From an uncultured Bacilli bacterium (lineage in GTDB: Bacteria; Bacillota_I; Bacilli_A; ML615J-28; CAG-313), in the NCBI GenBank assembly GCA_947591495.1, contig CANQDG010000003.1, positions 1 to 64,000 on the forward strand: a stretch of 64,000 nt of DNA. Reading direction: 5' to 3'. The notes beneath the pieces are model-generated. The model searched no databases and was not told the origin of the DNA. It saw only the letters and a program-made list of their open reading frames with translations. A program made the position numbers and the translations under genes. Positions within the stretch are counted from its first letter, which is position 1. Each line of letters opens with the position of its first letter. This document shows, in pieces, positions 1-64,000 of this stretch.

Positions 1-309
1 AGTTAAACAAAATAGCAAAAAATCGATTATTTTTAACTGTTTTTTTCAAAATTAGCTCATTTTTTGGTGGTCCATCAGAAACCGCCGAGGCAAACTCGGG
101 TTTTATCACAATCAACTAAATTTTTCAACTAATATATTCAATAAAATGAAAACGATTTTATAGTGTAATTTATCTTAATTATAATCATCTTTATTTATAA
201 GTTTATTAATAAAAAAAATAAATTAAAATAGATTAAGTTAATTGTTAACATAAAATTTTACTTTTGGTAAAAAATATGGTATAATTAGAAAAAATGGAGG
301 TTCTAAAAA

Positions 310-1317
310 ATGTATAGAAAGTTTAAAGATTGTTTATTAAAGCCATCAAGAATAGGTCAATATGTCGATGATAAAACATCTAAAACCATTTTATATTTTT
401 TATTAATTTTATTAATATATATTTTACCTCAACTAGTTAATTTAATAAATTTGAAAACTATGCCTAGTTCATTATCTGATCCGATTATAACAAGTTTTTC
501 TGAAAATGAACAAATTAATTATAAATTAGAAAAAAATTTTGAAACTGATTCAAATGAACTGGTTAGCACTAATGATAATAGTAAACCACAATATGTGGTA
601 GTGGGAACACTTACGAATGTTAATCTCGACTTAATTATTTTATTTAACGAAGAAGAAAATCCCACCGATTTAACAAGTTATGATTTTGATCGTAGTCTAA
701 ATAATCATAACGTTTTAATGATTACATTTGCGAAAAAAGGTTTATATTTAGAACTAGGTGTTTTAAAAGTAGAAAATAATTCTAATAATAATTCTAATAA
801 TGATATACAACAACAATTAGCTAATCAAGAAAATAATGCTAGTCGTAGGTTTTACGCATATGATGATTTAAAAATTAGTGAGATTGATTTTGCTAATGCT
901 CATAAAAATAAAACCATTTTTGCGCGTGAGTTAAATAATTTTTATCTTTCTATTTATAAAAAATTTTTACCAATCATTATTGCGGTTGGGATTCCAATGG
1001 TTATTATTAGTGGTGCAATTTCGCTTTTAATTGAAGTTTTATTTTTAGCTTTAATAATTAAATTTTTATATGGACGCTTTGGCATTAAATATAAAACATT
1101 ATGTAAAATTTGTATTTTAGCTTATACGCCAAGAGTAGTCTTTAATTTATTATCTATTATATGGTCAAGTATTATTATGTATTTATTAGGCCAATTGTTA
1201 ACCATAATTTATATAATCATAGCATTAAGATATTATGTTATTAAAAATATAGGTCTTAAAATAACCGAAGCAATTAAAAATAATATGGATGAAAGAAGTG
1301 ATGATGATGAACTATAA
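310..1317 (+). CDS. multi-pass membrane protein, DUF1189-like
   Basis: 335-aa ORF, SD-like tggagg upstream, N-terminal TM, large extracytoplasmic segment, C-terminal TM cluster; family assignment by general resemblance only. Confidence 0.6.
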
Positions 1318-3724
1318 TCATAAAATAATTGAAAAAAAATGGCAAGCATATTGGGATCAAAATCAAACCTTTAAGACACCTGCTTTTAGTGAAAAACCAA
1401 AATATTACGCCATGGATATGTTCCCTTATCCAAGTGGGGCTGGTCTTCATGTAGGTCATCCTGAAGGCTATACTGCTACAGATATTATGAGCCGTTATAA
1501 AAGAATGAAAGGTTATAATGTCATGCATCCAATGGGATGGGATGCTTTTGGCCTTCCGGCTGAACAATATGCGCTAAAAACAGGAAATGATCCAGCTGAA
1601 TTTACTTATCAAAATATTGCTAACTTCAAACGTCAAATTAAAATGTTAGGTTTATCATATGATTGGACAAGAGAAATTGCCACTTGTGATCCTGAATATT
1701 TTAAATGGACACAATGGATTTTCTGCCAATTATATAAAAAGAATCTTGCGGAACTAAAAGAAATAGAAGTTAATTGGTGTGAAGGATTAGGAACGGTTTT
1801 AGCTAACGAAGAAATCATTAATGTTAATGGTAAAATGGTTAGTGAAAGAGGAGAATTCCCTGTTGAAAAAAGACCAATGAAACAATGGGTTTTGAAAATA
1901 ACGGCGTATGCTGAACGTTTATTAAAAGACTTAGATGAAATTGATTGGCCTGAATCCATCAAAGAAATGCAAAGAAATTGGATTGGCAAAAGTATAGGTG
2001 CTTTAGTTGATTTTAAAGTTCAAGGAACTCCTTATCAATTTACAGTGTTTACTACAAGATGTGATACATTATTTGGTGCTACATATTGTGTGCTTGCTCC
2101 AGAACATCCATTAGTAGATAAAATAACTACCCCCAAAAAACGCCAAGAAGTGTTAGATTATATTGCATATGCTAAATCAAAATCAGATTTAGATCGAACA
2201 GAATTAAATAAAGATAAGACTGGTTGTTTTACAGGAGCCTATGCCATTAATCCTGTTAATGGTAAAGCCATTCCAATTTGGATTGCTGATTATGTTCTTG
2301 CTAGTTATGGAACAGGTGCGATAATGGCGGTTCCAGCCCATGATGATCGTGACTATGCTTTTGCAAAAAAATTTGCATTAGAAATAATTCCAGTATTAGA
2401 AGGCGGAAATATCGAAGAAGCCGCTTTTACCAAAGATGGTCTTCATATTAATTCAGGCTTTTTGAATGGCTTAAATAAAGAAGATGCGATTAATAAAATG
2501 ATTGCCTTTTTAGAAGAACAAAAAATAGGTCAAAAATCTGTTAATTATCGTCTTCGTGATTGGATTTTTTCTCGTCAACGTTATTGGGGTGAACCATTTC
2601 CAATTATTCACTGGGAAGATGGCACAATTGAACTTTTAGATGAAAGTAAATTACCAATTTTGCTTCCACATATTAAAGATATCAAAAAAAGTGGTAATGG
2701 TGAAAGTCCACTTGCAACTGCGAAAGATTGGGTTGAAGTGGTAAGAGCTGATGGTGTTAAAGGACGGCGAGAAACTAATACAATGCCACAATGGGCAGGA
2801 AGTTGTTGGTATTATATCGGCTATTTATTAAAAGAAGATGGAAAAATGCTTGATTTGACTAGTGAAAAAGCTCAAAAAATTATCAATGATTGGCTTCCAG
2901 TTGATCTTTATATAGGTGGTGCCGAACATGCCGTTTTACATCTTTTATATGCAAGATTTTGGCATAAAGTTTTATATGACTGTGGCATTGTTAAAACGAA
3001 AGAACCATTCCAAAAACTCTTTAATCAAGGAATGATTTTAGGTGAAGATGGCGTTAAAATGTCTAAATCACGTGGTAATGTCATTAATCCTGATGCAATT
3101 GTCGAAGAATATGGAGCTGATACTTTAAGAGTATATGAAATGTTTATGGGACCGCTTGAGGCAATGAAGCCATGGTCAACTACAGCTGTTGAGGGTGCAA
3201 GACGCTTTTTAGAAAGAGTTTATCGTTTAGTAACTGAAGTTGCTAAAGTTGATGATAACGATCAATTTTTAGAAAAAGTTTATCATCAAACTATCAAAAA
3301 AGTTACAGATGATATTGAGGCCCTTCACTATAATACAGCTATTTCACAATTAATGATTTTTACCAATGAAGTTTATAAACATCAAACTTTACCAAAAGCA
3401 TATTTAGAAGACTTTGTTAAATTAATCTATCCTTTTGCACCACATCTTGGTGAAGAATTATGGGAAATATTAGGCCATCATCAAACAATTACGTATGAAC
3501 CATGGCCAACTTATGATGAGCAAAAGACTATTAATCAAGAAATTACGGTTGTTGTTCAAATTAATGGTAAATTACGTGATAAACTTCAAGTTGCTGTTAA
3601 TACACCTAAAGAAGAATTAGAAAAACTTGCGCTTAACAGTCCTAAAGTTAAAGCTAATTTAAATGGTCAAGAACCGAAAAAAATAATTGTTGTTTTAAAT
3701 AAATTAGTTAGTATTGTTATTTAA
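1301..3724 (+). CDS. leuS: leucyl-tRNA synthetase
   Basis: [40 protein letters not shown] motifs; ATGATGATG start cluster at 1301-1309, so the track start at 1289 is probably too early. Confidence 0.97.
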
Positions 3725-3750
3725 AACTAAAAAATAGAGGGGGGATTAAA

Positions 3751-3999
3751 ATATTATCTAAATTATTTATACCTAAAAAACTTCAAGGCTCAGTTAAAGA
3801 ATATTTAATTGGTTATCAAAGACTAATTGTTTTAGAACCATTCATAAAAAGTGATCAAGTAATTGATGATCTACTGATTGCTAAACTTTTTATTAATTAT
3901 CCTCATTTATATTTTTTTAAAACTTATCAAGAAATGGAAAATGATTTAGAACTTTTAATCACTAATACTAATGAACATTATATTGTTATTATCAATTAA
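3751..3999 (+). CDS. hypothetical 82-aa protein with apparent AUA start, missed by ORF track
   Basis: Open frame LSKLFIPKKLQGSVKEYLIGYQRLIVLEPF...HYIVIIN* with G-rich SD-like gagggggg before ATA at 3751; no ATG/GTG/TTG start available in frame upstream. Confidence 0.45.
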   Translation: MLSKLFIPKKLQGSVKEYLIGYQRLIVLEPFIKSDQVIDDLLIAKLFINYPHLYFFKTYQEMENDLELLITNTNEHYIVIIN

Positions 4000-4013
4000 A
4001 ATCACAAAAACTA

Positions 4014-4042
4014 TTTACAATTATAATTTATTTTGTTATAAT
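4014..4042 (+). promoter_or_regulatory. sigma-A-type promoter of hpf (TTTACA-17-TATAAT)
   Basis: -35 TTTACA 4014-4019, -10 TATAAT 4037-4042, 17-bp spacer. Confidence 0.7.
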
Positions 4043-4091
4043 TATATTGTAAGATATTCTTACAAATAAACTTTAGAAAGGAGCTATTTTT

Positions 4092-4634
4092 ATGAGAACT
4101 AATATAAGAAGTACAGGAGCTGTAAAATTAAGTGATAATGTTAAAGAATATATTAACACACGATTAGAAACTTTTCAAAAATTATTTAATGAAAGTGAAA
4201 ATGTTGTAGCCAATATTTTGTGTAAACAAACAGATAAAAATGTTGTTGTAGAAATTACCATACCTTTAAAGCATATTACTTTACGTGCTGAAAGTTGTGC
4301 AGATACTTTATATGGGGCAATAGATTTAGCAACCGATAAAATTGAAAGGCAGTTATTAAGACATAAACAAAAAATTAATTCCATTATTAAAAAACGTGAA
4401 GGAATTAGTAATTATTTTAGTAATTTAGAAAATGAATCAAAAGAAAATTTCGAATCACAAATCGTTAAAACGAAAGTGATTGAACCAGAAGTTATGACCT
4501 TAGATGAAGCAATTACGGAAATGGAAATGTCAGATCATGATTTCTTCAGTTTTATTAATGAAACAAATCATCGCCATACTGTTGTATATCTTCGTAAAGA
4601 TGGAAAATATGGCGTTATTGAAACTAAAGAATAA
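4092..4634 (+). CDS. hpf: ribosome hibernation promoting factor, long form
   Basis: N-terminal HPF/RaiA fold sequence plus C-terminal EPEVMTLDEAITEMEMSDHDFFSFINE...HRHTVVYLRKDGKYGVIE. Confidence 0.93.
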   Translation: MRTNIRSTGAVKLSDNVKEYINTRLETFQKLFNESENVVANILCKQTDKNVVVEITIPLKHITLRAESCADTLYGAIDLATDKIERQLLRHKQKINSIIKKREGISNYFSNLENESKENFESQIVKTKVIEPEVMTLDEAITEMEMSDHDFFSFINETNHRHTVVYLRKDGKYGVIETKE

Positions 4635-4646
4635 CAATTAATAATA

Positions 4647-4688
4647 AAAACAAGACTTCACTTCAAATAAAGAGTGGAGTCTTGTTTT
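4647..4688 (+). terminator. intrinsic terminator after hpf
   Basis: aaacaagacttcact...agtggagtcttgttt inverted repeat followed by T's. Confidence 0.8.
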
Positions 4689-4767
4689 AAGTAAAAGTTC
4701 ACTATAATGGAAAATAAAGGCTCTTTATTATATAATATAGATAGATAAAAGAAATGGTTTTAGAAAA

Positions 4768-5463
4768 ATGATAAATAACATTTTAATTGATTTAGGTAAT
4801 ACGCTTATTAATAATAAAGAATTTAATTTAACTAAAGGACTTCATCTTTTATATCATAATTTAGAAAATCCTTTACTTGGCGAAGATGAATTTGTTAAAA
4901 TTGCGAGCAATTTATTTGAACAAATGATGAAAAAGCGTCTTATAACTAACCAAGAAACATCATTTACAAAATATTTAAGTGATTTAGCAAAACTAACAGA
5001 AGTTACTTATCAAAAAAGTTATGAAGCCTTAGAAGAAGAAATATATAATTTTTGTGTAGTTGATCAAATTAATCAAGATGCTAAAGTCTTTTTATTATTT
5101 TGCCAACTACATCATTTAAATGTATATTGTTTCAGCAATTCCATTTTTTCAAAAAAAGTGTTAATGACAACTTTACAAAGGTTTCATTTAGATCAGTTAA
5201 TTACTAGTTTATATTCATCTTCCGATATAGGATTTCGTAAACCCCATAAATATTTTTTTGAAAAAACGCCTGTTGCTAAAATAATAAATAAAACAGATAC
5301 AATCATGGTTGGGAATGATTTAATGGTTGATGGTGAATTTGCGAACAATTTACAAATTAAATTTGCATGGTATAATCCTAATCATTTATCAAGTGATAAA
5401 TCATTTATTACTTTAAATTTTGCAACATATCAAACTTTAGAGGAGTATTTACTGAATGATTAA
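4768..5463 (+). CDS. HAD-family hydrolase
   Basis: NILIDLGNTLI motif I-like, FSNS, GFRKPHKYFFEK, VGNDLMVDGEFA motif IV-like. Confidence 0.8.
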   Translation: MINNILIDLGNTLINNKEFNLTKGLHLLYHNLENPLLGEDEFVKIASNLFEQMMKKRLITNQETSFTKYLSDLAKLTEVTYQKSYEALEEEIYNFCVVDQINQDAKVFLLFCQLHHLNVYCFSNSIFSKKVLMTTLQRFHLDQLITSLYSSSDIGFRKPHKYFFEKTPVAKIINKTDTIMVGNDLMVDGEFANNLQIKFAWYNPNHLSSDKSFITLNFATYQTLEEYLLND

Positions 5464-6079
5464 TAATTATAATGAATTCAAAGCCTTTTTAGAAAAACTA
5501 AAAGCACAAAAAATTAAACCAACATTATTACTACATAGTTGTTGTGGACCTTGTAGTAGCCATGTTCTAATGCTCCTTAATCAATATTTTGATATTACTA
5601 TTTATTTTTATAATCCTAATATTTATCCTCAAGAAGAATTTTTAAAAAGGCAAAAAGAACAACAAAAATTAATTCAAGAAATGCATTTAGATATTAAAGT
5701 AATAGAAGGACATTATGATTATGCTTTATATCTTGATGAAGTAAAAGGGTTAGAACATTTAGGCGAAAAAAGTCAAAGATGTTATCATTGTTATGAATTT
5801 CGTTTAAAAGAAGCTTTTTTATATGCTCAAAGTCATCATTTTGCTTATTATACGACAACACTTTCGCTTAGTCCTTATAAAAATAGTGAATGGATTAATG
5901 AAATTGGTCAAAAATATCAAAGTGATGAATGTCGTTATTTATATTCTAATTTTAAAAAAGAAAATGGTTATCAACATTCGATTCTTTTAGCCAAAAAATA
6001 TCAAATTTATCGTCAAGATTATTGTGGATGTGCCTTTTCCTATCAAGAGCATCAGGAAAAGATGATGAAGAATGTTTAA
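5456..6079 (+). CDS. queH: epoxyqueuosine reductase QueH
   Basis: LLLHSCCGPCSSHVL, RCYHCYEFRL, DYCGCAFS cysteine motifs; overlaps upstream stop. Confidence 0.9.
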   Translation: MINNYNEFKAFLEKLKAQKIKPTLLLHSCCGPCSSHVLMLLNQYFDITIYFYNPNIYPQEEFLKRQKEQQKLIQEMHLDIKVIEGHYDYALYLDEVKGLEHLGEKSQRCYHCYEFRLKEAFLYAQSHHFAYYTTTLSLSPYKNSEWINEIGQKYQSDECRYLYSNFKKENGYQHSILLAKKYQIYRQDYCGCAFSYQEHQEKMMKNV

Positions 6080-6188
6080 TTTAAAAGATACGTTTAACTT
6101 GAAAAAAAACCAAAAATTTGGTATTATATATTATAAGTAAATTACCAAATAATAAATCGAATTAATGGAAAGGATGCGTGATTAAAGT

Positions 6189-8696
6189 ATGAAATTATTT
6201 GATCCAGCTAATAAAGAATTAAAAAAGTGCACTAAAATTGCTGAGGCAGTAGTAGCGCTTGCAGAAGAATATAAGGCTTTAAGCGATGAAGAATTAAAAG
6301 CTAAAACACCAGCTTTTAAAGAACGCTTAAAAAATGGTGAAAGTTTAGAAAGCATTATGGTTGAAGCTTTTGCCACCGCAAGAGAGGCCGCAACAAGAGT
6401 TATTGGGTTAACTCCTTTTAAGGTTCAAATTATTGGAGCTGCAGCGATGCATTTTGGTAATATTGCCGAAATGAAAACTGGTGAAGGAAAAACCTTAACA
6501 TCAGTTTTAGTAGCTTATCTTAATGCTTTAACGGGTAAAGGTGTTCATATTGTTACCGTTAATGAATATCTTGCAAGCCGTGACGCTAAAGAAATGGGCG
6601 CAATTCATAATTTCTTAGGTATTAGTGTTGGCCTTAATTTACGTGAATTAGAACCTGATCAAAAAAGAGAAGCATATAATTGTGATATTACATATTCAAC
6701 TAATAGTGAACTTGGTTTTGATTATCTACGTGATCATATGGTTTTATATAAAGAACAAATGGTTCAACGTCCTGAAATGAATTTTGCTATTGTCGATGAA
6801 GTTGACTCCATTTTAATTGATGAAGCAAGAACCCCATTAATTATTTCTGGTGGTGAAAAAAAGGGTGCTAATTTCTATATTCAAGCTGATAATTTTGTTA
6901 AGAGCCTCAAAAATGAAGATTATGAAATTGATGTTAAAGATCGTCATGTTACTTTAAATCCTAGTGGTATTGAAAAAGCTGAAAAAGTATTTAATGTTGA
7001 GAATCTTTATGATATTCGTAATGTAGGTCTTGTTCATTATATTAATAATGCTTTAAGAGCAAATTATATTATGGAAAAAGATAAAGATTATGTTGTTCAT
7101 GAAGGAGCCGTTGTCATTGTCGATCCTTTTACGGGACGTTTAATGATAGGTAGACAGTGGAGTGAAGGTTTACACCAAGCTGTTGAAGCTAAAGAAAAGG
7201 TTCAAATCAAAAAAGAAACAAGAACACTTGCTACTATTACTTATCAAAATTATTTCAGAATGTATAAAAAACTTGCTGGTATGACCGGTACTGCTAAAAC
7301 CGAAGAAGAAGAATTCCGTAACATTTATAATATGTTTGTTGTGGAAATTCCAACTAATTTGCCAGTTATTCGAATAGATGATACCGACTTAATTTATAAA
7401 ACAATGAAGGCTAAATATTTAGCAATCGCTAAAGATATTAAAGCAAGACATGAAAAAGGTCAACCAGTCTTAGTTGGTACAATTTCAATTGAATCAAGTG
7501 AACTTTTATCTAACCTTCTTAAACGTCATGGCATACCGCATAAAGTTTTAAATGCTAAACAACACGAAAAAGAAGCTGAAATTGTTGCCCATGCCGGTGA
7601 AAAAGGTGCCGTAACAATTGCCACTAATATGGCTGGTCGTGGTACAGATATTAAACTTGGTGAAGGAGTTGTAGAATTAGGTGGACTTGCCGTTATCGGT
7701 ACGGAACGTCATGAAGCAAGACGTATTGATAATCAGTTAAGAGGTCGTTCTGGTCGTCAAGGTGACCCTGGATATAGTCGCTTTTATTTATCAGCTCAAG
7801 ATGAATTAATGGTTCGCTTTGGTGGTGATCGTTTTGAAAGAGTTTTAGGAATGATTGCCAATCCGGATGAAGATGGTAATGAAACACCACTTGAATCTAA
7901 GATGTTTTCACGATTTGTTGAAAGCGCCCAAAAGAAAGTTGAAGGCGCTAACTATGATCGTCGTAAAAATGTTGTTGAATATGATGAAGTTTTAAGAAAA
8001 CAACGTGAAATCATTTATGAACAACGAAAAGATATTCTTTTCTTAGATGATATGGAACCAACCATCTTAAAAATGATTCATTCGGTTGTTAGCTTCTATA
8101 TACCAAATTTTATAAATCATGATAAAAAAAATGCTGTGGTTGATGCCACTCGCTTTATGAATGAATTTGCTTTAAATTATTTTAATCGTAATGATCTTTC
8201 CATTGATGAAATTGAAAACTTAAATGAAGACGAGTTATCAAAATTAATAGAAGATAAATTTATTGAAAATCTTAATAACAAAAAAGCTTTAGTGCCACTA
8301 GAAATCTATCAAGAATTTTTAAAAGTAGTGCTTTTAAGAGTCGTTGATAGACATTGGATGGATCATATTGACCAAATGAGTGATTTAAGACAAAGTATTG
8401 GTTTACAAGCTTATGCCCAAAATAATCCTCTTCGTGAATATCAACAAATAGCTTATGACACTTTTAATGAGATGATTCGTTCGATTCATGATGAAGTTAC
8501 AATGACAATTAACCGGGCTGTTTTACGTGAAAATTTACAACGTGAAGAACAAGCCAAAATTACAGGAACTAATGCTGGTAATGGTGAGACAGCTAAGAAA
8601 AAACCAGTTGTCAATGATAAAAAAATTGGTCGTAATGATCCATGTCCATGTGGATCTGGTAAAAAGTATAAATTTTGTTGTGGAAAAGATAAATAA
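6189..8696 (+). CDS. secA: preprotein translocase ATPase SecA
   Basis: [12 protein letters not shown] Walker [21 protein letters not shown]-terminal SEC-C motif [17 protein letters not shown]. Confidence 0.98.
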
Positions 8697-8711
8697 AAAA
8701 GATGATTATCC

Positions 8712-8749
8712 AAAGAGTGTTAACATAATTAAAGTGTTAGCATTCTTTT
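8712..8749 (+). terminator. intrinsic terminator after secA
   Basis: caaagagtgttaac / gtgttagcattctttt stem with T-rich 3' side. Confidence 0.65.
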
Positions 8750-8801
8750 GATAATAAAAGCTTAATTTTGGCCACCCTATTTGCAAGAGATATTATCAAA
8801 A
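8746..8801 (+). other. long hairpin in prfB leader
   Basis: perfect 11-bp inverted repeat ttttgataata (8746-8756) / tattatcaaaa (8791-8801), ending just before the prfB SD. Confidence 0.5.
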
Positions 8802-8819
8802 TAATGGAGGTAAATAGCA

Positions 8820-9914
8820 ATGGAAAAATATGAAATTGTTAAATGGTTAGAAAACTTTAACAAACGTCTTAAAGATATTAAAGAAGTCATTAAAATTGAT
8901 CAGCTTTTAAAAACCATTCAAACTAATGAAGAATTAATGGCTAGTGATAATTTTTGGGATAATCCCAAAGATGCCACGTTACTTGCCCAAAAAACAACTG
9001 ATTTAAAAGCAAGTGTTCAAGAAATTAATAATTTAATTAAAGAATATGAAGATTTAAAGCTTATTGTTGAATTAAATGATGATAGTTTGTTTGCGGAGGC
9101 CGATCAACTAATTGCAACTTTAGATAACAATCTAGAAAAAGTAGAAATTAAACTACTATTAGATGAAGAATATGATTCATTAAATGCCATTGTGGAATTA
9201 CATCCAGGTGCTGGTGGAACTGAATCACAAGATTGGGCTTTAATGCTTTTTAGAATGTATAAAAGATATGCTGAAAGGAATAATTTTGGTTTTGAATTAA
9301 TTGATTATTTAGAAGCAAATGATGCAGGAATCAAAAGTGTAACGTTCTTGATTAAAGGTTTAAATGCATATGGTATTTTAAAAGGCGAAAAAGGCGTTCA
9401 TCGTCTTGTAAGAATTTCCCCTTTTGATGCAAACGCAAGACGCCATACATCATTTGCGGCCTGTAATATAACCCCTGAAATTACCGATAATATTGAAGTA
9501 AAAATCAACCCAGAAGATTTAAAAATTGATACATATCGTTCAAGCGGAGCAGGTGGTCAACATGTTAATACCACTGATTCGGCTGTCCGAATTACCCATT
9601 TACCAACGGGAATTGTCGTTTCTTGTCAAAATGAGCGTAGTCAAATTCAAAATAAAGAACAGGCAATGAAAATTTTAAAATCAAAATTATATCAAAAAAA
9701 ACAAGAAGAACAAGAGCACTTAAAGAAAAATATTGGCCTACCATTAACTGATAATGCTTTTGGTAGTCAAATCCGTAGTTATATTTTACATCCTTATTCA
9801 TTAGTAAAAGACCATCGAACCAATATTGAAAACTCTAATCCTAATAATGTTTTAGATGGTGACTTAAATGAATTTTTGTATGGATATCTAAAATGGTATA
9901 AAAATAATCAATAA
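8820..9914 (+). CDS. prfB: peptide chain release factor 2 (single uninterrupted ORF)
   Basis: HPGAGGTESQDW, SSGAGGQHVNTTDSAVRITH GGQ motif; no in-frame UGA near N-terminus. Confidence 0.97.
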   Translation: MEKYEIVKWLENFNKRLKDIKEVIKIDQLLKTIQTNEELMASDNFWDNPKDATLLAQKTTDLKASVQEINNLIKEYEDLKLIVELNDDSLFAEADQLIATLDNNLEKVEIKLLLDEEYDSLNAIVELHPGAGGTESQDWALMLFRMYKRYAERNNFGFELIDYLEANDAGIKSVTFLIKGLNAYGILKGEKGVHRLVRISPFDANARRHTSFAACNITPEITDNIEVKINPEDLKIDTYRSSGAGGQHVNTTDSAVRITHLPTGIVVSCQNERSQIQNKEQAMKILKSKLYQKKQEEQEHLKKNIGLPLTDNAFGSQIRSYILHPYSLVKDHRTNIENSNPNNVLDGDLNEFLYGYLKWYKNNQ

Positions 9915-9927
9915 GTGAGTGATTAAA

Positions 9928-10914
9928 ATGAATAAAACTAAAAAATTATTTAATAAAAAACAAATTAGAGATTTTTTAATAATCAACTTAGGCGTTTTTT
10001 TAATGGCCTTTGCCTATAGTGTTTTTATTGATCCTAATAATTTAATAATTGGTGGTGTAGGTGGACTTGCAACGTTATTAAAAACTATATTGGGTGATTT
10101 TTCCATTGGGGGATATCATATTACCTCATCAGTACTTATTTTATTTTTTAACATTATTCTTTTAATTTTCGGTTTAATCTTTATTGGCAAAACTTTTTTC
10201 ATTAAAACTTTGTATGCATCATTAGTTTATCCCGTTTATGTCTTTGTTTTAGAAATCATAATTAAGGCCTTAGGACCTAATTTCATTAATCTTACTAATA
10301 TTGGTAATGAATTAAGCTCACAACTAAATGTTTCTGATTCTGTAATTAAAGTAATTATGGCTGGTGCTTATTTAGTCTTTATCATTTTTGGTGGTGTAAT
10401 TAGTGGTATTGGTTTAGGACTAGCTATGAAAAAAGGATCATCAACCGGAGGAGTTGATATTATTCAACAAATTTTTCTTAAATATTTTAAAATACCTTTT
10501 TCGGCTAGTTTAATCTTAATTGATGGAACAATTGTTCTTTCCGCCGCTATATATTTTCAAGATTTATTTACGATTTTATATGGTTTTTCATTTATTTTAA
10601 TTTCTGGCTTTGTTTTAGATTCAGTGGCTTTTAGTGGTTTTAATTCCAGAGCCGTTCATATTATAACTAAAGAACCAGCGCTTGTTAAAGCAAAAATTTA
10701 TGAAATTTTAGCAAGAGGTGTCACTGAACTTTACGCAAGAAGTGGTTATGAAGAAAAAGATTTTACAATGCTTGTATGTATTATGTCGAATAAAGAATTT
10801 TATAAGATTAAATCAGTTATTTTAGAAATTGATAAAAGAGCTTTTATTTATGTTACTAGAGCCAGTGAAGTTCATGGTGAAGGCTTTAGTTACGATAGCC
10901 CTGATGGAGTATAA
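9928..10914 (+). CDS. YitT-family (DUF2179) membrane protein
   Basis: MAFAYSVFIDPNNLIIGGVGGLA, KKGSSTGGVDIIQQ, C-terminal DUF2179-like domain. Confidence 0.88.
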   Translation: MNKTKKLFNKKQIRDFLIINLGVFLMAFAYSVFIDPNNLIIGGVGGLATLLKTILGDFSIGGYHITSSVLILFFNIILLIFGLIFIGKTFFIKTLYASLVYPVYVFVLEIIIKALGPNFINLTNIGNELSSQLNVSDSVIKVIMAGAYLVFIIFGGVISGIGLGLAMKKGSSTGGVDIIQQIFLKYFKIPFSASLILIDGTIVLSAAIYFQDLFTILYGFSFILISGFVLDSVAFSGFNSRAVHIITKEPALVKAKIYEILARGVTELYARSGYEEKDFTMLVCIMSNKEFYKIKSVILEIDKRAFIYVTRASEVHGEGFSYDSPDGV

Positions 10915-10915
10915 A

Positions 10916-11692
10916 ATGACCGAAGATCTTGAATATAAAGTTAGTAAAATTGTTCGTAAAGGCACTAAATATTTAGTCTTCTTTAATAATCAAGATGATT
11001 TTTTAACCTTAAATGAAGATCAAATCGTTGAATATCGAATTATTGTTGGTAATAGTTTTAATAAAAAAGATTATCAAAAAATTAAACATAGTGAAAAACT
11101 TGCGACATCTTATAATAAAGTTTTACATTATATTGATTTTAAACCAAGAACAACTAAAGAAGTTAAAGATTATTTAGCGAAGACTGGTCTAAGTGAAGGT
11201 GAAATTACTAAAATCATCAAAAAATTAATTGATATTAAATATCTTGATGATGAACGCTATCTTAATGGCTATTTACAAGAATTTATCAAAAAAGCTAAAG
11301 GAAGAAACTATATTATACAAACCTTACTTAGTAAAGGTATTGATAAACAAGATATATTAGTTGCCTTAAATAATTATTCCCTTGAAGAAGAACGACAAAA
11401 TGCCATAAGGGTTGCGACAAAGTTAATAACTACGATTAATCATTATCCACTAAAAAAACAACAATTGGTAATTCAGAACCATTTATTACAAGATGGCTTT
11501 TCTTATGATATTATTAGTTATGTTTTAGGTGTTATCGAATTAACAGATAATTCAAGTGAATATCTTGAAAAAGAATATCAAAAACTTCTTTTAAAAGAAA
11601 CTGATCGAAATAAAATAGTAACTAAATTATTAGCTAAAGGATTTGATTATTCTAATATTAAAAAACTTGTCGAACAAAATAAGTATAATTAA
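10916..11692 (+). CDS. recX: regulatory protein RecX
   Basis: ALHYIDFKPRTTKEVKDYL-like and YLDDERYLNGYLQEFI repeats; start ATGACCGAAG at 10916 preferred over the track's 10829, which overlaps yitT. Confidence 0.88.
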   Translation: MTEDLEYKVSKIVRKGTKYLVFFNNQDDFLTLNEDQIVEYRIIVGNSFNKKDYQKIKHSEKLATSYNKVLHYIDFKPRTTKEVKDYLAKTGLSEGEITKIIKKLIDIKYLDDERYLNGYLQEFIKKAKGRNYIIQTLLSKGIDKQDILVALNNYSLEEERQNAIRVATKLITTINHYPLKKQQLVIQNHLLQDGFSYDIISYVLGVIELTDNSSEYLEKEYQKLLLKETDRNKIVTKLLAKGFDYSNIKKLVEQNKYN

Positions 11693-11725
11693 AAATAATC
11701 TACATATAATTTAGTGGTGATTTAT

Positions 11726-11851
11726 ATGAGGAAAAAGAAAGTTAACGATGGGTTACGAAACTTCACAAAAGATTTTGTCAATGAGACAGAATTAGAAGAA
11801 AATCTTAGAAATGAGATAAATAGTGAAATTAAAACATCACGAAAAAAATAA
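11726..11851 (+). CDS. small 41-aa hypothetical protein
   Basis: ATG with gtggtg SD-like upstream; MRKKKVNDGLRNFTKDFVNETELEENLRNEINSEIKTSRKK. Confidence 0.45.
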   Translation: MRKKKVNDGLRNFTKDFVNETELEENLRNEINSEIKTSRKK

Positions 11852-11911
11852 GCATTGAGCAAAATACTTGTTAAAAGAATTTACTTGTTATATTATAATA
11901 TTAATCTTCAG

Positions 11912-12014
11912 GGCAGGGTGTAATTCCCGACCGGCGGTAAAGTCCGCGAGTCAGAAATGACATGATTTGGTGTAATTCCAAAACCGATAGTATAGTCTAG
12001 ATGAAAGAAGACAT
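11912..12014 (+). ncRNA. FMN riboswitch (RFN element)
   Basis: atcttcagggcagggtgtaattcccgaccggcggtaaagtccgcgagtcagaaatgaca...ggtgtaattccaaaaccgatagtatagtctagatgaaagaag. Confidence 0.97.
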
Positions 12015-12032
12015 AATATTTATTATGCTTTT

Positions 12033-12064
12033 TGGTTGCCTTTTGAAGATGGCAACTTTTTTTG
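12033..12064 (+). terminator. terminator stem of FMN riboswitch expression platform
   Basis: ggttgcc ttttgaagat ggcaact followed by T7. Confidence 0.75.
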
Positions 12065-12080
12065 TTGGAGGTAAATAAAT

Positions 12081-12674
12081 ATGAAAAAAAGTTTAGATTA
12101 TTTAACTAAAGTAGGAATCTTTTCAGCTCTTTCAACGATCCTATATTTTTTTCCTAAATTTCCATTACCATTTCTATTTCCAAGCTTTTTAGAAATTCAA
12201 TTTTCTAATTTACCAGCGGTTTTAGGTGGTTTTGCTTTAGGACCTGTTGGTGGCGCAATGGTGGTAATTATTAGAACTTTGATTAAATTACCATCTAGTC
12301 ATACCGCCTATGTTGGTGAATTAGGTGACTTTTTAATTGGCATTAGCACCGTTATGGTGTCATCATTAATTTATAAATTTAATCGCACGAAAAAGGGTGG
12401 TGTTTTAGCCTTAATAGGAGGATCTTTAACCTGGATAATCGTGGCAATGCTTGTTAATTGGCTTATTTTAATTCCATTTTATGCTTCACTTACTGATGTA
12501 GTTGGTACGTGTTCAAAAATCTTTCCTAATATTAATGAACAAAATTTTATGCTTCTTTATCTATTTGGTTCGGTTCTACCTTTTAATTTATTACTATCAG
12601 TTGTTGTTTCAATTGTTATTTTCTTGGTATATAAAAGAATATCTAATATTTTCAAAAAAGATTTTATTCATTAA
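12081..12674 (+). CDS. ribU: riboflavin ECF transporter S component
   Basis: multi-TM, EIQFSNLPAVLGGFALGPVGGAMV; downstream of FMN riboswitch. Confidence 0.93.
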   Translation: MKKSLDYLTKVGIFSALSTILYFFPKFPLPFLFPSFLEIQFSNLPAVLGGFALGPVGGAMVVIIRTLIKLPSSHTAYVGELGDFLIGISTVMVSSLIYKFNRTKKGGVLALIGGSLTWIIVAMLVNWLILIPFYASLTDVVGTCSKIFPNINEQNFMLLYLFGSVLPFNLLLSVVVSIVIFLVYKRISNIFKKDFIH

Positions 12675-12731
12675 AAGTTATCAACTTGCGAAAATAGTTA
12701 AAAAGTAGTATCATAAAGATGAGGTGATTTG

Positions 12732-13850
12732 ATGAAAATCTTAACGATTAGTGATTCATTTAAAGGCTCAATGAGTTCGATTGAAGTTGGAGAAATTGTT
12801 ACTAAATATTATCAAGCTAAAGGCTTTATCGCAAATTATCTACCTATTTCCGATGGTGGTGAAGGTTTTTTAGATGTAATTAAAAATATTTTTAAAAATA
12901 ATAGCGCGTGCATTAATGAAAGTATAATAGTTAAAAATGCTAATTTTGGTGATGTCGATGCCCACTATTTAATTGATACAGCGACTAAAACGGCTTATTT
13001 AGAATTAGCTGAAGCATCAGGCCTTACCCAAATTAAAGAAGCAGAAAGACGCACACTTTATGCATCAACATATGGTTTTGGTCAAATTATTAGAAATGTT
13101 ATTTTAAAATATCATCCCGCCAAAATTATAATTGGGCTTGGTGGTTCGGCAACTTCTGATATGGGTGCTGGTATGCTTGAAGCAATGGGAGTTGAATTTA
13201 TTGATAGTGCTGGTTTTTTGATTACCAAAATTAATAATGCTAAATTAATGCAAATTAGAAAGATTCGTTTAGGTGCTTTTAAACGCTTAATCAAAAAAAC
13301 CGAATTTATTACTTTAACTGATGTTACTAATCCCCTCTTGGGTAAAAACGGAGCCATTCCGGTTTTTGCTCCCCAAAAAGGTATTCAAGAAGATGATCTT
13401 ATGTTAATGGAAAAAAACTTTTGCCACTTTAAAAAAATGTTACAAGCATACTTTAAGAAACCCTTAAATGATTTTGCGGGGGCAGGTGCAGCAGGAGGAA
13501 TCGGTTTTACTCTTAAATACTTATGTAATAGTCAAATAACTTCTGGGATTGAAGAAATCTTAAAAATGATTAATTTTGAACAATTAGTTAAAGAATATGA
13601 TGTCGTTATTACGGGTGAGGGTTGTTTTGATGAACAAAGTTTACAAGGTAAAGTAATTAGTGGGATTATGAAATATCAACCAGCACGTATGATAATTATT
13701 TGTGGTTTGCGCAAATTGAATAATGATACTAAGGCGGTTAATAATTTTACCGATGTTTATGCAATTGTTCCGACGGTTGCTAAAGCGGAAGAATCTTTAG
13801 CTAATCCACAAGAATGTTTAATAAAACTTTTAGATACGATTAAACTTTAA
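12732..13850 (+). CDS. glycerate kinase
   Basis: MKILTISDSFKGSMSS, PISDGGEGFLD, GLGGSATSDMGAGMLEAMG, TGEGCFDEQSLQGKV. Confidence 0.93.
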   Translation: MKILTISDSFKGSMSSIEVGEIVTKYYQAKGFIANYLPISDGGEGFLDVIKNIFKNNSACINESIIVKNANFGDVDAHYLIDTATKTAYLELAEASGLTQIKEAERRTLYASTYGFGQIIRNVILKYHPAKIIIGLGGSATSDMGAGMLEAMGVEFIDSAGFLITKINNAKLMQIRKIRLGAFKRLIKKTEFITLTDVTNPLLGKNGAIPVFAPQKGIQEDDLMLMEKNFCHFKKMLQAYFKKPLNDFAGAGAAGGIGFTLKYLCNSQITSGIEEILKMINFEQLVKEYDVVITGEGCFDEQSLQGKVISGIMKYQPARMIIICGLRKLNNDTKAVNNFTDVYAIVPTVAKAEESLANPQECLIKLLDTIKL

Positions 13851-13898
13851 AAAAAATGATTTAAGAAAGGGATTAAAACCACTTCTTAAATCATTTTT
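13851..13898. terminator. bidirectional terminator between convergent genes
   Basis: aaaaaatgatttaagaa...ttcttaaatcattttt. Confidence 0.8.
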
Positions 13899-14712
13899 CT
13901 TCAAAATAATGTTTTAAAAACTTTAAAACGCCTTGTTTATCAAAGCGATCAGTTACATAATTAGCATAAGGAATTAATTCAGGATTAGCATTGCCCATCG
14001 CCACGGCCGTCTTAGCACTTTGTAATAATTTAATATCATTATGGCCATCACCAATTGCAATGGTATTTTGCCAAGGAATATGATAATAACGACAAGCATC
14101 AATAAAGCCAATACTTTTATCAACCAAGCAATTAAAAATTTCGACAATATAATTATGATCAATTTGCCAATTTCTTGATAATAAAGTTTTATGATAATGA
14201 ATTTTTATGTAATTTTCAAGTTTTTCTGTGGCACCTTCTTTAAGAAATAACAAAGCACTATTAGGGTTATCAGGTAAAATGGTTTTAAGTGATCCCGTAT
14301 GCAAAGTTCCGCCTTCAATATGAAGAAAAGGCAAAATGGCATCATTATAATCTTGAACATAAATATCATCACCAATTTCACAAAAGACATTAATCATAGA
14401 ATCTTGAATGAAATCAATAATATCTAATAAAGCCAAACGATCAATTCTTAAATCAGTTTTAGGATATTTTTCATCTTTAGGATTACAAATGAGAGCCCCA
14501 TTATAATTAATTAACGGACTATCAAGTCCTAAAGCCTCATAGACGAAATAACTTGAACGTTTTGGTCTTCCGGTTGCAAGCATAATAATATGTCCGGCTT
14601 TTTTTAATTTTCTTAAATAATCAAAGGTTTCCTCATCATAATTAGCAAAATCGAGTAATAAAGTTCCATCTAAATCAATAACAATTAAATGGGGTTCCAT
14701 AAGCATCACCAT
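13891..14712 (-). CDS. Cof-type HAD-superfamily hydrolase
   Basis: LIVIDLDGTLL, MLATGRP, AIGDGHNDIKLL, VAMGNANPELI. Confidence 0.92.
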   Translation of the reverse strand: MVMLMEPHLIVIDLDGTLLLDFANYDEETFDYLRKLKKAGHIIMLATGRPKRSSYFVYEALGLDSPLINYNGALICNPKDEKYPKTDLRIDRLALLDIIDFIQDSMINVFCEIGDDIYVQDYNDAILPFLHIEGGTLHTGSLKTILPDNPNSALLFLKEGATEKLENYIKIHYHKTLLSRNWQIDHNYIVEIFNCLVDKSIGFIDACRYYHIPWQNTIAIGDGHNDIKLLQSAKTAVAMGNANPELIPYANYVTDRFDKQGVLKFLKHYFEEK

Positions 14713-14852
14713 GCTTATTATAGCATAACTTTTCCGCTTTGTCTATTTTAAGAATTTATAACAATAATTCTTTATAAAAATTCCTTGCAAAAAAAATTAA
14801 TCTATGATAAAATTATTTAATAAGAAAAATTATTTTTGTGAGTTGATTTAAA

Positions 14853-15668
14853 ATGTATTTTGCAGTAAATTTTATAAATCGAATTGATGATTTTTTCACT
14901 AAAATATTTGAAGACTTAAAAGATGCTATTACTTGGTCAACTTTTTGGACACTTGTAGCAGGGATTGTCATTGGAATTGTAATATGTAGTAGCATTTATG
15001 GTATTTTACTAATTAATTCGATTAATCAAAAAGAAAAAGAAATAAAAGAAGCAAATAATAAAATTGATGATGATAAAATCAAAAAATTAGTTGATCAAAT
15101 AAAAGTAGCCTATGTTGAAGAAACAGAATCTTTATCAATCATGCAAAGATTTGATGTTTTAGGGAAAAAGATTTTGGAAATTGTTAATAAGATTGCAAGT
15201 GAATATTATCCTGAATCGAAATATCCAATATATGAATTAACAATTGAAGAACTAATTTTATTTACCCACTATCTTTCTAATCGTATTGATGATATTTTTG
15301 ATAAGCCCCTTCTTCGTCCTTTTAAGCGCTTAAGTGTTGCTCAAATTTTTAAAATTCTTGATGCTAAACATAAAGTAGAAGAAACAAAGGCGGTTAAAAT
15401 CATAAAAAAGACAAAAGCTAACAAAGTTAGTGGTTTTATTATGAGTGCTTTGAAATATGCTAATCCCGTTTATTGGGTTAAAAAAATTCTAGTAGGAACA
15501 ACAATTAACTTTGCGGCACGAAAAATTTCCTTGCTTATTTTAGATATTGTTGCCGATGAAACCAATAAAACCTATAGCAAAACGATTTTTAATAAAGAAA
15601 GAGAACTTAAAAATTTAGAAATTGAGCAAACTATTAAAGAATTAGAGGAGGCGGAAATGGATGCTTAA
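14853..15668 (+). CDS. membrane-anchored protein of unknown function, overlapping ftsK start
   Basis: 271 aa; N-terminal TM WSTFWTLVAGIVIGIVICSSIYGILLI and long charged regions; 8-nt overlap with ftsK. Confidence 0.75.
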   Translation: MYFAVNFINRIDDFFTKIFEDLKDAITWSTFWTLVAGIVIGIVICSSIYGILLINSINQKEKEIKEANNKIDDDKIKKLVDQIKVAYVEETESLSIMQRFDVLGKKILEIVNKIASEYYPESKYPIYELTIEELILFTHYLSNRIDDIFDKPLLRPFKRLSVAQIFKILDAKHKVEETKAVKIIKKTKANKVSGFIMSALKYANPVYWVKKILVGTTINFAARKISLLILDIVADETNKTYSKTIFNKERELKNLEIEQTIKELEEAEMDA

Positions 15669-17847
15669 GAATAAACAAAATAATTTAGATAATCGTCGAG
15701 AATTTTATATTTATCGAGTTGTTCGTAATGGCCAAATTTATGATGAAGATGAAGTTGAATTAAAAAAATCCGACACCAAAGTTAAAACGGCCACAACTAC
15801 TACTCCGCAAGCAAGCAAAAAAGTTATTAGTTATGCTGAATCATTTGGTTATCGTGTTGATCCAAGTAGATATGATAGTTTAAGAAGGAAGAATCCAAAT
15901 GATGTTGCAAATAATAATTTAAACGATGATTCATCTATCAGTAATGTGCAACAAGAAACAACTTCTCAAGTTGAGCCGCCTCAAATCGATCAAGAAATAG
16001 GCTATTATGATGAAGGAGTTGTTTTGGAAAATAATGATAACTATGAAGAACAAGATAGTTATAATGATTTAGTAGCCTCAGTTGATGAAATATATCATGA
16101 TAATTTTTCCGAAGAAGAAATTACTTATGATGATCTATATATGGAAAATATGCCATCGAAAGAATCAATCATCAATCCTTCTCAAAGCACTACCATAAAA
16201 GGTGAGGCTGATTCTTTGATAAAGACATCACCAACTGTTGAAAACGAACCTAAACCACAAATGAAAAGCCCACAAGTTAGACCAGAACAAAAAACTAATA
16301 ATGGCATTAATAATTACAAACCAAGACCAAATGATAATCATTCCCAACCTTTACCAACGCAGCCTAAAAATACGGTTACAACTAGAACTAAGAAAAGTCG
16401 TTATATTGCACCAAGTCTTGATTTATTAACAAAATCAGATAGTCGAAATGCCGATAATGTAGAAGAAGCGGAAAATCAAAAAGAGATTATTAATAATACC
16501 TTTAAAGAAGCAGGTATTAGGGCGAAAGTTGATAGTTATATTTTTGGTCCAACTGTTACCCAGTTTTTAATAAGTATTGAAAAAGGGGCTAATGTTAAAG
16601 ATGTTAGAAAGGTTGAATCTAATATGTTAATGTATTTACAATGCGAAAGTATTAGAATTCAAACCCCAATTCCTGGTAAACCGTTTGCGGGAATCGAAGT
16701 TCCTAAAAAATATGAAAACCGTCGTACCGTTTTTCTTGGGGATATGTTAGCCAATAAAGATTTTAAAAATTTAGATTATGAAGTACCGGTTGCCGTAGGA
16801 CAAGATAATTATGGAATTTACCATTATATTGATTTAGTTGAAATGCCTCATGGTTTAATTGCCGGAACAACTAAATCAGGTAAAAGTGTTTGTTTAAATG
16901 CCTTTTTATTAAGTCTAATATATCGTTTTACCCCCGATGAATTGCGCTTAGTTTTGATTGATCCTAAGCGAATTGAACTTGGTATTTATGATGGCATTCC
17001 TCATCTTGCTATGCCCGTTATTGTTGATCAAGAAGATTTCCAAAGCGCTTTAGGATGGGTTTACGATGAAATGGAACGTCGATATAAAGAATTTGAATTA
17101 TATGATGAACATAATATTGTTGATTATAATAAGATTAGAAAAGAAAATAATGAATCAACGATGCCCCATATTATTGTAATGATGGATGAATTTAGTGATT
17201 GGTTCGCTGATGCTAATAGTGAAATCGAATTATATATGCAAAAATTAGCGGCTAAAGCTAGAGCAGCCGGAATCAATATTATTTTAGCTACTCAAAGGCC
17301 ATCAAAAGATGTTATTAAAGGAACAATTAAAGCTAATTTTGACACTCGAATTGCTTTTAGGGTATCATCATTTGAAGATGCTAAAGTTATTTTAGGCTAT
17401 GGGGGCGCTGAAAAACTTGAAGGTAAAGGTGATATGCTAATTAGATATGCTGGTCGTGCTGAACAAAGATTACAAGGTGCTTTTGTTCCTAATTCAGATA
17501 TTAAAAAAGTCACAAGATTTTTAAAAGATAATAATACTTGTGATTATATTGTAACAAAAGAAGAAATCCATCAATCAACCGTAGCTCGTCAGGCATCTAG
17601 TACGATGGCAGGCAGGGCTGTTGGACGTGATGATGAAAGATTTGAAGAAGTTGCCTTTTATGTTGTTCGTAATAAAAATGCTTCGGTTAATCAAATTACG
17701 CAAATCTTTAATATGGGATTTAATCGAGTTAATGATATCTTTTTAGCTTTAGAAGAAATGGGTGTTTTAAGTCCAGGCGTTAAAGGTAAACAACGAGAGG
17801 TATTACTAGATGAATTTCAATTACGTGATTTATTAGAAGAAAATTAG
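15661..17847 (+). CDS. ftsK: FtsK/SpoIIIE-type DNA translocase, soluble (no N-terminal TM segments)
   Basis: GTTKSGKSVCLNAFLLSL Walker A, IVMMDEFSD Walker B, C-terminal gamma winged helix; low-complexity soluble N-terminus. Confidence 0.93.
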   Translation: MLKNKQNNLDNRREFYIYRVVRNGQIYDEDEVELKKSDTKVKTATTTTPQASKKVISYAESFGYRVDPSRYDSLRRKNPNDVANNNLNDDSSISNVQQETTSQVEPPQIDQEIGYYDEGVVLENNDNYEEQDSYNDLVASVDEIYHDNFSEEEITYDDLYMENMPSKESIINPSQSTTIKGEADSLIKTSPTVENEPKPQMKSPQVRPEQKTNNGINNYKPRPNDNHSQPLPTQPKNTVTTRTKKSRYIAPSLDLLTKSDSRNADNVEEAENQKEIINNTFKEAGIRAKVDSYIFGPTVTQFLISIEKGANVKDVRKVESNMLMYLQCESIRIQTPIPGKPFAGIEVPKKYENRRTVFLGDMLANKDFKNLDYEVPVAVGQDNYGIYHYIDLVEMPHGLIAGTTKSGKSVCLNAFLLSLIYRFTPDELRLVLIDPKRIELGIYDGIPHLAMPVIVDQEDFQSALGWVYDEMERRYKEFELYDEHNIVDYNKIRKENNESTMPHIIVMMDEFSDWFADANSEIELYMQKLAAKARAAGINIILATQRPSKDVIKGTIKANFDTRIAFRVSSFEDAKVILGYGGAEKLEGKGDMLIRYAGRAEQRLQGAFVPNSDIKKVTRFLKDNNTCDYIVTKEEIHQSTVARQASSTMAGRAVGRDDERFEEVAFYVVRNKNASVNQITQIFNMGFNRVNDIFLALEEMGVLSPGVKGKQREVLLDEFQLRDLLEEN

Positions 17848-17862
17848 CAAGGGGGAATTAAG

Positions 17863-18768
17863 TTGGCGCAAGATAAGTATTTAATAAATTACTATAAAAA
17901 TAATAATCTTGTTATCGAAGATTTATCATTTAAAAAAAGAATTTTAGTTAGAATTATTATCTTAGCTATTTGTTCAATTTTATATTTAGTAATGCTTGCT
18001 TTTTCTAATCAGACAAAATTTAAAGGTGAGATTCCTTTAAGTCAAATGATTATGCCCTTAAAAGTTATTATGATTATTACAATTATTTTAACGATTTTAG
18101 GAATCGCCTTTTTTACCTATTTAAAAATTTCTCAAAATAAATTACGCTTATCTTTAAAGTTTAAAAGAATTATTTTTACCATTTTAGATTGGTTTTCCAT
18201 TTTACCAATTTGCGTTGTAATTGTTTCCTTTTGTTTTTCTTATTTATTTATTATTACGCCAATTAGTGGTAACTCAATGGAACCTAATATTGTTGATGGT
18301 GAACACGTCTTCGTTAGTTACAATCAAAAAATTGAACGTTTTTCCGTTGTTGTTTTAGAAGTTAATCCTAAAGATAATATAGATATAACGGAAAATAGTT
18401 ATTATATTAAAAGAATTATTGGTCTTCCTGGGGATACGGTTACGTGGAAAGACAACATCTTAACTATTAATGGTAACAAAATTGATGAATATTATTTTCC
18501 TCAAGATTATTTTGGTTATTTTGATAATACTAGACCATATGTAGAACCTGATGAAAATGGTAATTTATTTCAATATCAAATATACGAAAATGGTCAAAAA
18601 AAAATCATTAAATGTCAAACCATTCCAGAAGGATATTATTTTGTAATGGGTGATAATCGAGGTCATAGTTCAGATAGCCGTTCAATAGGTTTAATTCCCG
18701 CTAAAAATATCCTAGGAGTTGCTTTATATCATATGAATTTTATTATTCCCAAAGGAAAAATCGAATAA
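17863..18768 (+). CDS. lepB: signal peptidase I with N-terminal multi-TM extension
   Basis: GNSMEPNI, YYIKRIIGLPGDTV, VMGDNRGHSSDSR; TTG start after aaggggg. Confidence 0.92.
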   Translation: MAQDKYLINYYKNNNLVIEDLSFKKRILVRIIILAICSILYLVMLAFSNQTKFKGEIPLSQMIMPLKVIMIITIILTILGIAFFTYLKISQNKLRLSLKFKRIIFTILDWFSILPICVVIVSFCFSYLFIITPISGNSMEPNIVDGEHVFVSYNQKIERFSVVVLEVNPKDNIDITENSYYIKRIIGLPGDTVTWKDNILTINGNKIDEYYFPQDYFGYFDNTRPYVEPDENGNLFQYQIYENGQKKIIKCQTIPEGYYFVMGDNRGHSSDSRSIGLIPAKNILGVALYHMNFIIPKGKIE

Positions 18769-18833
18769 TTTAAGTTTAAGATTTCGATATTTTACGAAAA
18801 GTATTTTAATGAATCTAAAAAAGAGTGATCAAA

Positions 18834-19706
18834 ATGAATAATGAAAATAAATCAAATATCAATTGGTATCCTGGCCATATGGCTAAAGCCATTAAAGAGA
18901 TAGCCGAAAAACTAAAATTAGTAGATTTAGTTGTGGTTTTATTAGATGCAAGATGCCCTAAAGCTTCTTTTAACCCGTTATTAAAAGAATTGTTGCAACA
19001 AAAAAGATGTCTTTATCTTTTAACTAAAAAGGATAAGGCTGATAATCAACAAACCATCAAGTGGCTTAAATATTATAATCAAAACCAAATCAGAGCCCTT
19101 GCGATAGACGCAAGAGAACTAAAAAACACTAAACTCATTGTTAAAGAGGCAACCATTTTAATGGCCGAAAAACGCAAGAAAGATTTAATGCGCGGACTTA
19201 AACCTCGGCCTATTAAAACGATGATTGTTGGAACCCCAAATGTTGGAAAATCAACCTTAATTAATGCTTTAGTAGGTAAAAAAGTTACAGCCGTTGGTGA
19301 CCATCCTGGTATTACAAAAGTTCAACAATGGATCAAGATTAATCATGATTTAGAACTTTTAGATACTCCTGGTGTTTTATGGCCAAAATTTGACGAAGAA
19401 GTTGTAGGTTATAATTTGTCGATTATTGGCGCAATTAATGATAATATTTTGCCAATGCAAGATATTGCAACATATTTTGTGGATTATTTACAAAAATATT
19501 ATCCTAATGCTTTAAAAATGCGTTATCACTTAGATTTAAATCATTTTTCCGCAATCGAAATAATCAGTGCGCTTGCGCAAAAACAAGGTTACTATTTATC
19601 AAATAAAGAACTAGATTTAACTAGAGCCTCACTCTTTCTTATTCAAGAATATCGAATGGGGTATCTGGGGTCTCTTACTTTAGAACAGTGTGAAATCAAT
19701 GAATAA
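18834..19706 (+). CDS. rbgA: ribosome biogenesis GTPase RbgA/YlqF
   Basis: INWYPGHMAKA, circularly permuted GTPase motifs GTPNVGKSTLINAL, DTPGVLWPK. Confidence 0.95.
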   Translation: MNNENKSNINWYPGHMAKAIKEIAEKLKLVDLVVVLLDARCPKASFNPLLKELLQQKRCLYLLTKKDKADNQQTIKWLKYYNQNQIRALAIDARELKNTKLIVKEATILMAEKRKKDLMRGLKPRPIKTMIVGTPNVGKSTLINALVGKKVTAVGDHPGITKVQQWIKINHDLELLDTPGVLWPKFDEEVVGYNLSIIGAINDNILPMQDIATYFVDYLQKYYPNALKMRYHLDLNHFSAIEIISALAQKQGYYLSNKELDLTRASLFLIQEYRMGYLGSLTLEQCEINE

Positions 19707-20301
19707 TTATTATTTTGAAAAACAATTTTACGAAGAAGGTAAACAATATATCGCAGGGACTGACGAAGTAGGACGGGGTCCATTAGCAGGACCCGTTGTC
19801 GCAACCGCTGTTATAATGCCTAAAGATTGTTATATTGAAGGAGTAACCGATTCTAAAAAATTATCGGCCAAAAAACGTCAGGTTTTACGAAAGCAAATAG
19901 AAGAAAAAGCCCTTGCTATTGTAACAGTTTTTATTGACGAAGAAACAATCGATCAAATTAATATTTATGAGGCCAGTCGTTTAGCCATGGTTAAAGCTGT
20001 AAGAGGTTTAAATCCTAAGCCTGATATTGTTTTATCTGATGCGATGCCCCTTAAATGTGAATTTGATAATTTACCAATTATCAAAGGTGATGAAAAAAGT
20101 TTTGTTATTGCTTGCGCAAGTATTATTGCGAAAGAGACCCGCGATTATTATATGAAGATTTTAGATAAGAAATATCCTAATTATGGTTTTGCTAAAAACA
20201 AAGGTTATCCTACTAAGGCTCATTTACTAGCATTAGATCAATATGGGGTGTTACCAATTCACCGAAAAACGTATGCACCTGTTTATAAAAAACTGAATTA
20301 G
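19699..20301 (+). CDS. rnhB: ribonuclease HII
   Basis: AGTDEVGRGPLAGPVVA, DSKKLSAKKR, GDEKSFVIACASIIAK. Confidence 0.97.
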   Translation: MNNYYFEKQFYEEGKQYIAGTDEVGRGPLAGPVVATAVIMPKDCYIEGVTDSKKLSAKKRQVLRKQIEEKALAIVTVFIDEETIDQINIYEASRLAMVKAVRGLNPKPDIVLSDAMPLKCEFDNLPIIKGDEKSFVIACASIIAKETRDYYMKILDKKYPNYGFAKNKGYPTKAHLLALDQYGVLPIHRKTYAPVYKKLN

Positions 20302-20429
20302 ATTATATGTAAAATATAAAAAAAAGTCATTTTGTGGCATTTTATTTTAAATTATAGTATAATTAAAAGCGTATTTAAGATGGAAAAAGAATGATTTGGG
20401 GAGAAATAGATATAATTTTAAGATATATT

Positions 20430-20477
20430 TGAGCCCCTTATTGTTTGGGGGCTCATATTTTAAATTATAATAAGGGG
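20430..20477 (+). promoter_or_regulatory. candidate mutually exclusive hairpin / SD-sequestering RNA switch
   Basis: tgagcccc...ggggctca hairpin (20430-20455); same 5' arm ccccttatt (20434-20442) perfectly complementary to SD region aataagggg (20469-20477). Confidence 0.55.
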
Positions 20478-20486
20478 GATTTTTTT

Positions 20487-20651
20487 ATGAACGGAAAAAC
20501 TAATGTTCCAATTGAAAAAGTGGTATATGATCTAGTTGATAAAAATGTCAAAAGTTTTGTTGGCAAATACCAAGACATCAAAGAAAAATTAGTTATTAAA
20601 GATGTTGATGAATTAGATAATATCGAATTAAAAAAAGTAAAAAATGATTAA
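20487..20651 (+). CDS. 54-aa small hypothetical protein
   Basis: taaggggg SD before ATG; MNGKTNVPIEKVVYDLVDKNVKSFVGKYQDIKEKLVIKDVDELDNIELKKVKND; track start 20445 lies inside the hairpin. Confidence 0.65.
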   Translation: MNGKTNVPIEKVVYDLVDKNVKSFVGKYQDIKEKLVIKDVDELDNIELKKVKND

Positions 20652-20681
20652 AAAACATTAATTAAAATATTTAAATTGTCG

Positions 20682-20726
20682 AAAAAATATGTCTGAAAAC
20701 TTTTCGTTTTTGTTGACATATTTTTT
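20682..20726 (+). terminator. terminator hairpin overlapping topA promoter
   Basis: aaaaaatatgtc / gacatatttttt perfect 12-bp arms. Confidence 0.75.
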
Positions 20727-20741
20727 TTAGTATTATATAAT
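20713..20741 (+). promoter_or_regulatory. topA promoter TTGACA-17-TATAAT
   Basis: -35 TTGACA 20713-20718, -10 TATAAT 20736-20741. Confidence 0.8.
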
Positions 20742-20767
20742 CAAAGGCAAATATGATGAGGTGAAAA

Positions 20768-22873
20768 ATGAAATTACTAATTGTCGAGTCGCCAGCCAAG
20801 TGTAAAACAATCGCACATTATCTAGGCGATGAATATCAAGTAGAATCGAGTATTGGTCATATTAGAGATTTGTCAATTAAGGGTAAAGGTGGCTTTGGGG
20901 TTGATATTGAAAATAATTTTCAACCTGAATATGTCATTTTAAAAGATAAAGTTGCAATTGTTGAAAAATTAAAAGGTATTGCCGATTTAGCTGAACATGT
21001 TTATCTTGCGACCGACCCTGACCGTGAAGGAGAGGCGATTAGTTGGCATTTAAGTGAAGTACTTAATGAGCCAAAAGAAAAAGTTTCGCGAATCGTTTTT
21101 AATGAAATTACTAAATCAGCTATTTTAAAAGCTTTGGCAAATGATCGTGATATTGATATGAATTTAGTTCATTCCCAAGAATCAAGAAGAATTCTTGATC
21201 GCATAATTGGCTTTAGATTATCAAGTCTTTTACAACAAAAAATTGGTTCTAAATCAGCTGGTCGTGTTCAATCAGTAGCTTTAAAACTAGTTGTTGAACG
21301 GGAAAAAGAAATCGAAGCTTTTGATAAAACGGAATATTGGGATTTAACCGCTATTTTAAAAAAGCAAGTCGGACAAGCCGAAATTTTATTAAAAGCTAAA
21401 TTTTACGGAACAACCGAAAACAAAATGACTTTAGCTAATGAAGAACAGACTAATAATGTCATTGCAAGTTTAAAAGAAGATGAATATCAAGTAACTAATA
21501 TTGCCAAAAAGGAACGTAATAAAACTTCACGTCCACCTTTTATTACTTCAACTTTACAACAAGATGCTAGTGCTAAATTTAATTATAATGCTAAAAGAGT
21601 TATGCGGATTGCCCAAAAGTTATATGAAGGAGTCGAAATCGGAAAGGATCGGGTTGGTTTAATTACTTATATGCGTACTGATTCAATTCGTTTATCGGAT
21701 GAGTTTGTAAAAAGTGCGAAAAGTTATATTATTGAAAAATATGGCGAAAAGTATTACAAAGGCGTTAAAAAGCTTCAAAAAGGTAAGAATATTCAAGATG
21801 CCCATGAGGCCATTAGACCAACTGATATTAGAAGAACCCCTGAAAGCATCAAAAAGAGCTTAACTTTAGAAGAATTTAAAATTTATTCATTAATTTATAA
21901 TCGTGCCATTGCTTCACTTATGAGTGATGCGATATTAGAAGATACGAAAGTAGACATTGTTAATGCTGGCTATTTATTTAATTTGACAGGTGAGGTTACG
22001 ATCTTTGATGGCTTTAATGTTATTTATGAAGAAGCTAATATTGCTGATGAAGAAGAAGATGTAACTAAATTACCTGACTTAAGTTTAAATGAAAAGTTGA
22101 ATTTTGTTGAAATTGCTAAAGAACAAAAATTTACGTCTCCACCTTATCGTTATACTGAAGCAAGACTAATTCGAAAAATGGAAGAATTAGGAATTGGAAG
22201 ACCTTCAACATATGCTTTAACGATGGAAACATTAAAAGCTAGAGCTTATGTTAATGTCGAAAAAAGAACTTTTGTTCCAACCACGCAAGGCATTTTAACA
22301 ACCGAGCAATTAGAATTATTCTTTAGTAGCATCATTAATGTTAAATATACCGCCGAAATGGAAACAATTTTAGATAAGATTGCGGAAGGAAAAGCTGTTT
22401 GGTATGAAGAACTTCGCAAATTTTATGATGTCTTTGCCCCATTAATTGAAAATGCTCGGGATAATATGGTTAAACTTTATCCTAAACTTACCGATGAGTT
22501 TTGTCCCGAATGTGGTTTGCCTCTTTTAATTCGAAGAGGACCATTTGGAGAATTTACGGCTTGTTCGGGTTATCCTCGTTGTAAATATATCAAAAAAACC
22601 CCGAAAAAAGAGCCAACTAAAATTGGCGTTGTCTGTCCTATTTGTGGTGAAGGTGAAGTGGTTGAACGTATTAGTGGCAAAGGTCGTTCAAAAGGAGCTC
22701 TTTTCTATGCTTGTAGCAGATTCCCTAGTTGTAAAGCAACTTTCTCGGGAATTCCAACTGGTGAAAGATGCCCAATATGTAATGCGCCAATGATTATGGT
22801 TGATAATCAAATTCGTTGTAATAATGAACATTGTAAATCTAATGAAGGATTACTAAAAGCAAGTAATACTTAA
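20768..22873 (+). CDS. topA: DNA topoisomerase I
   Basis: MKLLIVESPAKCKTIAHYLG, TDPDREGEAISWH, YMRTDSIRLS, three C-terminal zinc ribbons. Confidence 0.98.
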   Translation: MKLLIVESPAKCKTIAHYLGDEYQVESSIGHIRDLSIKGKGGFGVDIENNFQPEYVILKDKVAIVEKLKGIADLAEHVYLATDPDREGEAISWHLSEVLNEPKEKVSRIVFNEITKSAILKALANDRDIDMNLVHSQESRRILDRIIGFRLSSLLQQKIGSKSAGRVQSVALKLVVEREKEIEAFDKTEYWDLTAILKKQVGQAEILLKAKFYGTTENKMTLANEEQTNNVIASLKEDEYQVTNIAKKERNKTSRPPFITSTLQQDASAKFNYNAKRVMRIAQKLYEGVEIGKDRVGLITYMRTDSIRLSDEFVKSAKSYIIEKYGEKYYKGVKKLQKGKNIQDAHEAIRPTDIRRTPESIKKSLTLEEFKIYSLIYNRAIASLMSDAILEDTKVDIVNAGYLFNLTGEVTIFDGFNVIYEEANIADEEEDVTKLPDLSLNEKLNFVEIAKEQKFTSPPYRYTEARLIRKMEELGIGRPSTYALTMETLKARAYVNVEKRTFVPTTQGILTTEQLELFFSSIINVKYTAEMETILDKIAEGKAVWYEELRKFYDVFAPLIENARDNMVKLYPKLTDEFCPECGLPLLIRRGPFGEFTACSGYPRCKYIKKTPKKEPTKIGVVCPICGEGEVVERISGKGRSKGALFYACSRFPSCKATFSGIPTGERCPICNAPMIMVDNQIRCNNEHCKSNEGLLKASNT

Positions 22874-22912
22874 AGATCAAATGAAATACACTAATAGTAA
22901 AAAAAATTACGG

Positions 22913-22950
22913 CTCTATAAATTAGTTGGGATTTTTGATAAAAAGACCTA
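22913..22950 (+). repeat. copy 1 of ~37-bp dispersed repeat (possible IS/MITE terminal remnant)
   Basis: ctctataaattagttgggatttttgataaaaagacc, near-identical to 25791-25828. Confidence 0.6.
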
Positions 22951-23003
22951 TAAACTTATTATTAATTTTAAAATAATAAATAGCATTGCGCTTTCGAGAG
23001 ACG

Positions 23004-23068
23004 CGGAAATTAATTTTATAAAAGAATTTATCTGTTAAATTCTTTTTTAAGGTTAGTTTCCGTTTTTT
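23004..23068 (+). terminator. nested hairpin with T6 tract in leader of the repeat/wHTH gene
   Basis: outer cggaaattaa/ttagtttccg, inner aaaagaattta/taaattctttt, then tttttt. Confidence 0.55.
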
Positions 23069-23095
23069 GTTAATTTTAGCTATGGAGGAAAAATA

Positions 23096-23533
23096 ATAGA
23101 ATTTCAAAAAACTGTCCAAGAAACTAGCCAAGAAATTGAGACTGTCCAAGAAACTAACCAAGAAATTGAAACTGTCCAAGAAACTAACCAAGAAATTGAG
23201 ACTGTCCAAGAAACTAACCAAGAAATTGAAACTGTCCAAGAAACTAACCAAGAAATTGAAACTGTCCAAGAAACTAACCAAGAAACTAGCCAAGAAACTG
23301 TCCAAGAAACTGTCCAAGAAACTAACCAAGAAATTATTTTTAAAAGGTTATCTAATGAACAGAAAATTTTTGATTTAATTAAAGCAAATAAACAAATAAC
23401 TCAAAAAGAAATTGCTAATATAATAGGCTTGAGTGAAAATGGTATTAAATATAATTTAAATAAATTAAAAAATGAAGGTAAAATAAAACATATAGGTTCT
23501 ACTAAAAAAGGCTATTGGCAAATAATAAAATAA
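23096..23533 (+). CDS. tandem-repeat coiled-coil plus winged-helix DNA-binding domain protein; AUA start or frameshifted ATG start
   Basis: In-frame EFQKTVQETSQEIETVQETNQEIE...NQEIIFKRLSNEQKIFDLIKANKQITQKEIANIIGLSENGIKYNLNKLKNEGKIKHIGSTKKGYWQIIK*; ggagga SD before ATAATA. Confidence 0.6.
   Translation: MEFQKTVQETSQEIETVQETNQEIETVQETNQEIETVQETNQEIETVQETNQEIETVQETNQETSQETVQETVQETNQEIIFKRLSNEQKIFDLIKANKQITQKEIANIIGLSENGIKYNLNKLKNEGKIKHIGSTKKGYWQIIK
23111..23330 (+). repeat. 30-bp tandem repeats followed by 12-bp sub-repeats
   Basis: actgtccaagaaactaaccaagaaattga(a/g) x5 from 23111 to 23260, then shorter caagaaact(gt/aa/ag)c permutations. Confidence 0.95.
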
Positions 23534-23658
23534 AATTTATTAAAACAAAATGGTTTTTAAGCAATTTTATTGATAATTATAAAAATAAAATGCTATAATT
23601 AATTGCTATTTGAATAAAAAATTCAAAATAGAAACATAAAATATAGAGAGGAATAATA

Positions 23659-25689
23659 ATGATGAAAAAATTTAAATCATTGATAATTTTAATTAGTATT
23701 TTATTTATAGGACTTATTTTAGTAGGTTGTAATAACACGGAATCGAAAATAGAAAAATATACCGTAACTTTTGATTCAATGGGTGGATCTACTGTTGCCC
23801 CTTTAACTGATGTTGAAAAAGGTTCTAAAATAACTAAACCTACTCCTGATCCAACTAAACCAAATAATGATTTTGTAGGATGGTTCAAAGATAGTAATGG
23901 TACAGATGCTTGGAATTTTGATCAAGATAAAGTTAATAATAATACAACTCTTTATGCGAAATGGAATGAAAAACAAGAAGATCATTCTAATGAAGTAACG
24001 AAAGCTCAATGGGAAGAAACTTTTAATAATTTTAGTGTTACTAATGGTACTTTAGTATCTAAATCGATTGTTGAAGACCATGATATGACAATGACCATTG
24101 AAGCTGAATCTTTAACTAAAGTTCATATTATTTCGACAAGCATATCAGATCAAAGTTATGTTGAAAATATTCTTTATAAAGATGGTAATAATTATTATCT
24201 TTTTGCGCGCGATAATGAAAATGGTAAATACACAAGAACATTAGTTGATGAAGACACTTTTAATCAAAGAATTTCATCACTTGCATCACCACTTTTCACA
24301 ATTGGTGATACATTAAATAATGTATATCAAATGACAGATGCCTTTGATAATTTTGTTTATGATGATACTAAAAAAGCTTATGTTGGAAAAGTAGAACTTT
24401 CTAGTTTATCTCTTGAATTGGAAGGCGTTATTAATTTTGTAGATGGTAATATAACTTCATTATCTTTTTCAAATCAAGATAATACGATGACATCATTATA
24501 TAATAATTTTGGAACTACAACTGTAGATGTTGTTAAAGACTTTAATGAAGATTTACCTAAATCAAAAGAAGTAACCGAACAAGAATGGCAAAAAGCTTTT
24601 GAAGAAATTTTAATTAATAGTAATTATCATTTAATTGGTCAAAATGGTAATGAACCGACTGAATATTGGTTTGAAAGTGCAACTAAAATTCATGGTTTAA
24701 TAACTGGTAGCAGGTATGATGAAGTATATCTAGAACAAAATGGTAATAACTATTATAGTTATGAAAGAGAAAATAAAACTGATCCATTTATTAGAACAAG
24801 CGAAACAGCCGAATCGTTTGCTAAATTTGCAAGCGACTTAACTGAAAATGCTAATTTAGTCGAATTTCTTATCCCACAATTTGATTTAGTAAATGCTTAT
24901 AGTGAAGCAGTTTATCATGAAGACGAAGAATTATATACTGTTTTATTAAACCTTGGTGGAGTAACCTTCCTTACTTTAAAAATTACTTTTGATGATAATC
25001 ATCAAATAAGCGAGATATATCTTAGTGATGCGGAAGGCAGCTATTTCCTTTGGAATGATTTTGGTAAAGTAACGGTTACGATTCCTGATAATTATCAAGA
25101 ATCATCACCTGTTATTCCTGAAATGGTTGAAGGTATCTGGAAAAATATTTTTTCTGACTTTGTATGTCCTAATTTTGTTTTAGAAGCGTCTAGGCAAGGA
25201 TTAAACTTAAAAATAGTTAAAACAAATGATCATCAACTATATGCTATAACAGAAAACGGCTTAGCTGATTTAGTTAATAATCCTGATGAACAATATCAAG
25301 AAGTATATTTAGATTTTGATGGTGAAGTTTATAGTGAGTATGTACGCTTTGATCCTAAAGCTGATTTTACTAAAAAAACACTCGAACAAACCGCTTTTGA
25401 AAAAGAATTTACATATATTTTAAGTTTAGCTGATTTTATTGATCGATTAGAACTTGCTGAAAAATTTAGTGAATTTAGTTTTGATGATGAAACTAATCAA
25501 TATATTGCTAATACAGATATGATGTTAGATGTTGATTTTTATTGTGCTTTTGATGTAGCACTCAAGTTTGATAAGATGATGCTAGTTGAAGCAGTCGCTA
25601 TAGGATCTGATGATAATTCACAAGGAATTGAATTTCATTTATACACTAATATTGCATCAATCGAATTACCTACAAATATTGTTAAATAA
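23659..25689 (+). CDS. lipoprotein with InlB-type B-repeat and three tandem ~180-190-aa domains
   Basis: lipobox LILVGCNN; YTVTFDSMGGSTVAPLTDVEKGSKITKPTPDPTKPNNDFVGWFKD...TTLYAKW; repeated V(T/I)xxxWxxxF blocks. Confidence 0.85.
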   Translation: MMKKFKSLIILISILFIGLILVGCNNTESKIEKYTVTFDSMGGSTVAPLTDVEKGSKITKPTPDPTKPNNDFVGWFKDSNGTDAWNFDQDKVNNNTTLYAKWNEKQEDHSNEVTKAQWEETFNNFSVTNGTLVSKSIVEDHDMTMTIEAESLTKVHIISTSISDQSYVENILYKDGNNYYLFARDNENGKYTRTLVDEDTFNQRISSLASPLFTIGDTLNNVYQMTDAFDNFVYDDTKKAYVGKVELSSLSLELEGVINFVDGNITSLSFSNQDNTMTSLYNNFGTTTVDVVKDFNEDLPKSKEVTEQEWQKAFEEILINSNYHLIGQNGNEPTEYWFESATKIHGLITGSRYDEVYLEQNGNNYYSYERENKTDPFIRTSETAESFAKFASDLTENANLVEFLIPQFDLVNAYSEAVYHEDEELYTVLLNLGGVTFLTLKITFDDNHQISEIYLSDAEGSYFLWNDFGKVTVTIPDNYQESSPVIPEMVEGIWKNIFSDFVCPNFVLEASRQGLNLKIVKTNDHQLYAITENGLADLVNNPDEQYQEVYLDFDGEVYSEYVRFDPKADFTKKTLEQTAFEKEFTYILSLADFIDRLELAEKFSEFSFDDETNQYIANTDMMLDVDFYCAFDVALKFDKMMLVEAVAIGSDDNSQGIEFHLYTNIASIELPTNIVK

Positions 25690-25722
25690 AATTTTATATG
25701 ATTAATTCATTCTATAATGAAT

Positions 25723-25742
25723 ATATAAATTAGTTTGGACCT
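25723..25742 (+). repeat. possible internally deleted copy of the dispersed repeat
   Basis: tataaattagtttggacct matches both ends of the 37-bp repeat with the middle missing. Confidence 0.35.
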
Positions 25743-25748
25743 AAAAAA

Positions 25749-25775
25749 GGCAGTTTCTAATGAGACTGTCTTTTT
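25749..25775 (+). terminator. intrinsic terminator
   Basis: ggcagtttc taat gagactgtc ttttt. Confidence 0.7.
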
Positions 25776-25790
25776 GTCATATTTAAATGA

Positions 25791-25832
25791 CTCTATAAAT
25801 TAGTTGGGGGTTTTGATAAAAGGACCACCAAC
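25791..25832 (+). repeat. copy 2 of ~37-bp dispersed repeat
   Basis: ctctataaattagttgggggttttgataaaaggaccacc. Confidence 0.6.
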
Positions 25833-25967
25833 AAGTTTATATAACCTAAAATAATTGGTTAAATGGTTGATAATCTCGTAAGCCTATCATCTTGAAAAAA
25901 AATTACAATTATAGTATAATAATAAAGATATTTAAGTATAAATAATATGAAATAATTTGAGGTATAT

Positions 25968-26939
25968 ATGGGTTTATTTGATCTTTTTAAAAAGAAGAAA
26001 AAAGATGAAAAAATGCGCAAGTATGAACTTGGAATGAAAAAAACAAGACAAGGTCTAATGGGCAAATTAAAAGCTATTTTATCAGGATATGAAAGTATCA
26101 ATGAGGATTTATTTGACGATTTAACTGATGCTTTTATTATGGCTGATATAGGTGTCGAAACTACTCTTGATTTTATCGATGCTCTAAAAGAAGACGAACG
26201 CGTAAAAGGTATTAATTCGGTAAGTGAATTACAACCAATAATTGTCGATAAAATGTTTGAATTATATTTAAAAGGCGAAATTGTTAATAATAATTTAAAT
26301 ATTCAAAAAGAAGGATTATCAGTTTTCTTATTTGTGGGTGTAAATGGGGTAGGAAAAACCACGACGATTGCTAAAATAGCATATCGCCTAAAAAAAGAGG
26401 GTAAAAGGGTTTTGCTTGCGGCAGGCGATACTTTTAGAGCTGGTGCAGTTGATCAATTAGAAATTTGGGCACAAAAAGTTGGTGTTGATATTGTAATTAA
26501 AAAAGGCGCAACCGATCCGTCTAGTGTTATTTTTGAAGCTCTTCAAAAAGCTAAAAAAGAACATTATGATGTTTTATTATGTGATACAGCTGGACGTCTT
26601 CAAAATAAAGTAAATTTAATGAAAGAATTAGAAAAGATGAATCGCGTCATAGCAAGAGAAGTTGAAAATGCTCCTCACGAAACGCTTTTAATAATTGATG
26701 CAACAACTGGTCAAAATGGTTTATCCCAAGCTGAAGCTTTTATGGAAGTTACGAATATTACAGGTGTTATTCTTACTAAACTTGATGGCACAAGTAAAGG
26801 TGGAATTGTTCTGGCAATTCGTGATAAATATAATTTACCAATTAAAATGATTGGTCTAGGTGAAAAAATGGAAGACCTTGAATATTTTGATTTAGAAGAT
26901 TATATTGGTGGTCTTTTTATTGGAGATGAAGAAGAATGA
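25968..26939 (+). CDS. ftsY: signal recognition particle receptor FtsY
   Basis: GVNGVGKTTTIAKIA, DTFRAGAVDQL, DTAGRLQ, TKLDGTSKGG; TGA stop overlaps next ATG. Confidence 0.97.
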   Translation: MGLFDLFKKKKKDEKMRKYELGMKKTRQGLMGKLKAILSGYESINEDLFDDLTDAFIMADIGVETTLDFIDALKEDERVKGINSVSELQPIIVDKMFELYLKGEIVNNNLNIQKEGLSVFLFVGVNGVGKTTTIAKIAYRLKKEGKRVLLAAGDTFRAGAVDQLEIWAQKVGVDIVIKKGATDPSSVIFEALQKAKKEHYDVLLCDTAGRLQNKVNLMKELEKMNRVIAREVENAPHETLLIIDATTGQNGLSQAEAFMEVTNITGVILTKLDGTSKGGIVLAIRDKYNLPIKMIGLGEKMEDLEYFDLEDYIGGLFIGDEEE

Positions 26940-27259
26940 TTGAAGTCTTAGAAAAAAAGAATCATTACAATATGTTATATCCGTATTATCAAGCTTTATT
27001 AACACCTAAACAATGTCTTATTTTTGAAAATTATTATTTTGAAGATTATAGTTTAACTGAAATTGCTACTAACTTAAATGTTTCACGCAATGCAATTTGG
27101 GATGTTTTAAAACATGTTGAACATAATCTTGATGAATATGAAAATAAATTAGAATTGTATAAAAAAAGCCTTGAAAAGATAGCTATTTTGGAAGAACTAT
27201 TTAATCATACGGATCCTCAAGGTCAAATGTTAATTGAAAAATTAAAAGGAATGGAGTAA
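26936..27259 (+). CDS. ylxM: YlxM-like sigma-70-region-4-type HTH protein of the SRP operon
   Basis: LTPKQCLIFENYYFEDYSLTEIATNLNVSRNAIWDVLKHVE; between ftsY and ffh. Confidence 0.88.
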   Translation: MIEVLEKKNHYNMLYPYYQALLTPKQCLIFENYYFEDYSLTEIATNLNVSRNAIWDVLKHVEHNLDEYENKLELYKKSLEKIAILEELFNHTDPQGQMLIEKLKGME

Positions 27260-27265
27260 AAAATC

Positions 27266-28675
27266 ATGCCATTTGAAAGTTTATCAGAAAAAATTCAATT
27301 TTCCCTTCGTAAATTAACTGGTCGTGGAAAAGTTAATGAAAAAGATATTGAAGATGCAATGCGTGAAATAAGAGTATCGCTTCTTGAAGCCGATGTTAAT
27401 TATAAAATCGTTAAAGAATTTATTAATGAGGTTAAAGTTTTAGCATTAGGCGAAAAGGTTATGAAATCTCTTACCCCTGGTGACCAAGTTGTTAAAATTG
27501 TTTACGATGAACTAGTTAAACTAATGGGTGATGAAGCCGTTCCCCTAAATTTAAAAAAAGCGGGAATGAGTGTTGTCTTAGTAGTTGGTTTACAAGGTAG
27601 TGGTAAAACAACTCATGTAGGAAAATTAGCTAATTATTTACGAAAAAACAATAAGTTAAAACCATTAATGATTGCGGCCGACATTTATCGTCCTGCTGCG
27701 ATCAATCAATTAGTGACGATTGGTAAACAATTAGATATTGCGGTTTTCCAAATGGGCATTTTAACCAAACCACAAACTATTGTTAAAAAGGGACTAGAAT
27801 ATGCCAAAGATAATGGTTATAATCTTGTTTTAATTGATACGGCTGGTCGGTTAGCGATTGATGAAGCTTTAATGCAAGAATTAGTTGAAATTAAAGAAAT
27901 TGCAAGACCAGATGAAATTTTATTAACCGTCGATGCTATGACAGGTCAAGATGCGGTAAATGTTGCTCAAACATTCCATGAAAAATTAAATATTACGGGT
28001 TGCTTGTTAACTAAACTTGATAGTGATACAAGAGGTGGGGCCGCTTTATCAATTCGTTATATGACTAAAATTCCTATTAAGTTTACCGGTCTTGGTGAAA
28101 AAATGGATGAAATTGATGTTTTTCATCCTGACCGTATGGCTAAAAGAATTTTAGGAATGGGTGATGTTTTAACTTTCATTGAAAAAGCCCAAGAAACTTT
28201 TGATGAAGAACAGGCAATGAAAATGGCCAAAAAAATGCAAGCTGGACGTTTTACTTATAATGACTTTTTGGACCAAATTAAAAAAATCAAAAAAATGGGT
28301 TCTTTAAAAGGGTTACTAGCGTTAATTCCAGGAATTGGTTCACAAATTAAAAACTTAAATATTGACGAAAAACGTTTTGTTTATATTGAGGCTATCATTG
28401 GTTCAATGACCAAAGAAGAACGCAATAATCCTGATTTAATTAATAAAAGTCATAGCCGTAAGAGCCGAATTGCTAATGGTAGTGGCAGAAGTTATCAAGA
28501 AATTAATGCTCTAACTAAACAATTTGAAGAAATGCGCACACAAATGAAAGCTCTTATGAATATGGACGAAGAACAAATGGAAAAGATTTCCAAAGGTCAA
28601 GCATCAATGCCGAATATGCCTGCTCCAAAGGTCAAAAAAGGTAAAGGTAAAAATAAAGGTGGTTTTCGCTTTTAA
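27266..28675 (+). CDS. ffh: signal recognition particle protein Ffh
   Basis: GLQGSGKTTHVGKLA, DIYRPAAINQL, DTAGRL, C-terminal M domain. Confidence 0.97.
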   Translation: MPFESLSEKIQFSLRKLTGRGKVNEKDIEDAMREIRVSLLEADVNYKIVKEFINEVKVLALGEKVMKSLTPGDQVVKIVYDELVKLMGDEAVPLNLKKAGMSVVLVVGLQGSGKTTHVGKLANYLRKNNKLKPLMIAADIYRPAAINQLVTIGKQLDIAVFQMGILTKPQTIVKKGLEYAKDNGYNLVLIDTAGRLAIDEALMQELVEIKEIARPDEILLTVDAMTGQDAVNVAQTFHEKLNITGCLLTKLDSDTRGGAALSIRYMTKIPIKFTGLGEKMDEIDVFHPDRMAKRILGMGDVLTFIEKAQETFDEEQAMKMAKKMQAGRFTYNDFLDQIKKIKKMGSLKGLLALIPGIGSQIKNLNIDEKRFVYIEAIIGSMTKEERNNPDLINKSHSRKSRIANGSGRSYQEINALTKQFEEMRTQMKALMNMDEEQMEKISKGQASMPNMPAPKVKKGKGKNKGGFRF

Positions 28676-28696
28676 TAAATTAAGGAGGTAATTGTT

Positions 28697-30070
28697 ATGG
28701 AACAAAATTATAGTGAAAAATTATTAGCAATTATTCATAGTGATTTAAGCGATGATTTATTAAAAGAACAACTATTAAATTATCATGCGAATGATATAGC
28801 CCAAATCTTTGAATTTTTAACCAAAGATGAACGTTATAAATTATATCGCATTTTCCCTGAAGAAGATTTAGCCGATATTTTTAGTTATTTAGATGATCCT
28901 GCCCTTTATTTAGATGAGTTATCTAGTGAAAAAGCGGCTGACATTATTGAAACAATGGATACAGATGATGCCATAGATATCTTGGAAAATCTTGAAGAAG
29001 ATAATCGTCAAGAGCTCATTGAATTAATGGATAAAGATATGGTTGCGGAAATAGCAATGATTAAATCTTATGATGATGATATGATTGGTAGTAAAATGAC
29101 AACCAATTATATTGCTATTGATAAAGATTCGACAATCAAACAAGCAATGAAAAAAATTGTTGAAGAAGCAGCCATCAATGATAATATTTCGATTATTTAT
29201 TTCATTAATAAAGATAATGTATTTTACGGCGCAATGGATTTAAGAGATTTAATTATTGCTAGGGAAGGCGAAAAACTAGAAAAGTTAGTTAAAACTTCTT
29301 ATCCTTATTTATATGCCACTGAATTAGTTAGTGAATGTCTTAATAAAATCCAAGATTATGCTTTAGAGTCAATCCCAGTTGTCGATGATGATTTACACTT
29401 AATAGGAGTTATTACAAGTAGCGATGTTGTTGAAGTAACCCAAGATGAACTTAGTGATGATTACGCAAAACTTGCTGGTTTGGCTAGCGAAGAAGATTTA
29501 AAAGAACCACTTTTTAAATCAGTAAAAAAAAGAATTCCTTGGCTAATTATTTTACTTGTTTTAGGTCTTGTTACATCACTATTAGTATCACAATTTGAAA
29601 CAGTTGTTGCCGGATTACCTATTATTGTGGCTTTTCAATCATTAATTTTAGATATGGCAGGTAATTGTGGAACGCAATCATTAGCCGTAACAATTAGAAT
29701 TTTAACAGATGAGAAAATTAGTAATAAAGAGATCTTTAAGATGATTGCTAAAGAAATAAAAGTAGGCATTATTAATGGCTTATTAATAGGAATTGTTACT
29801 TTACTTTTTGTCTTAGCTTTTTTATATCTTACCCAAAGAAATCTTGGTAATAACATCATTTTAAAAACCTCACTAGCTGTGGGAATAAGTATGTTTACAT
29901 CAATGATTGTATCTAGTTTTGTGGGAACTTTAATGCCAATTATCTTTAAAAAATGCAAAATTGATCCTGCTGTTGCCTCAGGTCCTTTTATTACAACAAT
30001 TAATGATATTGTGGCCATTGTTATTTATTATGGATTATCATGGATTATGATTATTAATTTCTTATCATAA
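28697..30070 (+). CDS. mgtE: magnesium transporter MgtE
   Basis: MgtE N-domain, CBS domains, FQSLILDMAGNCGTQSLAVTIR. Confidence 0.95.
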   Translation: MEQNYSEKLLAIIHSDLSDDLLKEQLLNYHANDIAQIFEFLTKDERYKLYRIFPEEDLADIFSYLDDPALYLDELSSEKAADIIETMDTDDAIDILENLEEDNRQELIELMDKDMVAEIAMIKSYDDDMIGSKMTTNYIAIDKDSTIKQAMKKIVEEAAINDNISIIYFINKDNVFYGAMDLRDLIIAREGEKLEKLVKTSYPYLYATELVSECLNKIQDYALESIPVVDDDLHLIGVITSSDVVEVTQDELSDDYAKLAGLASEEDLKEPLFKSVKKRIPWLIILLVLGLVTSLLVSQFETVVAGLPIIVAFQSLILDMAGNCGTQSLAVTIRILTDEKISNKEIFKMIAKEIKVGIINGLLIGIVTLLFVLAFLYLTQRNLGNNIILKTSLAVGISMFTSMIVSSFVGTLMPIIFKKCKIDPAVASGPFITTINDIVAIVIYYGLSWIMIINFLS

Positions 30071-30119
30071 TTAGGACAAATATTTTGGCAAATTTATCAA
30101 TTTATGATATAATTTTATC

Positions 30120-30162
30120 GAGATGTTCCTTGCCTAACCATCTCAAATAAAAAACAAGGAGA
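30120..30162 (+). ncRNA. preQ1 class I riboswitch, SD-sequestering
   Basis: P1 gagatg/catctc, loop ttccttgcctaac, A-rich tail aaataaaaaacaaggag; loop ccttg pairs with caagg of the SD. Confidence 0.88.
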
Positions 30163-30170
30163 ATTAGATA

Positions 30171-30683
30171 ATGAATAGTGAAGAAACTTTATTAAGAAAA
30201 GTAGTACGTCTTTCAATGGTTGCCGCTCTTTATGTGGCTTTAACCCTCGCTTTATCTTGGTTATCGTATCGTGAAATCCAATTTAGAGTGGCTGAAATAT
30301 TAGTACTACTTTGTTTTTTTCGTAAAGATTACGCCATTTCACTTATTTTAGGCTGTTTAATTGCTAATTTCTTTAGCCCCCAATGGGCTATTGATGTGCC
30401 AATGGGAACACTAGCAACCATTATCGCAGTAATTGGAGTGATGTTTTCTAAAAATATTATTGTAGCAGGCATCTTTCCCGTTTTATCAAATGCGCTTATT
30501 ATTGGACTAGAATTATTCATTTGGGATAAAACCCCTTTCTGGCTTAATTTCTTAACTGTCGGATTGGGTGAATTAGTGGTTATTGTAGCAGGGATTGTAA
30601 TTTTTTTAGGGCTTAGAAAAAATCTTTCCTTTATGAGTCTAATTGGTGCTAATCAAAATTTACCAACTAAAAAAAATTCATAA
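30171..30683 (+). CDS. queT: queuosine precursor ECF transporter S component
   Basis: YVALTLALSWLSYREIQFRVAEILVLLCFF...; downstream of preQ1 riboswitch. Confidence 0.92.
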   Translation: MNSEETLLRKVVRLSMVAALYVALTLALSWLSYREIQFRVAEILVLLCFFRKDYAISLILGCLIANFFSPQWAIDVPMGTLATIIAVIGVMFSKNIIVAGIFPVLSNALIIGLELFIWDKTPFWLNFLTVGLGELVVIVAGIVIFLGLRKNLSFMSLIGANQNLPTKKNS

Positions 30684-30701
30684 TAAAATTAGTTGTTAAA
30701 C

Positions 30702-30758
30702 AAAAAAAGTGATAAAAACTTGTCATCAAAAATAGACAGGTTCTTATCACTTTTTTTA
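30702..30758. terminator. terminator between convergent queT and ruvA
   Basis: aaaaaaagtgataaaaacttgtc...gacaggttcttatcacttttttt. Confidence 0.85.
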
Positions 30759-30830
30759 TGTAAAAGCAAAATAAGGATAAAATGATTTAAACTTGCTAAA
30801 AAAAGCAAATTAGTGTATAATATGAATATC

Positions 30831-31403
30831 TTAATTTTTCTTTAAACGCTTTAAAGCCTCTTTAACAGCTTCACTTAAAGGTGTATCTTCGGTGATATTT
30901 AAATCTTTAGTTGCGCTTTTGATTTCTTGGTTAGTATAGCCAAGTGATTTTAAAGCAATAGTAACATTATTTAATTTATCACTGATTTTAGGTGTTGAAG
31001 AATTATCTTCAAAATTGATTTTACCTTTAAGGTCTAAAACAATTTGTTGACTAAGTTTTGGTCCAATACCTGGAAATTGTGCAAAAAATTTGGCATTACT
31101 ATTATCAAGTGCTGCTAGAATTTCCGAAGAACTGCTTGTAGCAAGAATGGCTAAAGCCCCTTTAGGACCAAGCCCTTTAACACTTAAGAGGCTCTTAAAC
31201 ATATCGCGATTTTCTTTAAGGGCAAAACCAAATAATTCATGGGCATCTTCTCTAATGTGATAATAGAGGTAGATTGTCATCTCTTTATCAATTTCAAATT
31301 GATAAGGATTAGGAACCCTAATTTCATAGCCAATATTATTGGTTTCAAAGACAATATGGGTTGCATGAATTTCTTTAACAGCCCCTTTAAAATAACTATA
31401 CAT
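30831..31403 (-). CDS. ruvA: Holliday junction branch migration protein RuvA
   Basis: MYSYFKGAVKEI, LLSVKGLGPKGALAILA, FPGIGPKLSQQIVLDLKGK; SD gaggtgg before ATGTATAGT. Confidence 0.95.
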   Translation of the reverse strand: MYSYFKGAVKEIHATHIVFETNNIGYEIRVPNPYQFEIDKEMTIYLYYHIREDAHELFGFALKENRDMFKSLLSVKGLGPKGALAILATSSSSEILAALDNSNAKFFAQFPGIGPKLSQQIVLDLKGKINFEDNSSTPKISDKLNNVTIALKSLGYTNQEIKSATKDLNITEDTPLSEAVKEALKRLKKN

Positions 31404-31463
31404 AAAAACCACCTCTTGTTAAAGTAATTATAGCATACAATTAAAATTAAAGCAAAGGAAAGG

Positions 31464-32471
31464 ATGATTCAAGTGGATAATCTAATGGATAAAAAAATGA
31501 TTGATGGCGATGAAATCGAAGTCACCTTACGCCCGCAAACCTTAAATGAATATATTGGCCAAGATGAACTAAAAGAAATGATGAAAGTTTTTATTGAAAC
31601 GGCTAAGATGCGTAGTGAAGCACTTGATCATGTTTTATTATATGGTCCTCCTGGACTTGGAAAGACCACGCTTGCTCATATTATTGCTAATGAAATGAAT
31701 ACAGGAATTAAAATAACGACTGGACCTGCTCTTTCAAGACCAGGTGATTTAGCCGCAATTCTTTCTTCCCTTGAACCAGGTGATGTTTTATTTATTGATG
31801 AAATTCACCGAATCCCTAAAGTAATAGAAGAAATATTGTATTCTGCGATGGAAGATTTTGTTATTGATATTGTGATGGGTAAAGATTCAGCCGCCTCAAC
31901 TTTAAGAATTGATTTACCGCCCTTTACTCTTGTTGGCGCAACAACTCGTTTTGGTGATTTAACAGCCCCTATGCGTGATCGTTTTGGCATTATTCATCAG
32001 CTTAAATATTATAGCAATGAAGAACTTTCAACGATTATTAAAAGAACTTCTAAAATTTTTGCTTTTCCAATTGATGATGATGCTACGCTTGAATTAGCTA
32101 GACGTTCTAGAGGAACACCCCGAATAGCTAATCGCTTATTTAGAAGAATTAGAGATTTTGCTCAATTTGAAAATTTAGATCATATTACCAAAACAATTAC
32201 CGATTATGCTCTTAATAAACTTGATATTGATAAAGCTGGATTAGATATTACAGATAGGAAATATTTGCTTGGTTTAATTGAAAGATTTAAGGGAGGACCT
32301 GCCGGTATTGAGGCGCTTGCGGCGACCATTTCTGAAGAAACGGTAACCCTTGAAGATGTCAATGAACCATATCTTTTACAAGAAGGTTTTATTATTAGAA
32401 CCCATCGAGGTCGTGTAGTTACCGAAAAGGCTTATGAACATTTAGGCCTTAAAAAAAATGGATTATTCTAA
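31464..32471 (+). CDS. ruvB: Holliday junction helicase RuvB
   Basis: [62 protein letters not shown]. Confidence 0.98.
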
Positions 32472-32516
32472 AAAGATGCTAGCAAATGATGAAATGCTAG
32501 ATAGTAAGGAAGTAAT

Positions 32517-33551
32517 ATGGATATATTTAATTTAGATGCCTATGATTTTGCTTTAGATGAATCACTAATTGCCCAAACACCCGCTCTTAAACGGGATGAA
32601 TCACGTTTGATGGTTGTTGATCGCAAGACGCAAAAAATTGAACATCGCCATTTCTTTGAAATCATTGATTATTTACAAGCCGGTGATGTTTTAGTTAGAA
32701 ACAATTCCAAAGTTATTCCCGCACGATTAATTGGCATAAAAGAAGATACTAAAGCTCACGTGGAGGTTTTGTTATTAAAAGACTTGGGCGATAATATATG
32801 GGAGTGCCTAGTCGGTAATGCTAAAGTCGTTAAAGTAGATAGTATGATTTGCTTTGGTGATGGATCATTAAAAGCACAATGTTTAGAGGTTAAAGATGAA
32901 GGTATTCGAATCTTCAAATTAATTTATCAAGGAATTTTTTGGGAGATTTTAGATCGTTTAGGTAAAATGCCCCTTCCTCCTTATATTCACCAAGAATGTA
33001 GTGATAAAAATCGTTATCAAACCGTTTATGCTAAAGTAAGTGGTTCTAGTGCAGCCCCTACGGCAGGTTTTCATTTTACGGAAGAATTATTTACCAAACT
33101 TCAAGAAAAAGGTGTGCAAATAGTAGATATTACTTTGCATATTGGTCTTGGAACTTTTAGACCGGTTAAATCACAAAATATATTAGAACATCATATGCAT
33201 CAAGAAGTTTATGAAATGACACAAGAAGCCGCAGATGTTTTAAATCAAGCAAAAAAAGAAAAAAGGCGAATCATTGCAATTGGTACAACTTCAGTTCGAA
33301 CTTTAGAAAGTGTTATGCAAAAATATCACACTTTTTGTGCTTGTAAAGGTGCTACGGATATTTTTATTTATCCTGGTTATGAATTTAAAGCGATTGATGC
33401 TTTAATTACGAATTTTCATTTACCTAAATCAACGCTAATGATGCTTGTATCAGCTTTTGCGGGGCGCGAATTTATTTTAAAAGCTTATAAAATAGCAACC
33501 GAAGAAAAATATCGTTTCTTTTCTTTTGGTGATGCAATGTTTATTAAATAA
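32517..33551 (+). CDS. queA: tRNA preQ1(34) S-adenosylmethionine ribosyltransferase-isomerase
   Basis: [12 protein letters not shown]-like N-terminus, [40 protein letters not shown]. Confidence 0.97.
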
Positions 33552-33588
33552 AAAGAAGAATAGCTAAAAAACTATTTTTCTTTTTTTC
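33551..33588 (+). terminator. terminator after queA
   Basis: aaaagaagaatag/ctatttttcttttttt. Confidence 0.7.
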
Positions 33589-33637
33589 TTTGCCATATTT
33601 TAGCAAACCTTCTTGAATTAAATAACATGTAAATAAA

Positions 33638-33671
33638 AAAACTTGACGATTATTTATTTTTCGTCAAGTTT
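33638..33671. terminator. terminator (bidirectional) at 3' end of minus-strand gene
   Basis: aaaaacttgacga/tcgtcaagttt. Confidence 0.75.
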
Positions 33672-33685
33672 AGAAGTAATAATAG

Positions 33686-34249
33686 TTATTCAATTTCTTT
33701 TCCACAATAAGGGCAATATTTGTCAGTTCTACTTAGATTAGCACCACATACAGGGCATAATTTGACAAAATATTCATCATCGTCAGAATCAGAATTATTA
33801 ACGGCAGGCGTTTCTTTATTTTCAATTGGTTTATTCCTTTTTGTAACCCTAATGAAAACTAAAATGGTTTGAACAATTAAAAATACCCCTGCAAGCAAAA
33901 AGGGAATAAAAAATAAGAAATTATATAAACTATCAGAAGTAGTCAAAAGTACCGTTAACATAAAAATTAAAATTCCATTCCAACAAATAGTAAAGAAAAG
34001 AAGATAAATAGCACCACCGATGGAAGTAATATTTTTTAAATTATTTTGGTTTTTAAATCTCTTATGGGAATTATAATTTATCGTGCTATGCGAATCATCA
34101 ACGGATGTAACATAATTATCATCCGAAAAATTATTACTAGAATTAGAATTATTTGAATTATTTTTGGGATTGGCAAACTTTACAACAATTATTATAATTG
34201 CAAAAACAATAGCAAAAATTAAAATGGGGATAACGGGGATGAATGGCAT
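33686..34249 (-). CDS. membrane protein with C-terminal zinc ribbon
   Basis: three hydrophobic segments, LCPVCGANLSRTDKYCPYCGKEIE; SD aggaggt. Confidence 0.75.
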   Translation of the reverse strand: MPFIPVIPILIFAIVFAIIIIVVKFANPKNNSNNSNSSNNFSDDNYVTSVDDSHSTINYNSHKRFKNQNNLKNITSIGGAIYLLFFTICWNGILIFMLTVLLTTSDSLYNFLFFIPFLLAGVFLIVQTILVFIRVTKRNKPIENKETPAVNNSDSDDDEYFVKLCPVCGANLSRTDKYCPYCGKEIE

Positions 34250-34455
34250 TTTGACCTCCTAATAATTAAATTTGACAAAAAAAGATTATTGATTATGATA
34301 AAATATTATACTACAAAAAAAATAAATAATTTAAAAAATGCTTTAAACTAGGAAAAAATTGTTTTGTATAAAAATTTAATTAAGTGAAAAAATTTATTTA
34401 TAATTGCACATAATTTCTAGTTATGGTATAATTAGTAAAAAAGGTGGTTTATTAA

Positions 34456-36300
34456 ATGGAAGAAAAAGGTTGCTACTATTTTCATCAAGGAACAAACTAT
34501 CAAGCATATGAATTGCTAGGTGCGCATTACAATAAAGAGTATACGATTTTTCGGGTTTTTGCGCCTCATGCCAAACTTGTATCGGTCGTTGGTGAATTTA
34601 ATAATTGGGATACTAAAAAGGATGTTATGCATAAAATATCCGATAATGGTGTTTATGAAATTACCATTTTGGGAGTTAAAGAATATCAATGTTATCAATA
34701 TGCGATATTAACTTATGATAACCGCCTTTTATTTAAAAGTGATCCTTATGGTTTTCATGCGGAATTGCGACCTGCCAAAGCTTCGAAAGTTTATGATTTA
34801 AAGGGCTTTATTTTCCATGATGAAAAATGGATGCAAGAACGTCAATTTCATCAAAGCCTTAATCAACCCCTTAATATTTATGAAGTCCATCTTGGTTCTT
34901 GGCGAAAATTTAAAGATGGTAACCCTTTTAGTTATCAACAATTAGCTTATGAACTAGCCCAATATGTTAAAACGATGGGATATACTCATATTGAAATTAT
35001 GCCTCTTAGTGAATATCCGTATGATGGTTCATGGGGCTATCAAGTTGTAGGTTATTATGCGATTACTTCGCGCTATGGCACCCCGAAAGATTTTATGATG
35101 CTAGTTGATATTATGCATCAAAATGGTATTGGCGTTATTATGGATTGGGTTCCTGGCCATTTTACAAAAGATGCCCATGGCTTAATTGATTTTGATGGTG
35201 AAGCGTTATATGAACCAATTGATCCGACCAAAAAAGAACATGAAATTTGGGGAACTCGTTGTTTTGATTATAGCAGAAATGAAGTTCAATCATTTTTAGT
35301 GTCTAATGCGATGTTTCTTTTTGATAAATTTCATATTGATGGAATTAGAATGGATGCGGTAGCATCAATGCTTTATTTAGATTATGATAAAAAAGAAGGC
35401 CAGTGGCATCCTAATCATCTTGGAACAAATATCAATTTAGAAGCAGTAGCCTTTTTACAAAAAGTTAATGCTACGATTCATAAATATTTTCCTGGGGTTT
35501 TAATGATTGCGGAAGAATCAACCGCCTTTGCCAAAGTTACTTATCCAACCTTTCAACAAGGCTTAGGCTTTGATTATAAATGGAATATGGGATGGATGAA
35601 TGACACTTTGGCTTACATTAAAACGGATCCTTTATTTAGACGTTTTGAACATCACAAATTAACTTTTCAATTAACTTATATTTTTAATGAACACTATTTA
35701 TTACCACTTAGCCATGATGAAGTAGTTCATTTAAAGGGTTCATTGATTAATAAAATGCCGGGTTCTTATGAACAAAAATTTGCCTCACTTAAAGCATATT
35801 ATGTATATATGATGACGCATCCTGGTAAAAAATTATTTTTCATGGGAGCTGAATTTGGCCAATTTCGGGAATGGAGTGAAGAAAGAGAATTAGATTGGGA
35901 AGTTTTAAAGTACCCATCTCATCAAGCTTTACAAAATTTTGTTAAAGATTTAAATCAACTTTATTTAACTAATAAAGCCCTTTATGAAAACGAAATTAAT
36001 TGGGAAGGATTTAAATGGTTAGTTGTTGATGATTGTGATCATAATGTAATTAGTTATATGCGATCATCGTTTAATCAAGAACATTTAATCGTTGTTATTA
36101 ATTTCTCATATCAAAGTTGGAATAATTATCAAATTAGTGTTGAAAATGGTTTATATAAAATTATTTTATGTAGTAATGATCAGCAATATAATCCTGAAAA
36201 TAGTTTATCAATAGAAAATACTGAAATTTTAGTTACTAATCATCAATTAACAATTGATTTACCATATAGTTGTGGAATAATATTAAGGAAGGTGAAATAA
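34456..36300 (+). CDS. glgB: 1,4-alpha-glucan branching enzyme
   Basis: [34 protein letters not shown]. Confidence 0.97.
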
Positions 36301-37508
36301 TGTATAGTCAAAAAAAATGTATAGCAATGCTTCTTGCTGGCGGACAAGGAAGCCGATTATTTGCTTTAACCAATAAAATTGCCAAACCTGCCGTATCTTT
36401 TGGCGCAAAATATCGTATCATTGATTTTACATTATCCAATTGCGTTAATTCAAATATTGATACTGTCGGAGTCTTAACTCAATATCAACCACTTATTTTA
36501 AATGAATATATTGGCAATGGTCAACCATGGGATTTAGATAGAACTTTTGGTGGTGTTCATATTTTACCTCCTTACCAAGCTAAAACTGGTAGTCAGTGGT
36601 ATAAAGGAACGGCTAATGCGATTTATCAAAATTTAAGTTTTATTGAAAATTACAATCCTGAACATGTTTTAGTTTTATCAGGTGATCATATTTATAAAAT
36701 GGATTATAATATGATGCTTAATGAACATCTTAAAACAAATGCTGATTGCACAATTGCCGTATTAGAAGTGCCTTTAGAAGAGGCTAGTCGCTTTGGCATT
36801 ATGAATACAGATGCTAATAATCGCATTTTAGAATTTGAAGAAAAGCCAGCTAATCCTAAAAGTAATCTTGCTTCTATGGGAATTTATATCTTTAAAAAAG
36901 AAAAGTTGTTTAAATATTTAATTGAAGATGATAAAGATCCAACTAGTCAAAATGATTTTGGTAAAAACATTATTCCTAAAATGCTTAAAGATGGGCAAAA
37001 AATGCAAGCATATCCATTTAGGGGTTATTGGAAAGATGTAGGAACCATTCAAAGTTTATGGGAAGCTAATCAAGACTTAATTGGTGAAGAACCAGCTTTT
37101 GATATTTATAATCCTTTTTGGAAAATTTATTCTCGTAATATCGGAATTGAACCTCAATATATTTCACCATCTGCTTCTTTATCTAATTCCTTAGTAACAG
37201 ATGGAGCTAAAATTGAAGGAACCGTTATTAATAGTATTATCGGTTCATCAGTTGAAGTTAAAAAAGGCGCAATTGTTAAAGATAGTGTAATTTTTGCCAA
37301 TACCATCATTGGCGAAAATGCGGTTATTGAATATAGTATTATCGATGAAAATGTTAAGATTGGCGCTTTTGCGAAAATTGGTAAACCTAAAGCCGATCAA
37401 GTTAAAATTGCTGTCGTAGGTCGCAACGTTACTATTGGCGATCATGTAACCATTTTAGATGGTGCGAATATTGAAGAAGATGTAAAAAATGAAGGAAAGG
37501 AAGAATAG
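36300..37508 (+). CDS. glgC: glucose-1-phosphate adenylyltransferase
   Basis: [47 protein letters not shown] overlap with glgB stop. Confidence 0.97.
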
Positions 37509-37511
37509 ATT

Positions 37512-38627
37512 ATGAAAGCTTTAGCCATAATATTTTCGAATATTCATAATGAAACAATTGATGAATTAACCAGAAAAAGAACAACTGCTTCCATTCCTTT
37601 TGGAGGTAGATATCGCTTAATTGATTTTAGTTTATCTAATTTAGTTAATGCTGGTGTTGATAATGTTGGTATTTTAGTTCAAAAAAATTATCAATCATTA
37701 ATGGATCATTTAGGTTCAGGTAAAGATTGGGATCTTTCCCGTAAAAATGGTGGACTTGTTATTTTTCCTCATCCTAATAATTATCGAAATGATGATTTAT
37801 ATGCAAGTAGACTTAGTGCGTTAATTAGCATAAAAGGTTTTATTGAAAGTCAAATGGAAGAAAATGTGATTTTAACGGATTCTGATAGTGCTAATTTAAT
37901 TGATTTTAATGATGTTTTAGCAATGCACAAACAAAAAGGTGCTGATATTACAATTGTTTATCGTCATGGAATTTGTGAAAAAGATTTAGAAGGACATATG
38001 AATTTTGTTTTAGATGATAATCAAAGAATTATTGATGCTCATTTAAAAGCTAAAGTTGGTAGTCCTACAAATGCTTGCCTTAATATCTTTGTGCTTCAAA
38101 GACGCCTTCTTCAAGGGCTTTTAGAAGAAGCAATTGCCCAAGGCATGGAATCTTTTCATCGTGATTTAATCTTTAACAATATAAAAAGTTTAAAGATTTA
38201 TGGTTATGAATATCAAGGTGTTTATTTACATATTAATTCAATGGAAAACTATTTTAAAGATAATATGGCCCTTTTAAATGAAGAAGTGCGGAATGCCCTT
38301 TTTGGTGATAAAAATCATCGTATTTATACAAAAGTTAGAGATTCAGCTCCAACTAGATATGGAGCCTTGGCCAAAGTGGAAAATAGTTTTATTGCTGACG
38401 GATGTGACATTGAAGGAACCGTTATCAATAGTATCTTATTTAGAGGCGTAAAAGTTGGTCGAGGAACAGTAATTAAAAATTCAATTTTAATGCAAGATAC
38501 CATAACTTTAGATAATGTCAAATTAAACTATGTTATTACAGATAAAAATGTAACAATTCGTAGTCGTAACAATTTGGCCGGATGTGAAAAAATACCATTT
38601 TATCTTGGAAAAAATACCATGATTTAA
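37512..38627 (+). CDS. glgD: glucose-1-phosphate adenylyltransferase subunit GlgD
   Basis: IPFGGRYRLIDFSLSNLVNAGVDNVGIL; follows glgC. Confidence 0.95.
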   Translation: MKALAIIFSNIHNETIDELTRKRTTASIPFGGRYRLIDFSLSNLVNAGVDNVGILVQKNYQSLMDHLGSGKDWDLSRKNGGLVIFPHPNNYRNDDLYASRLSALISIKGFIESQMEENVILTDSDSANLIDFNDVLAMHKQKGADITIVYRHGICEKDLEGHMNFVLDDNQRIIDAHLKAKVGSPTNACLNIFVLQRRLLQGLLEEAIAQGMESFHRDLIFNNIKSLKIYGYEYQGVYLHINSMENYFKDNMALLNEEVRNALFGDKNHRIYTKVRDSAPTRYGALAKVENSFIADGCDIEGTVINSILFRGVKVGRGTVIKNSILMQDTITLDNVKLNYVITDKNVTIRSRNNLAGCEKIPFYLGKNTMI

Positions 38628-38645
38628 TTTCATAAGGGAGGAATT

Positions 38646-40106
38646 ATGAATAGTCAAAATCCGAAAAAAATCTTTTTTGTTGCAAGTGAGGCTCAACCTT
38701 TTTTTGCTTCGGGTGGTTTAGGAGAAGTAATTGGCTCTTTACCTAAACGAATTTTAAAAAATGCTAAAGGTGAATTTAGTGTTAGTGTTATCTTACCATT
38801 ATATGCCAAAATTAATCAAGCATATCAAAATAAATTGGTATATCTTGCTTCTACCACCACTAAACTTTCATGGCGTAATCAATATTGTGGCATTTTTAAG
38901 TATGAAGAAAATAATATCAAATATTATTTCATTGATAATGAATATTATTTTAAACGCGATAATTTGTATGGCTATTTTGATGATGCTGAACGCTTTGCTT
39001 TCTTTAGCAAGGCCGCCATCGATGTAATGCTTTATTTAAATGAAATTCCCGATATTATTCATATTCACGATTGGCAAACCGGTATGTTACCTGTTTATCT
39101 ACGCACACTTTATTACCATAATGAAAAACTTCAACATGTTAAAACCATTTTTACCATTCATAATATTGAATATCAAGGCATTTATAATTATGATCAAGAT
39201 ATTATTGAAGATGTTTTTGGCCTTTCAATGAATGATGGTTATTTATTAGAATATCAAGGCCATGTTAATATTATGAAAGGAGCAATGGAAGCTAGCAATT
39301 TGGTTTCAACTGTTAGTCCAACTTACGCCGAAGAAATATTGCAAAAAGAATTTGCGCATAATTTAGAATATGAAACTAAACGAATCAAAGATGAAGGTAA
39401 ATTACGCGGAATCTTGAATGGAATTGATAAAGTTTTTTATAATCCATCTAAAGATAAAGCCCTTTTTGCTAATTACGATAAGAAAAATTTTCTTAATAAA
39501 ACGCAAAATAAATTAGAATTACAAGCCATGTTAAATTTGCCAGTTGACGCAAATATTCCAATGATTGGAATGGTATCAAGATTAGTTGCCCATAAAGGAT
39601 TAGATCTTGTCAAAGATATTTTTGCTAACCTTTTACAAGAAAAAATTCAAATTGTCATTTTGGGAACGGGTGATACTTATTATGAAGATTATTTTAAGGA
39701 TTTAGAAGATCGCTATTATAATAAATTAAGAGTTATTATTGCTTTTAATCAAGATTTATCACGTAAAATTTATGCCTCAAGTGATTTATTTCTAATGCCA
39801 TCTAAATCAGAACCATGTGGTTTGTCTCAAATGATTGCATCAAGATATGGTGCTATTCCGGTTGTTAGAACGACTGGTGGACTTAAAGATAGTATTAAAG
39901 ATTTTACTTTAGAAAATGGCAATGGTTATACTTTTGAAGGCTTAGATGCCAAAGAAATGTTAGAAGTTATTAAAAAGGCCTTAAATGATTATAATAATAA
40001 AGACTTATGGCAAAAACAAGTAGAAACAGTTATGAATAAAGATTTTGGTTGGAGTACATCGGCTAAAGAATATCTCAAGATGTATGAGGAAATTTTAGAA
40101 AAATAG
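38646..40106 (+). CDS. glgA: glycogen synthase
   Basis: FVASEAQPFFASGGLGEVIGSLP, IHDWQTGM, PSKSEPCGLSQ. Confidence 0.97.
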   Translation: MNSQNPKKIFFVASEAQPFFASGGLGEVIGSLPKRILKNAKGEFSVSVILPLYAKINQAYQNKLVYLASTTTKLSWRNQYCGIFKYEENNIKYYFIDNEYYFKRDNLYGYFDDAERFAFFSKAAIDVMLYLNEIPDIIHIHDWQTGMLPVYLRTLYYHNEKLQHVKTIFTIHNIEYQGIYNYDQDIIEDVFGLSMNDGYLLEYQGHVNIMKGAMEASNLVSTVSPTYAEEILQKEFAHNLEYETKRIKDEGKLRGILNGIDKVFYNPSKDKALFANYDKKNFLNKTQNKLELQAMLNLPVDANIPMIGMVSRLVAHKGLDLVKDIFANLLQEKIQIVILGTGDTYYEDYFKDLEDRYYNKLRVIIAFNQDLSRKIYASSDLFLMPSKSEPCGLSQMIASRYGAIPVVRTTGGLKDSIKDFTLENGNGYTFEGLDAKEMLEVIKKALNDYNNKDLWQKQVETVMNKDFGWSTSAKEYLKMYEEILEK

Positions 40107-40117
40107 GTGATGAAAAA

Positions 40118-42544
40118 ATGCTCAAGCAACAAGAACTAATTAAGCAAACTAGGTTACAATTAGAAGAAAAATTAGCTAATTATTTTGGTGTTACACCTAG
40201 TGATGCTAGTATTGACCAGATGTATAAAGCCGTTAGTATGGCTGTTTTAGATATCCTCTTACAAAAGAAAAAACAATTTAATCAAAAAGTTAAAGCAACA
40301 TCGGCTAAACGAGTTTATTATTTATGTATGGAATTTTTAGTAGGACGAAGCTTAAAGACCAATCTTTATAATTTAGGAATTGTTGAAGTTTACAAAGCCG
40401 TTCTTGATGAATTAGGATTTGATTTAGATGAGCTTTATGATCAAGAAAATGATGCTGGATTAGGCAATGGTGGGTTGGGTAGACTTGCGGCATGCTTTAT
40501 GGATTCTCTAGCTTCGCTTGATTATCCCGCAACCGGTTTTTCCATTCGTTATGAATATGGTCTTTTCAAACAAAAAATTGTTAATGGTTGGCAAACCGAA
40601 ATGCCTGATGTTTGGCTTCCTGGGGGTAAGGTTTGGCTAGTTCCTCGTAGTGATCGTGTGCTAACTGTTCGTTTTGGCGGTTGGATTAGCGAATATCACG
40701 AAAATGGTAAAATGAAAGTTGAATATCACGATGCTAAATTGATTGAAGCAATGCCTTATGATTTATTAATTTCGGGTGGTCAAAGTGATGCAGTTTCGAC
40801 TCTTAGGCTTTGGCGTGCAAGAAATGCTAATGAATTTGATATGAAATCTTTTTCCCAAGGTGATTATAGTAAAGCCGTTTATGAAAATCAAGAAGCCGAA
40901 CTTATTTCTAAAGTTCTTTATCCATCAGATGATCATTATGAAGGAAAAACTTTAAGATTAAAACAACAATACTTTTTAGTTAGTGCTTCAATGCAAAATA
41001 TTGTAAATGATCACCTAAAACGTTATACCGATTTGCATACATTACCAGATAAAGCGGCAATTCATATTAATGATACGCATCCAGCTTTAGCTATTCCGGA
41101 ATTGATGCGTATTTTAATGGATGATAATGGTTTTACTTGGGATGAGGCTTGGGATATTGTGAATCGAACGATTGCATATACCAACCATACTGTTTTATCA
41201 GAAGCATTAGAAACTTGGAGTGAAGACCTTATTCAAAAAAATATTCCCAGAATTTATGCCATTTTGAAAGAAATAAATCGCCGTTATACAAGTTATTTAT
41301 TTAGTTTATATCCTAATGATTGGGATAAAATTAATCGAATGGCTATTATTCAAAATAATCGTATTAAAATGGCCAATTTATGTGTTATTGCAAGTCATAA
41401 TATTAATGGTGTATCAGCTCTTCATAGTGATATCATAAAACGTAGTATTTTTAATGATTATTATCAACTTACACCCGAAAAATTTACCAATGTAACAAAT
41501 GGAATTGCCCATCGGCGATGGCTACATCAATCTAATCCCAGACTTGCTAATCTCTTAGATGATACAATTGGTCATGGCTGGTATAAAGATGCGAGTGAAT
41601 TAAAAAAATTCCGCACTTATTATGATAATGATAAAATTCTCGATGAGTTAGCAAGAATTAAATATCTTAATAAATGTGATTTTGCTAATATGATTTATAA
41701 AAAGCAAGGCATTATTTTAGATCCAAATACAAGATTTGATGTTCAAGTTAAAAGATTACATGAATATAAACGTCAACTTTTAAATGTTTTAAAAATAATT
41801 ACTTTATATAATAAGTTAAAAGAAGATCCTAATTTGGATCTTACTCCCCAAACCTTTATTTTTGGTGCCAAGGCAGCTCCTGGTTATTATCTAGCGAAAG
41901 AAATTATTGAATTAATCAATTATATTGCTAAAGATATTGCCCTAAATCCTAAAATTAAAGAAAAATTAAATGTGGTGTTTATTGAAGATTATTGTGTAAC
42001 GCTAGCTGAGTATTTAATGCCCGCTAGTGAAATTAGTGAACAAATTTCGTTAGCAGGTTATGAAGCAAGTGGAACTAGTAATATGAAATTTATGATTAAT
42101 GGAGCGCTTACTTTTGGAACAATGGATGGTGCTAATGTCGAAATCTGCGATGCGGTTGGCGATGAAAACATCTTTATTTTTGGAATGAGTGCTAAAGAAG
42201 TTGATGAAGTTTGGAAAAAAGGTTATAATTCAACTTATTTTTACAACAACAACAAAGATTTAAGAAATGTTATTAATACCCTTAAAAAAGGTTTTGTCGG
42301 TAAAAGTTTTGAAAATATTGCCAATTATCTTTTAACATCAAATGGAATAGCCGATCGTTATATGTGTTTAGCTGATTTTGAAGATTATTTGAAAGTTCAT
42401 AATCAAATGGATCAAATATATCATAATCAAAGAAAATTTCAACAAATGTCACTTGTTAATATTAGTGAAGCCGGTAGGTTTGCATCCGACCGCAGTATTA
42501 AAGAATATGCTAATTTAATATGGCATTTAAAACAAGTAAAATAA
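40118..42544 (+). CDS. glgP: glycogen/starch phosphorylase
   Basis: CMEFLVGRSL, GNGGLGRLAACFMDS, EASGTSNMKFMINGALTFGTMDGANVEI. Confidence 0.97.
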   Translation: MLKQQELIKQTRLQLEEKLANYFGVTPSDASIDQMYKAVSMAVLDILLQKKKQFNQKVKATSAKRVYYLCMEFLVGRSLKTNLYNLGIVEVYKAVLDELGFDLDELYDQENDAGLGNGGLGRLAACFMDSLASLDYPATGFSIRYEYGLFKQKIVNGWQTEMPDVWLPGGKVWLVPRSDRVLTVRFGGWISEYHENGKMKVEYHDAKLIEAMPYDLLISGGQSDAVSTLRLWRARNANEFDMKSFSQGDYSKAVYENQEAELISKVLYPSDDHYEGKTLRLKQQYFLVSASMQNIVNDHLKRYTDLHTLPDKAAIHINDTHPALAIPELMRILMDDNGFTWDEAWDIVNRTIAYTNHTVLSEALETWSEDLIQKNIPRIYAILKEINRRYTSYLFSLYPNDWDKINRMAIIQNNRIKMANLCVIASHNINGVSALHSDIIKRSIFNDYYQLTPEKFTNVTNGIAHRRWLHQSNPRLANLLDDTIGHGWYKDASELKKFRTYYDNDKILDELARIKYLNKCDFANMIYKKQGIILDPNTRFDVQVKRLHEYKRQLLNVLKIITLYNKLKEDPNLDLTPQTFIFGAKAAPGYYLAKEIIELINYIAKDIALNPKIKEKLNVVFIEDYCVTLAEYLMPASEISEQISLAGYEASGTSNMKFMINGALTFGTMDGANVEICDAVGDENIFIFGMSAKEVDEVWKKGYNSTYFYNNNKDLRNVINTLKKGFVGKSFENIANYLLTSNGIADRYMCLADFEDYLKVHNQMDQIYHNQRKFQQMSLVNISEAGRFASDRSIKEYANLIWHLKQVK

Positions 42545-42630
42545 AAGCAAATATTTGTCGATTAAATAAAAATTGTAGTATAATGAATAATTGCAAAAAT
42601 AACTACAATTAAATAAATTATGGAGGTTGT

Positions 42631-43599
42631 ATGGAAAAGCAGATTAAAAAAATAGCCATTCTTACCTCAGGAGGCGATGCTCCAGGCATGAATGCCACTA
42701 TTCGAGCAGTTGTTCGGGCAGGAATTGATAGTGGACTTGAAGTATATGGTATTGAAGATGGATATAAAGGATTAGTTGAAGGACGCATTACTTTAATGGA
42801 TCGTGATTCGGTAACTAATATTATTAATCGTGGTGGAACAATTCTTGGTTCGGCACGACTTCCGGAATTTAGTAAAGATGAAGTAGCCCAAATCGCTTTA
42901 GATCAATTGAAAAAATTAGGAATTGATGCTTTAATTGCCATTGGTGGTGATGGAACTTATCGGGGTGCCTTAAAACTTACTAAAATGGGCTTAAATTGTA
43001 TCGGACTTCCGGGAACAATTGATAATGATATTGCTTCAAGTGAATTTACCATTGGTTTTGATACCGCTGTTAATACCGCAGTTGATGCAATTGATAAATT
43101 AAGAGATACTTCTAATTCACATCAACGTTGTTCAATTGTTGAAGTAATGGGAAGATATTGTGGTGATATTGCTTATGCGGCAGCGATGGCAACTGGAGCC
43201 GATTTAGTCATTACTTCTGAAACAGGATTTAGTTTAGAAGAAGTTATTAAGACGGTTAAAAAATGTCAAAATCATAAAAGTCGTCATGTTCTAATTGTTA
43301 TTACGGAACATATTACGGATGTGAGAGAACTAGCTAAACAAATTAAAGAGTTTACGGGCTTTGATTCAAGAGCTACAATTCTTGGCCATATTCAAAGAGG
43401 TGGCAGTCCAACTCCTTTTGATCGAGTTCTTGCTAGCCGTTTAGGTATTGCGGCAGTGGAAGAATTATTAAAAGGTGAAGGTGGCAAATGTATGGGCGTT
43501 TATCATAATGAAGTTGTTGCCATTCCAATTGAAGAGGCTTTGAGTATGAAAAAACAAATGTTTAAAGGCTACAAGGATCTTACAACCAAAATATCTTAA
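42631..43599 (+). CDS. pfkA: 6-phosphofructokinase
   Basis: ILTSGGDAPGMNATIRAVVR, IGGDGTYRGA, PGTIDNDI, RGGSPTPFDR. Confidence 0.97.
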   Translation: MEKQIKKIAILTSGGDAPGMNATIRAVVRAGIDSGLEVYGIEDGYKGLVEGRITLMDRDSVTNIINRGGTILGSARLPEFSKDEVAQIALDQLKKLGIDALIAIGGDGTYRGALKLTKMGLNCIGLPGTIDNDIASSEFTIGFDTAVNTAVDAIDKLRDTSNSHQRCSIVEVMGRYCGDIAYAAAMATGADLVITSETGFSLEEVIKTVKKCQNHKSRHVLIVITEHITDVRELAKQIKEFTGFDSRATILGHIQRGGSPTPFDRVLASRLGIAAVEELLKGEGGKCMGVYHNEVVAIPIEEALSMKKQMFKGYKDLTTKIS

Positions 43600-43609
43600 T
43601 TTAAAATCA

Positions 43610-43652
43610 AAAAATCCTTTATAGATACTAATATGGTATCTTAAAGGATTTT
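43610..43652 (+). terminator. terminator after pfkA
   Basis: aaaatcctttatagatac/gtatcttaaaggatttt then T-rich. Confidence 0.85.
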
Positions 43653-43729
43653 ATTTTTTATTCGTCTATTTTCATCAAAATATTAAATCACACCTTAATA
43701 TAATATTATATTGAGGTGATGAAGAATTT

Positions 43730-45706
43730 ATGTGTAAAAAAATCCTTTTTAAATTATTAATGTTAGGACTTACTATTTCAACATTAATGTCATTTGTCCA
43801 AACAACTAAAGCCAAAGCATCTACTAATGCCAACTTCTATATGGTTTTTGATAAAATAGCATATCAACCTAATGAAATTGCGACGATTACTTTTAATTTA
43901 GATCAATTCGCTAGTCTTAGTCAAGTAAAATTACAAATTAGATTTCAAGAAGATTATTTTGAACCAGTACAAGTTGATAATCAATATTTTTATTTTTCGT
44001 CTTATGCTATTTTTAACAATGATGTTATTAATGAATATCTTGATGAAAATGTTTTAATGTTGATGTTAATTAAAGATGAAAAATTGCCAGATGGTTATTT
44101 TTCTAGTTATAAAAGCAATATTTGTAATATTAAATTTAGAATTAAACAACCTATTAGTAATATTTATCAATATTTTACAGATCAAAATTATTATAATGGT
44201 GGTATTAGTCTTTATTTGTTTGATACAAGTGATCAAATCATTGATTATAATTTAATTCAAGAAGAAAAAATTAAAATTGATTGGTCAAAAGATAATTATG
44301 AGATAAATGTTTTTGATCCCTTACCTAATTTTAAAGAAGATATTAAAGTTGCTAATAGACAACCAAATGAATATGAATATTTAGTTGAAAAGACCGTTGA
44401 TACAAACGTTATTGGTACTAAAACAATTCATGTAGGAATATATGATAAAAAAACAGCTGATTATGTAGTATTATCAAAAGTTATTAAAATTGTTGATTTA
44501 ATAGCGCCCAAGATTGTGGCATCACCTACCATTACCATTAATGATAGTGAAATAGCAACAATCGATTATTTTAGGTTTGTAAATGTAACAGATAATTATG
44601 ACCAAGAAATTGCAATCAATATTAAATACTATGATAAAGATTTAACTGAACTTGATAATTTAGTTGATTTCAATCAATATTTACAACATAGTCAACTTGG
44701 TTATCTTCAATATTTGGCGACTGATAAAAGTGATAATTTAGCCTATACTGAGTTAATTAGCGTTAATGTTATCGATACTACCGCCCCTAAAATTAATTCT
44801 TTAGATAAAATTGTTTTAAAGGATATAGAAGTTGATGATTTAGTTTTATTAGATCAATTTGCTTTGACTGATAATTATGATGAGAATCCTCGTCTTGTTT
44901 TTGATTTTAAGAACTATAATAACGATTCCTTTGAACAAATTAAAGAAGAATTAAAAAAAGGAATTAAAATTGCTTTTGCATATTTTGCGATTGATGAAAG
45001 TATGAATCAAACTCCAACATATGAGGCCTATTTTGAAATTATTGATACGATTTCTCCTACTGTTAGGGTAAGTGATGTAACTATTAATGATACCAAATAT
45101 TCAACTACTAACTTTTTAGAAAATTTAATCGTAGAAGATAACTTTTTAACGCCTTGCCAAATTATCAAGCAATATTTTATTGATGAGGTTGAAGTTTTGG
45201 ATCAAATAGCATTTGATGCAAGTATGATAGTTGGTAAAAAGGGATATATTAAATATAAAGCTATTGATAGCTATGGTAATCAAAGTGAAGAAGTGCTCCA
45301 AAATATTAAAGTAATTGATACCACCAAGCCTATTATTAAAGTTAAAAACATTGCTAATAACCAAAAATATATAAACGTTGATAAAATTGAATATGAAATT
45401 ATTGAAAATTTCTTGGGCTATGAAACAATTATTAAATTAGATAATCAAGATTATGATGGTAAAGCCATCAAAGTTGGTAAACATCAATTATATTTATATG
45501 TAAGAGATACTAGTGGTCATGATGCTAGTGTTACGATTGATTTTGAAGTCATTGAAGATAATATCATTGGATGTGGAAATGACTTTGGTTGCTATATTAA
45601 TAATTATTTAGAAGTTGTTATTATTACTTCAGCGCTTTTATGCTTTATTATCATCATGATCATTGTTAAAATAATTCTTAAAAAGCGTAAATCTAAAATA
45701 GGATAA
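43730..45706 (+). CDS. surface-anchored protein with Ig/HYR-like repeats and C-terminal TM
   Basis: signal peptide, cohesin-like N-terminus, repeated VxDTTAPKI modules, terminal TM plus KKRKSKIG. Confidence 0.8.
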   Translation: MCKKILFKLLMLGLTISTLMSFVQTTKAKASTNANFYMVFDKIAYQPNEIATITFNLDQFASLSQVKLQIRFQEDYFEPVQVDNQYFYFSSYAIFNNDVINEYLDENVLMLMLIKDEKLPDGYFSSYKSNICNIKFRIKQPISNIYQYFTDQNYYNGGISLYLFDTSDQIIDYNLIQEEKIKIDWSKDNYEINVFDPLPNFKEDIKVANRQPNEYEYLVEKTVDTNVIGTKTIHVGIYDKKTADYVVLSKVIKIVDLIAPKIVASPTITINDSEIATIDYFRFVNVTDNYDQEIAINIKYYDKDLTELDNLVDFNQYLQHSQLGYLQYLATDKSDNLAYTELISVNVIDTTAPKINSLDKIVLKDIEVDDLVLLDQFALTDNYDENPRLVFDFKNYNNDSFEQIKEELKKGIKIAFAYFAIDESMNQTPTYEAYFEIIDTISPTVRVSDVTINDTKYSTTNFLENLIVEDNFLTPCQIIKQYFIDEVEVLDQIAFDASMIVGKKGYIKYKAIDSYGNQSEEVLQNIKVIDTTKPIIKVKNIANNQKYINVDKIEYEIIENFLGYETIIKLDNQDYDGKAIKVGKHQLYLYVRDTSGHDASVTIDFEVIEDNIIGCGNDFGCYINNYLEVVIITSALLCFIIIMIIVKIILKKRKSKIG

Positions 45707-45772
45707 TCATTTTTCTTTATAAAAAAATGAAAATGTGCTATAATGTGACAAGTAAAATCGAGGTGAAAATCA

Positions 45773-47695
45773 ATGTGTAAAAAATGTTATATTTCAACGC
45801 CTATTTATTATGCTAGTGGCAAGGTTCAAATAGGTAATAGTTATACAACTGTTGCTTGTGATGCCTTTGCAAGATTTAATCGTTTAATGGGTCGCACCAC
45901 TTTTTATTTAACAGGAATGGATGAACATGGACAAAAAATCGAAGAAGCTAGCAAAAAAGCTAATATGACACCTCAAGAATTAGTTGACCAAGTTGCTAGT
46001 GATACCAAAAAACTTTGGCAAACGATGGGTATCGATTATGATTATTTTATTAGAACAACTGATAAAAATCATGAAGAAGTCGTGGCAAAAATTTTTGAAC
46101 GATTGCTAGCAAATGATGATATTTATTTAGGATCTTATAGTGGTCATTATTGCGTTTCTTGTGAAAGCTTTTTTACCAAAACCCAATTAGGTGAAAACGA
46201 TACTTGCCCCGATTGTGGAAAACCAACAAAGCTTGTTTCCGAAGAAAGTTACTTTTTACGTTTAAAAAAATATGCAAGTCGCTTATTACAATATATTAAT
46301 GAACATGAAGATTTCATTGTTCCTGCAACCAGAAGAAATGAAGTTATATCTTTTATTGAATCAGGCTTAGAAGATTTATGTGTTAGTAGAACATCTTTTT
46401 CCTGGGGAATTAAAGTTCCATCTAATCCTAAACATGTAATTTATGTTTGGATTGATGCTTTATTTAATTATTTAACAGCACTGGGCTATGGTAGTTCAGA
46501 TGATAAATTATATCAAGAATTTTGGTTAAATAATGATCATGTATATCATGTTGTTGGTAAAGATATTTTAAGATTTCATGCAATTTATTGGCCGATTATG
46601 TTGATGGCTTTAGATATTCCCATTAAATTTAAATTATATGTTCATGGCTGGATTTTAACTAAAGATGGTAAAATGTCGAAATCGAAAGGGAATGCCGTCT
46701 ATCCAATGGATTTAATTAATCGTTATGGGGTTGATGCTTTGCGATATTATCTTACCAAAGAACTACCTTTAGGCAATGATGGACTTTTTAGTTATGAACG
46801 GTTTATTTTACGATATAATGCCGAACTGGTTAATGATTTAGGTAATTTAGTAAGTAGAACTCTTTCAATGGTTAACAAATATTTTGATGGTCAAATTCCT
46901 TGTGCTAAAGTTAAGACTTCTTATGATCTTTCTTTAGAACAAGTAGCTACGGATGCTATCCAAAAAACCATTCAATGTTTTGAAGAATTCCGTTTACAAG
47001 ATGGTATTAGTGAAACTTGGCAACTTGTCAGAAGAGCTAATAAATATATCGATGAAACAGCACCATGGATTTTAGCCAAAGATGAGGCAACTAAAGACGC
47101 TCTTGCTAGTGTCTTGTATCATTTAGTTGAATCATTAAGAATAATTGCGGTATTAGTTTCACCTTATTTAATTTCAACTTCAAAGAAAATCTTATTTGCT
47201 ATCGATAAAGAAAAGGCAAATTATCGACTTGATCAATTAGCCTTTGGCGAAGATTTTAGTCAAGCAAAGGTTAATAAAATTGATAATCTTTTCCAACGCT
47301 TAGACTTAGAAAAAGAATTAGCATATTATGAAAGTATCAAGCCTCAAACACCTACTATTCAAGAAGAAATACAATCAACTATTAATATGGAAGATTTTAG
47401 TAAAGTTGTGCTTAAAGTTGGCGAAATTGTAAAATGTGAAAAACATCCTAATGCGGACAAATTATTAGTTTCACAAATTAAAATCGGTACACAAACTCGC
47501 CAAATTGTTTCAGGTATTGCCAATTATTATAAACCTGAAGAATTAATTGGTAAAAAGGTTGTGGTAGTTGCTAATTTAGCTAAAGCCAAAATTAGAGGAG
47601 TTGAATCAGAAGGTATGATTCTTTGTGCTTCTAATAATGATCAATTAGAAGTCTTAGAAATAAAAAATTTACCTAGCGGAGCAATTATTAAATAA
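45773..47695 (+). CDS. metG: methionyl-tRNA synthetase with C-terminal tRNA-binding domain
   Basis: STPIYYASGKVQIGNSYTT, GKMSKSKGN, DFSKVVLKVGEIVKCEKHPNADKLL. Confidence 0.97.
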   Translation: MCKKCYISTPIYYASGKVQIGNSYTTVACDAFARFNRLMGRTTFYLTGMDEHGQKIEEASKKANMTPQELVDQVASDTKKLWQTMGIDYDYFIRTTDKNHEEVVAKIFERLLANDDIYLGSYSGHYCVSCESFFTKTQLGENDTCPDCGKPTKLVSEESYFLRLKKYASRLLQYINEHEDFIVPATRRNEVISFIESGLEDLCVSRTSFSWGIKVPSNPKHVIYVWIDALFNYLTALGYGSSDDKLYQEFWLNNDHVYHVVGKDILRFHAIYWPIMLMALDIPIKFKLYVHGWILTKDGKMSKSKGNAVYPMDLINRYGVDALRYYLTKELPLGNDGLFSYERFILRYNAELVNDLGNLVSRTLSMVNKYFDGQIPCAKVKTSYDLSLEQVATDAIQKTIQCFEEFRLQDGISETWQLVRRANKYIDETAPWILAKDEATKDALASVLYHLVESLRIIAVLVSPYLISTSKKILFAIDKEKANYRLDQLAFGEDFSQAKVNKIDNLFQRLDLEKELAYYESIKPQTPTIQEEIQSTINMEDFSKVVLKVGEIVKCEKHPNADKLLVSQIKIGTQTRQIVSGIANYYKPEELIGKKVVVVANLAKAKIRGVESEGMILCASNNDQLEVLEIKNLPSGAIIK

Positions 47696-47697
47696 AT

Positions 47698-48966
47698 ATG
47701 TTAGCTAGTTTAGAAATTTTTTTAAATAATACAACCTTTACTCTTGAATCGTTAATTCCGGTTGTGATTTTATTAGGACTTTCGGCGATTATTCCGGTTA
47801 TTTTAACGGTTATAAGAGCTAAGTTTATTCCCGTTTTTGTTATTGAAATTTTAGCAGGTATCTTGCTTGCTAGTTTTGGTAGTCGCAGTCTTTTTGTTCA
47901 AGATGATGAACTTATACCATTATTGCAAGGCTTATATATGATTGGTATGGGAATTTTGCTATTCTTAAGTGGCTTAGATACCGATTTTTCGGTTATTAAA
48001 GAAAATCATAAAACTAATTCACTTAATATTAGTTTACTTACAACGATTATGTTACTAGTTGTTATTTGCTTGAGCATCGGAAGTTCTTTCTTCTTTCTTA
48101 AGTATATGACAGATAAAGTCGTAGGTGTTATTTTTCTTAGTATTACTTTTAGTAGTACATTTGCTTCAATTGTCATTCCCCTTGTTCATGATGAAGGTTT
48201 AACCAAAAGTACAATTGGGAAAATTATTAATAGTTATGCAATCAAATCAGAACTAATATCGGTTGTTTCTCTTAGCCTTTTAATGTTAATTATCGGAATG
48301 ACTAAAGAACAAAAACCATGGTTATTACTCGTTTTAGTTATTATTTTAGTTTTAGTTTATTTTTTTAATCGCTATTTTAAGTTACAAATCTTTAAAAAAA
48401 TATCGGACGGAATTGTCCATTTTGGAATAAGATTAACTATTGTGCTATTATTAATTTTAATGATAATTTGTGAAATGTCAGGTGTTGAATACATCTTAGG
48501 TGCATTTTTAGCGGGAATGGTCATTAAACTTGCTAAACCAAGTGAAAAAAGTATTCACAAACTTGAAACAATTGGTTATGGTATCTTTATTCCAATCTTT
48601 TATCTTCTTGTTGGTTTACGGGTTGGAATGTTAATGCCATTACAAGAAATATTTGCTTTTAAAAATTTATTATTAATTTTATGTCTATTTGTGGTTTTAA
48701 TTTTAGTCAAAATACCATTTGTTTATTTATGCAAATGGTTTAACATATCAACCGTTATTCAAACAACTTTATTAGTTGCCTGTACGATTATTGTTAGTAT
48801 TGCTTCAATAGAATTTGGCATTTTTGAAGAAAACTTTAGTAATGCCTTAATTATTGCTTCATGTTTAACTTGTATTATTCCACCGATTCTTTTTGATATT
48901 ACTAAACACTTTGGTCATAGTAAGAAAAAGGATGATACAAGAATTATAAATCCTGATGTTAAATAA
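47698..48966 (+). CDS. cation/proton antiporter (CPA2/KefB-type)
   Basis: 12-TM-like pattern, EILAGILLASFG, LLFLSGLDTDFSVIK, YILGAFLAGMVI. Confidence 0.85.
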   Translation: MLASLEIFLNNTTFTLESLIPVVILLGLSAIIPVILTVIRAKFIPVFVIEILAGILLASFGSRSLFVQDDELIPLLQGLYMIGMGILLFLSGLDTDFSVIKENHKTNSLNISLLTTIMLLVVICLSIGSSFFFLKYMTDKVVGVIFLSITFSSTFASIVIPLVHDEGLTKSTIGKIINSYAIKSELISVVSLSLLMLIIGMTKEQKPWLLLVLVIILVLVYFFNRYFKLQIFKKISDGIVHFGIRLTIVLLLILMIICEMSGVEYILGAFLAGMVIKLAKPSEKSIHKLETIGYGIFIPIFYLLVGLRVGMLMPLQEIFAFKNLLLILCLFVVLILVKIPFVYLCKWFNISTVIQTTLLVACTIIVSIASIEFGIFEENFSNALIIASCLTCIIPPILFDITKHFGHSKKKDDTRIINPDVK

Positions 48967-48996
48967 AAACTTTATTATTATAGAAGGAAAAATAAA

Positions 48997-50085
48997 ATGG
49001 AAACAGAACAATCACATAATGATTCACCTAATCATGGATCTAGTAAAAAACCTAATTATATTTTTAGCAATGTCAATATAGAACAAAATAAATCTACTAA
49101 ACATATGTGCAAAGCAATCTTTTTAGTATCATTGGGTTCGATTATTTATTCTTTTGGTGTTGTTTGGTTACTTCAACTTGGTGGCTTTTTTTCAGGTGGA
49201 GTAACAGGATTATCACAATTAATTGTCGGAATCGTTGAACATTTTACCGGTAATACCACTATTAGAGGATACATTGGTTTATTTGTTGGTTTAATTAATA
49301 TTCCGCTTTTGTTAATTGGATGGCGTGGTGTTAGTAAACATTTTGCGTTACTTACTGTATTATCAATCGCCCTTCAAACCATTTTAATGTCGATTATTTC
49401 TAATTTAACAATCAGCCCTTTTGCGTTATTATTAAAAGATGGCGAAGGAGTCGGTAAAGGAATCGTAGAATTATTTGATGGTAGTTTTAACATTGCGCAT
49501 AATAGTGCTAATTTTATGCTTGAAACCGATTTTATGCAATCAATGCTTCCTGGTACTAGACTTCTTTTAGCCATTATTGGCGGTCTTGTTACGGGATATG
49601 GTGCTGCCCTTTGTTTAATGGGTGGTGGTTCTACCGGGGGAATGGATATCATATCTAATTATTTAGTAATGAAAAAAAGAATATCATTTACTAAATATCA
49701 ATTTATTGTTGACTTTACTATTATTGGCTTATCATCTTTAATTAGTGTCGAAAATGTTTTATTCACCGTTGTAAGATTAATTGTTTATATGAAGGTTCTT
49801 CAAGCAATGTATCAAACCTATCAAATGACAAGAATAGAAATCATTACGGATAAAGAAGAAGAATTAAAAAAGGTTTTATTAGAAAAATTCAAACATGGTA
49901 TGACTATTTATGATGCTATTGGTGGATATACTAATCGTGATAAAAAAGTTTTTGAAATTTATGCCATCAATTTTGAAGTGCCCGAATATTTGGCATTAGT
50001 TCATACCGTCGATCCAAAAGCCTTTATTATTACAACTAAAGTTAAAATGATTAGTGGTAATTATGTTCAACGTTCAGTAGTATAA
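48997..50085 (+). CDS. YitT-family (DUF2179) membrane protein, second paralog
   Basis: LGGFFSGGVTGLSQL, MGGGSTGGMDIISNYL, DUF2179-like C-terminus. Confidence 0.85.
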   Translation: METEQSHNDSPNHGSSKKPNYIFSNVNIEQNKSTKHMCKAIFLVSLGSIIYSFGVVWLLQLGGFFSGGVTGLSQLIVGIVEHFTGNTTIRGYIGLFVGLINIPLLLIGWRGVSKHFALLTVLSIALQTILMSIISNLTISPFALLLKDGEGVGKGIVELFDGSFNIAHNSANFMLETDFMQSMLPGTRLLLAIIGGLVTGYGAALCLMGGGSTGGMDIISNYLVMKKRISFTKYQFIVDFTIIGLSSLISVENVLFTVVRLIVYMKVLQAMYQTYQMTRIEIITDKEEELKKVLLEKFKHGMTIYDAIGGYTNRDKKVFEIYAINFEVPEYLALVHTVDPKAFIITTKVKMISGNYVQRSVV

Positions 50086-50101
50086 AAAAAGTTTTTATCG
50101 T

Positions 50102-50130
50102 TTGACATTTTTGCCCAATTAAGGTATAAT
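50102..50130 (+). promoter_or_regulatory. rplM promoter, exact consensus TTGACA-17-TATAAT
   Basis: TTGACA 50102-50107, TATAAT 50125-50130. Confidence 0.85.
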
Positions 50131-50206
50131 AATACCGATACATTTAGTCGAAAGACAAACCCACAAACTTAAGCCCTTAAATTTTATAATTTTAGGAGGA
50201 ATTAAA

Positions 50207-50653
50207 ATGCGTACAACTTATATGGACACAGTTAAAAAAGCGCAAGAAAATCGTAAATGGTATGTAATTGATGCAACTGATTTAGTACTTGGCCGAATGG
50301 CTGTTGCGGTTGCAACTGTTTTAAAGGGAAAACATAAACCAACATATACTCCTCATATTGATGGTGGCGATTATGTTGTTGTTGTTAATGCAGAAAAGGT
50401 TGTATTAACTGGTAAGAAAATGAATGATAAAAAATATTATAGTCATTCACAATACGCAGGTGGTTTAAGAACTAGAACTGCTAAAGAATTAATGGAAAAT
50501 CAACCTGAAAAAATTATTGAATTTGCTGTAAGAGGCATGCTTCCAAAAGGACCTCAAGGCGATAATATGTATCGTCGTCTTTATGTTTATGTTGGTCCTG
50601 AACATGAGCAAAAAGCTCAAAAACCTGAAGCATTCCCTTTAGAAGTTAAGTAG
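50207..50653 (+). CDS. rplM: 50S ribosomal protein L13
   Basis: KWYVIDATDLVLGRMAVAVATVLKGKHKPTYTPHIDGGDYVVVVNAEKV. Confidence 0.98.
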   Translation: MRTTYMDTVKKAQENRKWYVIDATDLVLGRMAVAVATVLKGKHKPTYTPHIDGGDYVVVVNAEKVVLTGKKMNDKKYYSHSQYAGGLRTRTAKELMENQPEKIIEFAVRGMLPKGPQGDNMYRRLYVYVGPEHEQKAQKPEAFPLEVK

Positions 50654-50665
50654 GAGGTATAAACG

Positions 50666-51058
50666 ATGGAAAAGACAGTTTATCAAGCAACAGGTAGAAG
50701 AAAAAGTTCTGTTGCAAGAGTACGTTTGGTACCAGGTAATGGAAAATTCGTTGTTAATAATCGTAATTTCGTAGAATATATTCCTTCTGCAGCAATTCGT
50801 TTAGATGTTTTACAACCCCTTAATCTTACTGAAACAGGTTCTCAATATGATATCTTTGTAAACGTTGGCGGTGGAGGTATTAGTGGTCAAGCAGGTGCTA
50901 TTCGTCTTGGTATTAGCCGAGCATTATTACTTGTAAACCCTGATTATCGTCCTGTACTTAAAAAAGCTGGTTTACTTACTCGTGACCCACGTACGATTGA
51001 ACGTAAGAAATATGGTCTTCGTAAAGCTCGTCGTGCTCCACAATTTTCAAAGCGTTAA
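50666..51058 (+). CDS. rpsI: 30S ribosomal protein S9
   Basis: [17 protein letters not shown]-terminal [17 protein letters not shown]. Confidence 0.98.
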
Positions 51059-51094
51059 TTGTATCTTTGCTTATACGCTTAGCTTATGTTTATT

Positions 51095-51126
51095 TAAGAC
51101 CACATACGTTTGTGGTCTTATTTTTT
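51095..51126 (+). terminator. terminator after rpsI
   Basis: taagaccacatacgtttgtggtcttattttttt. Confidence 0.85.
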
Positions 51127-51175
51127 AAAAATAATGTTAATCTCTAAATAACTTTTAGGATAAAGGAGTAATTTT

Positions 51176-52525
51176 ATGATAAAAGATAGTATAAAAGTTT
51201 ATAATTCTCTTTCTAATAAAATTGAAGATTTTAAAACGATTAAACCTAATGAAGTATCAATGTATGTTTGTGGACCGACTGTATATAATCATATTCATAT
51301 CGGTAATGCTAGACCGGTAATCTTTTTTGATACCGTAAAAAGATTTTTAGAATATGTTGGATATAAAGTAAAAATGGTTTCTAATTTTACCGATATTGAT
51401 GATAAAATTATTAAAAAAGCTTTAGAAGAAAATACTACCGAAGAAGAAGTTAGTAATAAATATATTAAAGCATATCTTGATGCTTGTGATAAAATAGGTT
51501 GTTCAAAAGATGTTATCCATCCTAAAGTTACCGAAAATATTGAAGGTATTATTAATTTTATTGATGCCCTAGTTAAAACTAATCACGCATATCAAAGTCA
51601 AGATGATGTGTATTTTGATGTTCATAGTATTAAAAACTATGGTATTTTAAGCAATCAAAAACTTGATAATCTTGAAAGTGGTGTGCGAATTGAAGTTAAT
51701 GAAAATAAAAAAGATCCAGCCGATTTTACCCTTTGGAAAAAAACTAAAGACTTTGGTAAAAAATGGGATAGTCCTTTTGGAATGGGACGTCCTGGTTGGC
51801 ATACCGAATGTGTTGTAATGATTAATGAGATTTTTGGTGGTAAAATTGATATTCATGGTGGTGGTATTGATATTAAATTCCCTCATCATGAAAATGAAAT
51901 TGCCCAATCAATGGCTCTTTATAATCATACTATAGCTAATTATTGGATTCACAATGCGCGAATTGATTTAAGTGGTGAAAAGATGAGTAAGTCGCTTGGC
52001 AATGTCATTTGGCTAAAAGATGTAATGGTGGCTTATCCTCCTCAAGCATATCGCTTATTTGTTTTATCAAACCATTATCGTCAAACGATCAATTATAGTG
52101 ATGAATTAATGCAAAAAACCGCTAATGAATGGGAAAAATTTGCTAAGACATATATCGCTTTAGCACGTCGCTTAGAGCTAAATGATGCTAAAGAAGTTGG
52201 CACTGTTTTACCTTTAATGGATAATTTCCTTCAAGAAATGGCTTACGATTTTAATACGGCTAATGCAGTTAGCGTTTTATATACTTTACAAAAGAAAATC
52301 AATACTGATTTACGCAATTCCAATTGTTCAATCAAAGAATTAAGCAGTGATTTTAAGACTTATCAAGATATGCTTGAAATTTTAGGATTGCAGGTAGATT
52401 TTAAAGCTCTTACTAGTGAAGAAAAAGCGTTAGTCAAAGCTTGGCAACAAGCTAGACTTGCTAAAGATTATCAAAAAGCAGATGAATTACGAAATAAAAT
52501 AAATGAAGCAGGGATCATATTATAA
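51176..52525 (+). CDS. cysS: cysteinyl-tRNA synthetase
   Basis: MYVCGPTVYNHIHIGNARP, KMSKSLGN. Confidence 0.97.
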   Translation: MIKDSIKVYNSLSNKIEDFKTIKPNEVSMYVCGPTVYNHIHIGNARPVIFFDTVKRFLEYVGYKVKMVSNFTDIDDKIIKKALEENTTEEEVSNKYIKAYLDACDKIGCSKDVIHPKVTENIEGIINFIDALVKTNHAYQSQDDVYFDVHSIKNYGILSNQKLDNLESGVRIEVNENKKDPADFTLWKKTKDFGKKWDSPFGMGRPGWHTECVVMINEIFGGKIDIHGGGIDIKFPHHENEIAQSMALYNHTIANYWIHNARIDLSGEKMSKSLGNVIWLKDVMVAYPPQAYRLFVLSNHYRQTINYSDELMQKTANEWEKFAKTYIALARRLELNDAKEVGTVLPLMDNFLQEMAYDFNTANAVSVLYTLQKKINTDLRNSNCSIKELSSDFKTYQDMLEILGLQVDFKALTSEEKALVKAWQQARLAKDYQKADELRNKINEAGIIL

Positions 52526-52911
52526 TGAATTATAAACTATTAAATGGTAGTAATTTAGCCTATATTGGTGATGCATATTACGAACTTGTTGTTCGCCAAC
52601 ATTTGTTAAATTTAAATGTTACTAAAAATAAAGATTTAAAAAAATTAAATATTAAATATGTTTCAGCTAATGCACATATGAAAATTTATACCCAAATTCA
52701 AGATAGGTTAACAGAAGAAGAACGTAACATTTATTTAAGAGGTAGAAATAATGCACCTCATGGCTATCGTAAAAACGTTGATAAAACGGCTTATTTAGTA
52801 TCAACAGGCTTTGAAGCAATTATAGGCTATTTATATTTAGCTAAAAATTACCAAAGATTAGATGAAATAATGGCATTAGCGCTTGCGGTAATCGAAAAGG
52901 AGGAATCCTAA
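52525..52911 (+). CDS. mrnC: Mini-ribonuclease III
   Basis: LAYIGDAYYELVVRQHLL, RGRNNAPHGYRKNVD; between cysS and rlmB. Confidence 0.93.
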   Translation: MNYKLLNGSNLAYIGDAYYELVVRQHLLNLNVTKNKDLKKLNIKYVSANAHMKIYTQIQDRLTEEERNIYLRGRNNAPHGYRKNVDKTAYLVSTGFEAIIGYLYLAKNYQRLDEIMALALAVIEKEES

Positions 52912-52912
52912 A

Positions 52913-53632
52913 ATGTATATTTATGGTAAAAATCCTGTCATGGAAGCCCTAAAAGCTAATCATAATATTGAACGACTTTTTCTATCAAATAATTATAATG
53001 ATTTAGATAAAATCAAAGCAATTACCAAAAAACATCCAATAGAAATTGTTAGACTAACAAATGATGAATTAAGTAAAAAATTTGGCAATAATCATCAAGG
53101 AATTGTAGCTGAAATAAAAGAATATGGTTATACTGATTTAGATGAATTATTAAAAAGTTGTGTCCAAAAAGAAAACGTTGCTTTAGCAATTTTAGATGGT
53201 TTAGAAGATCCCCACAATTTAGGGGCAATTATGCGAACAGCTGATGCTACAGGTCTTGATGGTATTATTATTCCTAAAAATCGTAGTGTTTCGTTAAATG
53301 CTACTGCTGCCAAAGTATCAACTGGTGCAATTGAATATGTCAAAGTATGTCAAGTAACAAGTTTAGTACAAACTATCGATAAATTAAAAAAAGCTGGATT
53401 TTGGATTATTGGACTTGATATGGAGGGGGCAACGGCTTATCAAGATCAAGATTATTCAGGAAAAATTGCGATTGTTATCGGTTCTGAGGGTTTTGGAATT
53501 TCAAGATTAGTTAAAGAAAATTGCGATTTTAAAGTTAAAATTCCGATGATTGGTCATGTAACATCGCTTAATGCATCAGTTAGTGCTAGTATTATTTTTT
53601 ATGAAATATTAAGAAATCGTCAAAAAAATTAA
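52913..53632 (+). CDS. rlmB: 23S rRNA (guanosine-2'-O-)-methyltransferase RlmB
   Basis: YGKNPVMEALKA, ILDGLEDPHNLGAIMRTADATG, IVIGSEGFGISRLV. Confidence 0.95.
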   Translation: MYIYGKNPVMEALKANHNIERLFLSNNYNDLDKIKAITKKHPIEIVRLTNDELSKKFGNNHQGIVAEIKEYGYTDLDELLKSCVQKENVALAILDGLEDPHNLGAIMRTADATGLDGIIIPKNRSVSLNATAAKVSTGAIEYVKVCQVTSLVQTIDKLKKAGFWIIGLDMEGATAYQDQDYSGKIAIVIGSEGFGISRLVKENCDFKVKIPMIGHVTSLNASVSASIIFYEILRNRQKN

Positions 53633-53654
53633 ATAACATTAAAATGGGGGGCAA

Positions 53655-54173
53655 ATGGAAAATTATAATGATAATGAACTGTTATACTTAATAGGGGAAA
53701 ATGATGATGAAGCACGAGATTTAATGTTTAAAAAGTATAAACCATTAATTTTAGCAAACATTAAAAAACTAAATTTAACTAAAGATGAAAGAGCTGATTT
53801 TTATCAAGAAGGGCTAATTGCTTTAACCAAAGCTATTAATACTTATAATGAACATTATTTTCAAAGCTTTAATCGCTATTTTACTATTATTCTTCAAAGA
53901 AGATATATTGATCTTTTAAAAAAGCGAACGAAATTGCAAAAAATTAGTTACCATGAAAATCTAGATGAATATGTCGTTGAAGCAAAAAAGCCTGATGATG
54001 ATTATTATTTGCAAGAAGAAAAACTTAATTTATCTGATTTTGAATTACTAGTTTTTCAACATCGTTTTATTAATCAAGAAAAACCTAAAATGATTGCAAC
54101 AAAGTTGCAATGTGATGTAAAACGTATTTATGATGCGCTTGATCGAATTAGGAAAAAAACGCGTAAAAAATAA
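53655..54173 (+). CDS. sigH: RNA polymerase sigma factor, SigH/ComX-like
   Basis: sigma region 2-like DFYQEGLIALTKAINTYNE...FNRYFTIILQRRYIDLLKKR; synteny rlmB-sigH-rpmG-secE-nusG. Confidence 0.8.
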   Translation: MENYNDNELLYLIGENDDEARDLMFKKYKPLILANIKKLNLTKDERADFYQEGLIALTKAINTYNEHYFQSFNRYFTIILQRRYIDLLKKRTKLQKISYHENLDEYVVEAKKPDDDYYLQEEKLNLSDFELLVFQHRFINQEKPKMIATKLQCDVKRIYDALDRIRKKTRKK

Positions 54174-54182
54174 CTTAAATAG

Positions 54183-54211
54183 TTGACTTATCCTAATTTT
54201 TTTAGTATAAT
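54183..54211 (+). promoter_or_regulatory. rpmG-secE-nusG promoter TTGACT-17-TATAAT
   Basis: TTGACT 54183-54188, TATAAT 54206-54211. Confidence 0.8.
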
Positions 54212-54233
54212 AAATTAGTCAAGGTGGTATTAT

Positions 54234-54383
54234 ATGAGAGAAAAAGTAATACTAGTTTGCGAGGAATGTTTATCTCGCAATTATATAACAGAAAAAAATA
54301 AACTAAATACTACAGAAAGAGTAGTTATTAAAAAGTATTGTAAACGTTGCAATAAACATACAATACATAAGGAAACAAAATAG
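54234..54383 (+). CDS. rpmG: 50S ribosomal protein L33 (missed by ORF track)
   Basis: [49 protein letters not shown]. Confidence 0.95.
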
Positions 54384-54395
54384 GAGGTTTTTACA

Positions 54396-54821
54396 ATGGC
54401 TGAAAAAGTTAAAGCAGAAAAGAAAAGTCGGGTTTTAGAATATTTATTATCTGAACATAAAATTGAAAATTACTTGTTATTGTTTTTAGGCCTTTTTGCT
54501 ATCGAACTTGGCGTTTTATTATTACAAGGTGAGTTATTGACTATTCCTGAGGATGCTTGGTTGATTGGTGGAAAAACTAATACAATGGTTTTTTCATGGG
54601 TGTTAATTGCCCTTGGTGCTGTATCAATTATTCTTGTTGCGGCATCATTCTATCGTCCTTCTTTTTCTGAAATCAAACATATAACAGGTTTGAAATGGAA
54701 AGAATTTTTCTGGAATGTTGTCAAAGTAGTGGTTTTCTCAATCGTATTAGCATTATTCTTTGTTGCATGTGATTGGGTTATCGAAAAAATTATCCAATTG
54801 CTTAAAAATTTAATTTACTAG
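54396..54821 (+). CDS. secE: preprotein translocase SecE, extended with additional TM segments
   Basis: position before nusG; C-terminal WKEFFWNVVKVVVFSIVLALFFVACDWVIEKII. Confidence 0.85.
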   Translation: MAEKVKAEKKSRVLEYLLSEHKIENYLLLFLGLFAIELGVLLLQGELLTIPEDAWLIGGKTNTMVFSWVLIALGAVSIILVAASFYRPSFSEIKHITGLKWKEFFWNVVKVVVFSIVLALFFVACDWVIEKIIQLLKNLIY

Positions 54822-54830
54822 GTGTTTTAC

Positions 54831-55388
54831 ATGTACGATGAAGATACAGATAATGAAAGAGAATGGTACATTATTCAATCATATGTAGGAATGGAATATG
54901 CCGCAAAGCGTAATCTTGAACGAAGAATTGTTTCAATGAATATGGAAGATTATATTTTCAACGTTTTAGTTCCTGAAGAAGTCCATATGGAAAAAAAGGC
55001 AAACGGAGAAATGAAAGAAGTTATTGAAAATCCATATCCAGGCTATATCTTTGTTGATATGATTGTTACGGATGAATCGTGGTTTATTGTTAGAAATACA
55101 CCGATGGTTACAGGCTTTCTTGGATCTAGTGGTGGTCGAGCAAAACCCGTTCCAGTACCTCCTCAAGAAATGATTCCTATTTTGAAGAAAAATGGTATTA
55201 CCGTTACAACCAATATTAAATTTGCGGTTGGTGATAAAGTTAAAGTTTTATCCGAAACCTTTTTTGGTCAAGAAGCAGTGGTTGAAAAGATTGATTATGA
55301 TAATCAAACAGTAACTGTTTTAATTGATCTTTTTGGTAGACAAACACCAAATGAACTTCGCTTTGATGAAGTAGAAGCAATCAAATAG
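54831..55388 (+). CDS. nusG: transcription termination/antitermination protein NusG
   Basis: EWYIIQSYVGMEYAAKRNLE, PGYIFVDM, KOW domain. Confidence 0.96.
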   Translation: MYDEDTDNEREWYIIQSYVGMEYAAKRNLERRIVSMNMEDYIFNVLVPEEVHMEKKANGEMKEVIENPYPGYIFVDMIVTDESWFIVRNTPMVTGFLGSSGGRAKPVPVPPQEMIPILKKNGITVTTNIKFAVGDKVKVLSETFFGQEAVVEKIDYDNQTVTVLIDLFGRQTPNELRFDEVEAIK

Positions 55389-55410
55389 TAGGGTAACGCC
55401 TACTATTTTT
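55385..55410 (+). terminator. terminator overlapping nusG stop
   Basis: atagtaggg taac gcctactat ttttattt. Confidence 0.8.
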
Positions 55411-55427
55411 ATTTAAAGGAGGAAAAA

Positions 55428-56405
55428 ATGATTAAATATACTGCTTATTTAGAAAAATATCAAAAACCAATGTATGATTTATTTGTTCAGTTAACAAAAG
55501 AAGAAGTCTTTTTTAAAGAATTATCATTTACAGAATTTCAAAATAAATTATTTAATAATCCTTATTTTCAAAGTAAAGGAACATTTGTAGCATTAGATGA
55601 TGATAAACTTGTAGGCTTTGCAAGTGGCAATATTGTTGATGATAATCCTAAAACATCAGGATATCTTAATACAATAATTGTGCAAAAAGATTATCGACGT
55701 CAAGGAATTGGATCTAAACTCTTAGATTTAGTAGAAGAATATCTAAAAGCACAAGGTAAATCATCAGCTCGTTTTGTGTTCTTGAGCCAAATTAATTGGC
55801 CTTGGTATATTCCTTATACATCTAAGCATGAACATCCCGGAATGCCAGCTGTACGAATTAATTCAGATTTTTATTTATTCTTATACCACCATCATTATTT
55901 TGTAAATAGTATTCATGAAGGATTCCATTTACCACTTGCAAATTATGAATTACCTCAAGCAGTTGTAAATAAGATGGCTGAAAATGCTAAAAAAGGTTTA
56001 ACCGTTGAAGTATATGATGCTAAAAAGCATACCGGTATTGAAGAATTCTGCCGTGAAATTGATAATCCAGGATTTGCTGGAGCCATTATGAATAATTTAA
56101 AAAAACCTCATCCGATGCCTTTCTTAGTTGCCCTTGATAACAATAAAGTTGTTGGTTGGACTGGCGCAATGTATAAAGAAGAAACAGGTAGAGGTCATTT
56201 AGATGGAATTTGTGTTGCTCCTAATAGTCGCAATTTAGGTCTTGGGAAGGCTTTATTTTGTTACCTTTGTGCTTATTTAAAAGAACATGGGGCATCTTAT
56301 ATGACATTTTTTACTGGTCTTGATAATAAAGCTCGTTATATTTATTTATTCGCAGGATTTAAAATTGCTCAAAGTTTTGCGGACATGAAAAAGAATTTTG
56401 AGTAA
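55428..56405 (+). CDS. tandem GNAT-family acetyltransferase
   Basis: two GNAT cores: VQKDYRRQGIGSKLLDLVEEYL and VAPNSRNLGLGKALFCYLCAYL. Confidence 0.88.
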   Translation: MIKYTAYLEKYQKPMYDLFVQLTKEEVFFKELSFTEFQNKLFNNPYFQSKGTFVALDDDKLVGFASGNIVDDNPKTSGYLNTIIVQKDYRRQGIGSKLLDLVEEYLKAQGKSSARFVFLSQINWPWYIPYTSKHEHPGMPAVRINSDFYLFLYHHHYFVNSIHEGFHLPLANYELPQAVVNKMAENAKKGLTVEVYDAKKHTGIEEFCREIDNPGFAGAIMNNLKKPHPMPFLVALDNNKVVGWTGAMYKEETGRGHLDGICVAPNSRNLGLGKALFCYLCAYLKEHGASYMTFFTGLDNKARYIYLFAGFKIAQSFADMKKNFE

Positions 56406-56441
56406 TAATTAAAAAAATAGTTTTTATTTGAAAAATAATTT

Positions 56442-57224
56442 ATGAAAGCAACAAATACAAAAGGAGAATATGTTTTCTCCATAATAATTTTTTTAGCATC
56501 TTGTTTAGGTCTAGCTATTTTTACCGAACTTGTTGTTAATTTTGAATATCCCGAAGAGTTTTATCAAGAAGAATATTTTAATCGTTTTACAACAATTAAT
56601 GTTGTAAGTAGGTGGGCAAATTTTTCCTTTTTTACTTATTGGTCACTGATTATTTTTAGTTTGTGGGGAATTTTTAAATTTATTGCTACGATTTTTAAAA
56701 TTGAAAAATTACAACGCATTGTTAATAATTCATATCTTGTATTATTTGTATGCCTGAATCAAGCTATTGTTATGATATTGTATACGGTTTATCAACTTGC
56801 TTTCGATGGCAGTTTTAGTTATTATGGACCTTATCCTCGTTCATATCATTCCCTAGGAATAAATCTTACAGTTCATTATGTAATTACTATAATAGCTATT
56901 GTTTATTTCTTCTTTCACAAGTTTGAAAAAATACAATTTAAAAAATGTTTAATCTTTCTTGCTTTTTTAGTAATATATGGAACTTTAGTAAAAATTACCG
57001 GGATGTATTGTTATAGCTTTGATTGGTATCCATATCCTATTTTTTCACGTGAGGCAATTTGGCATACTATCTTTGGTAATTTTAATAATTATCATCCAAT
57101 CCTTGCTTTAGTAATCTTAATATTTGTATTAATTTTGCTTATAGCAATCTATTTATTATGCGTTTTTCTTGCTACAAAATTTATTAATTATAAAGTCTCA
57201 AAACATCAACTAAAAAAAGAATAA
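56442..57224 (+). CDS. multi-pass membrane protein of unknown function
   Basis: 260 aa with about six hydrophobic segments. Confidence 0.7.
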   Translation: MKATNTKGEYVFSIIIFLASCLGLAIFTELVVNFEYPEEFYQEEYFNRFTTINVVSRWANFSFFTYWSLIIFSLWGIFKFIATIFKIEKLQRIVNNSYLVLFVCLNQAIVMILYTVYQLAFDGSFSYYGPYPRSYHSLGINLTVHYVITIIAIVYFFFHKFEKIQFKKCLIFLAFLVIYGTLVKITGMYCYSFDWYPYPIFSREAIWHTIFGNFNNYHPILALVILIFVLILLIAIYLLCVFLATKFINYKVSKHQLKKE

Positions 57225-57314
57225 ATGATTTGATGTTAATTTGTAAATGATTTGATGTTAATTTGTAAATGTTAATTTGTAAATGATTTGATGTTAATTT
57301 GTAAATGATTTGAC
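57225..57314 (+). repeat. 22-bp tandem repeat (3 full units, 2 partial)
   Basis: atgatttgatgttaatttgtaa at 57225, 57247, 57283 with partial units at 57269 and 57305. Confidence 0.95.
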
Positions 57315-57338
57315 TTATTGCGTGATTTTGTGTATAAT
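57310..57338 (+). promoter_or_regulatory. rplK operon promoter TTGACT-17-TATAAT
   Basis: TTGACT 57310-57315, TATAAT 57333-57338. Confidence 0.85.
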
Positions 57339-57394
57339 AATATTTGCGTGCAATGACGCTTTATACTAGCTTTATACTATATGAATTAAAAAAG

Positions 57395-57427
57395 TGTGGG
57401 AGAACGTTTTAGCGTTCATAAACCACA
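57395..57427 (+). promoter_or_regulatory. L1-binding-type leader hairpin upstream of rplK
   Basis: tgtgg gag aacg ttttag cgttc ataaa ccaca. Confidence 0.7.
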
Positions 57428-57455
57428 TCACGGACAAAATAAGGAGGTGTGTCTC

Positions 57456-57890
57456 GTGGCAGCTAAGGCTAAACAAGTTAAAAAAGTTGTTAAACTTCAA
57501 ATTCCTGCCGCTAAAGCTAATCCAGCTCCACCAGTTGGACCAGCCCTAGGTCAAGCAGGCGTTAACATTCAACAATTCTGTAGCCAATTTAATGAAAAGA
57601 CTGCTAATATGGCAGGTTATGTAATTCCGGTTGAAATCTATGTTTATGAAGATCGTAGTTTCACTTTTATTACAAAAACGCCACCAGCTTCTGATTTATT
57701 AAAGAAAGCAGCAGGTATTCAAAAAGGTTCTTCAAATGCGAAAAAAACTAAAGTGGCAACTATTTCTAGAGCTAAATTGTTAGAAATAGCACAAATGAAA
57801 ATGCCAGATCTTAATGCTTATACAGTTGAGGCAGCAGCTAATATTGTAGAAGGCACTGCTCGCAATATGGGAATCGTAATCGAAAAATAG
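57456..57890 (+). CDS. rplK: 50S ribosomal protein L11
   Basis: GTG start after aaggaggtg; [26 protein letters not shown]; the track start 57396 would translate the leader hairpin. Confidence 0.97.
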
Positions 57891-57932
57891 GTTTTCTGTA
57901 TTCTCTAAATTGATTGATGTAAATCAATCTTG

Positions 57933-57957
57933 GTGGGAGGAGATTCCGTTAGACCAC
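57933..57957 (+). promoter_or_regulatory. second L1-binding-type hairpin, upstream of rplA
   Basis: gtgg gagga gattcc gttaga ccac, same layout as 57395-57427. Confidence 0.6.
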
Positions 57958-57979
57958 ATTTAGGAGGTAAATTAATAAA

Positions 57980-58669
57980 ATGGCCAAAAGAGGTAAAAAA
58001 TATCAAGAAGTTTTAAAATTAGTTGATCGTGCTAAAAGATATTCGCTTGATGAAGCAATTGAATTAGTTAAAAAAACTAATTATGCAAAATTTGATGCAA
58101 CTGTTGAAGTTTCTTTTAAACTAAACATCGACCCTCGTAAAGCAGAACAAAATTTACGTGGTGCAATATCATTACCAAATGGAACAGGTAAAACTGTTCG
58201 CATCCTTGTTATTGCAAAAGGTGCTAAAGTTCAAGAAGCCCTTGATGCAGGCGCTGATTTTGCTGGCGAAAGTGAATATCTTGAAAAGATCAAAGAAGGT
58301 TGGTTTGAGTTTGATACAATCATTGCAACACCAGATATGATGGGTGAACTTGGTAAATTAGGTCGTATTTTAGGACCTAAAGGTTTAATGCCTAACCCTA
58401 AAACTGGTACTGTAACAATGAATATTGAACAAACTGTTAAAGAATTTAAAGCAGGTAAAGTTGAATATCGTACTGATAAAGTAGGTAATATTCAATTACC
58501 AGTAGGTAAAGTATCTTTTGCTACTGATAAACTTGTAGAAAATATTAAAACAGTTTATAATCAAATTAATCGTATTAAACCACAAACTGTTAAAGGTGTA
58601 TATATTCAAAACTTAACTGTTACGTCTACAATGGGCCCTGGTATTAAAGTTAATACCACTATTGCATAG
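57980..58669 (+). CDS. rplA: 50S ribosomal protein L1
   Basis: [54 protein letters not shown]. Confidence 0.98.
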
Positions 58670-58700
58670 TAACTAAAATAAAATTCAAAAAAGTAGTATA

Positions 58701-58778
58701 AAAGTCTCTGCCGTAGACAGTAGGCGTTCTAATTTGAGAACTTAATGAAAGCCTACCGAGGAAAATTTTCAGGAGGTG
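58701..58778 (+). ncRNA. ribosomal protein L10 leader
   Basis: aaagtctctgccgtagacagtaggcg...ttaatgaaagcctaccgagg upstream of rplJ. Confidence 0.92.
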
Positions 58779-58784
58779 AAAACA

Positions 58785-59273
58785 ATGAATGAAGCGACAA
58801 TCGCTAAAAAACATGAAACGGTCCAAGTAGTTAGAGAAAAAATCTCAAATGCTGGATCAACATTATTCGTTGATTACCTAGGATTGACCGTAGCTGAAGT
58901 TACTGAACTTCGTGTTAAGCTACATGCTGAAAACTGTGAAATGAAAGTTGTTAAAAACAACATCTTACGTCGTGCAACCAAAGAAGAAGGTTATAATGGT
59001 GTAGATGAACATTTAGTAGGCCCTACCGCTATCGTAACTGGTGGCGATGAGGTTACTGCTGCTAAAATTGTTTATGGTTTTGCAAAAGATCATGAAAAAT
59101 TAAGTGTTAAAGCAGGTATTGTTGATAAGAAAGTTACAAGTGAGGCTGATTTAAAGGCTTTATCAAAACTACCAAACAAAGAAGGTATGTTATCAATGTT
59201 ACTAAGTGTACTACAAGCCCCTATTCGTGGTCTTGCATGTGCTATTAAAGCAGTTTCGGAAAAAGAAAATTAA
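58785..59273 (+). CDS. rplJ: 50S ribosomal protein L10
   Basis: STLFVDYLGLTVAEVTELRVKLHAENCEMKVVKNNILRRA; ATG at 58785 after aggaggtg. Confidence 0.97.
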   Translation: MNEATIAKKHETVQVVREKISNAGSTLFVDYLGLTVAEVTELRVKLHAENCEMKVVKNNILRRATKEEGYNGVDEHLVGPTAIVTGGDEVTAAKIVYGFAKDHEKLSVKAGIVDKKVTSEADLKALSKLPNKEGMLSMLLSVLQAPIRGLACAIKAVSEKEN

Positions 59274-59291
59274 TTAGGAGGAACAAACGAA

Positions 59292-59660
59292 ATGGCAAAA
59301 ATTAACAAAGAAGAATTTATTGCATCTTTAAAAGAGATGTCTGTCTTAGAATTAAATGAATTAGTAAAAGCAATTGAAGAAGAATTTGGTGTTACTGCTG
59401 CAGCCCCTGTTGCAGTTGCTGCTGGCCCTGCAGCTGTTGAAGAAGCTCCAAGTGAAGTAAGCGTAATCTTAAAGAGCGCTGGTGCTGCTAAATTAAATGT
59501 TATTAAACTTGTTCGTGAAGTAACTGGTCTTGGCTTAAAAGAAGCAAAAGATTTAGTTGATAACGCACCAAAACCTATCAAAGAAAAGATTGCTCCAGAA
59601 GAAGCAGAAGCATTAAAAGCTAAATTCGTTGAAGCTGGCGCTGAAGTAGAAGTTAAATAA
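59292..59660 (+). CDS. rplL: 50S ribosomal protein L7/L12
   Basis: [32 protein letters not shown]. Confidence 0.98.
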
Positions 59661-59675
59661 TTCGATAGATAGAAT

Positions 59676-59717
59676 TAAAAAGTTTGAATATGGATTTGCT
59701 AATATTCAAACTTTTTT
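59676..59717 (+). terminator. terminator after rplL
   Basis: aaaaagtttgaatat...aatattcaaactttttt. Confidence 0.85.
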
Positions 59718-59743
59718 CATTATTAATAAAAAAAGAGGTTAGA

Positions 59744-60337
59744 ATGAGCGGTCAATATTTTGAAAACAATCCCAATCTTACTAGCAATCAAACAACGATT
59801 TCCTATTATTTCAAAAAAGAAAAATTAGAGTTTATAACGGATAATGGTGTTTTTTCAAAAAAAACAGTTGATTTTGGTAGCAATTTATTACTTAAAACAA
59901 TTGATTTAAAAAAAGCTCAAACCGTTTTAGATGTGGGATGCGGATATGGTGTAATTGGGCTTACACTAGCTAAAATTTATGATCAGATCAAAATTACGAT
60001 GGTAGATGTTAACCTACGTGCAATTGATTTAAGTATAGAAAATAAAGCGTTAAATAATATTCAAAATGCGGAAATATTCGCTAGTAATATTTACGAAAAT
60101 ATTAAACAAAAATATGATGTAATTGTGAGTAATCCTCCAATCAGAGCTGGCAAAAAAGTCGTTCATGAAATTGCTTTAAAGGCAATTGACTATTTAAATG
60201 ATGGCGGAAATTTTTGGTGTGTAATTCAGAAAAAGCAAGGAGCACTATCACTCTTTAAAGCGTTAGAGACAGTTTATGCGGAGGTTTTGATTGTTGAAAA
60301 AGATAATGGATACTGGATTATTCAAGCTAAAAAATAA
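59744..60337 (+). CDS. RsmC-like class I SAM-dependent rRNA methyltransferase
   Basis: LDVGCGYGVIGLTLAK, DVIVSNPPIRAGK; start corrected to ATGAGCGGTC; the track start 59684 lies within the terminator. Confidence 0.92.
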   Translation: MSGQYFENNPNLTSNQTTISYYFKKEKLEFITDNGVFSKKTVDFGSNLLLKTIDLKKAQTVLDVGCGYGVIGLTLAKIYDQIKITMVDVNLRAIDLSIENKALNNIQNAEIFASNIYENIKQKYDVIVSNPPIRAGKKVVHEIALKAIDYLNDGGNFWCVIQKKQGALSLFKALETVYAEVLIVEKDNGYWIIQAKK

Positions 60338-60354
60338 TTAAATTAAATTTAAAT

Positions 60355-60470
60355 GATAAAGGTTTTAGTTGTAAAAAAAGCTTCTTAAGGTAAAAAAATA
60401 AGATATTTTTTAATTCTATAGCATAGTTGTTGAAGCAATTTTTTTGACCTTTATCTTTTTGTTTTTTTAA
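60355..60470 (+). other. large structured element / terminator between methyltransferase gene and rpoB promoter
   Basis: gataaaggt (60355-60363)/acctttatc (60447-60455), aaaaaaagcttc/gaagc-aa-ttttttt nested, then T-rich tract. Confidence 0.55.
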
Positions 60471-60518
60471 TTTTTGGCAAAAATTGCCGATTAAAATATA
60501 AAAAAAGTGTTATTTTAC

Positions 60519-60547
60519 TTGACAAAAATAATAATTTATTTTATAAT
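60519..60547 (+). promoter_or_regulatory. rpoB promoter TTGACA-17-TATAAT
   Basis: TTGACA 60519-60524, TATAAT 60542-60547. Confidence 0.85.
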
Positions 60548-60631
60548 AAGCAAGATATGATAAAATGCGGTAGAATGCAAAATTTTTGTCAATCGCATTT
60601 ATGCTCAAAATTATAAAAAGAGGTGAATGAT

Positions 60632-63600
60632 TTGAGTTATAAAAATGTCCAATATGGCAGAACAAGAGTTAGACGTAATTATGCAAGTGTTCAAACTAAT
60701 GTAGAATTACCTAATTTAATTGAAATTCAAACAAAATCATTTGATTGGTTTTTAAATGATGGATTAGATGCGTTATTTAAAGAAATATCGCCAATTAAAG
60801 ATCATGGTGATGGTGAAAAATTTGAATTACATTTTATGGAACATTATTTTGAAGAGCCTAAGTACACAATCAAAGAGGCTAAACTTAATAAAGTTAACTA
60901 TTCACGTTCATTAAAGGTTCATGTTTCTTTAGAAAATAAAGAGACAGGTGAAATAAAAGATGATATCGTCTTTATGGGTGAACTTCCGATGATGACACCT
61001 TGGGGGACTTTTATTTTTAATGGTGCTGAGCGTGTAGTCGTTACTCAAATCGTTCGTTCTGCTGGTGTATTCTTCTCTGAAGAAATTGATAAAAAATCTG
61101 GGCAATCAATATTCTCTGGTCAAATTATTCCAACCCGTGGTGCTTGGATTGAATTTGAAAAGAGTAATAAAAATATTTGGTTTGCTAAACTAGATAGATC
61201 TAAAAAAGTATGTTTACCAACCTTCATTAGAGCATTAGGTGTTAAAAGTAACTTAGAAATGGTTAATTTATTTTTAGGTGAAAGAGAAGAAAATGATCGA
61301 CGCCCTAAAAATATTTTAGAAATTTTTCAAAATAGTTTTGATAAAGATGAAACATTTGGTGAAGATGACGCTGTCAAAAGACTTTATGATAATTTAAGAC
61401 CTGGTGAAAAAACTTCGGCTGATACGGCTCGTAAGTTTATTGCTAGTAGACTTTTTGAAGTTCGTCGTTATGATCTTGCAAAAGTTGGTCGTTATAAAGT
61501 TAATAAAAAACTTGATGCCGTAGCACGTGCTGTTGGTCATCGTCTTGCCAAAGATTTAATTAATAAAAATACCGGTGAAGTTATTTTACCAGAAGGCACC
61601 GAAATTACTTATCGTAAAGATAGTCTAACAGGTAAAAGCACAGCTGATATTTTAAATGAAAATCGTGAACATTTCAGACAAACTTACGAATATGAATTAA
61701 TGCTTGATCCAAGCAATAAAGTTGTACTTGAAACTTTAGATATTTTAGTAAAAACCAATGAAGGTGACATTAAAGTTAGAATTCTAGGTAACGATCAGCA
61801 AGAAGATCGTTGCCATGTGGTTTTATCAGATATTTTTGCGACAATTAGTTATTATATCAATCTTCATGTTGGAGTTGGAAAAATTGTTGGTAAAATTGAT
61901 GATATTGACCATTTAAGTAATCGTCGTCTTCGTTTAATTGGTGAACTTCTTCAAAACCAATTTAGAATGGGTATGGTTAAAGTTGAAAAGAATATTCGTG
62001 ATAGAATGTCTACTTCAGGTGAAGTAAAAAGTGTAACTGCCCAAAATTTAGTTAATATTAGACCTTTAACTTCAACTTTTAGAGAATTCTTTGGTAGTAG
62101 CCAATTATCACAATTTATGGATCAAATCAATCCATTATCAGAACTTACTCATAAAAGACGTTTATCAGCTTTAGGCCAAGGTGGTATTTCACGTGATCGT
62201 GCCGGCTTTGAAGTACGTGATGTTCATTCATCACATTATGGTAGAATTTGTCCGGTTGAAACACCAGAAGGTCAAAATATCGGTTTAATTAACTCTCTTG
62301 CTTCATATGCTCGTGCTAATGAATTTGGCTTTATTGAAACCCCATATTTAGTTGTTAAAAAGGATTACGAAAGAAGAAGAGCCATCATTACTAATGAAAT
62401 GAAATATTTTACAGCTGATAAAGAAGAAGAATTCATTATCGCTGAAGCAAATGTTCATATGGCAACTGATCCTGTAACTGGGGAAATCTATATAACTGAT
62501 GATAAAGTAATGGCTCGTCAATATGGTGAGTTTAAAGAAGAAGACTGTATGAAAGTTGACTACATTGACGTTTCACCATCCCAAGTTGTTGCTATATCAA
62601 CGGCATGTATTCCTTTCCTTGAACATGATGATACAACCCGTGCGTTGATGGGTGCTAACATGCAACGTCAAGCAATTCCACTATTAAAACCTGAAGCACC
62701 ATTTGTTGGTACTGGTATTGAATATAAGGCAGCCAAAGATTCAGGGGTTGCTATTTGTGCTGAGGCTGATGGTGTGGTTGAATATGTTGATGGCTTGAAA
62801 ATAGTAGTTCGTAATGATAATGGTGAAAAAACTACATATGAACTTAATAAATATGAACGTTCTAACCATTCAACTTGCGTTAATCAACGTCCAATTGTAA
62901 AACCAGGTGAAAAAGTTAAAAAAGGTGATGTTTTAGCTGATGGTTCTTCGATGGATCAAGGTGAACTTGCTTTAGGTCGCAATGTTGTAATTGCTTTTAT
63001 GACATGGAATGGTTATAACTTTGAAGATGCGGTCATAATGAGTGAACGTTTAGTACAAGATGATGTTTATACATCAATTCATATTGAAGAATATACTTGT
63101 GAAGTACGTGATACTAAACTTGGTAAAGAAGAAATTACTAGAGATCTTGATGGCGAAAGTAAAGATTCAATAGCCAACCTTGATGAATTTGGTATTGTAA
63201 GACTTGGAGCTGAAGTAAAAGAAGGCGATACTTTAGTAGGTAAAGTTTCTCCTAAAGGTATAACCGAACCTACTCCTGAAGAAAGATTAACGCAAGCATT
63301 ATTTTCTGATAACTCAAAAGATGTTCGCGTTACATCATTAAAAGTTCCACATGGTGGTGGTGGTATTGTTCATCGAATTGAACGATTCAGTCGTAAAACT
63401 GGAGCTGAACTTCCACCAGAAGTTAATGAAGTTGTTCGTGTTTATATTACCCAAAAGCGTAAAATTTCTGAAGGCGACAAAATGTCTGGTCGTCATGGAA
63501 ATAAAGGTGTTATTTCTAATATTTTACCAATTGAAGATATGCCATTTATGTCAGATGGTACCCCAATTGATATTATGTTAAATCCTCAAGGTGTTCCATC

Positions 63601-64000
63601 TCGTATGAATATCGGTCAAGTGCTTGAAATTCATTTAGGAATGGCGGCTAAAAAATTAGGTGTACATGTTGCAACTCCTGTATTTGATGGTTTAACACAT
63701 CAAGATATTGTTGATATTATGAACGAAGCTAGGGCCGAAGATGAAAGAATTGCGCGTGAAAATCCTGCTAATGCTCGTGCTATCATTGATGAAAATGGTA
63801 AAACTTATTTATATGATGGAAGAACTGGTCGTCAATTTGATAATAAGATTTCAGTTGGTGTTATGTATATGATTAAACTTGCCCATATGGTTGATGATAA
63901 ACTTCATGCAAGAAGTGAAGGACCTTATACCCTTGTTACGCAACAACCAATGGGTGGTAAAGCCCAAAATGGTGGACAACGTTTTGGTGAAATGGAAGTT
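60632..64000 (+). CDS. rpoB: DNA-directed RNA polymerase beta subunit, partial (runs off window)
   Basis: TTG start after agaggtga; MSYKNVQYGRTRVRRNYASVQTNVELPNLIEIQTKSFDWF...; open to window end, absent from ORF track. Confidence 0.98.
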   Translation, partial: MSYKNVQYGRTRVRRNYASVQTNVELPNLIEIQTKSFDWFLNDGLDALFKEISPIKDHGDGEKFELHFMEHYFEEPKYTIKEAKLNKVNYSRSLKVHVSLENKETGEIKDDIVFMGELPMMTPWGTFIFNGAERVVVTQIVRSAGVFFSEEIDKKSGQSIFSGQIIPTRGAWIEFEKSNKNIWFAKLDRSKKVCLPTFIRALGVKSNLEMVNLFLGEREENDRRPKNILEIFQNSFDKDETFGEDDAVKRLYDNLRPGEKTSADTARKFIASRLFEVRRYDLAKVGRYKVNKKLDAVARAVGHRLAKDLINKNTGEVILPEGTEITYRKDSLTGKSTADILNENREHFRQTYEYELMLDPSNKVVLETLDILVKTNEGDIKVRILGNDQQEDRCHVVLSDIFATISYYINLHVGVGKIVGKIDDIDHLSNRRLRLIGELLQNQFRMGMVKVEKNIRDRMSTSGEVKSVTAQNLVNIRPLTSTFREFFGSSQLSQFMDQINPLSELTHKRRLSALGQGGISRDRAGFEVRDVHSSHYGRICPVETPEGQNIGLINSLASYARANEFGFIETPYLVVKKDYERRRAIITNEMKYFTADKEEEFIIAEANVHMATDPVTGEIYITDDKVMARQYGEFKEEDCMKVDYIDVSPSQVVAISTACIPFLEHDDTTRALMGANMQRQAIPLLKPEAPFVGTGIEYKAAKDSGVAICAEADGVVEYVDGLKIVVRNDNGEKTTYELNKYERSNHSTCVNQRPIVKPGEKVKKGDVLADGSSMDQGELALGRNVVIAFMTWNGYNFEDAVIMSERLVQDDVYTSIHIEEYTCEVRDTKLGKEEITRDLDGESKDSIANLDEFGIVRLGAEVKEGDTLVGKVSPKGITEPTPEERLTQALFSDNSKDVRVTSLKVPHGGGGIVHRIERFSRKTGAELPPEVNEVVRVYITQKRKISEGDKMSGRHGNKGVISNILPIEDMPFMSDGTPIDIMLNPQGVPSRMNIGQVLEIHLGMAAKKLGVHVATPVFDGLTHQDIVDIMNEARAEDERIARENPANARAIIDENGKTYLYDGRTGRQFDNKISVGVMYMIKLAHMVDDKLHARSEGPYTLVTQQPMGGKAQNGGQRFGEMEV

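Follow-up and report, generated by a model that had tools for sequence, protein, structure and literature searches.

What controls the small gene that lies between rnhB and topA in this uncultured bacterium of the class Bacilli? The first-pass annotation proposed that the leader of this gene, which would encode a protein of 54 amino acids, hides or frees the Shine-Dalgarno (SD) sequence and so acts on translation. We analyzed a stretch of 64,000 nucleotides ("the window") on contig 3 of the genome (G000), which is 1.5 Mb and low in GC (30%). Its nearest relatives are MAGs from the Bacilli, one of which is named Anaeroplasma bactoclasticum. The gene order in the window is a signal peptidase (Peptidase_S26), a GTPase (MMR_HSR1), rnhB, the 54-aa open reading frame (ORF), and topA; the GTPase upstream of rnhB is presumably YlqF-like. 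We compared G000 to four other species of its genus and found the 54-aa gene in G000 and in two sister species, G003 and G004, only. The features of the locus are:

20334-20363, plus strand: promoter-like site GTGGCA-18-TATAAT, matching 10/12 in a consensus scan, with the -10 box at 20358-20363
20390-20401, plus strand: block A, AATGATTTGGGG (AAURAUUUGRGG), predicted 5' strand of an antiterminator, 12/13 identical in G003
20402-20433, plus strand: AU-rich spacer, the loop of the predicted antiterminator, poorly conserved (14/27), which could hold a sensing part
20430-20455, plus strand: terminator-like hairpin TGAGCCCC-TTATTGTTTG-GGGGCTCA, -16.9 kcal/mol, with tail TATTTTAAATT, kept in G003
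20434-20445, plus strand: block B, CCCCTTATTGTT, part of the 5' arm and loop of the terminator-like hairpin and predicted 3' strand of the antiterminator
20456-20466, plus strand: imperfect U-tract of the putative terminator, with a tail score (2.74) that falls within the values for other terminators in the window
20472-20478, plus strand: Shine-Dalgarno sequence AAGGGGG, anti-SD duplex -10.2 kcal/mol
20487-20651, plus strand: 54-aa ORF, lineage restricted, with homologs in G003 and G004 only and a coding-like pattern of changes by codon position

The 54-aa ORF is likely to be a genuine gene

The ORF starts with the ATG at 20487 and continues for 54 codons, to a stop codon that ends at 20651. 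The homologous proteins in G003 and G004 are 39% and 26% identical, respectively, and both are encoded directly upstream of topA; in G003, the gene order around the ORF is the same as in G000. The remaining two species of the genus lack the gene at its place upstream of topA, and we found no convincing homolog of the protein in the remainder of 395 genomes from the class. (Weak protein matches elsewhere, with E values above 6e-4, were judged to be due to chance.) In the first 108 nucleotides, 62 are identical between G000 and G003, and the changes across these codons (1 to 36) include just 7 at second positions, versus 20 at first positions and 19 at third positions. Because it has homologs at the same place in two sister species and its second codon positions are conserved, the ORF is probably a real gene. 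The protein is modeled as a single helix, with moderate confidence, and our searches gave no match to a family, phage, plasmid, virus, or fold.

We also noticed features around topA. Across five species of the genus, the topA promoter region (20676-20745, TTGACA-17-TATAAT) shows strong conservation. Three of these species have an inverted repeat of the ATATGTC/GACATAT type that overlaps the -35 box; the repeat can also be read as a U-tailed hairpin 3' of the small ORF and may be an operator or a terminator that overlaps the promoter. Downstream of topA, there are low-complexity repeats in which both strands are open (22922-23329 on the minus strand and 23136-23378 on the plus strand). The plus-strand reading frame at 23136-23378 is rich in Lys, Leu, and Ser.

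A terminator-like hairpin precedes the start codon

The hairpin that the first-pass annotation drew in this leader has exactly the sequence and coordinates it reported: the 5' arm TGAGCCCC is at 20430-20437, the loop TTATTGTTTG is at 20438-20447, and the 3' arm GGGGCTCA is at 20448-20455. The hairpin is single copy in the G000 genome. It follows the promoter-like site and ends 31 bases short of the ORF's start codon, a position much like that of the FMN riboswitch terminator at 12057. It is not due to chance: two terminator-like matches were found, versus 0.1 expected in shuffled sequences. Its energy is the second lowest among all tailed hairpins that we scanned on the plus strand of the window. 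In both energy and tail, it scores like the intrinsic terminators between genes in the window, and this is clearer in G003, where the tail scores 3.34, better than in G000.

The G003 leader aligns with that of G000 from the -10 box through the start codon. It contains AATAATTTGGGGA, the hairpin AGGGCCCC-ATTTGTTG-GGGGCCT, the tail TTTTTAAATT, and an SD with GGGGG. The pairing of the hairpin is kept with one two-sided change, which, as a comparison of two sequences, gives no covariation statistics. G004 retains the 54-aa protein, but its leader has no CCCC, GC hairpin, or U-tract, and therefore no terminator. The TATAAT of the promoter-like site is aligned in both the G003 and G004 leaders, and transcription is predicted to start near 20370, as judged by the consensus match of this site only. 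Between a putative promoter, identified by consensus only, and the start codon, G000 and G003 have a terminator-like element and G004 has none.

A conserved upstream segment could compete for the 5' arm

We folded the RNA as it would be present before the 3' arm of the hairpin is made. At this stage, the CCCC and loop of G000 are predicted to pair with AAUGAUUUGGGG (20390-20401) with a probability of 0.99, and those of G003 pair with AAUAAUUUGGGG with a probability of 0.97 to 0.98. After synthesis of the 3' arm, this A:B helix is predicted to give way completely to the hairpin. In prediction, then, an upstream antiterminator overlaps the 5' arm of a terminator, and the two are mutually exclusive. 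No other piece of the leader is as well conserved as block A, in which 12/13 positions match between G000 and G003, versus 14/27 in the spacer.

Among ten terminator-like hairpins, this one has the strongest upstream sequestration of its 5' arm. (The positive control, the FMN platform, has an upstream pairing of 0.93.) Only 8 and 27 per 1,000 random upstream sequences from the window sequester the CCCC as well, and 24 and 88 of 500 dinucleotide shuffles of the upstream region, which keep GG dinucleotides, do so as strongly. The energy of the A:B duplex alone is not exceptional, as it is equalled by 205 of 2,000 shuffles for G000 and 303 of 2,000 for G003.

We considered two other arrangements. 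We rejected an enclosing helix, in which block A would pair with UUUUAAAUUA, the segment 3' of the hairpin, as its probability is about 0.01 in G000 and 0 in G003. For a leader-peptide attenuator, we found no short frame across the terminator that is conserved between G000 and G003; the distance from block A to the CCCC differs by one base (32 in G000 and 31 in G003), and the G000 frame from the ATG at 20391 stops at a TGA ahead of the hairpin. Elsewhere in the window, a terminator-like hairpin at 43613-43650, after a gene that ends at 43599, has a 5' arm that pairs upstream at 0.94 before its 3' arm is made. That upstream pairing may be incidental.

Could the hairpin be an unregulated terminator, which ends either a small RNA of about 95 nucleotides (from the promoter at 20358) or read-through from rnhB, so that the 54-aa gene lives on leak-through? 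The hairpin is terminator-like in both G000 and G003, similar hairpins commonly follow genes in the window, and the shuffles indicate that the CCCC is easily sequestered by chance. However, the hairpin is 154 bases past the stop codon of rnhB and beyond the promoter-like site, whereas most of the other intergenic terminators end 20 to 84 bases after the gene. Also, an unregulated terminator does not predict a conserved block A that pairs with the arm of the hairpin. We consider this explanation unlikely, although it is the best of the alternatives.

A related helix in G004

In G004, the counterpart of block A, UAAAAUUUGAGGAG, is predicted to pair with UUUUUCUCAAAUU, with a probability of 0.83 to 0.99 before the next G-run. 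Relative to the A:B helix of G000 and G003, there is one compensatory change, with a G-C pair replaced by A-U. The G004 block A pairs with its own partner at -10.1 kcal/mol, versus -5.4 and -2.6 kcal/mol with the block B of the other species, and an equally good helix arose in 12 of 2,000 shuffles. The G004 leader (L047) also has four G-rich, SD-like runs (GAGGAG, GAAGGAG, CGGGGAG, and AAGGGGGG), and the start codon is well spaced for the last of these only. G-quadruplexes and CsrA-type GGA sites were considered and dropped, as the G-runs are inconsistently placed.

We searched for the leader more broadly. A covariance model built from two leaders found G000 and G003 with certainty among 43 genomes from the order; the weak matches that were inspected look like ordinary terminators (for example, AAGACCC..GGGTCTTTTTTT) or AU-rich noise. 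Across 395 genomes from the class, the exact pattern of the leader occurs in G000 and G003 only.

These comparisons bear on whether the leader is simply neutral sequence, alike in G000 and G003 by descent, with neither helix regulatory. The overall folding stability of the leader is ordinary (z = -1.24), two sequences yield no covariation statistics, and G004 either lost the hairpin or never had it. However, block A and the GC hairpin were kept while the spacer and the ORF diverged, and block A again takes part in a helix in G004. We therefore doubt that the structure is incidental.

The SD sequence is probably not hidden

According to the translational explanation, block B pairs with the SD region and silences translation, and the hairpin frees it. 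The complementarity is confirmed: CCCCTTATT (20434-20442), the first 9 nucleotides of block B, exactly complements AATAAGGGG (20469-20477). This is the longest SD complement among the 54 genes in the window; the other 53 have 4 to 7 nucleotides. We also agree with the first-pass annotation that the leader has mutually exclusive helices and does not belong to a known riboswitch class: when we scanned 20280-20800 against Rfam, nothing came near the gathering score, and the weak matches were to unrelated families. The predicted energy of the SD duplex is -15.9 kcal/mol in G000.

However, the SD-burying helix reaches 9 base pairs only in G000. G003 keeps a CCCC/GGGG clamp and one further pair (-10.3 kcal/mol), and beyond the clamp, an A faces an A at the next position on the 5' side of the SD. 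In G004, the CCCC is missing, yet GGGGGG is present at its SD; therefore, this pairing is not what preserves the G-run. If the SD helix is forced, the leader folds 7.3 kcal/mol worse than with the hairpin in G000 and about 19 kcal/mol worse in G003. The annotation had proposed covariation in homologs as the test of both helices; the hairpin survives in one of the two homologs and the SD helix does not pass. With its pairing not conserved, its fold far less stable, and the hairpin transcribed before the SD, a switch that hides the SD is highly improbable. The annotation's other suggestion, a thermosensor, is unlikely because the predicted pairing of the SD in G000 varies little with temperature, falling without a sharp shift from about 0.5 at 30°C to 0.35 at 45°C. 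The 3' arm of the hairpin and the GGGGG in the SD are alike, which explains why the 5' arm complements the SD as well. More generally, a G-rich terminator arm that resembles a G-rich SD is enough to create what looks like an SD-hiding complement.

A putative transcription attenuator

Given the conserved competitor at 20390-20401 and the terminator-like hairpin, control is likely at the level of transcription, and we prefer to explain the leader of the 54-aa gene as a transcription attenuator of the terminator/antiterminator type. We assign this a probability of roughly 0.5, because it involves three species only, G004 lacks the terminator, and the basis is computational. What has been computed is which segments pair, that the two helices exclude each other, and that they are conserved in G003 and in part in G004. 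We infer where transcription starts, that it really terminates at the hairpin, and that this depends on a signal. RNA polymerase would start near 20370 and transcribe block A and then block B, which would pair to form the antiterminator. As long as A:B is intact, polymerase would read into the SD and the ORF. If A:B were disrupted or outcompeted, block B would instead pair with 20448-20455 to form the terminator, and transcription would stop near 20463.

A more speculative idea, which we consider improbable, is that this is a new, tiny sensor RNA, in which the 32-nucleotide AU-rich segment (20402-20433), or else a block A-binding protein or RNA, responds to a signal and sets the read-through into the genus-specific small protein. 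If the leader is an attenuator, then it adds a candidate in Anaeroplasma-like bacteria and provides a control point for an unannotated gene beside topA.

Comparison to known systems

SD-sequestering riboswitches and RNA thermometers share with this leader a segment that is complementary to the SD. Unlike in those systems, the SD pairing here is not conserved, not favored, and, in prediction, independent of temperature.

The window also contains, ahead of a 197-aa ORF, an FMN riboswitch (RF00050, 110.7 bits) at 11900-12016, whose terminator ends at 12057. As predicted for the leader of the 54-aa ORF, it has a terminator just before the start codon and an alternative upstream partner for the 5' arm. 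However, the FMN riboswitch has a conserved aptamer that is recognized by Rfam, and none is recognizable in our leader. Another Rfam element in the window, an L10 leader (RF00557) at 58693-58780, is barely above the gathering score and precedes an ORF at 58776. Among the papers listed in a literature search for riboswitches in Anaeroplasma, none names this genus.

Terminator/antiterminator attenuators are an already known kind of element. Naville and Gautheret (2010; PMC2965389) surveyed 302 genomes and reported 15,930 putative attenuators; candidates of this kind have been catalogued in the thousands, and many are uncharacterized. Unlike those attenuators, the element described here precedes an orphan 54-aa gene and is known from only two, or at most three, species. 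It shares with them a putative terminator in the 5' leader, a predicted overlapping upstream antiterminator, a lineage-specific distribution, and the lack of a recognized sensing part.
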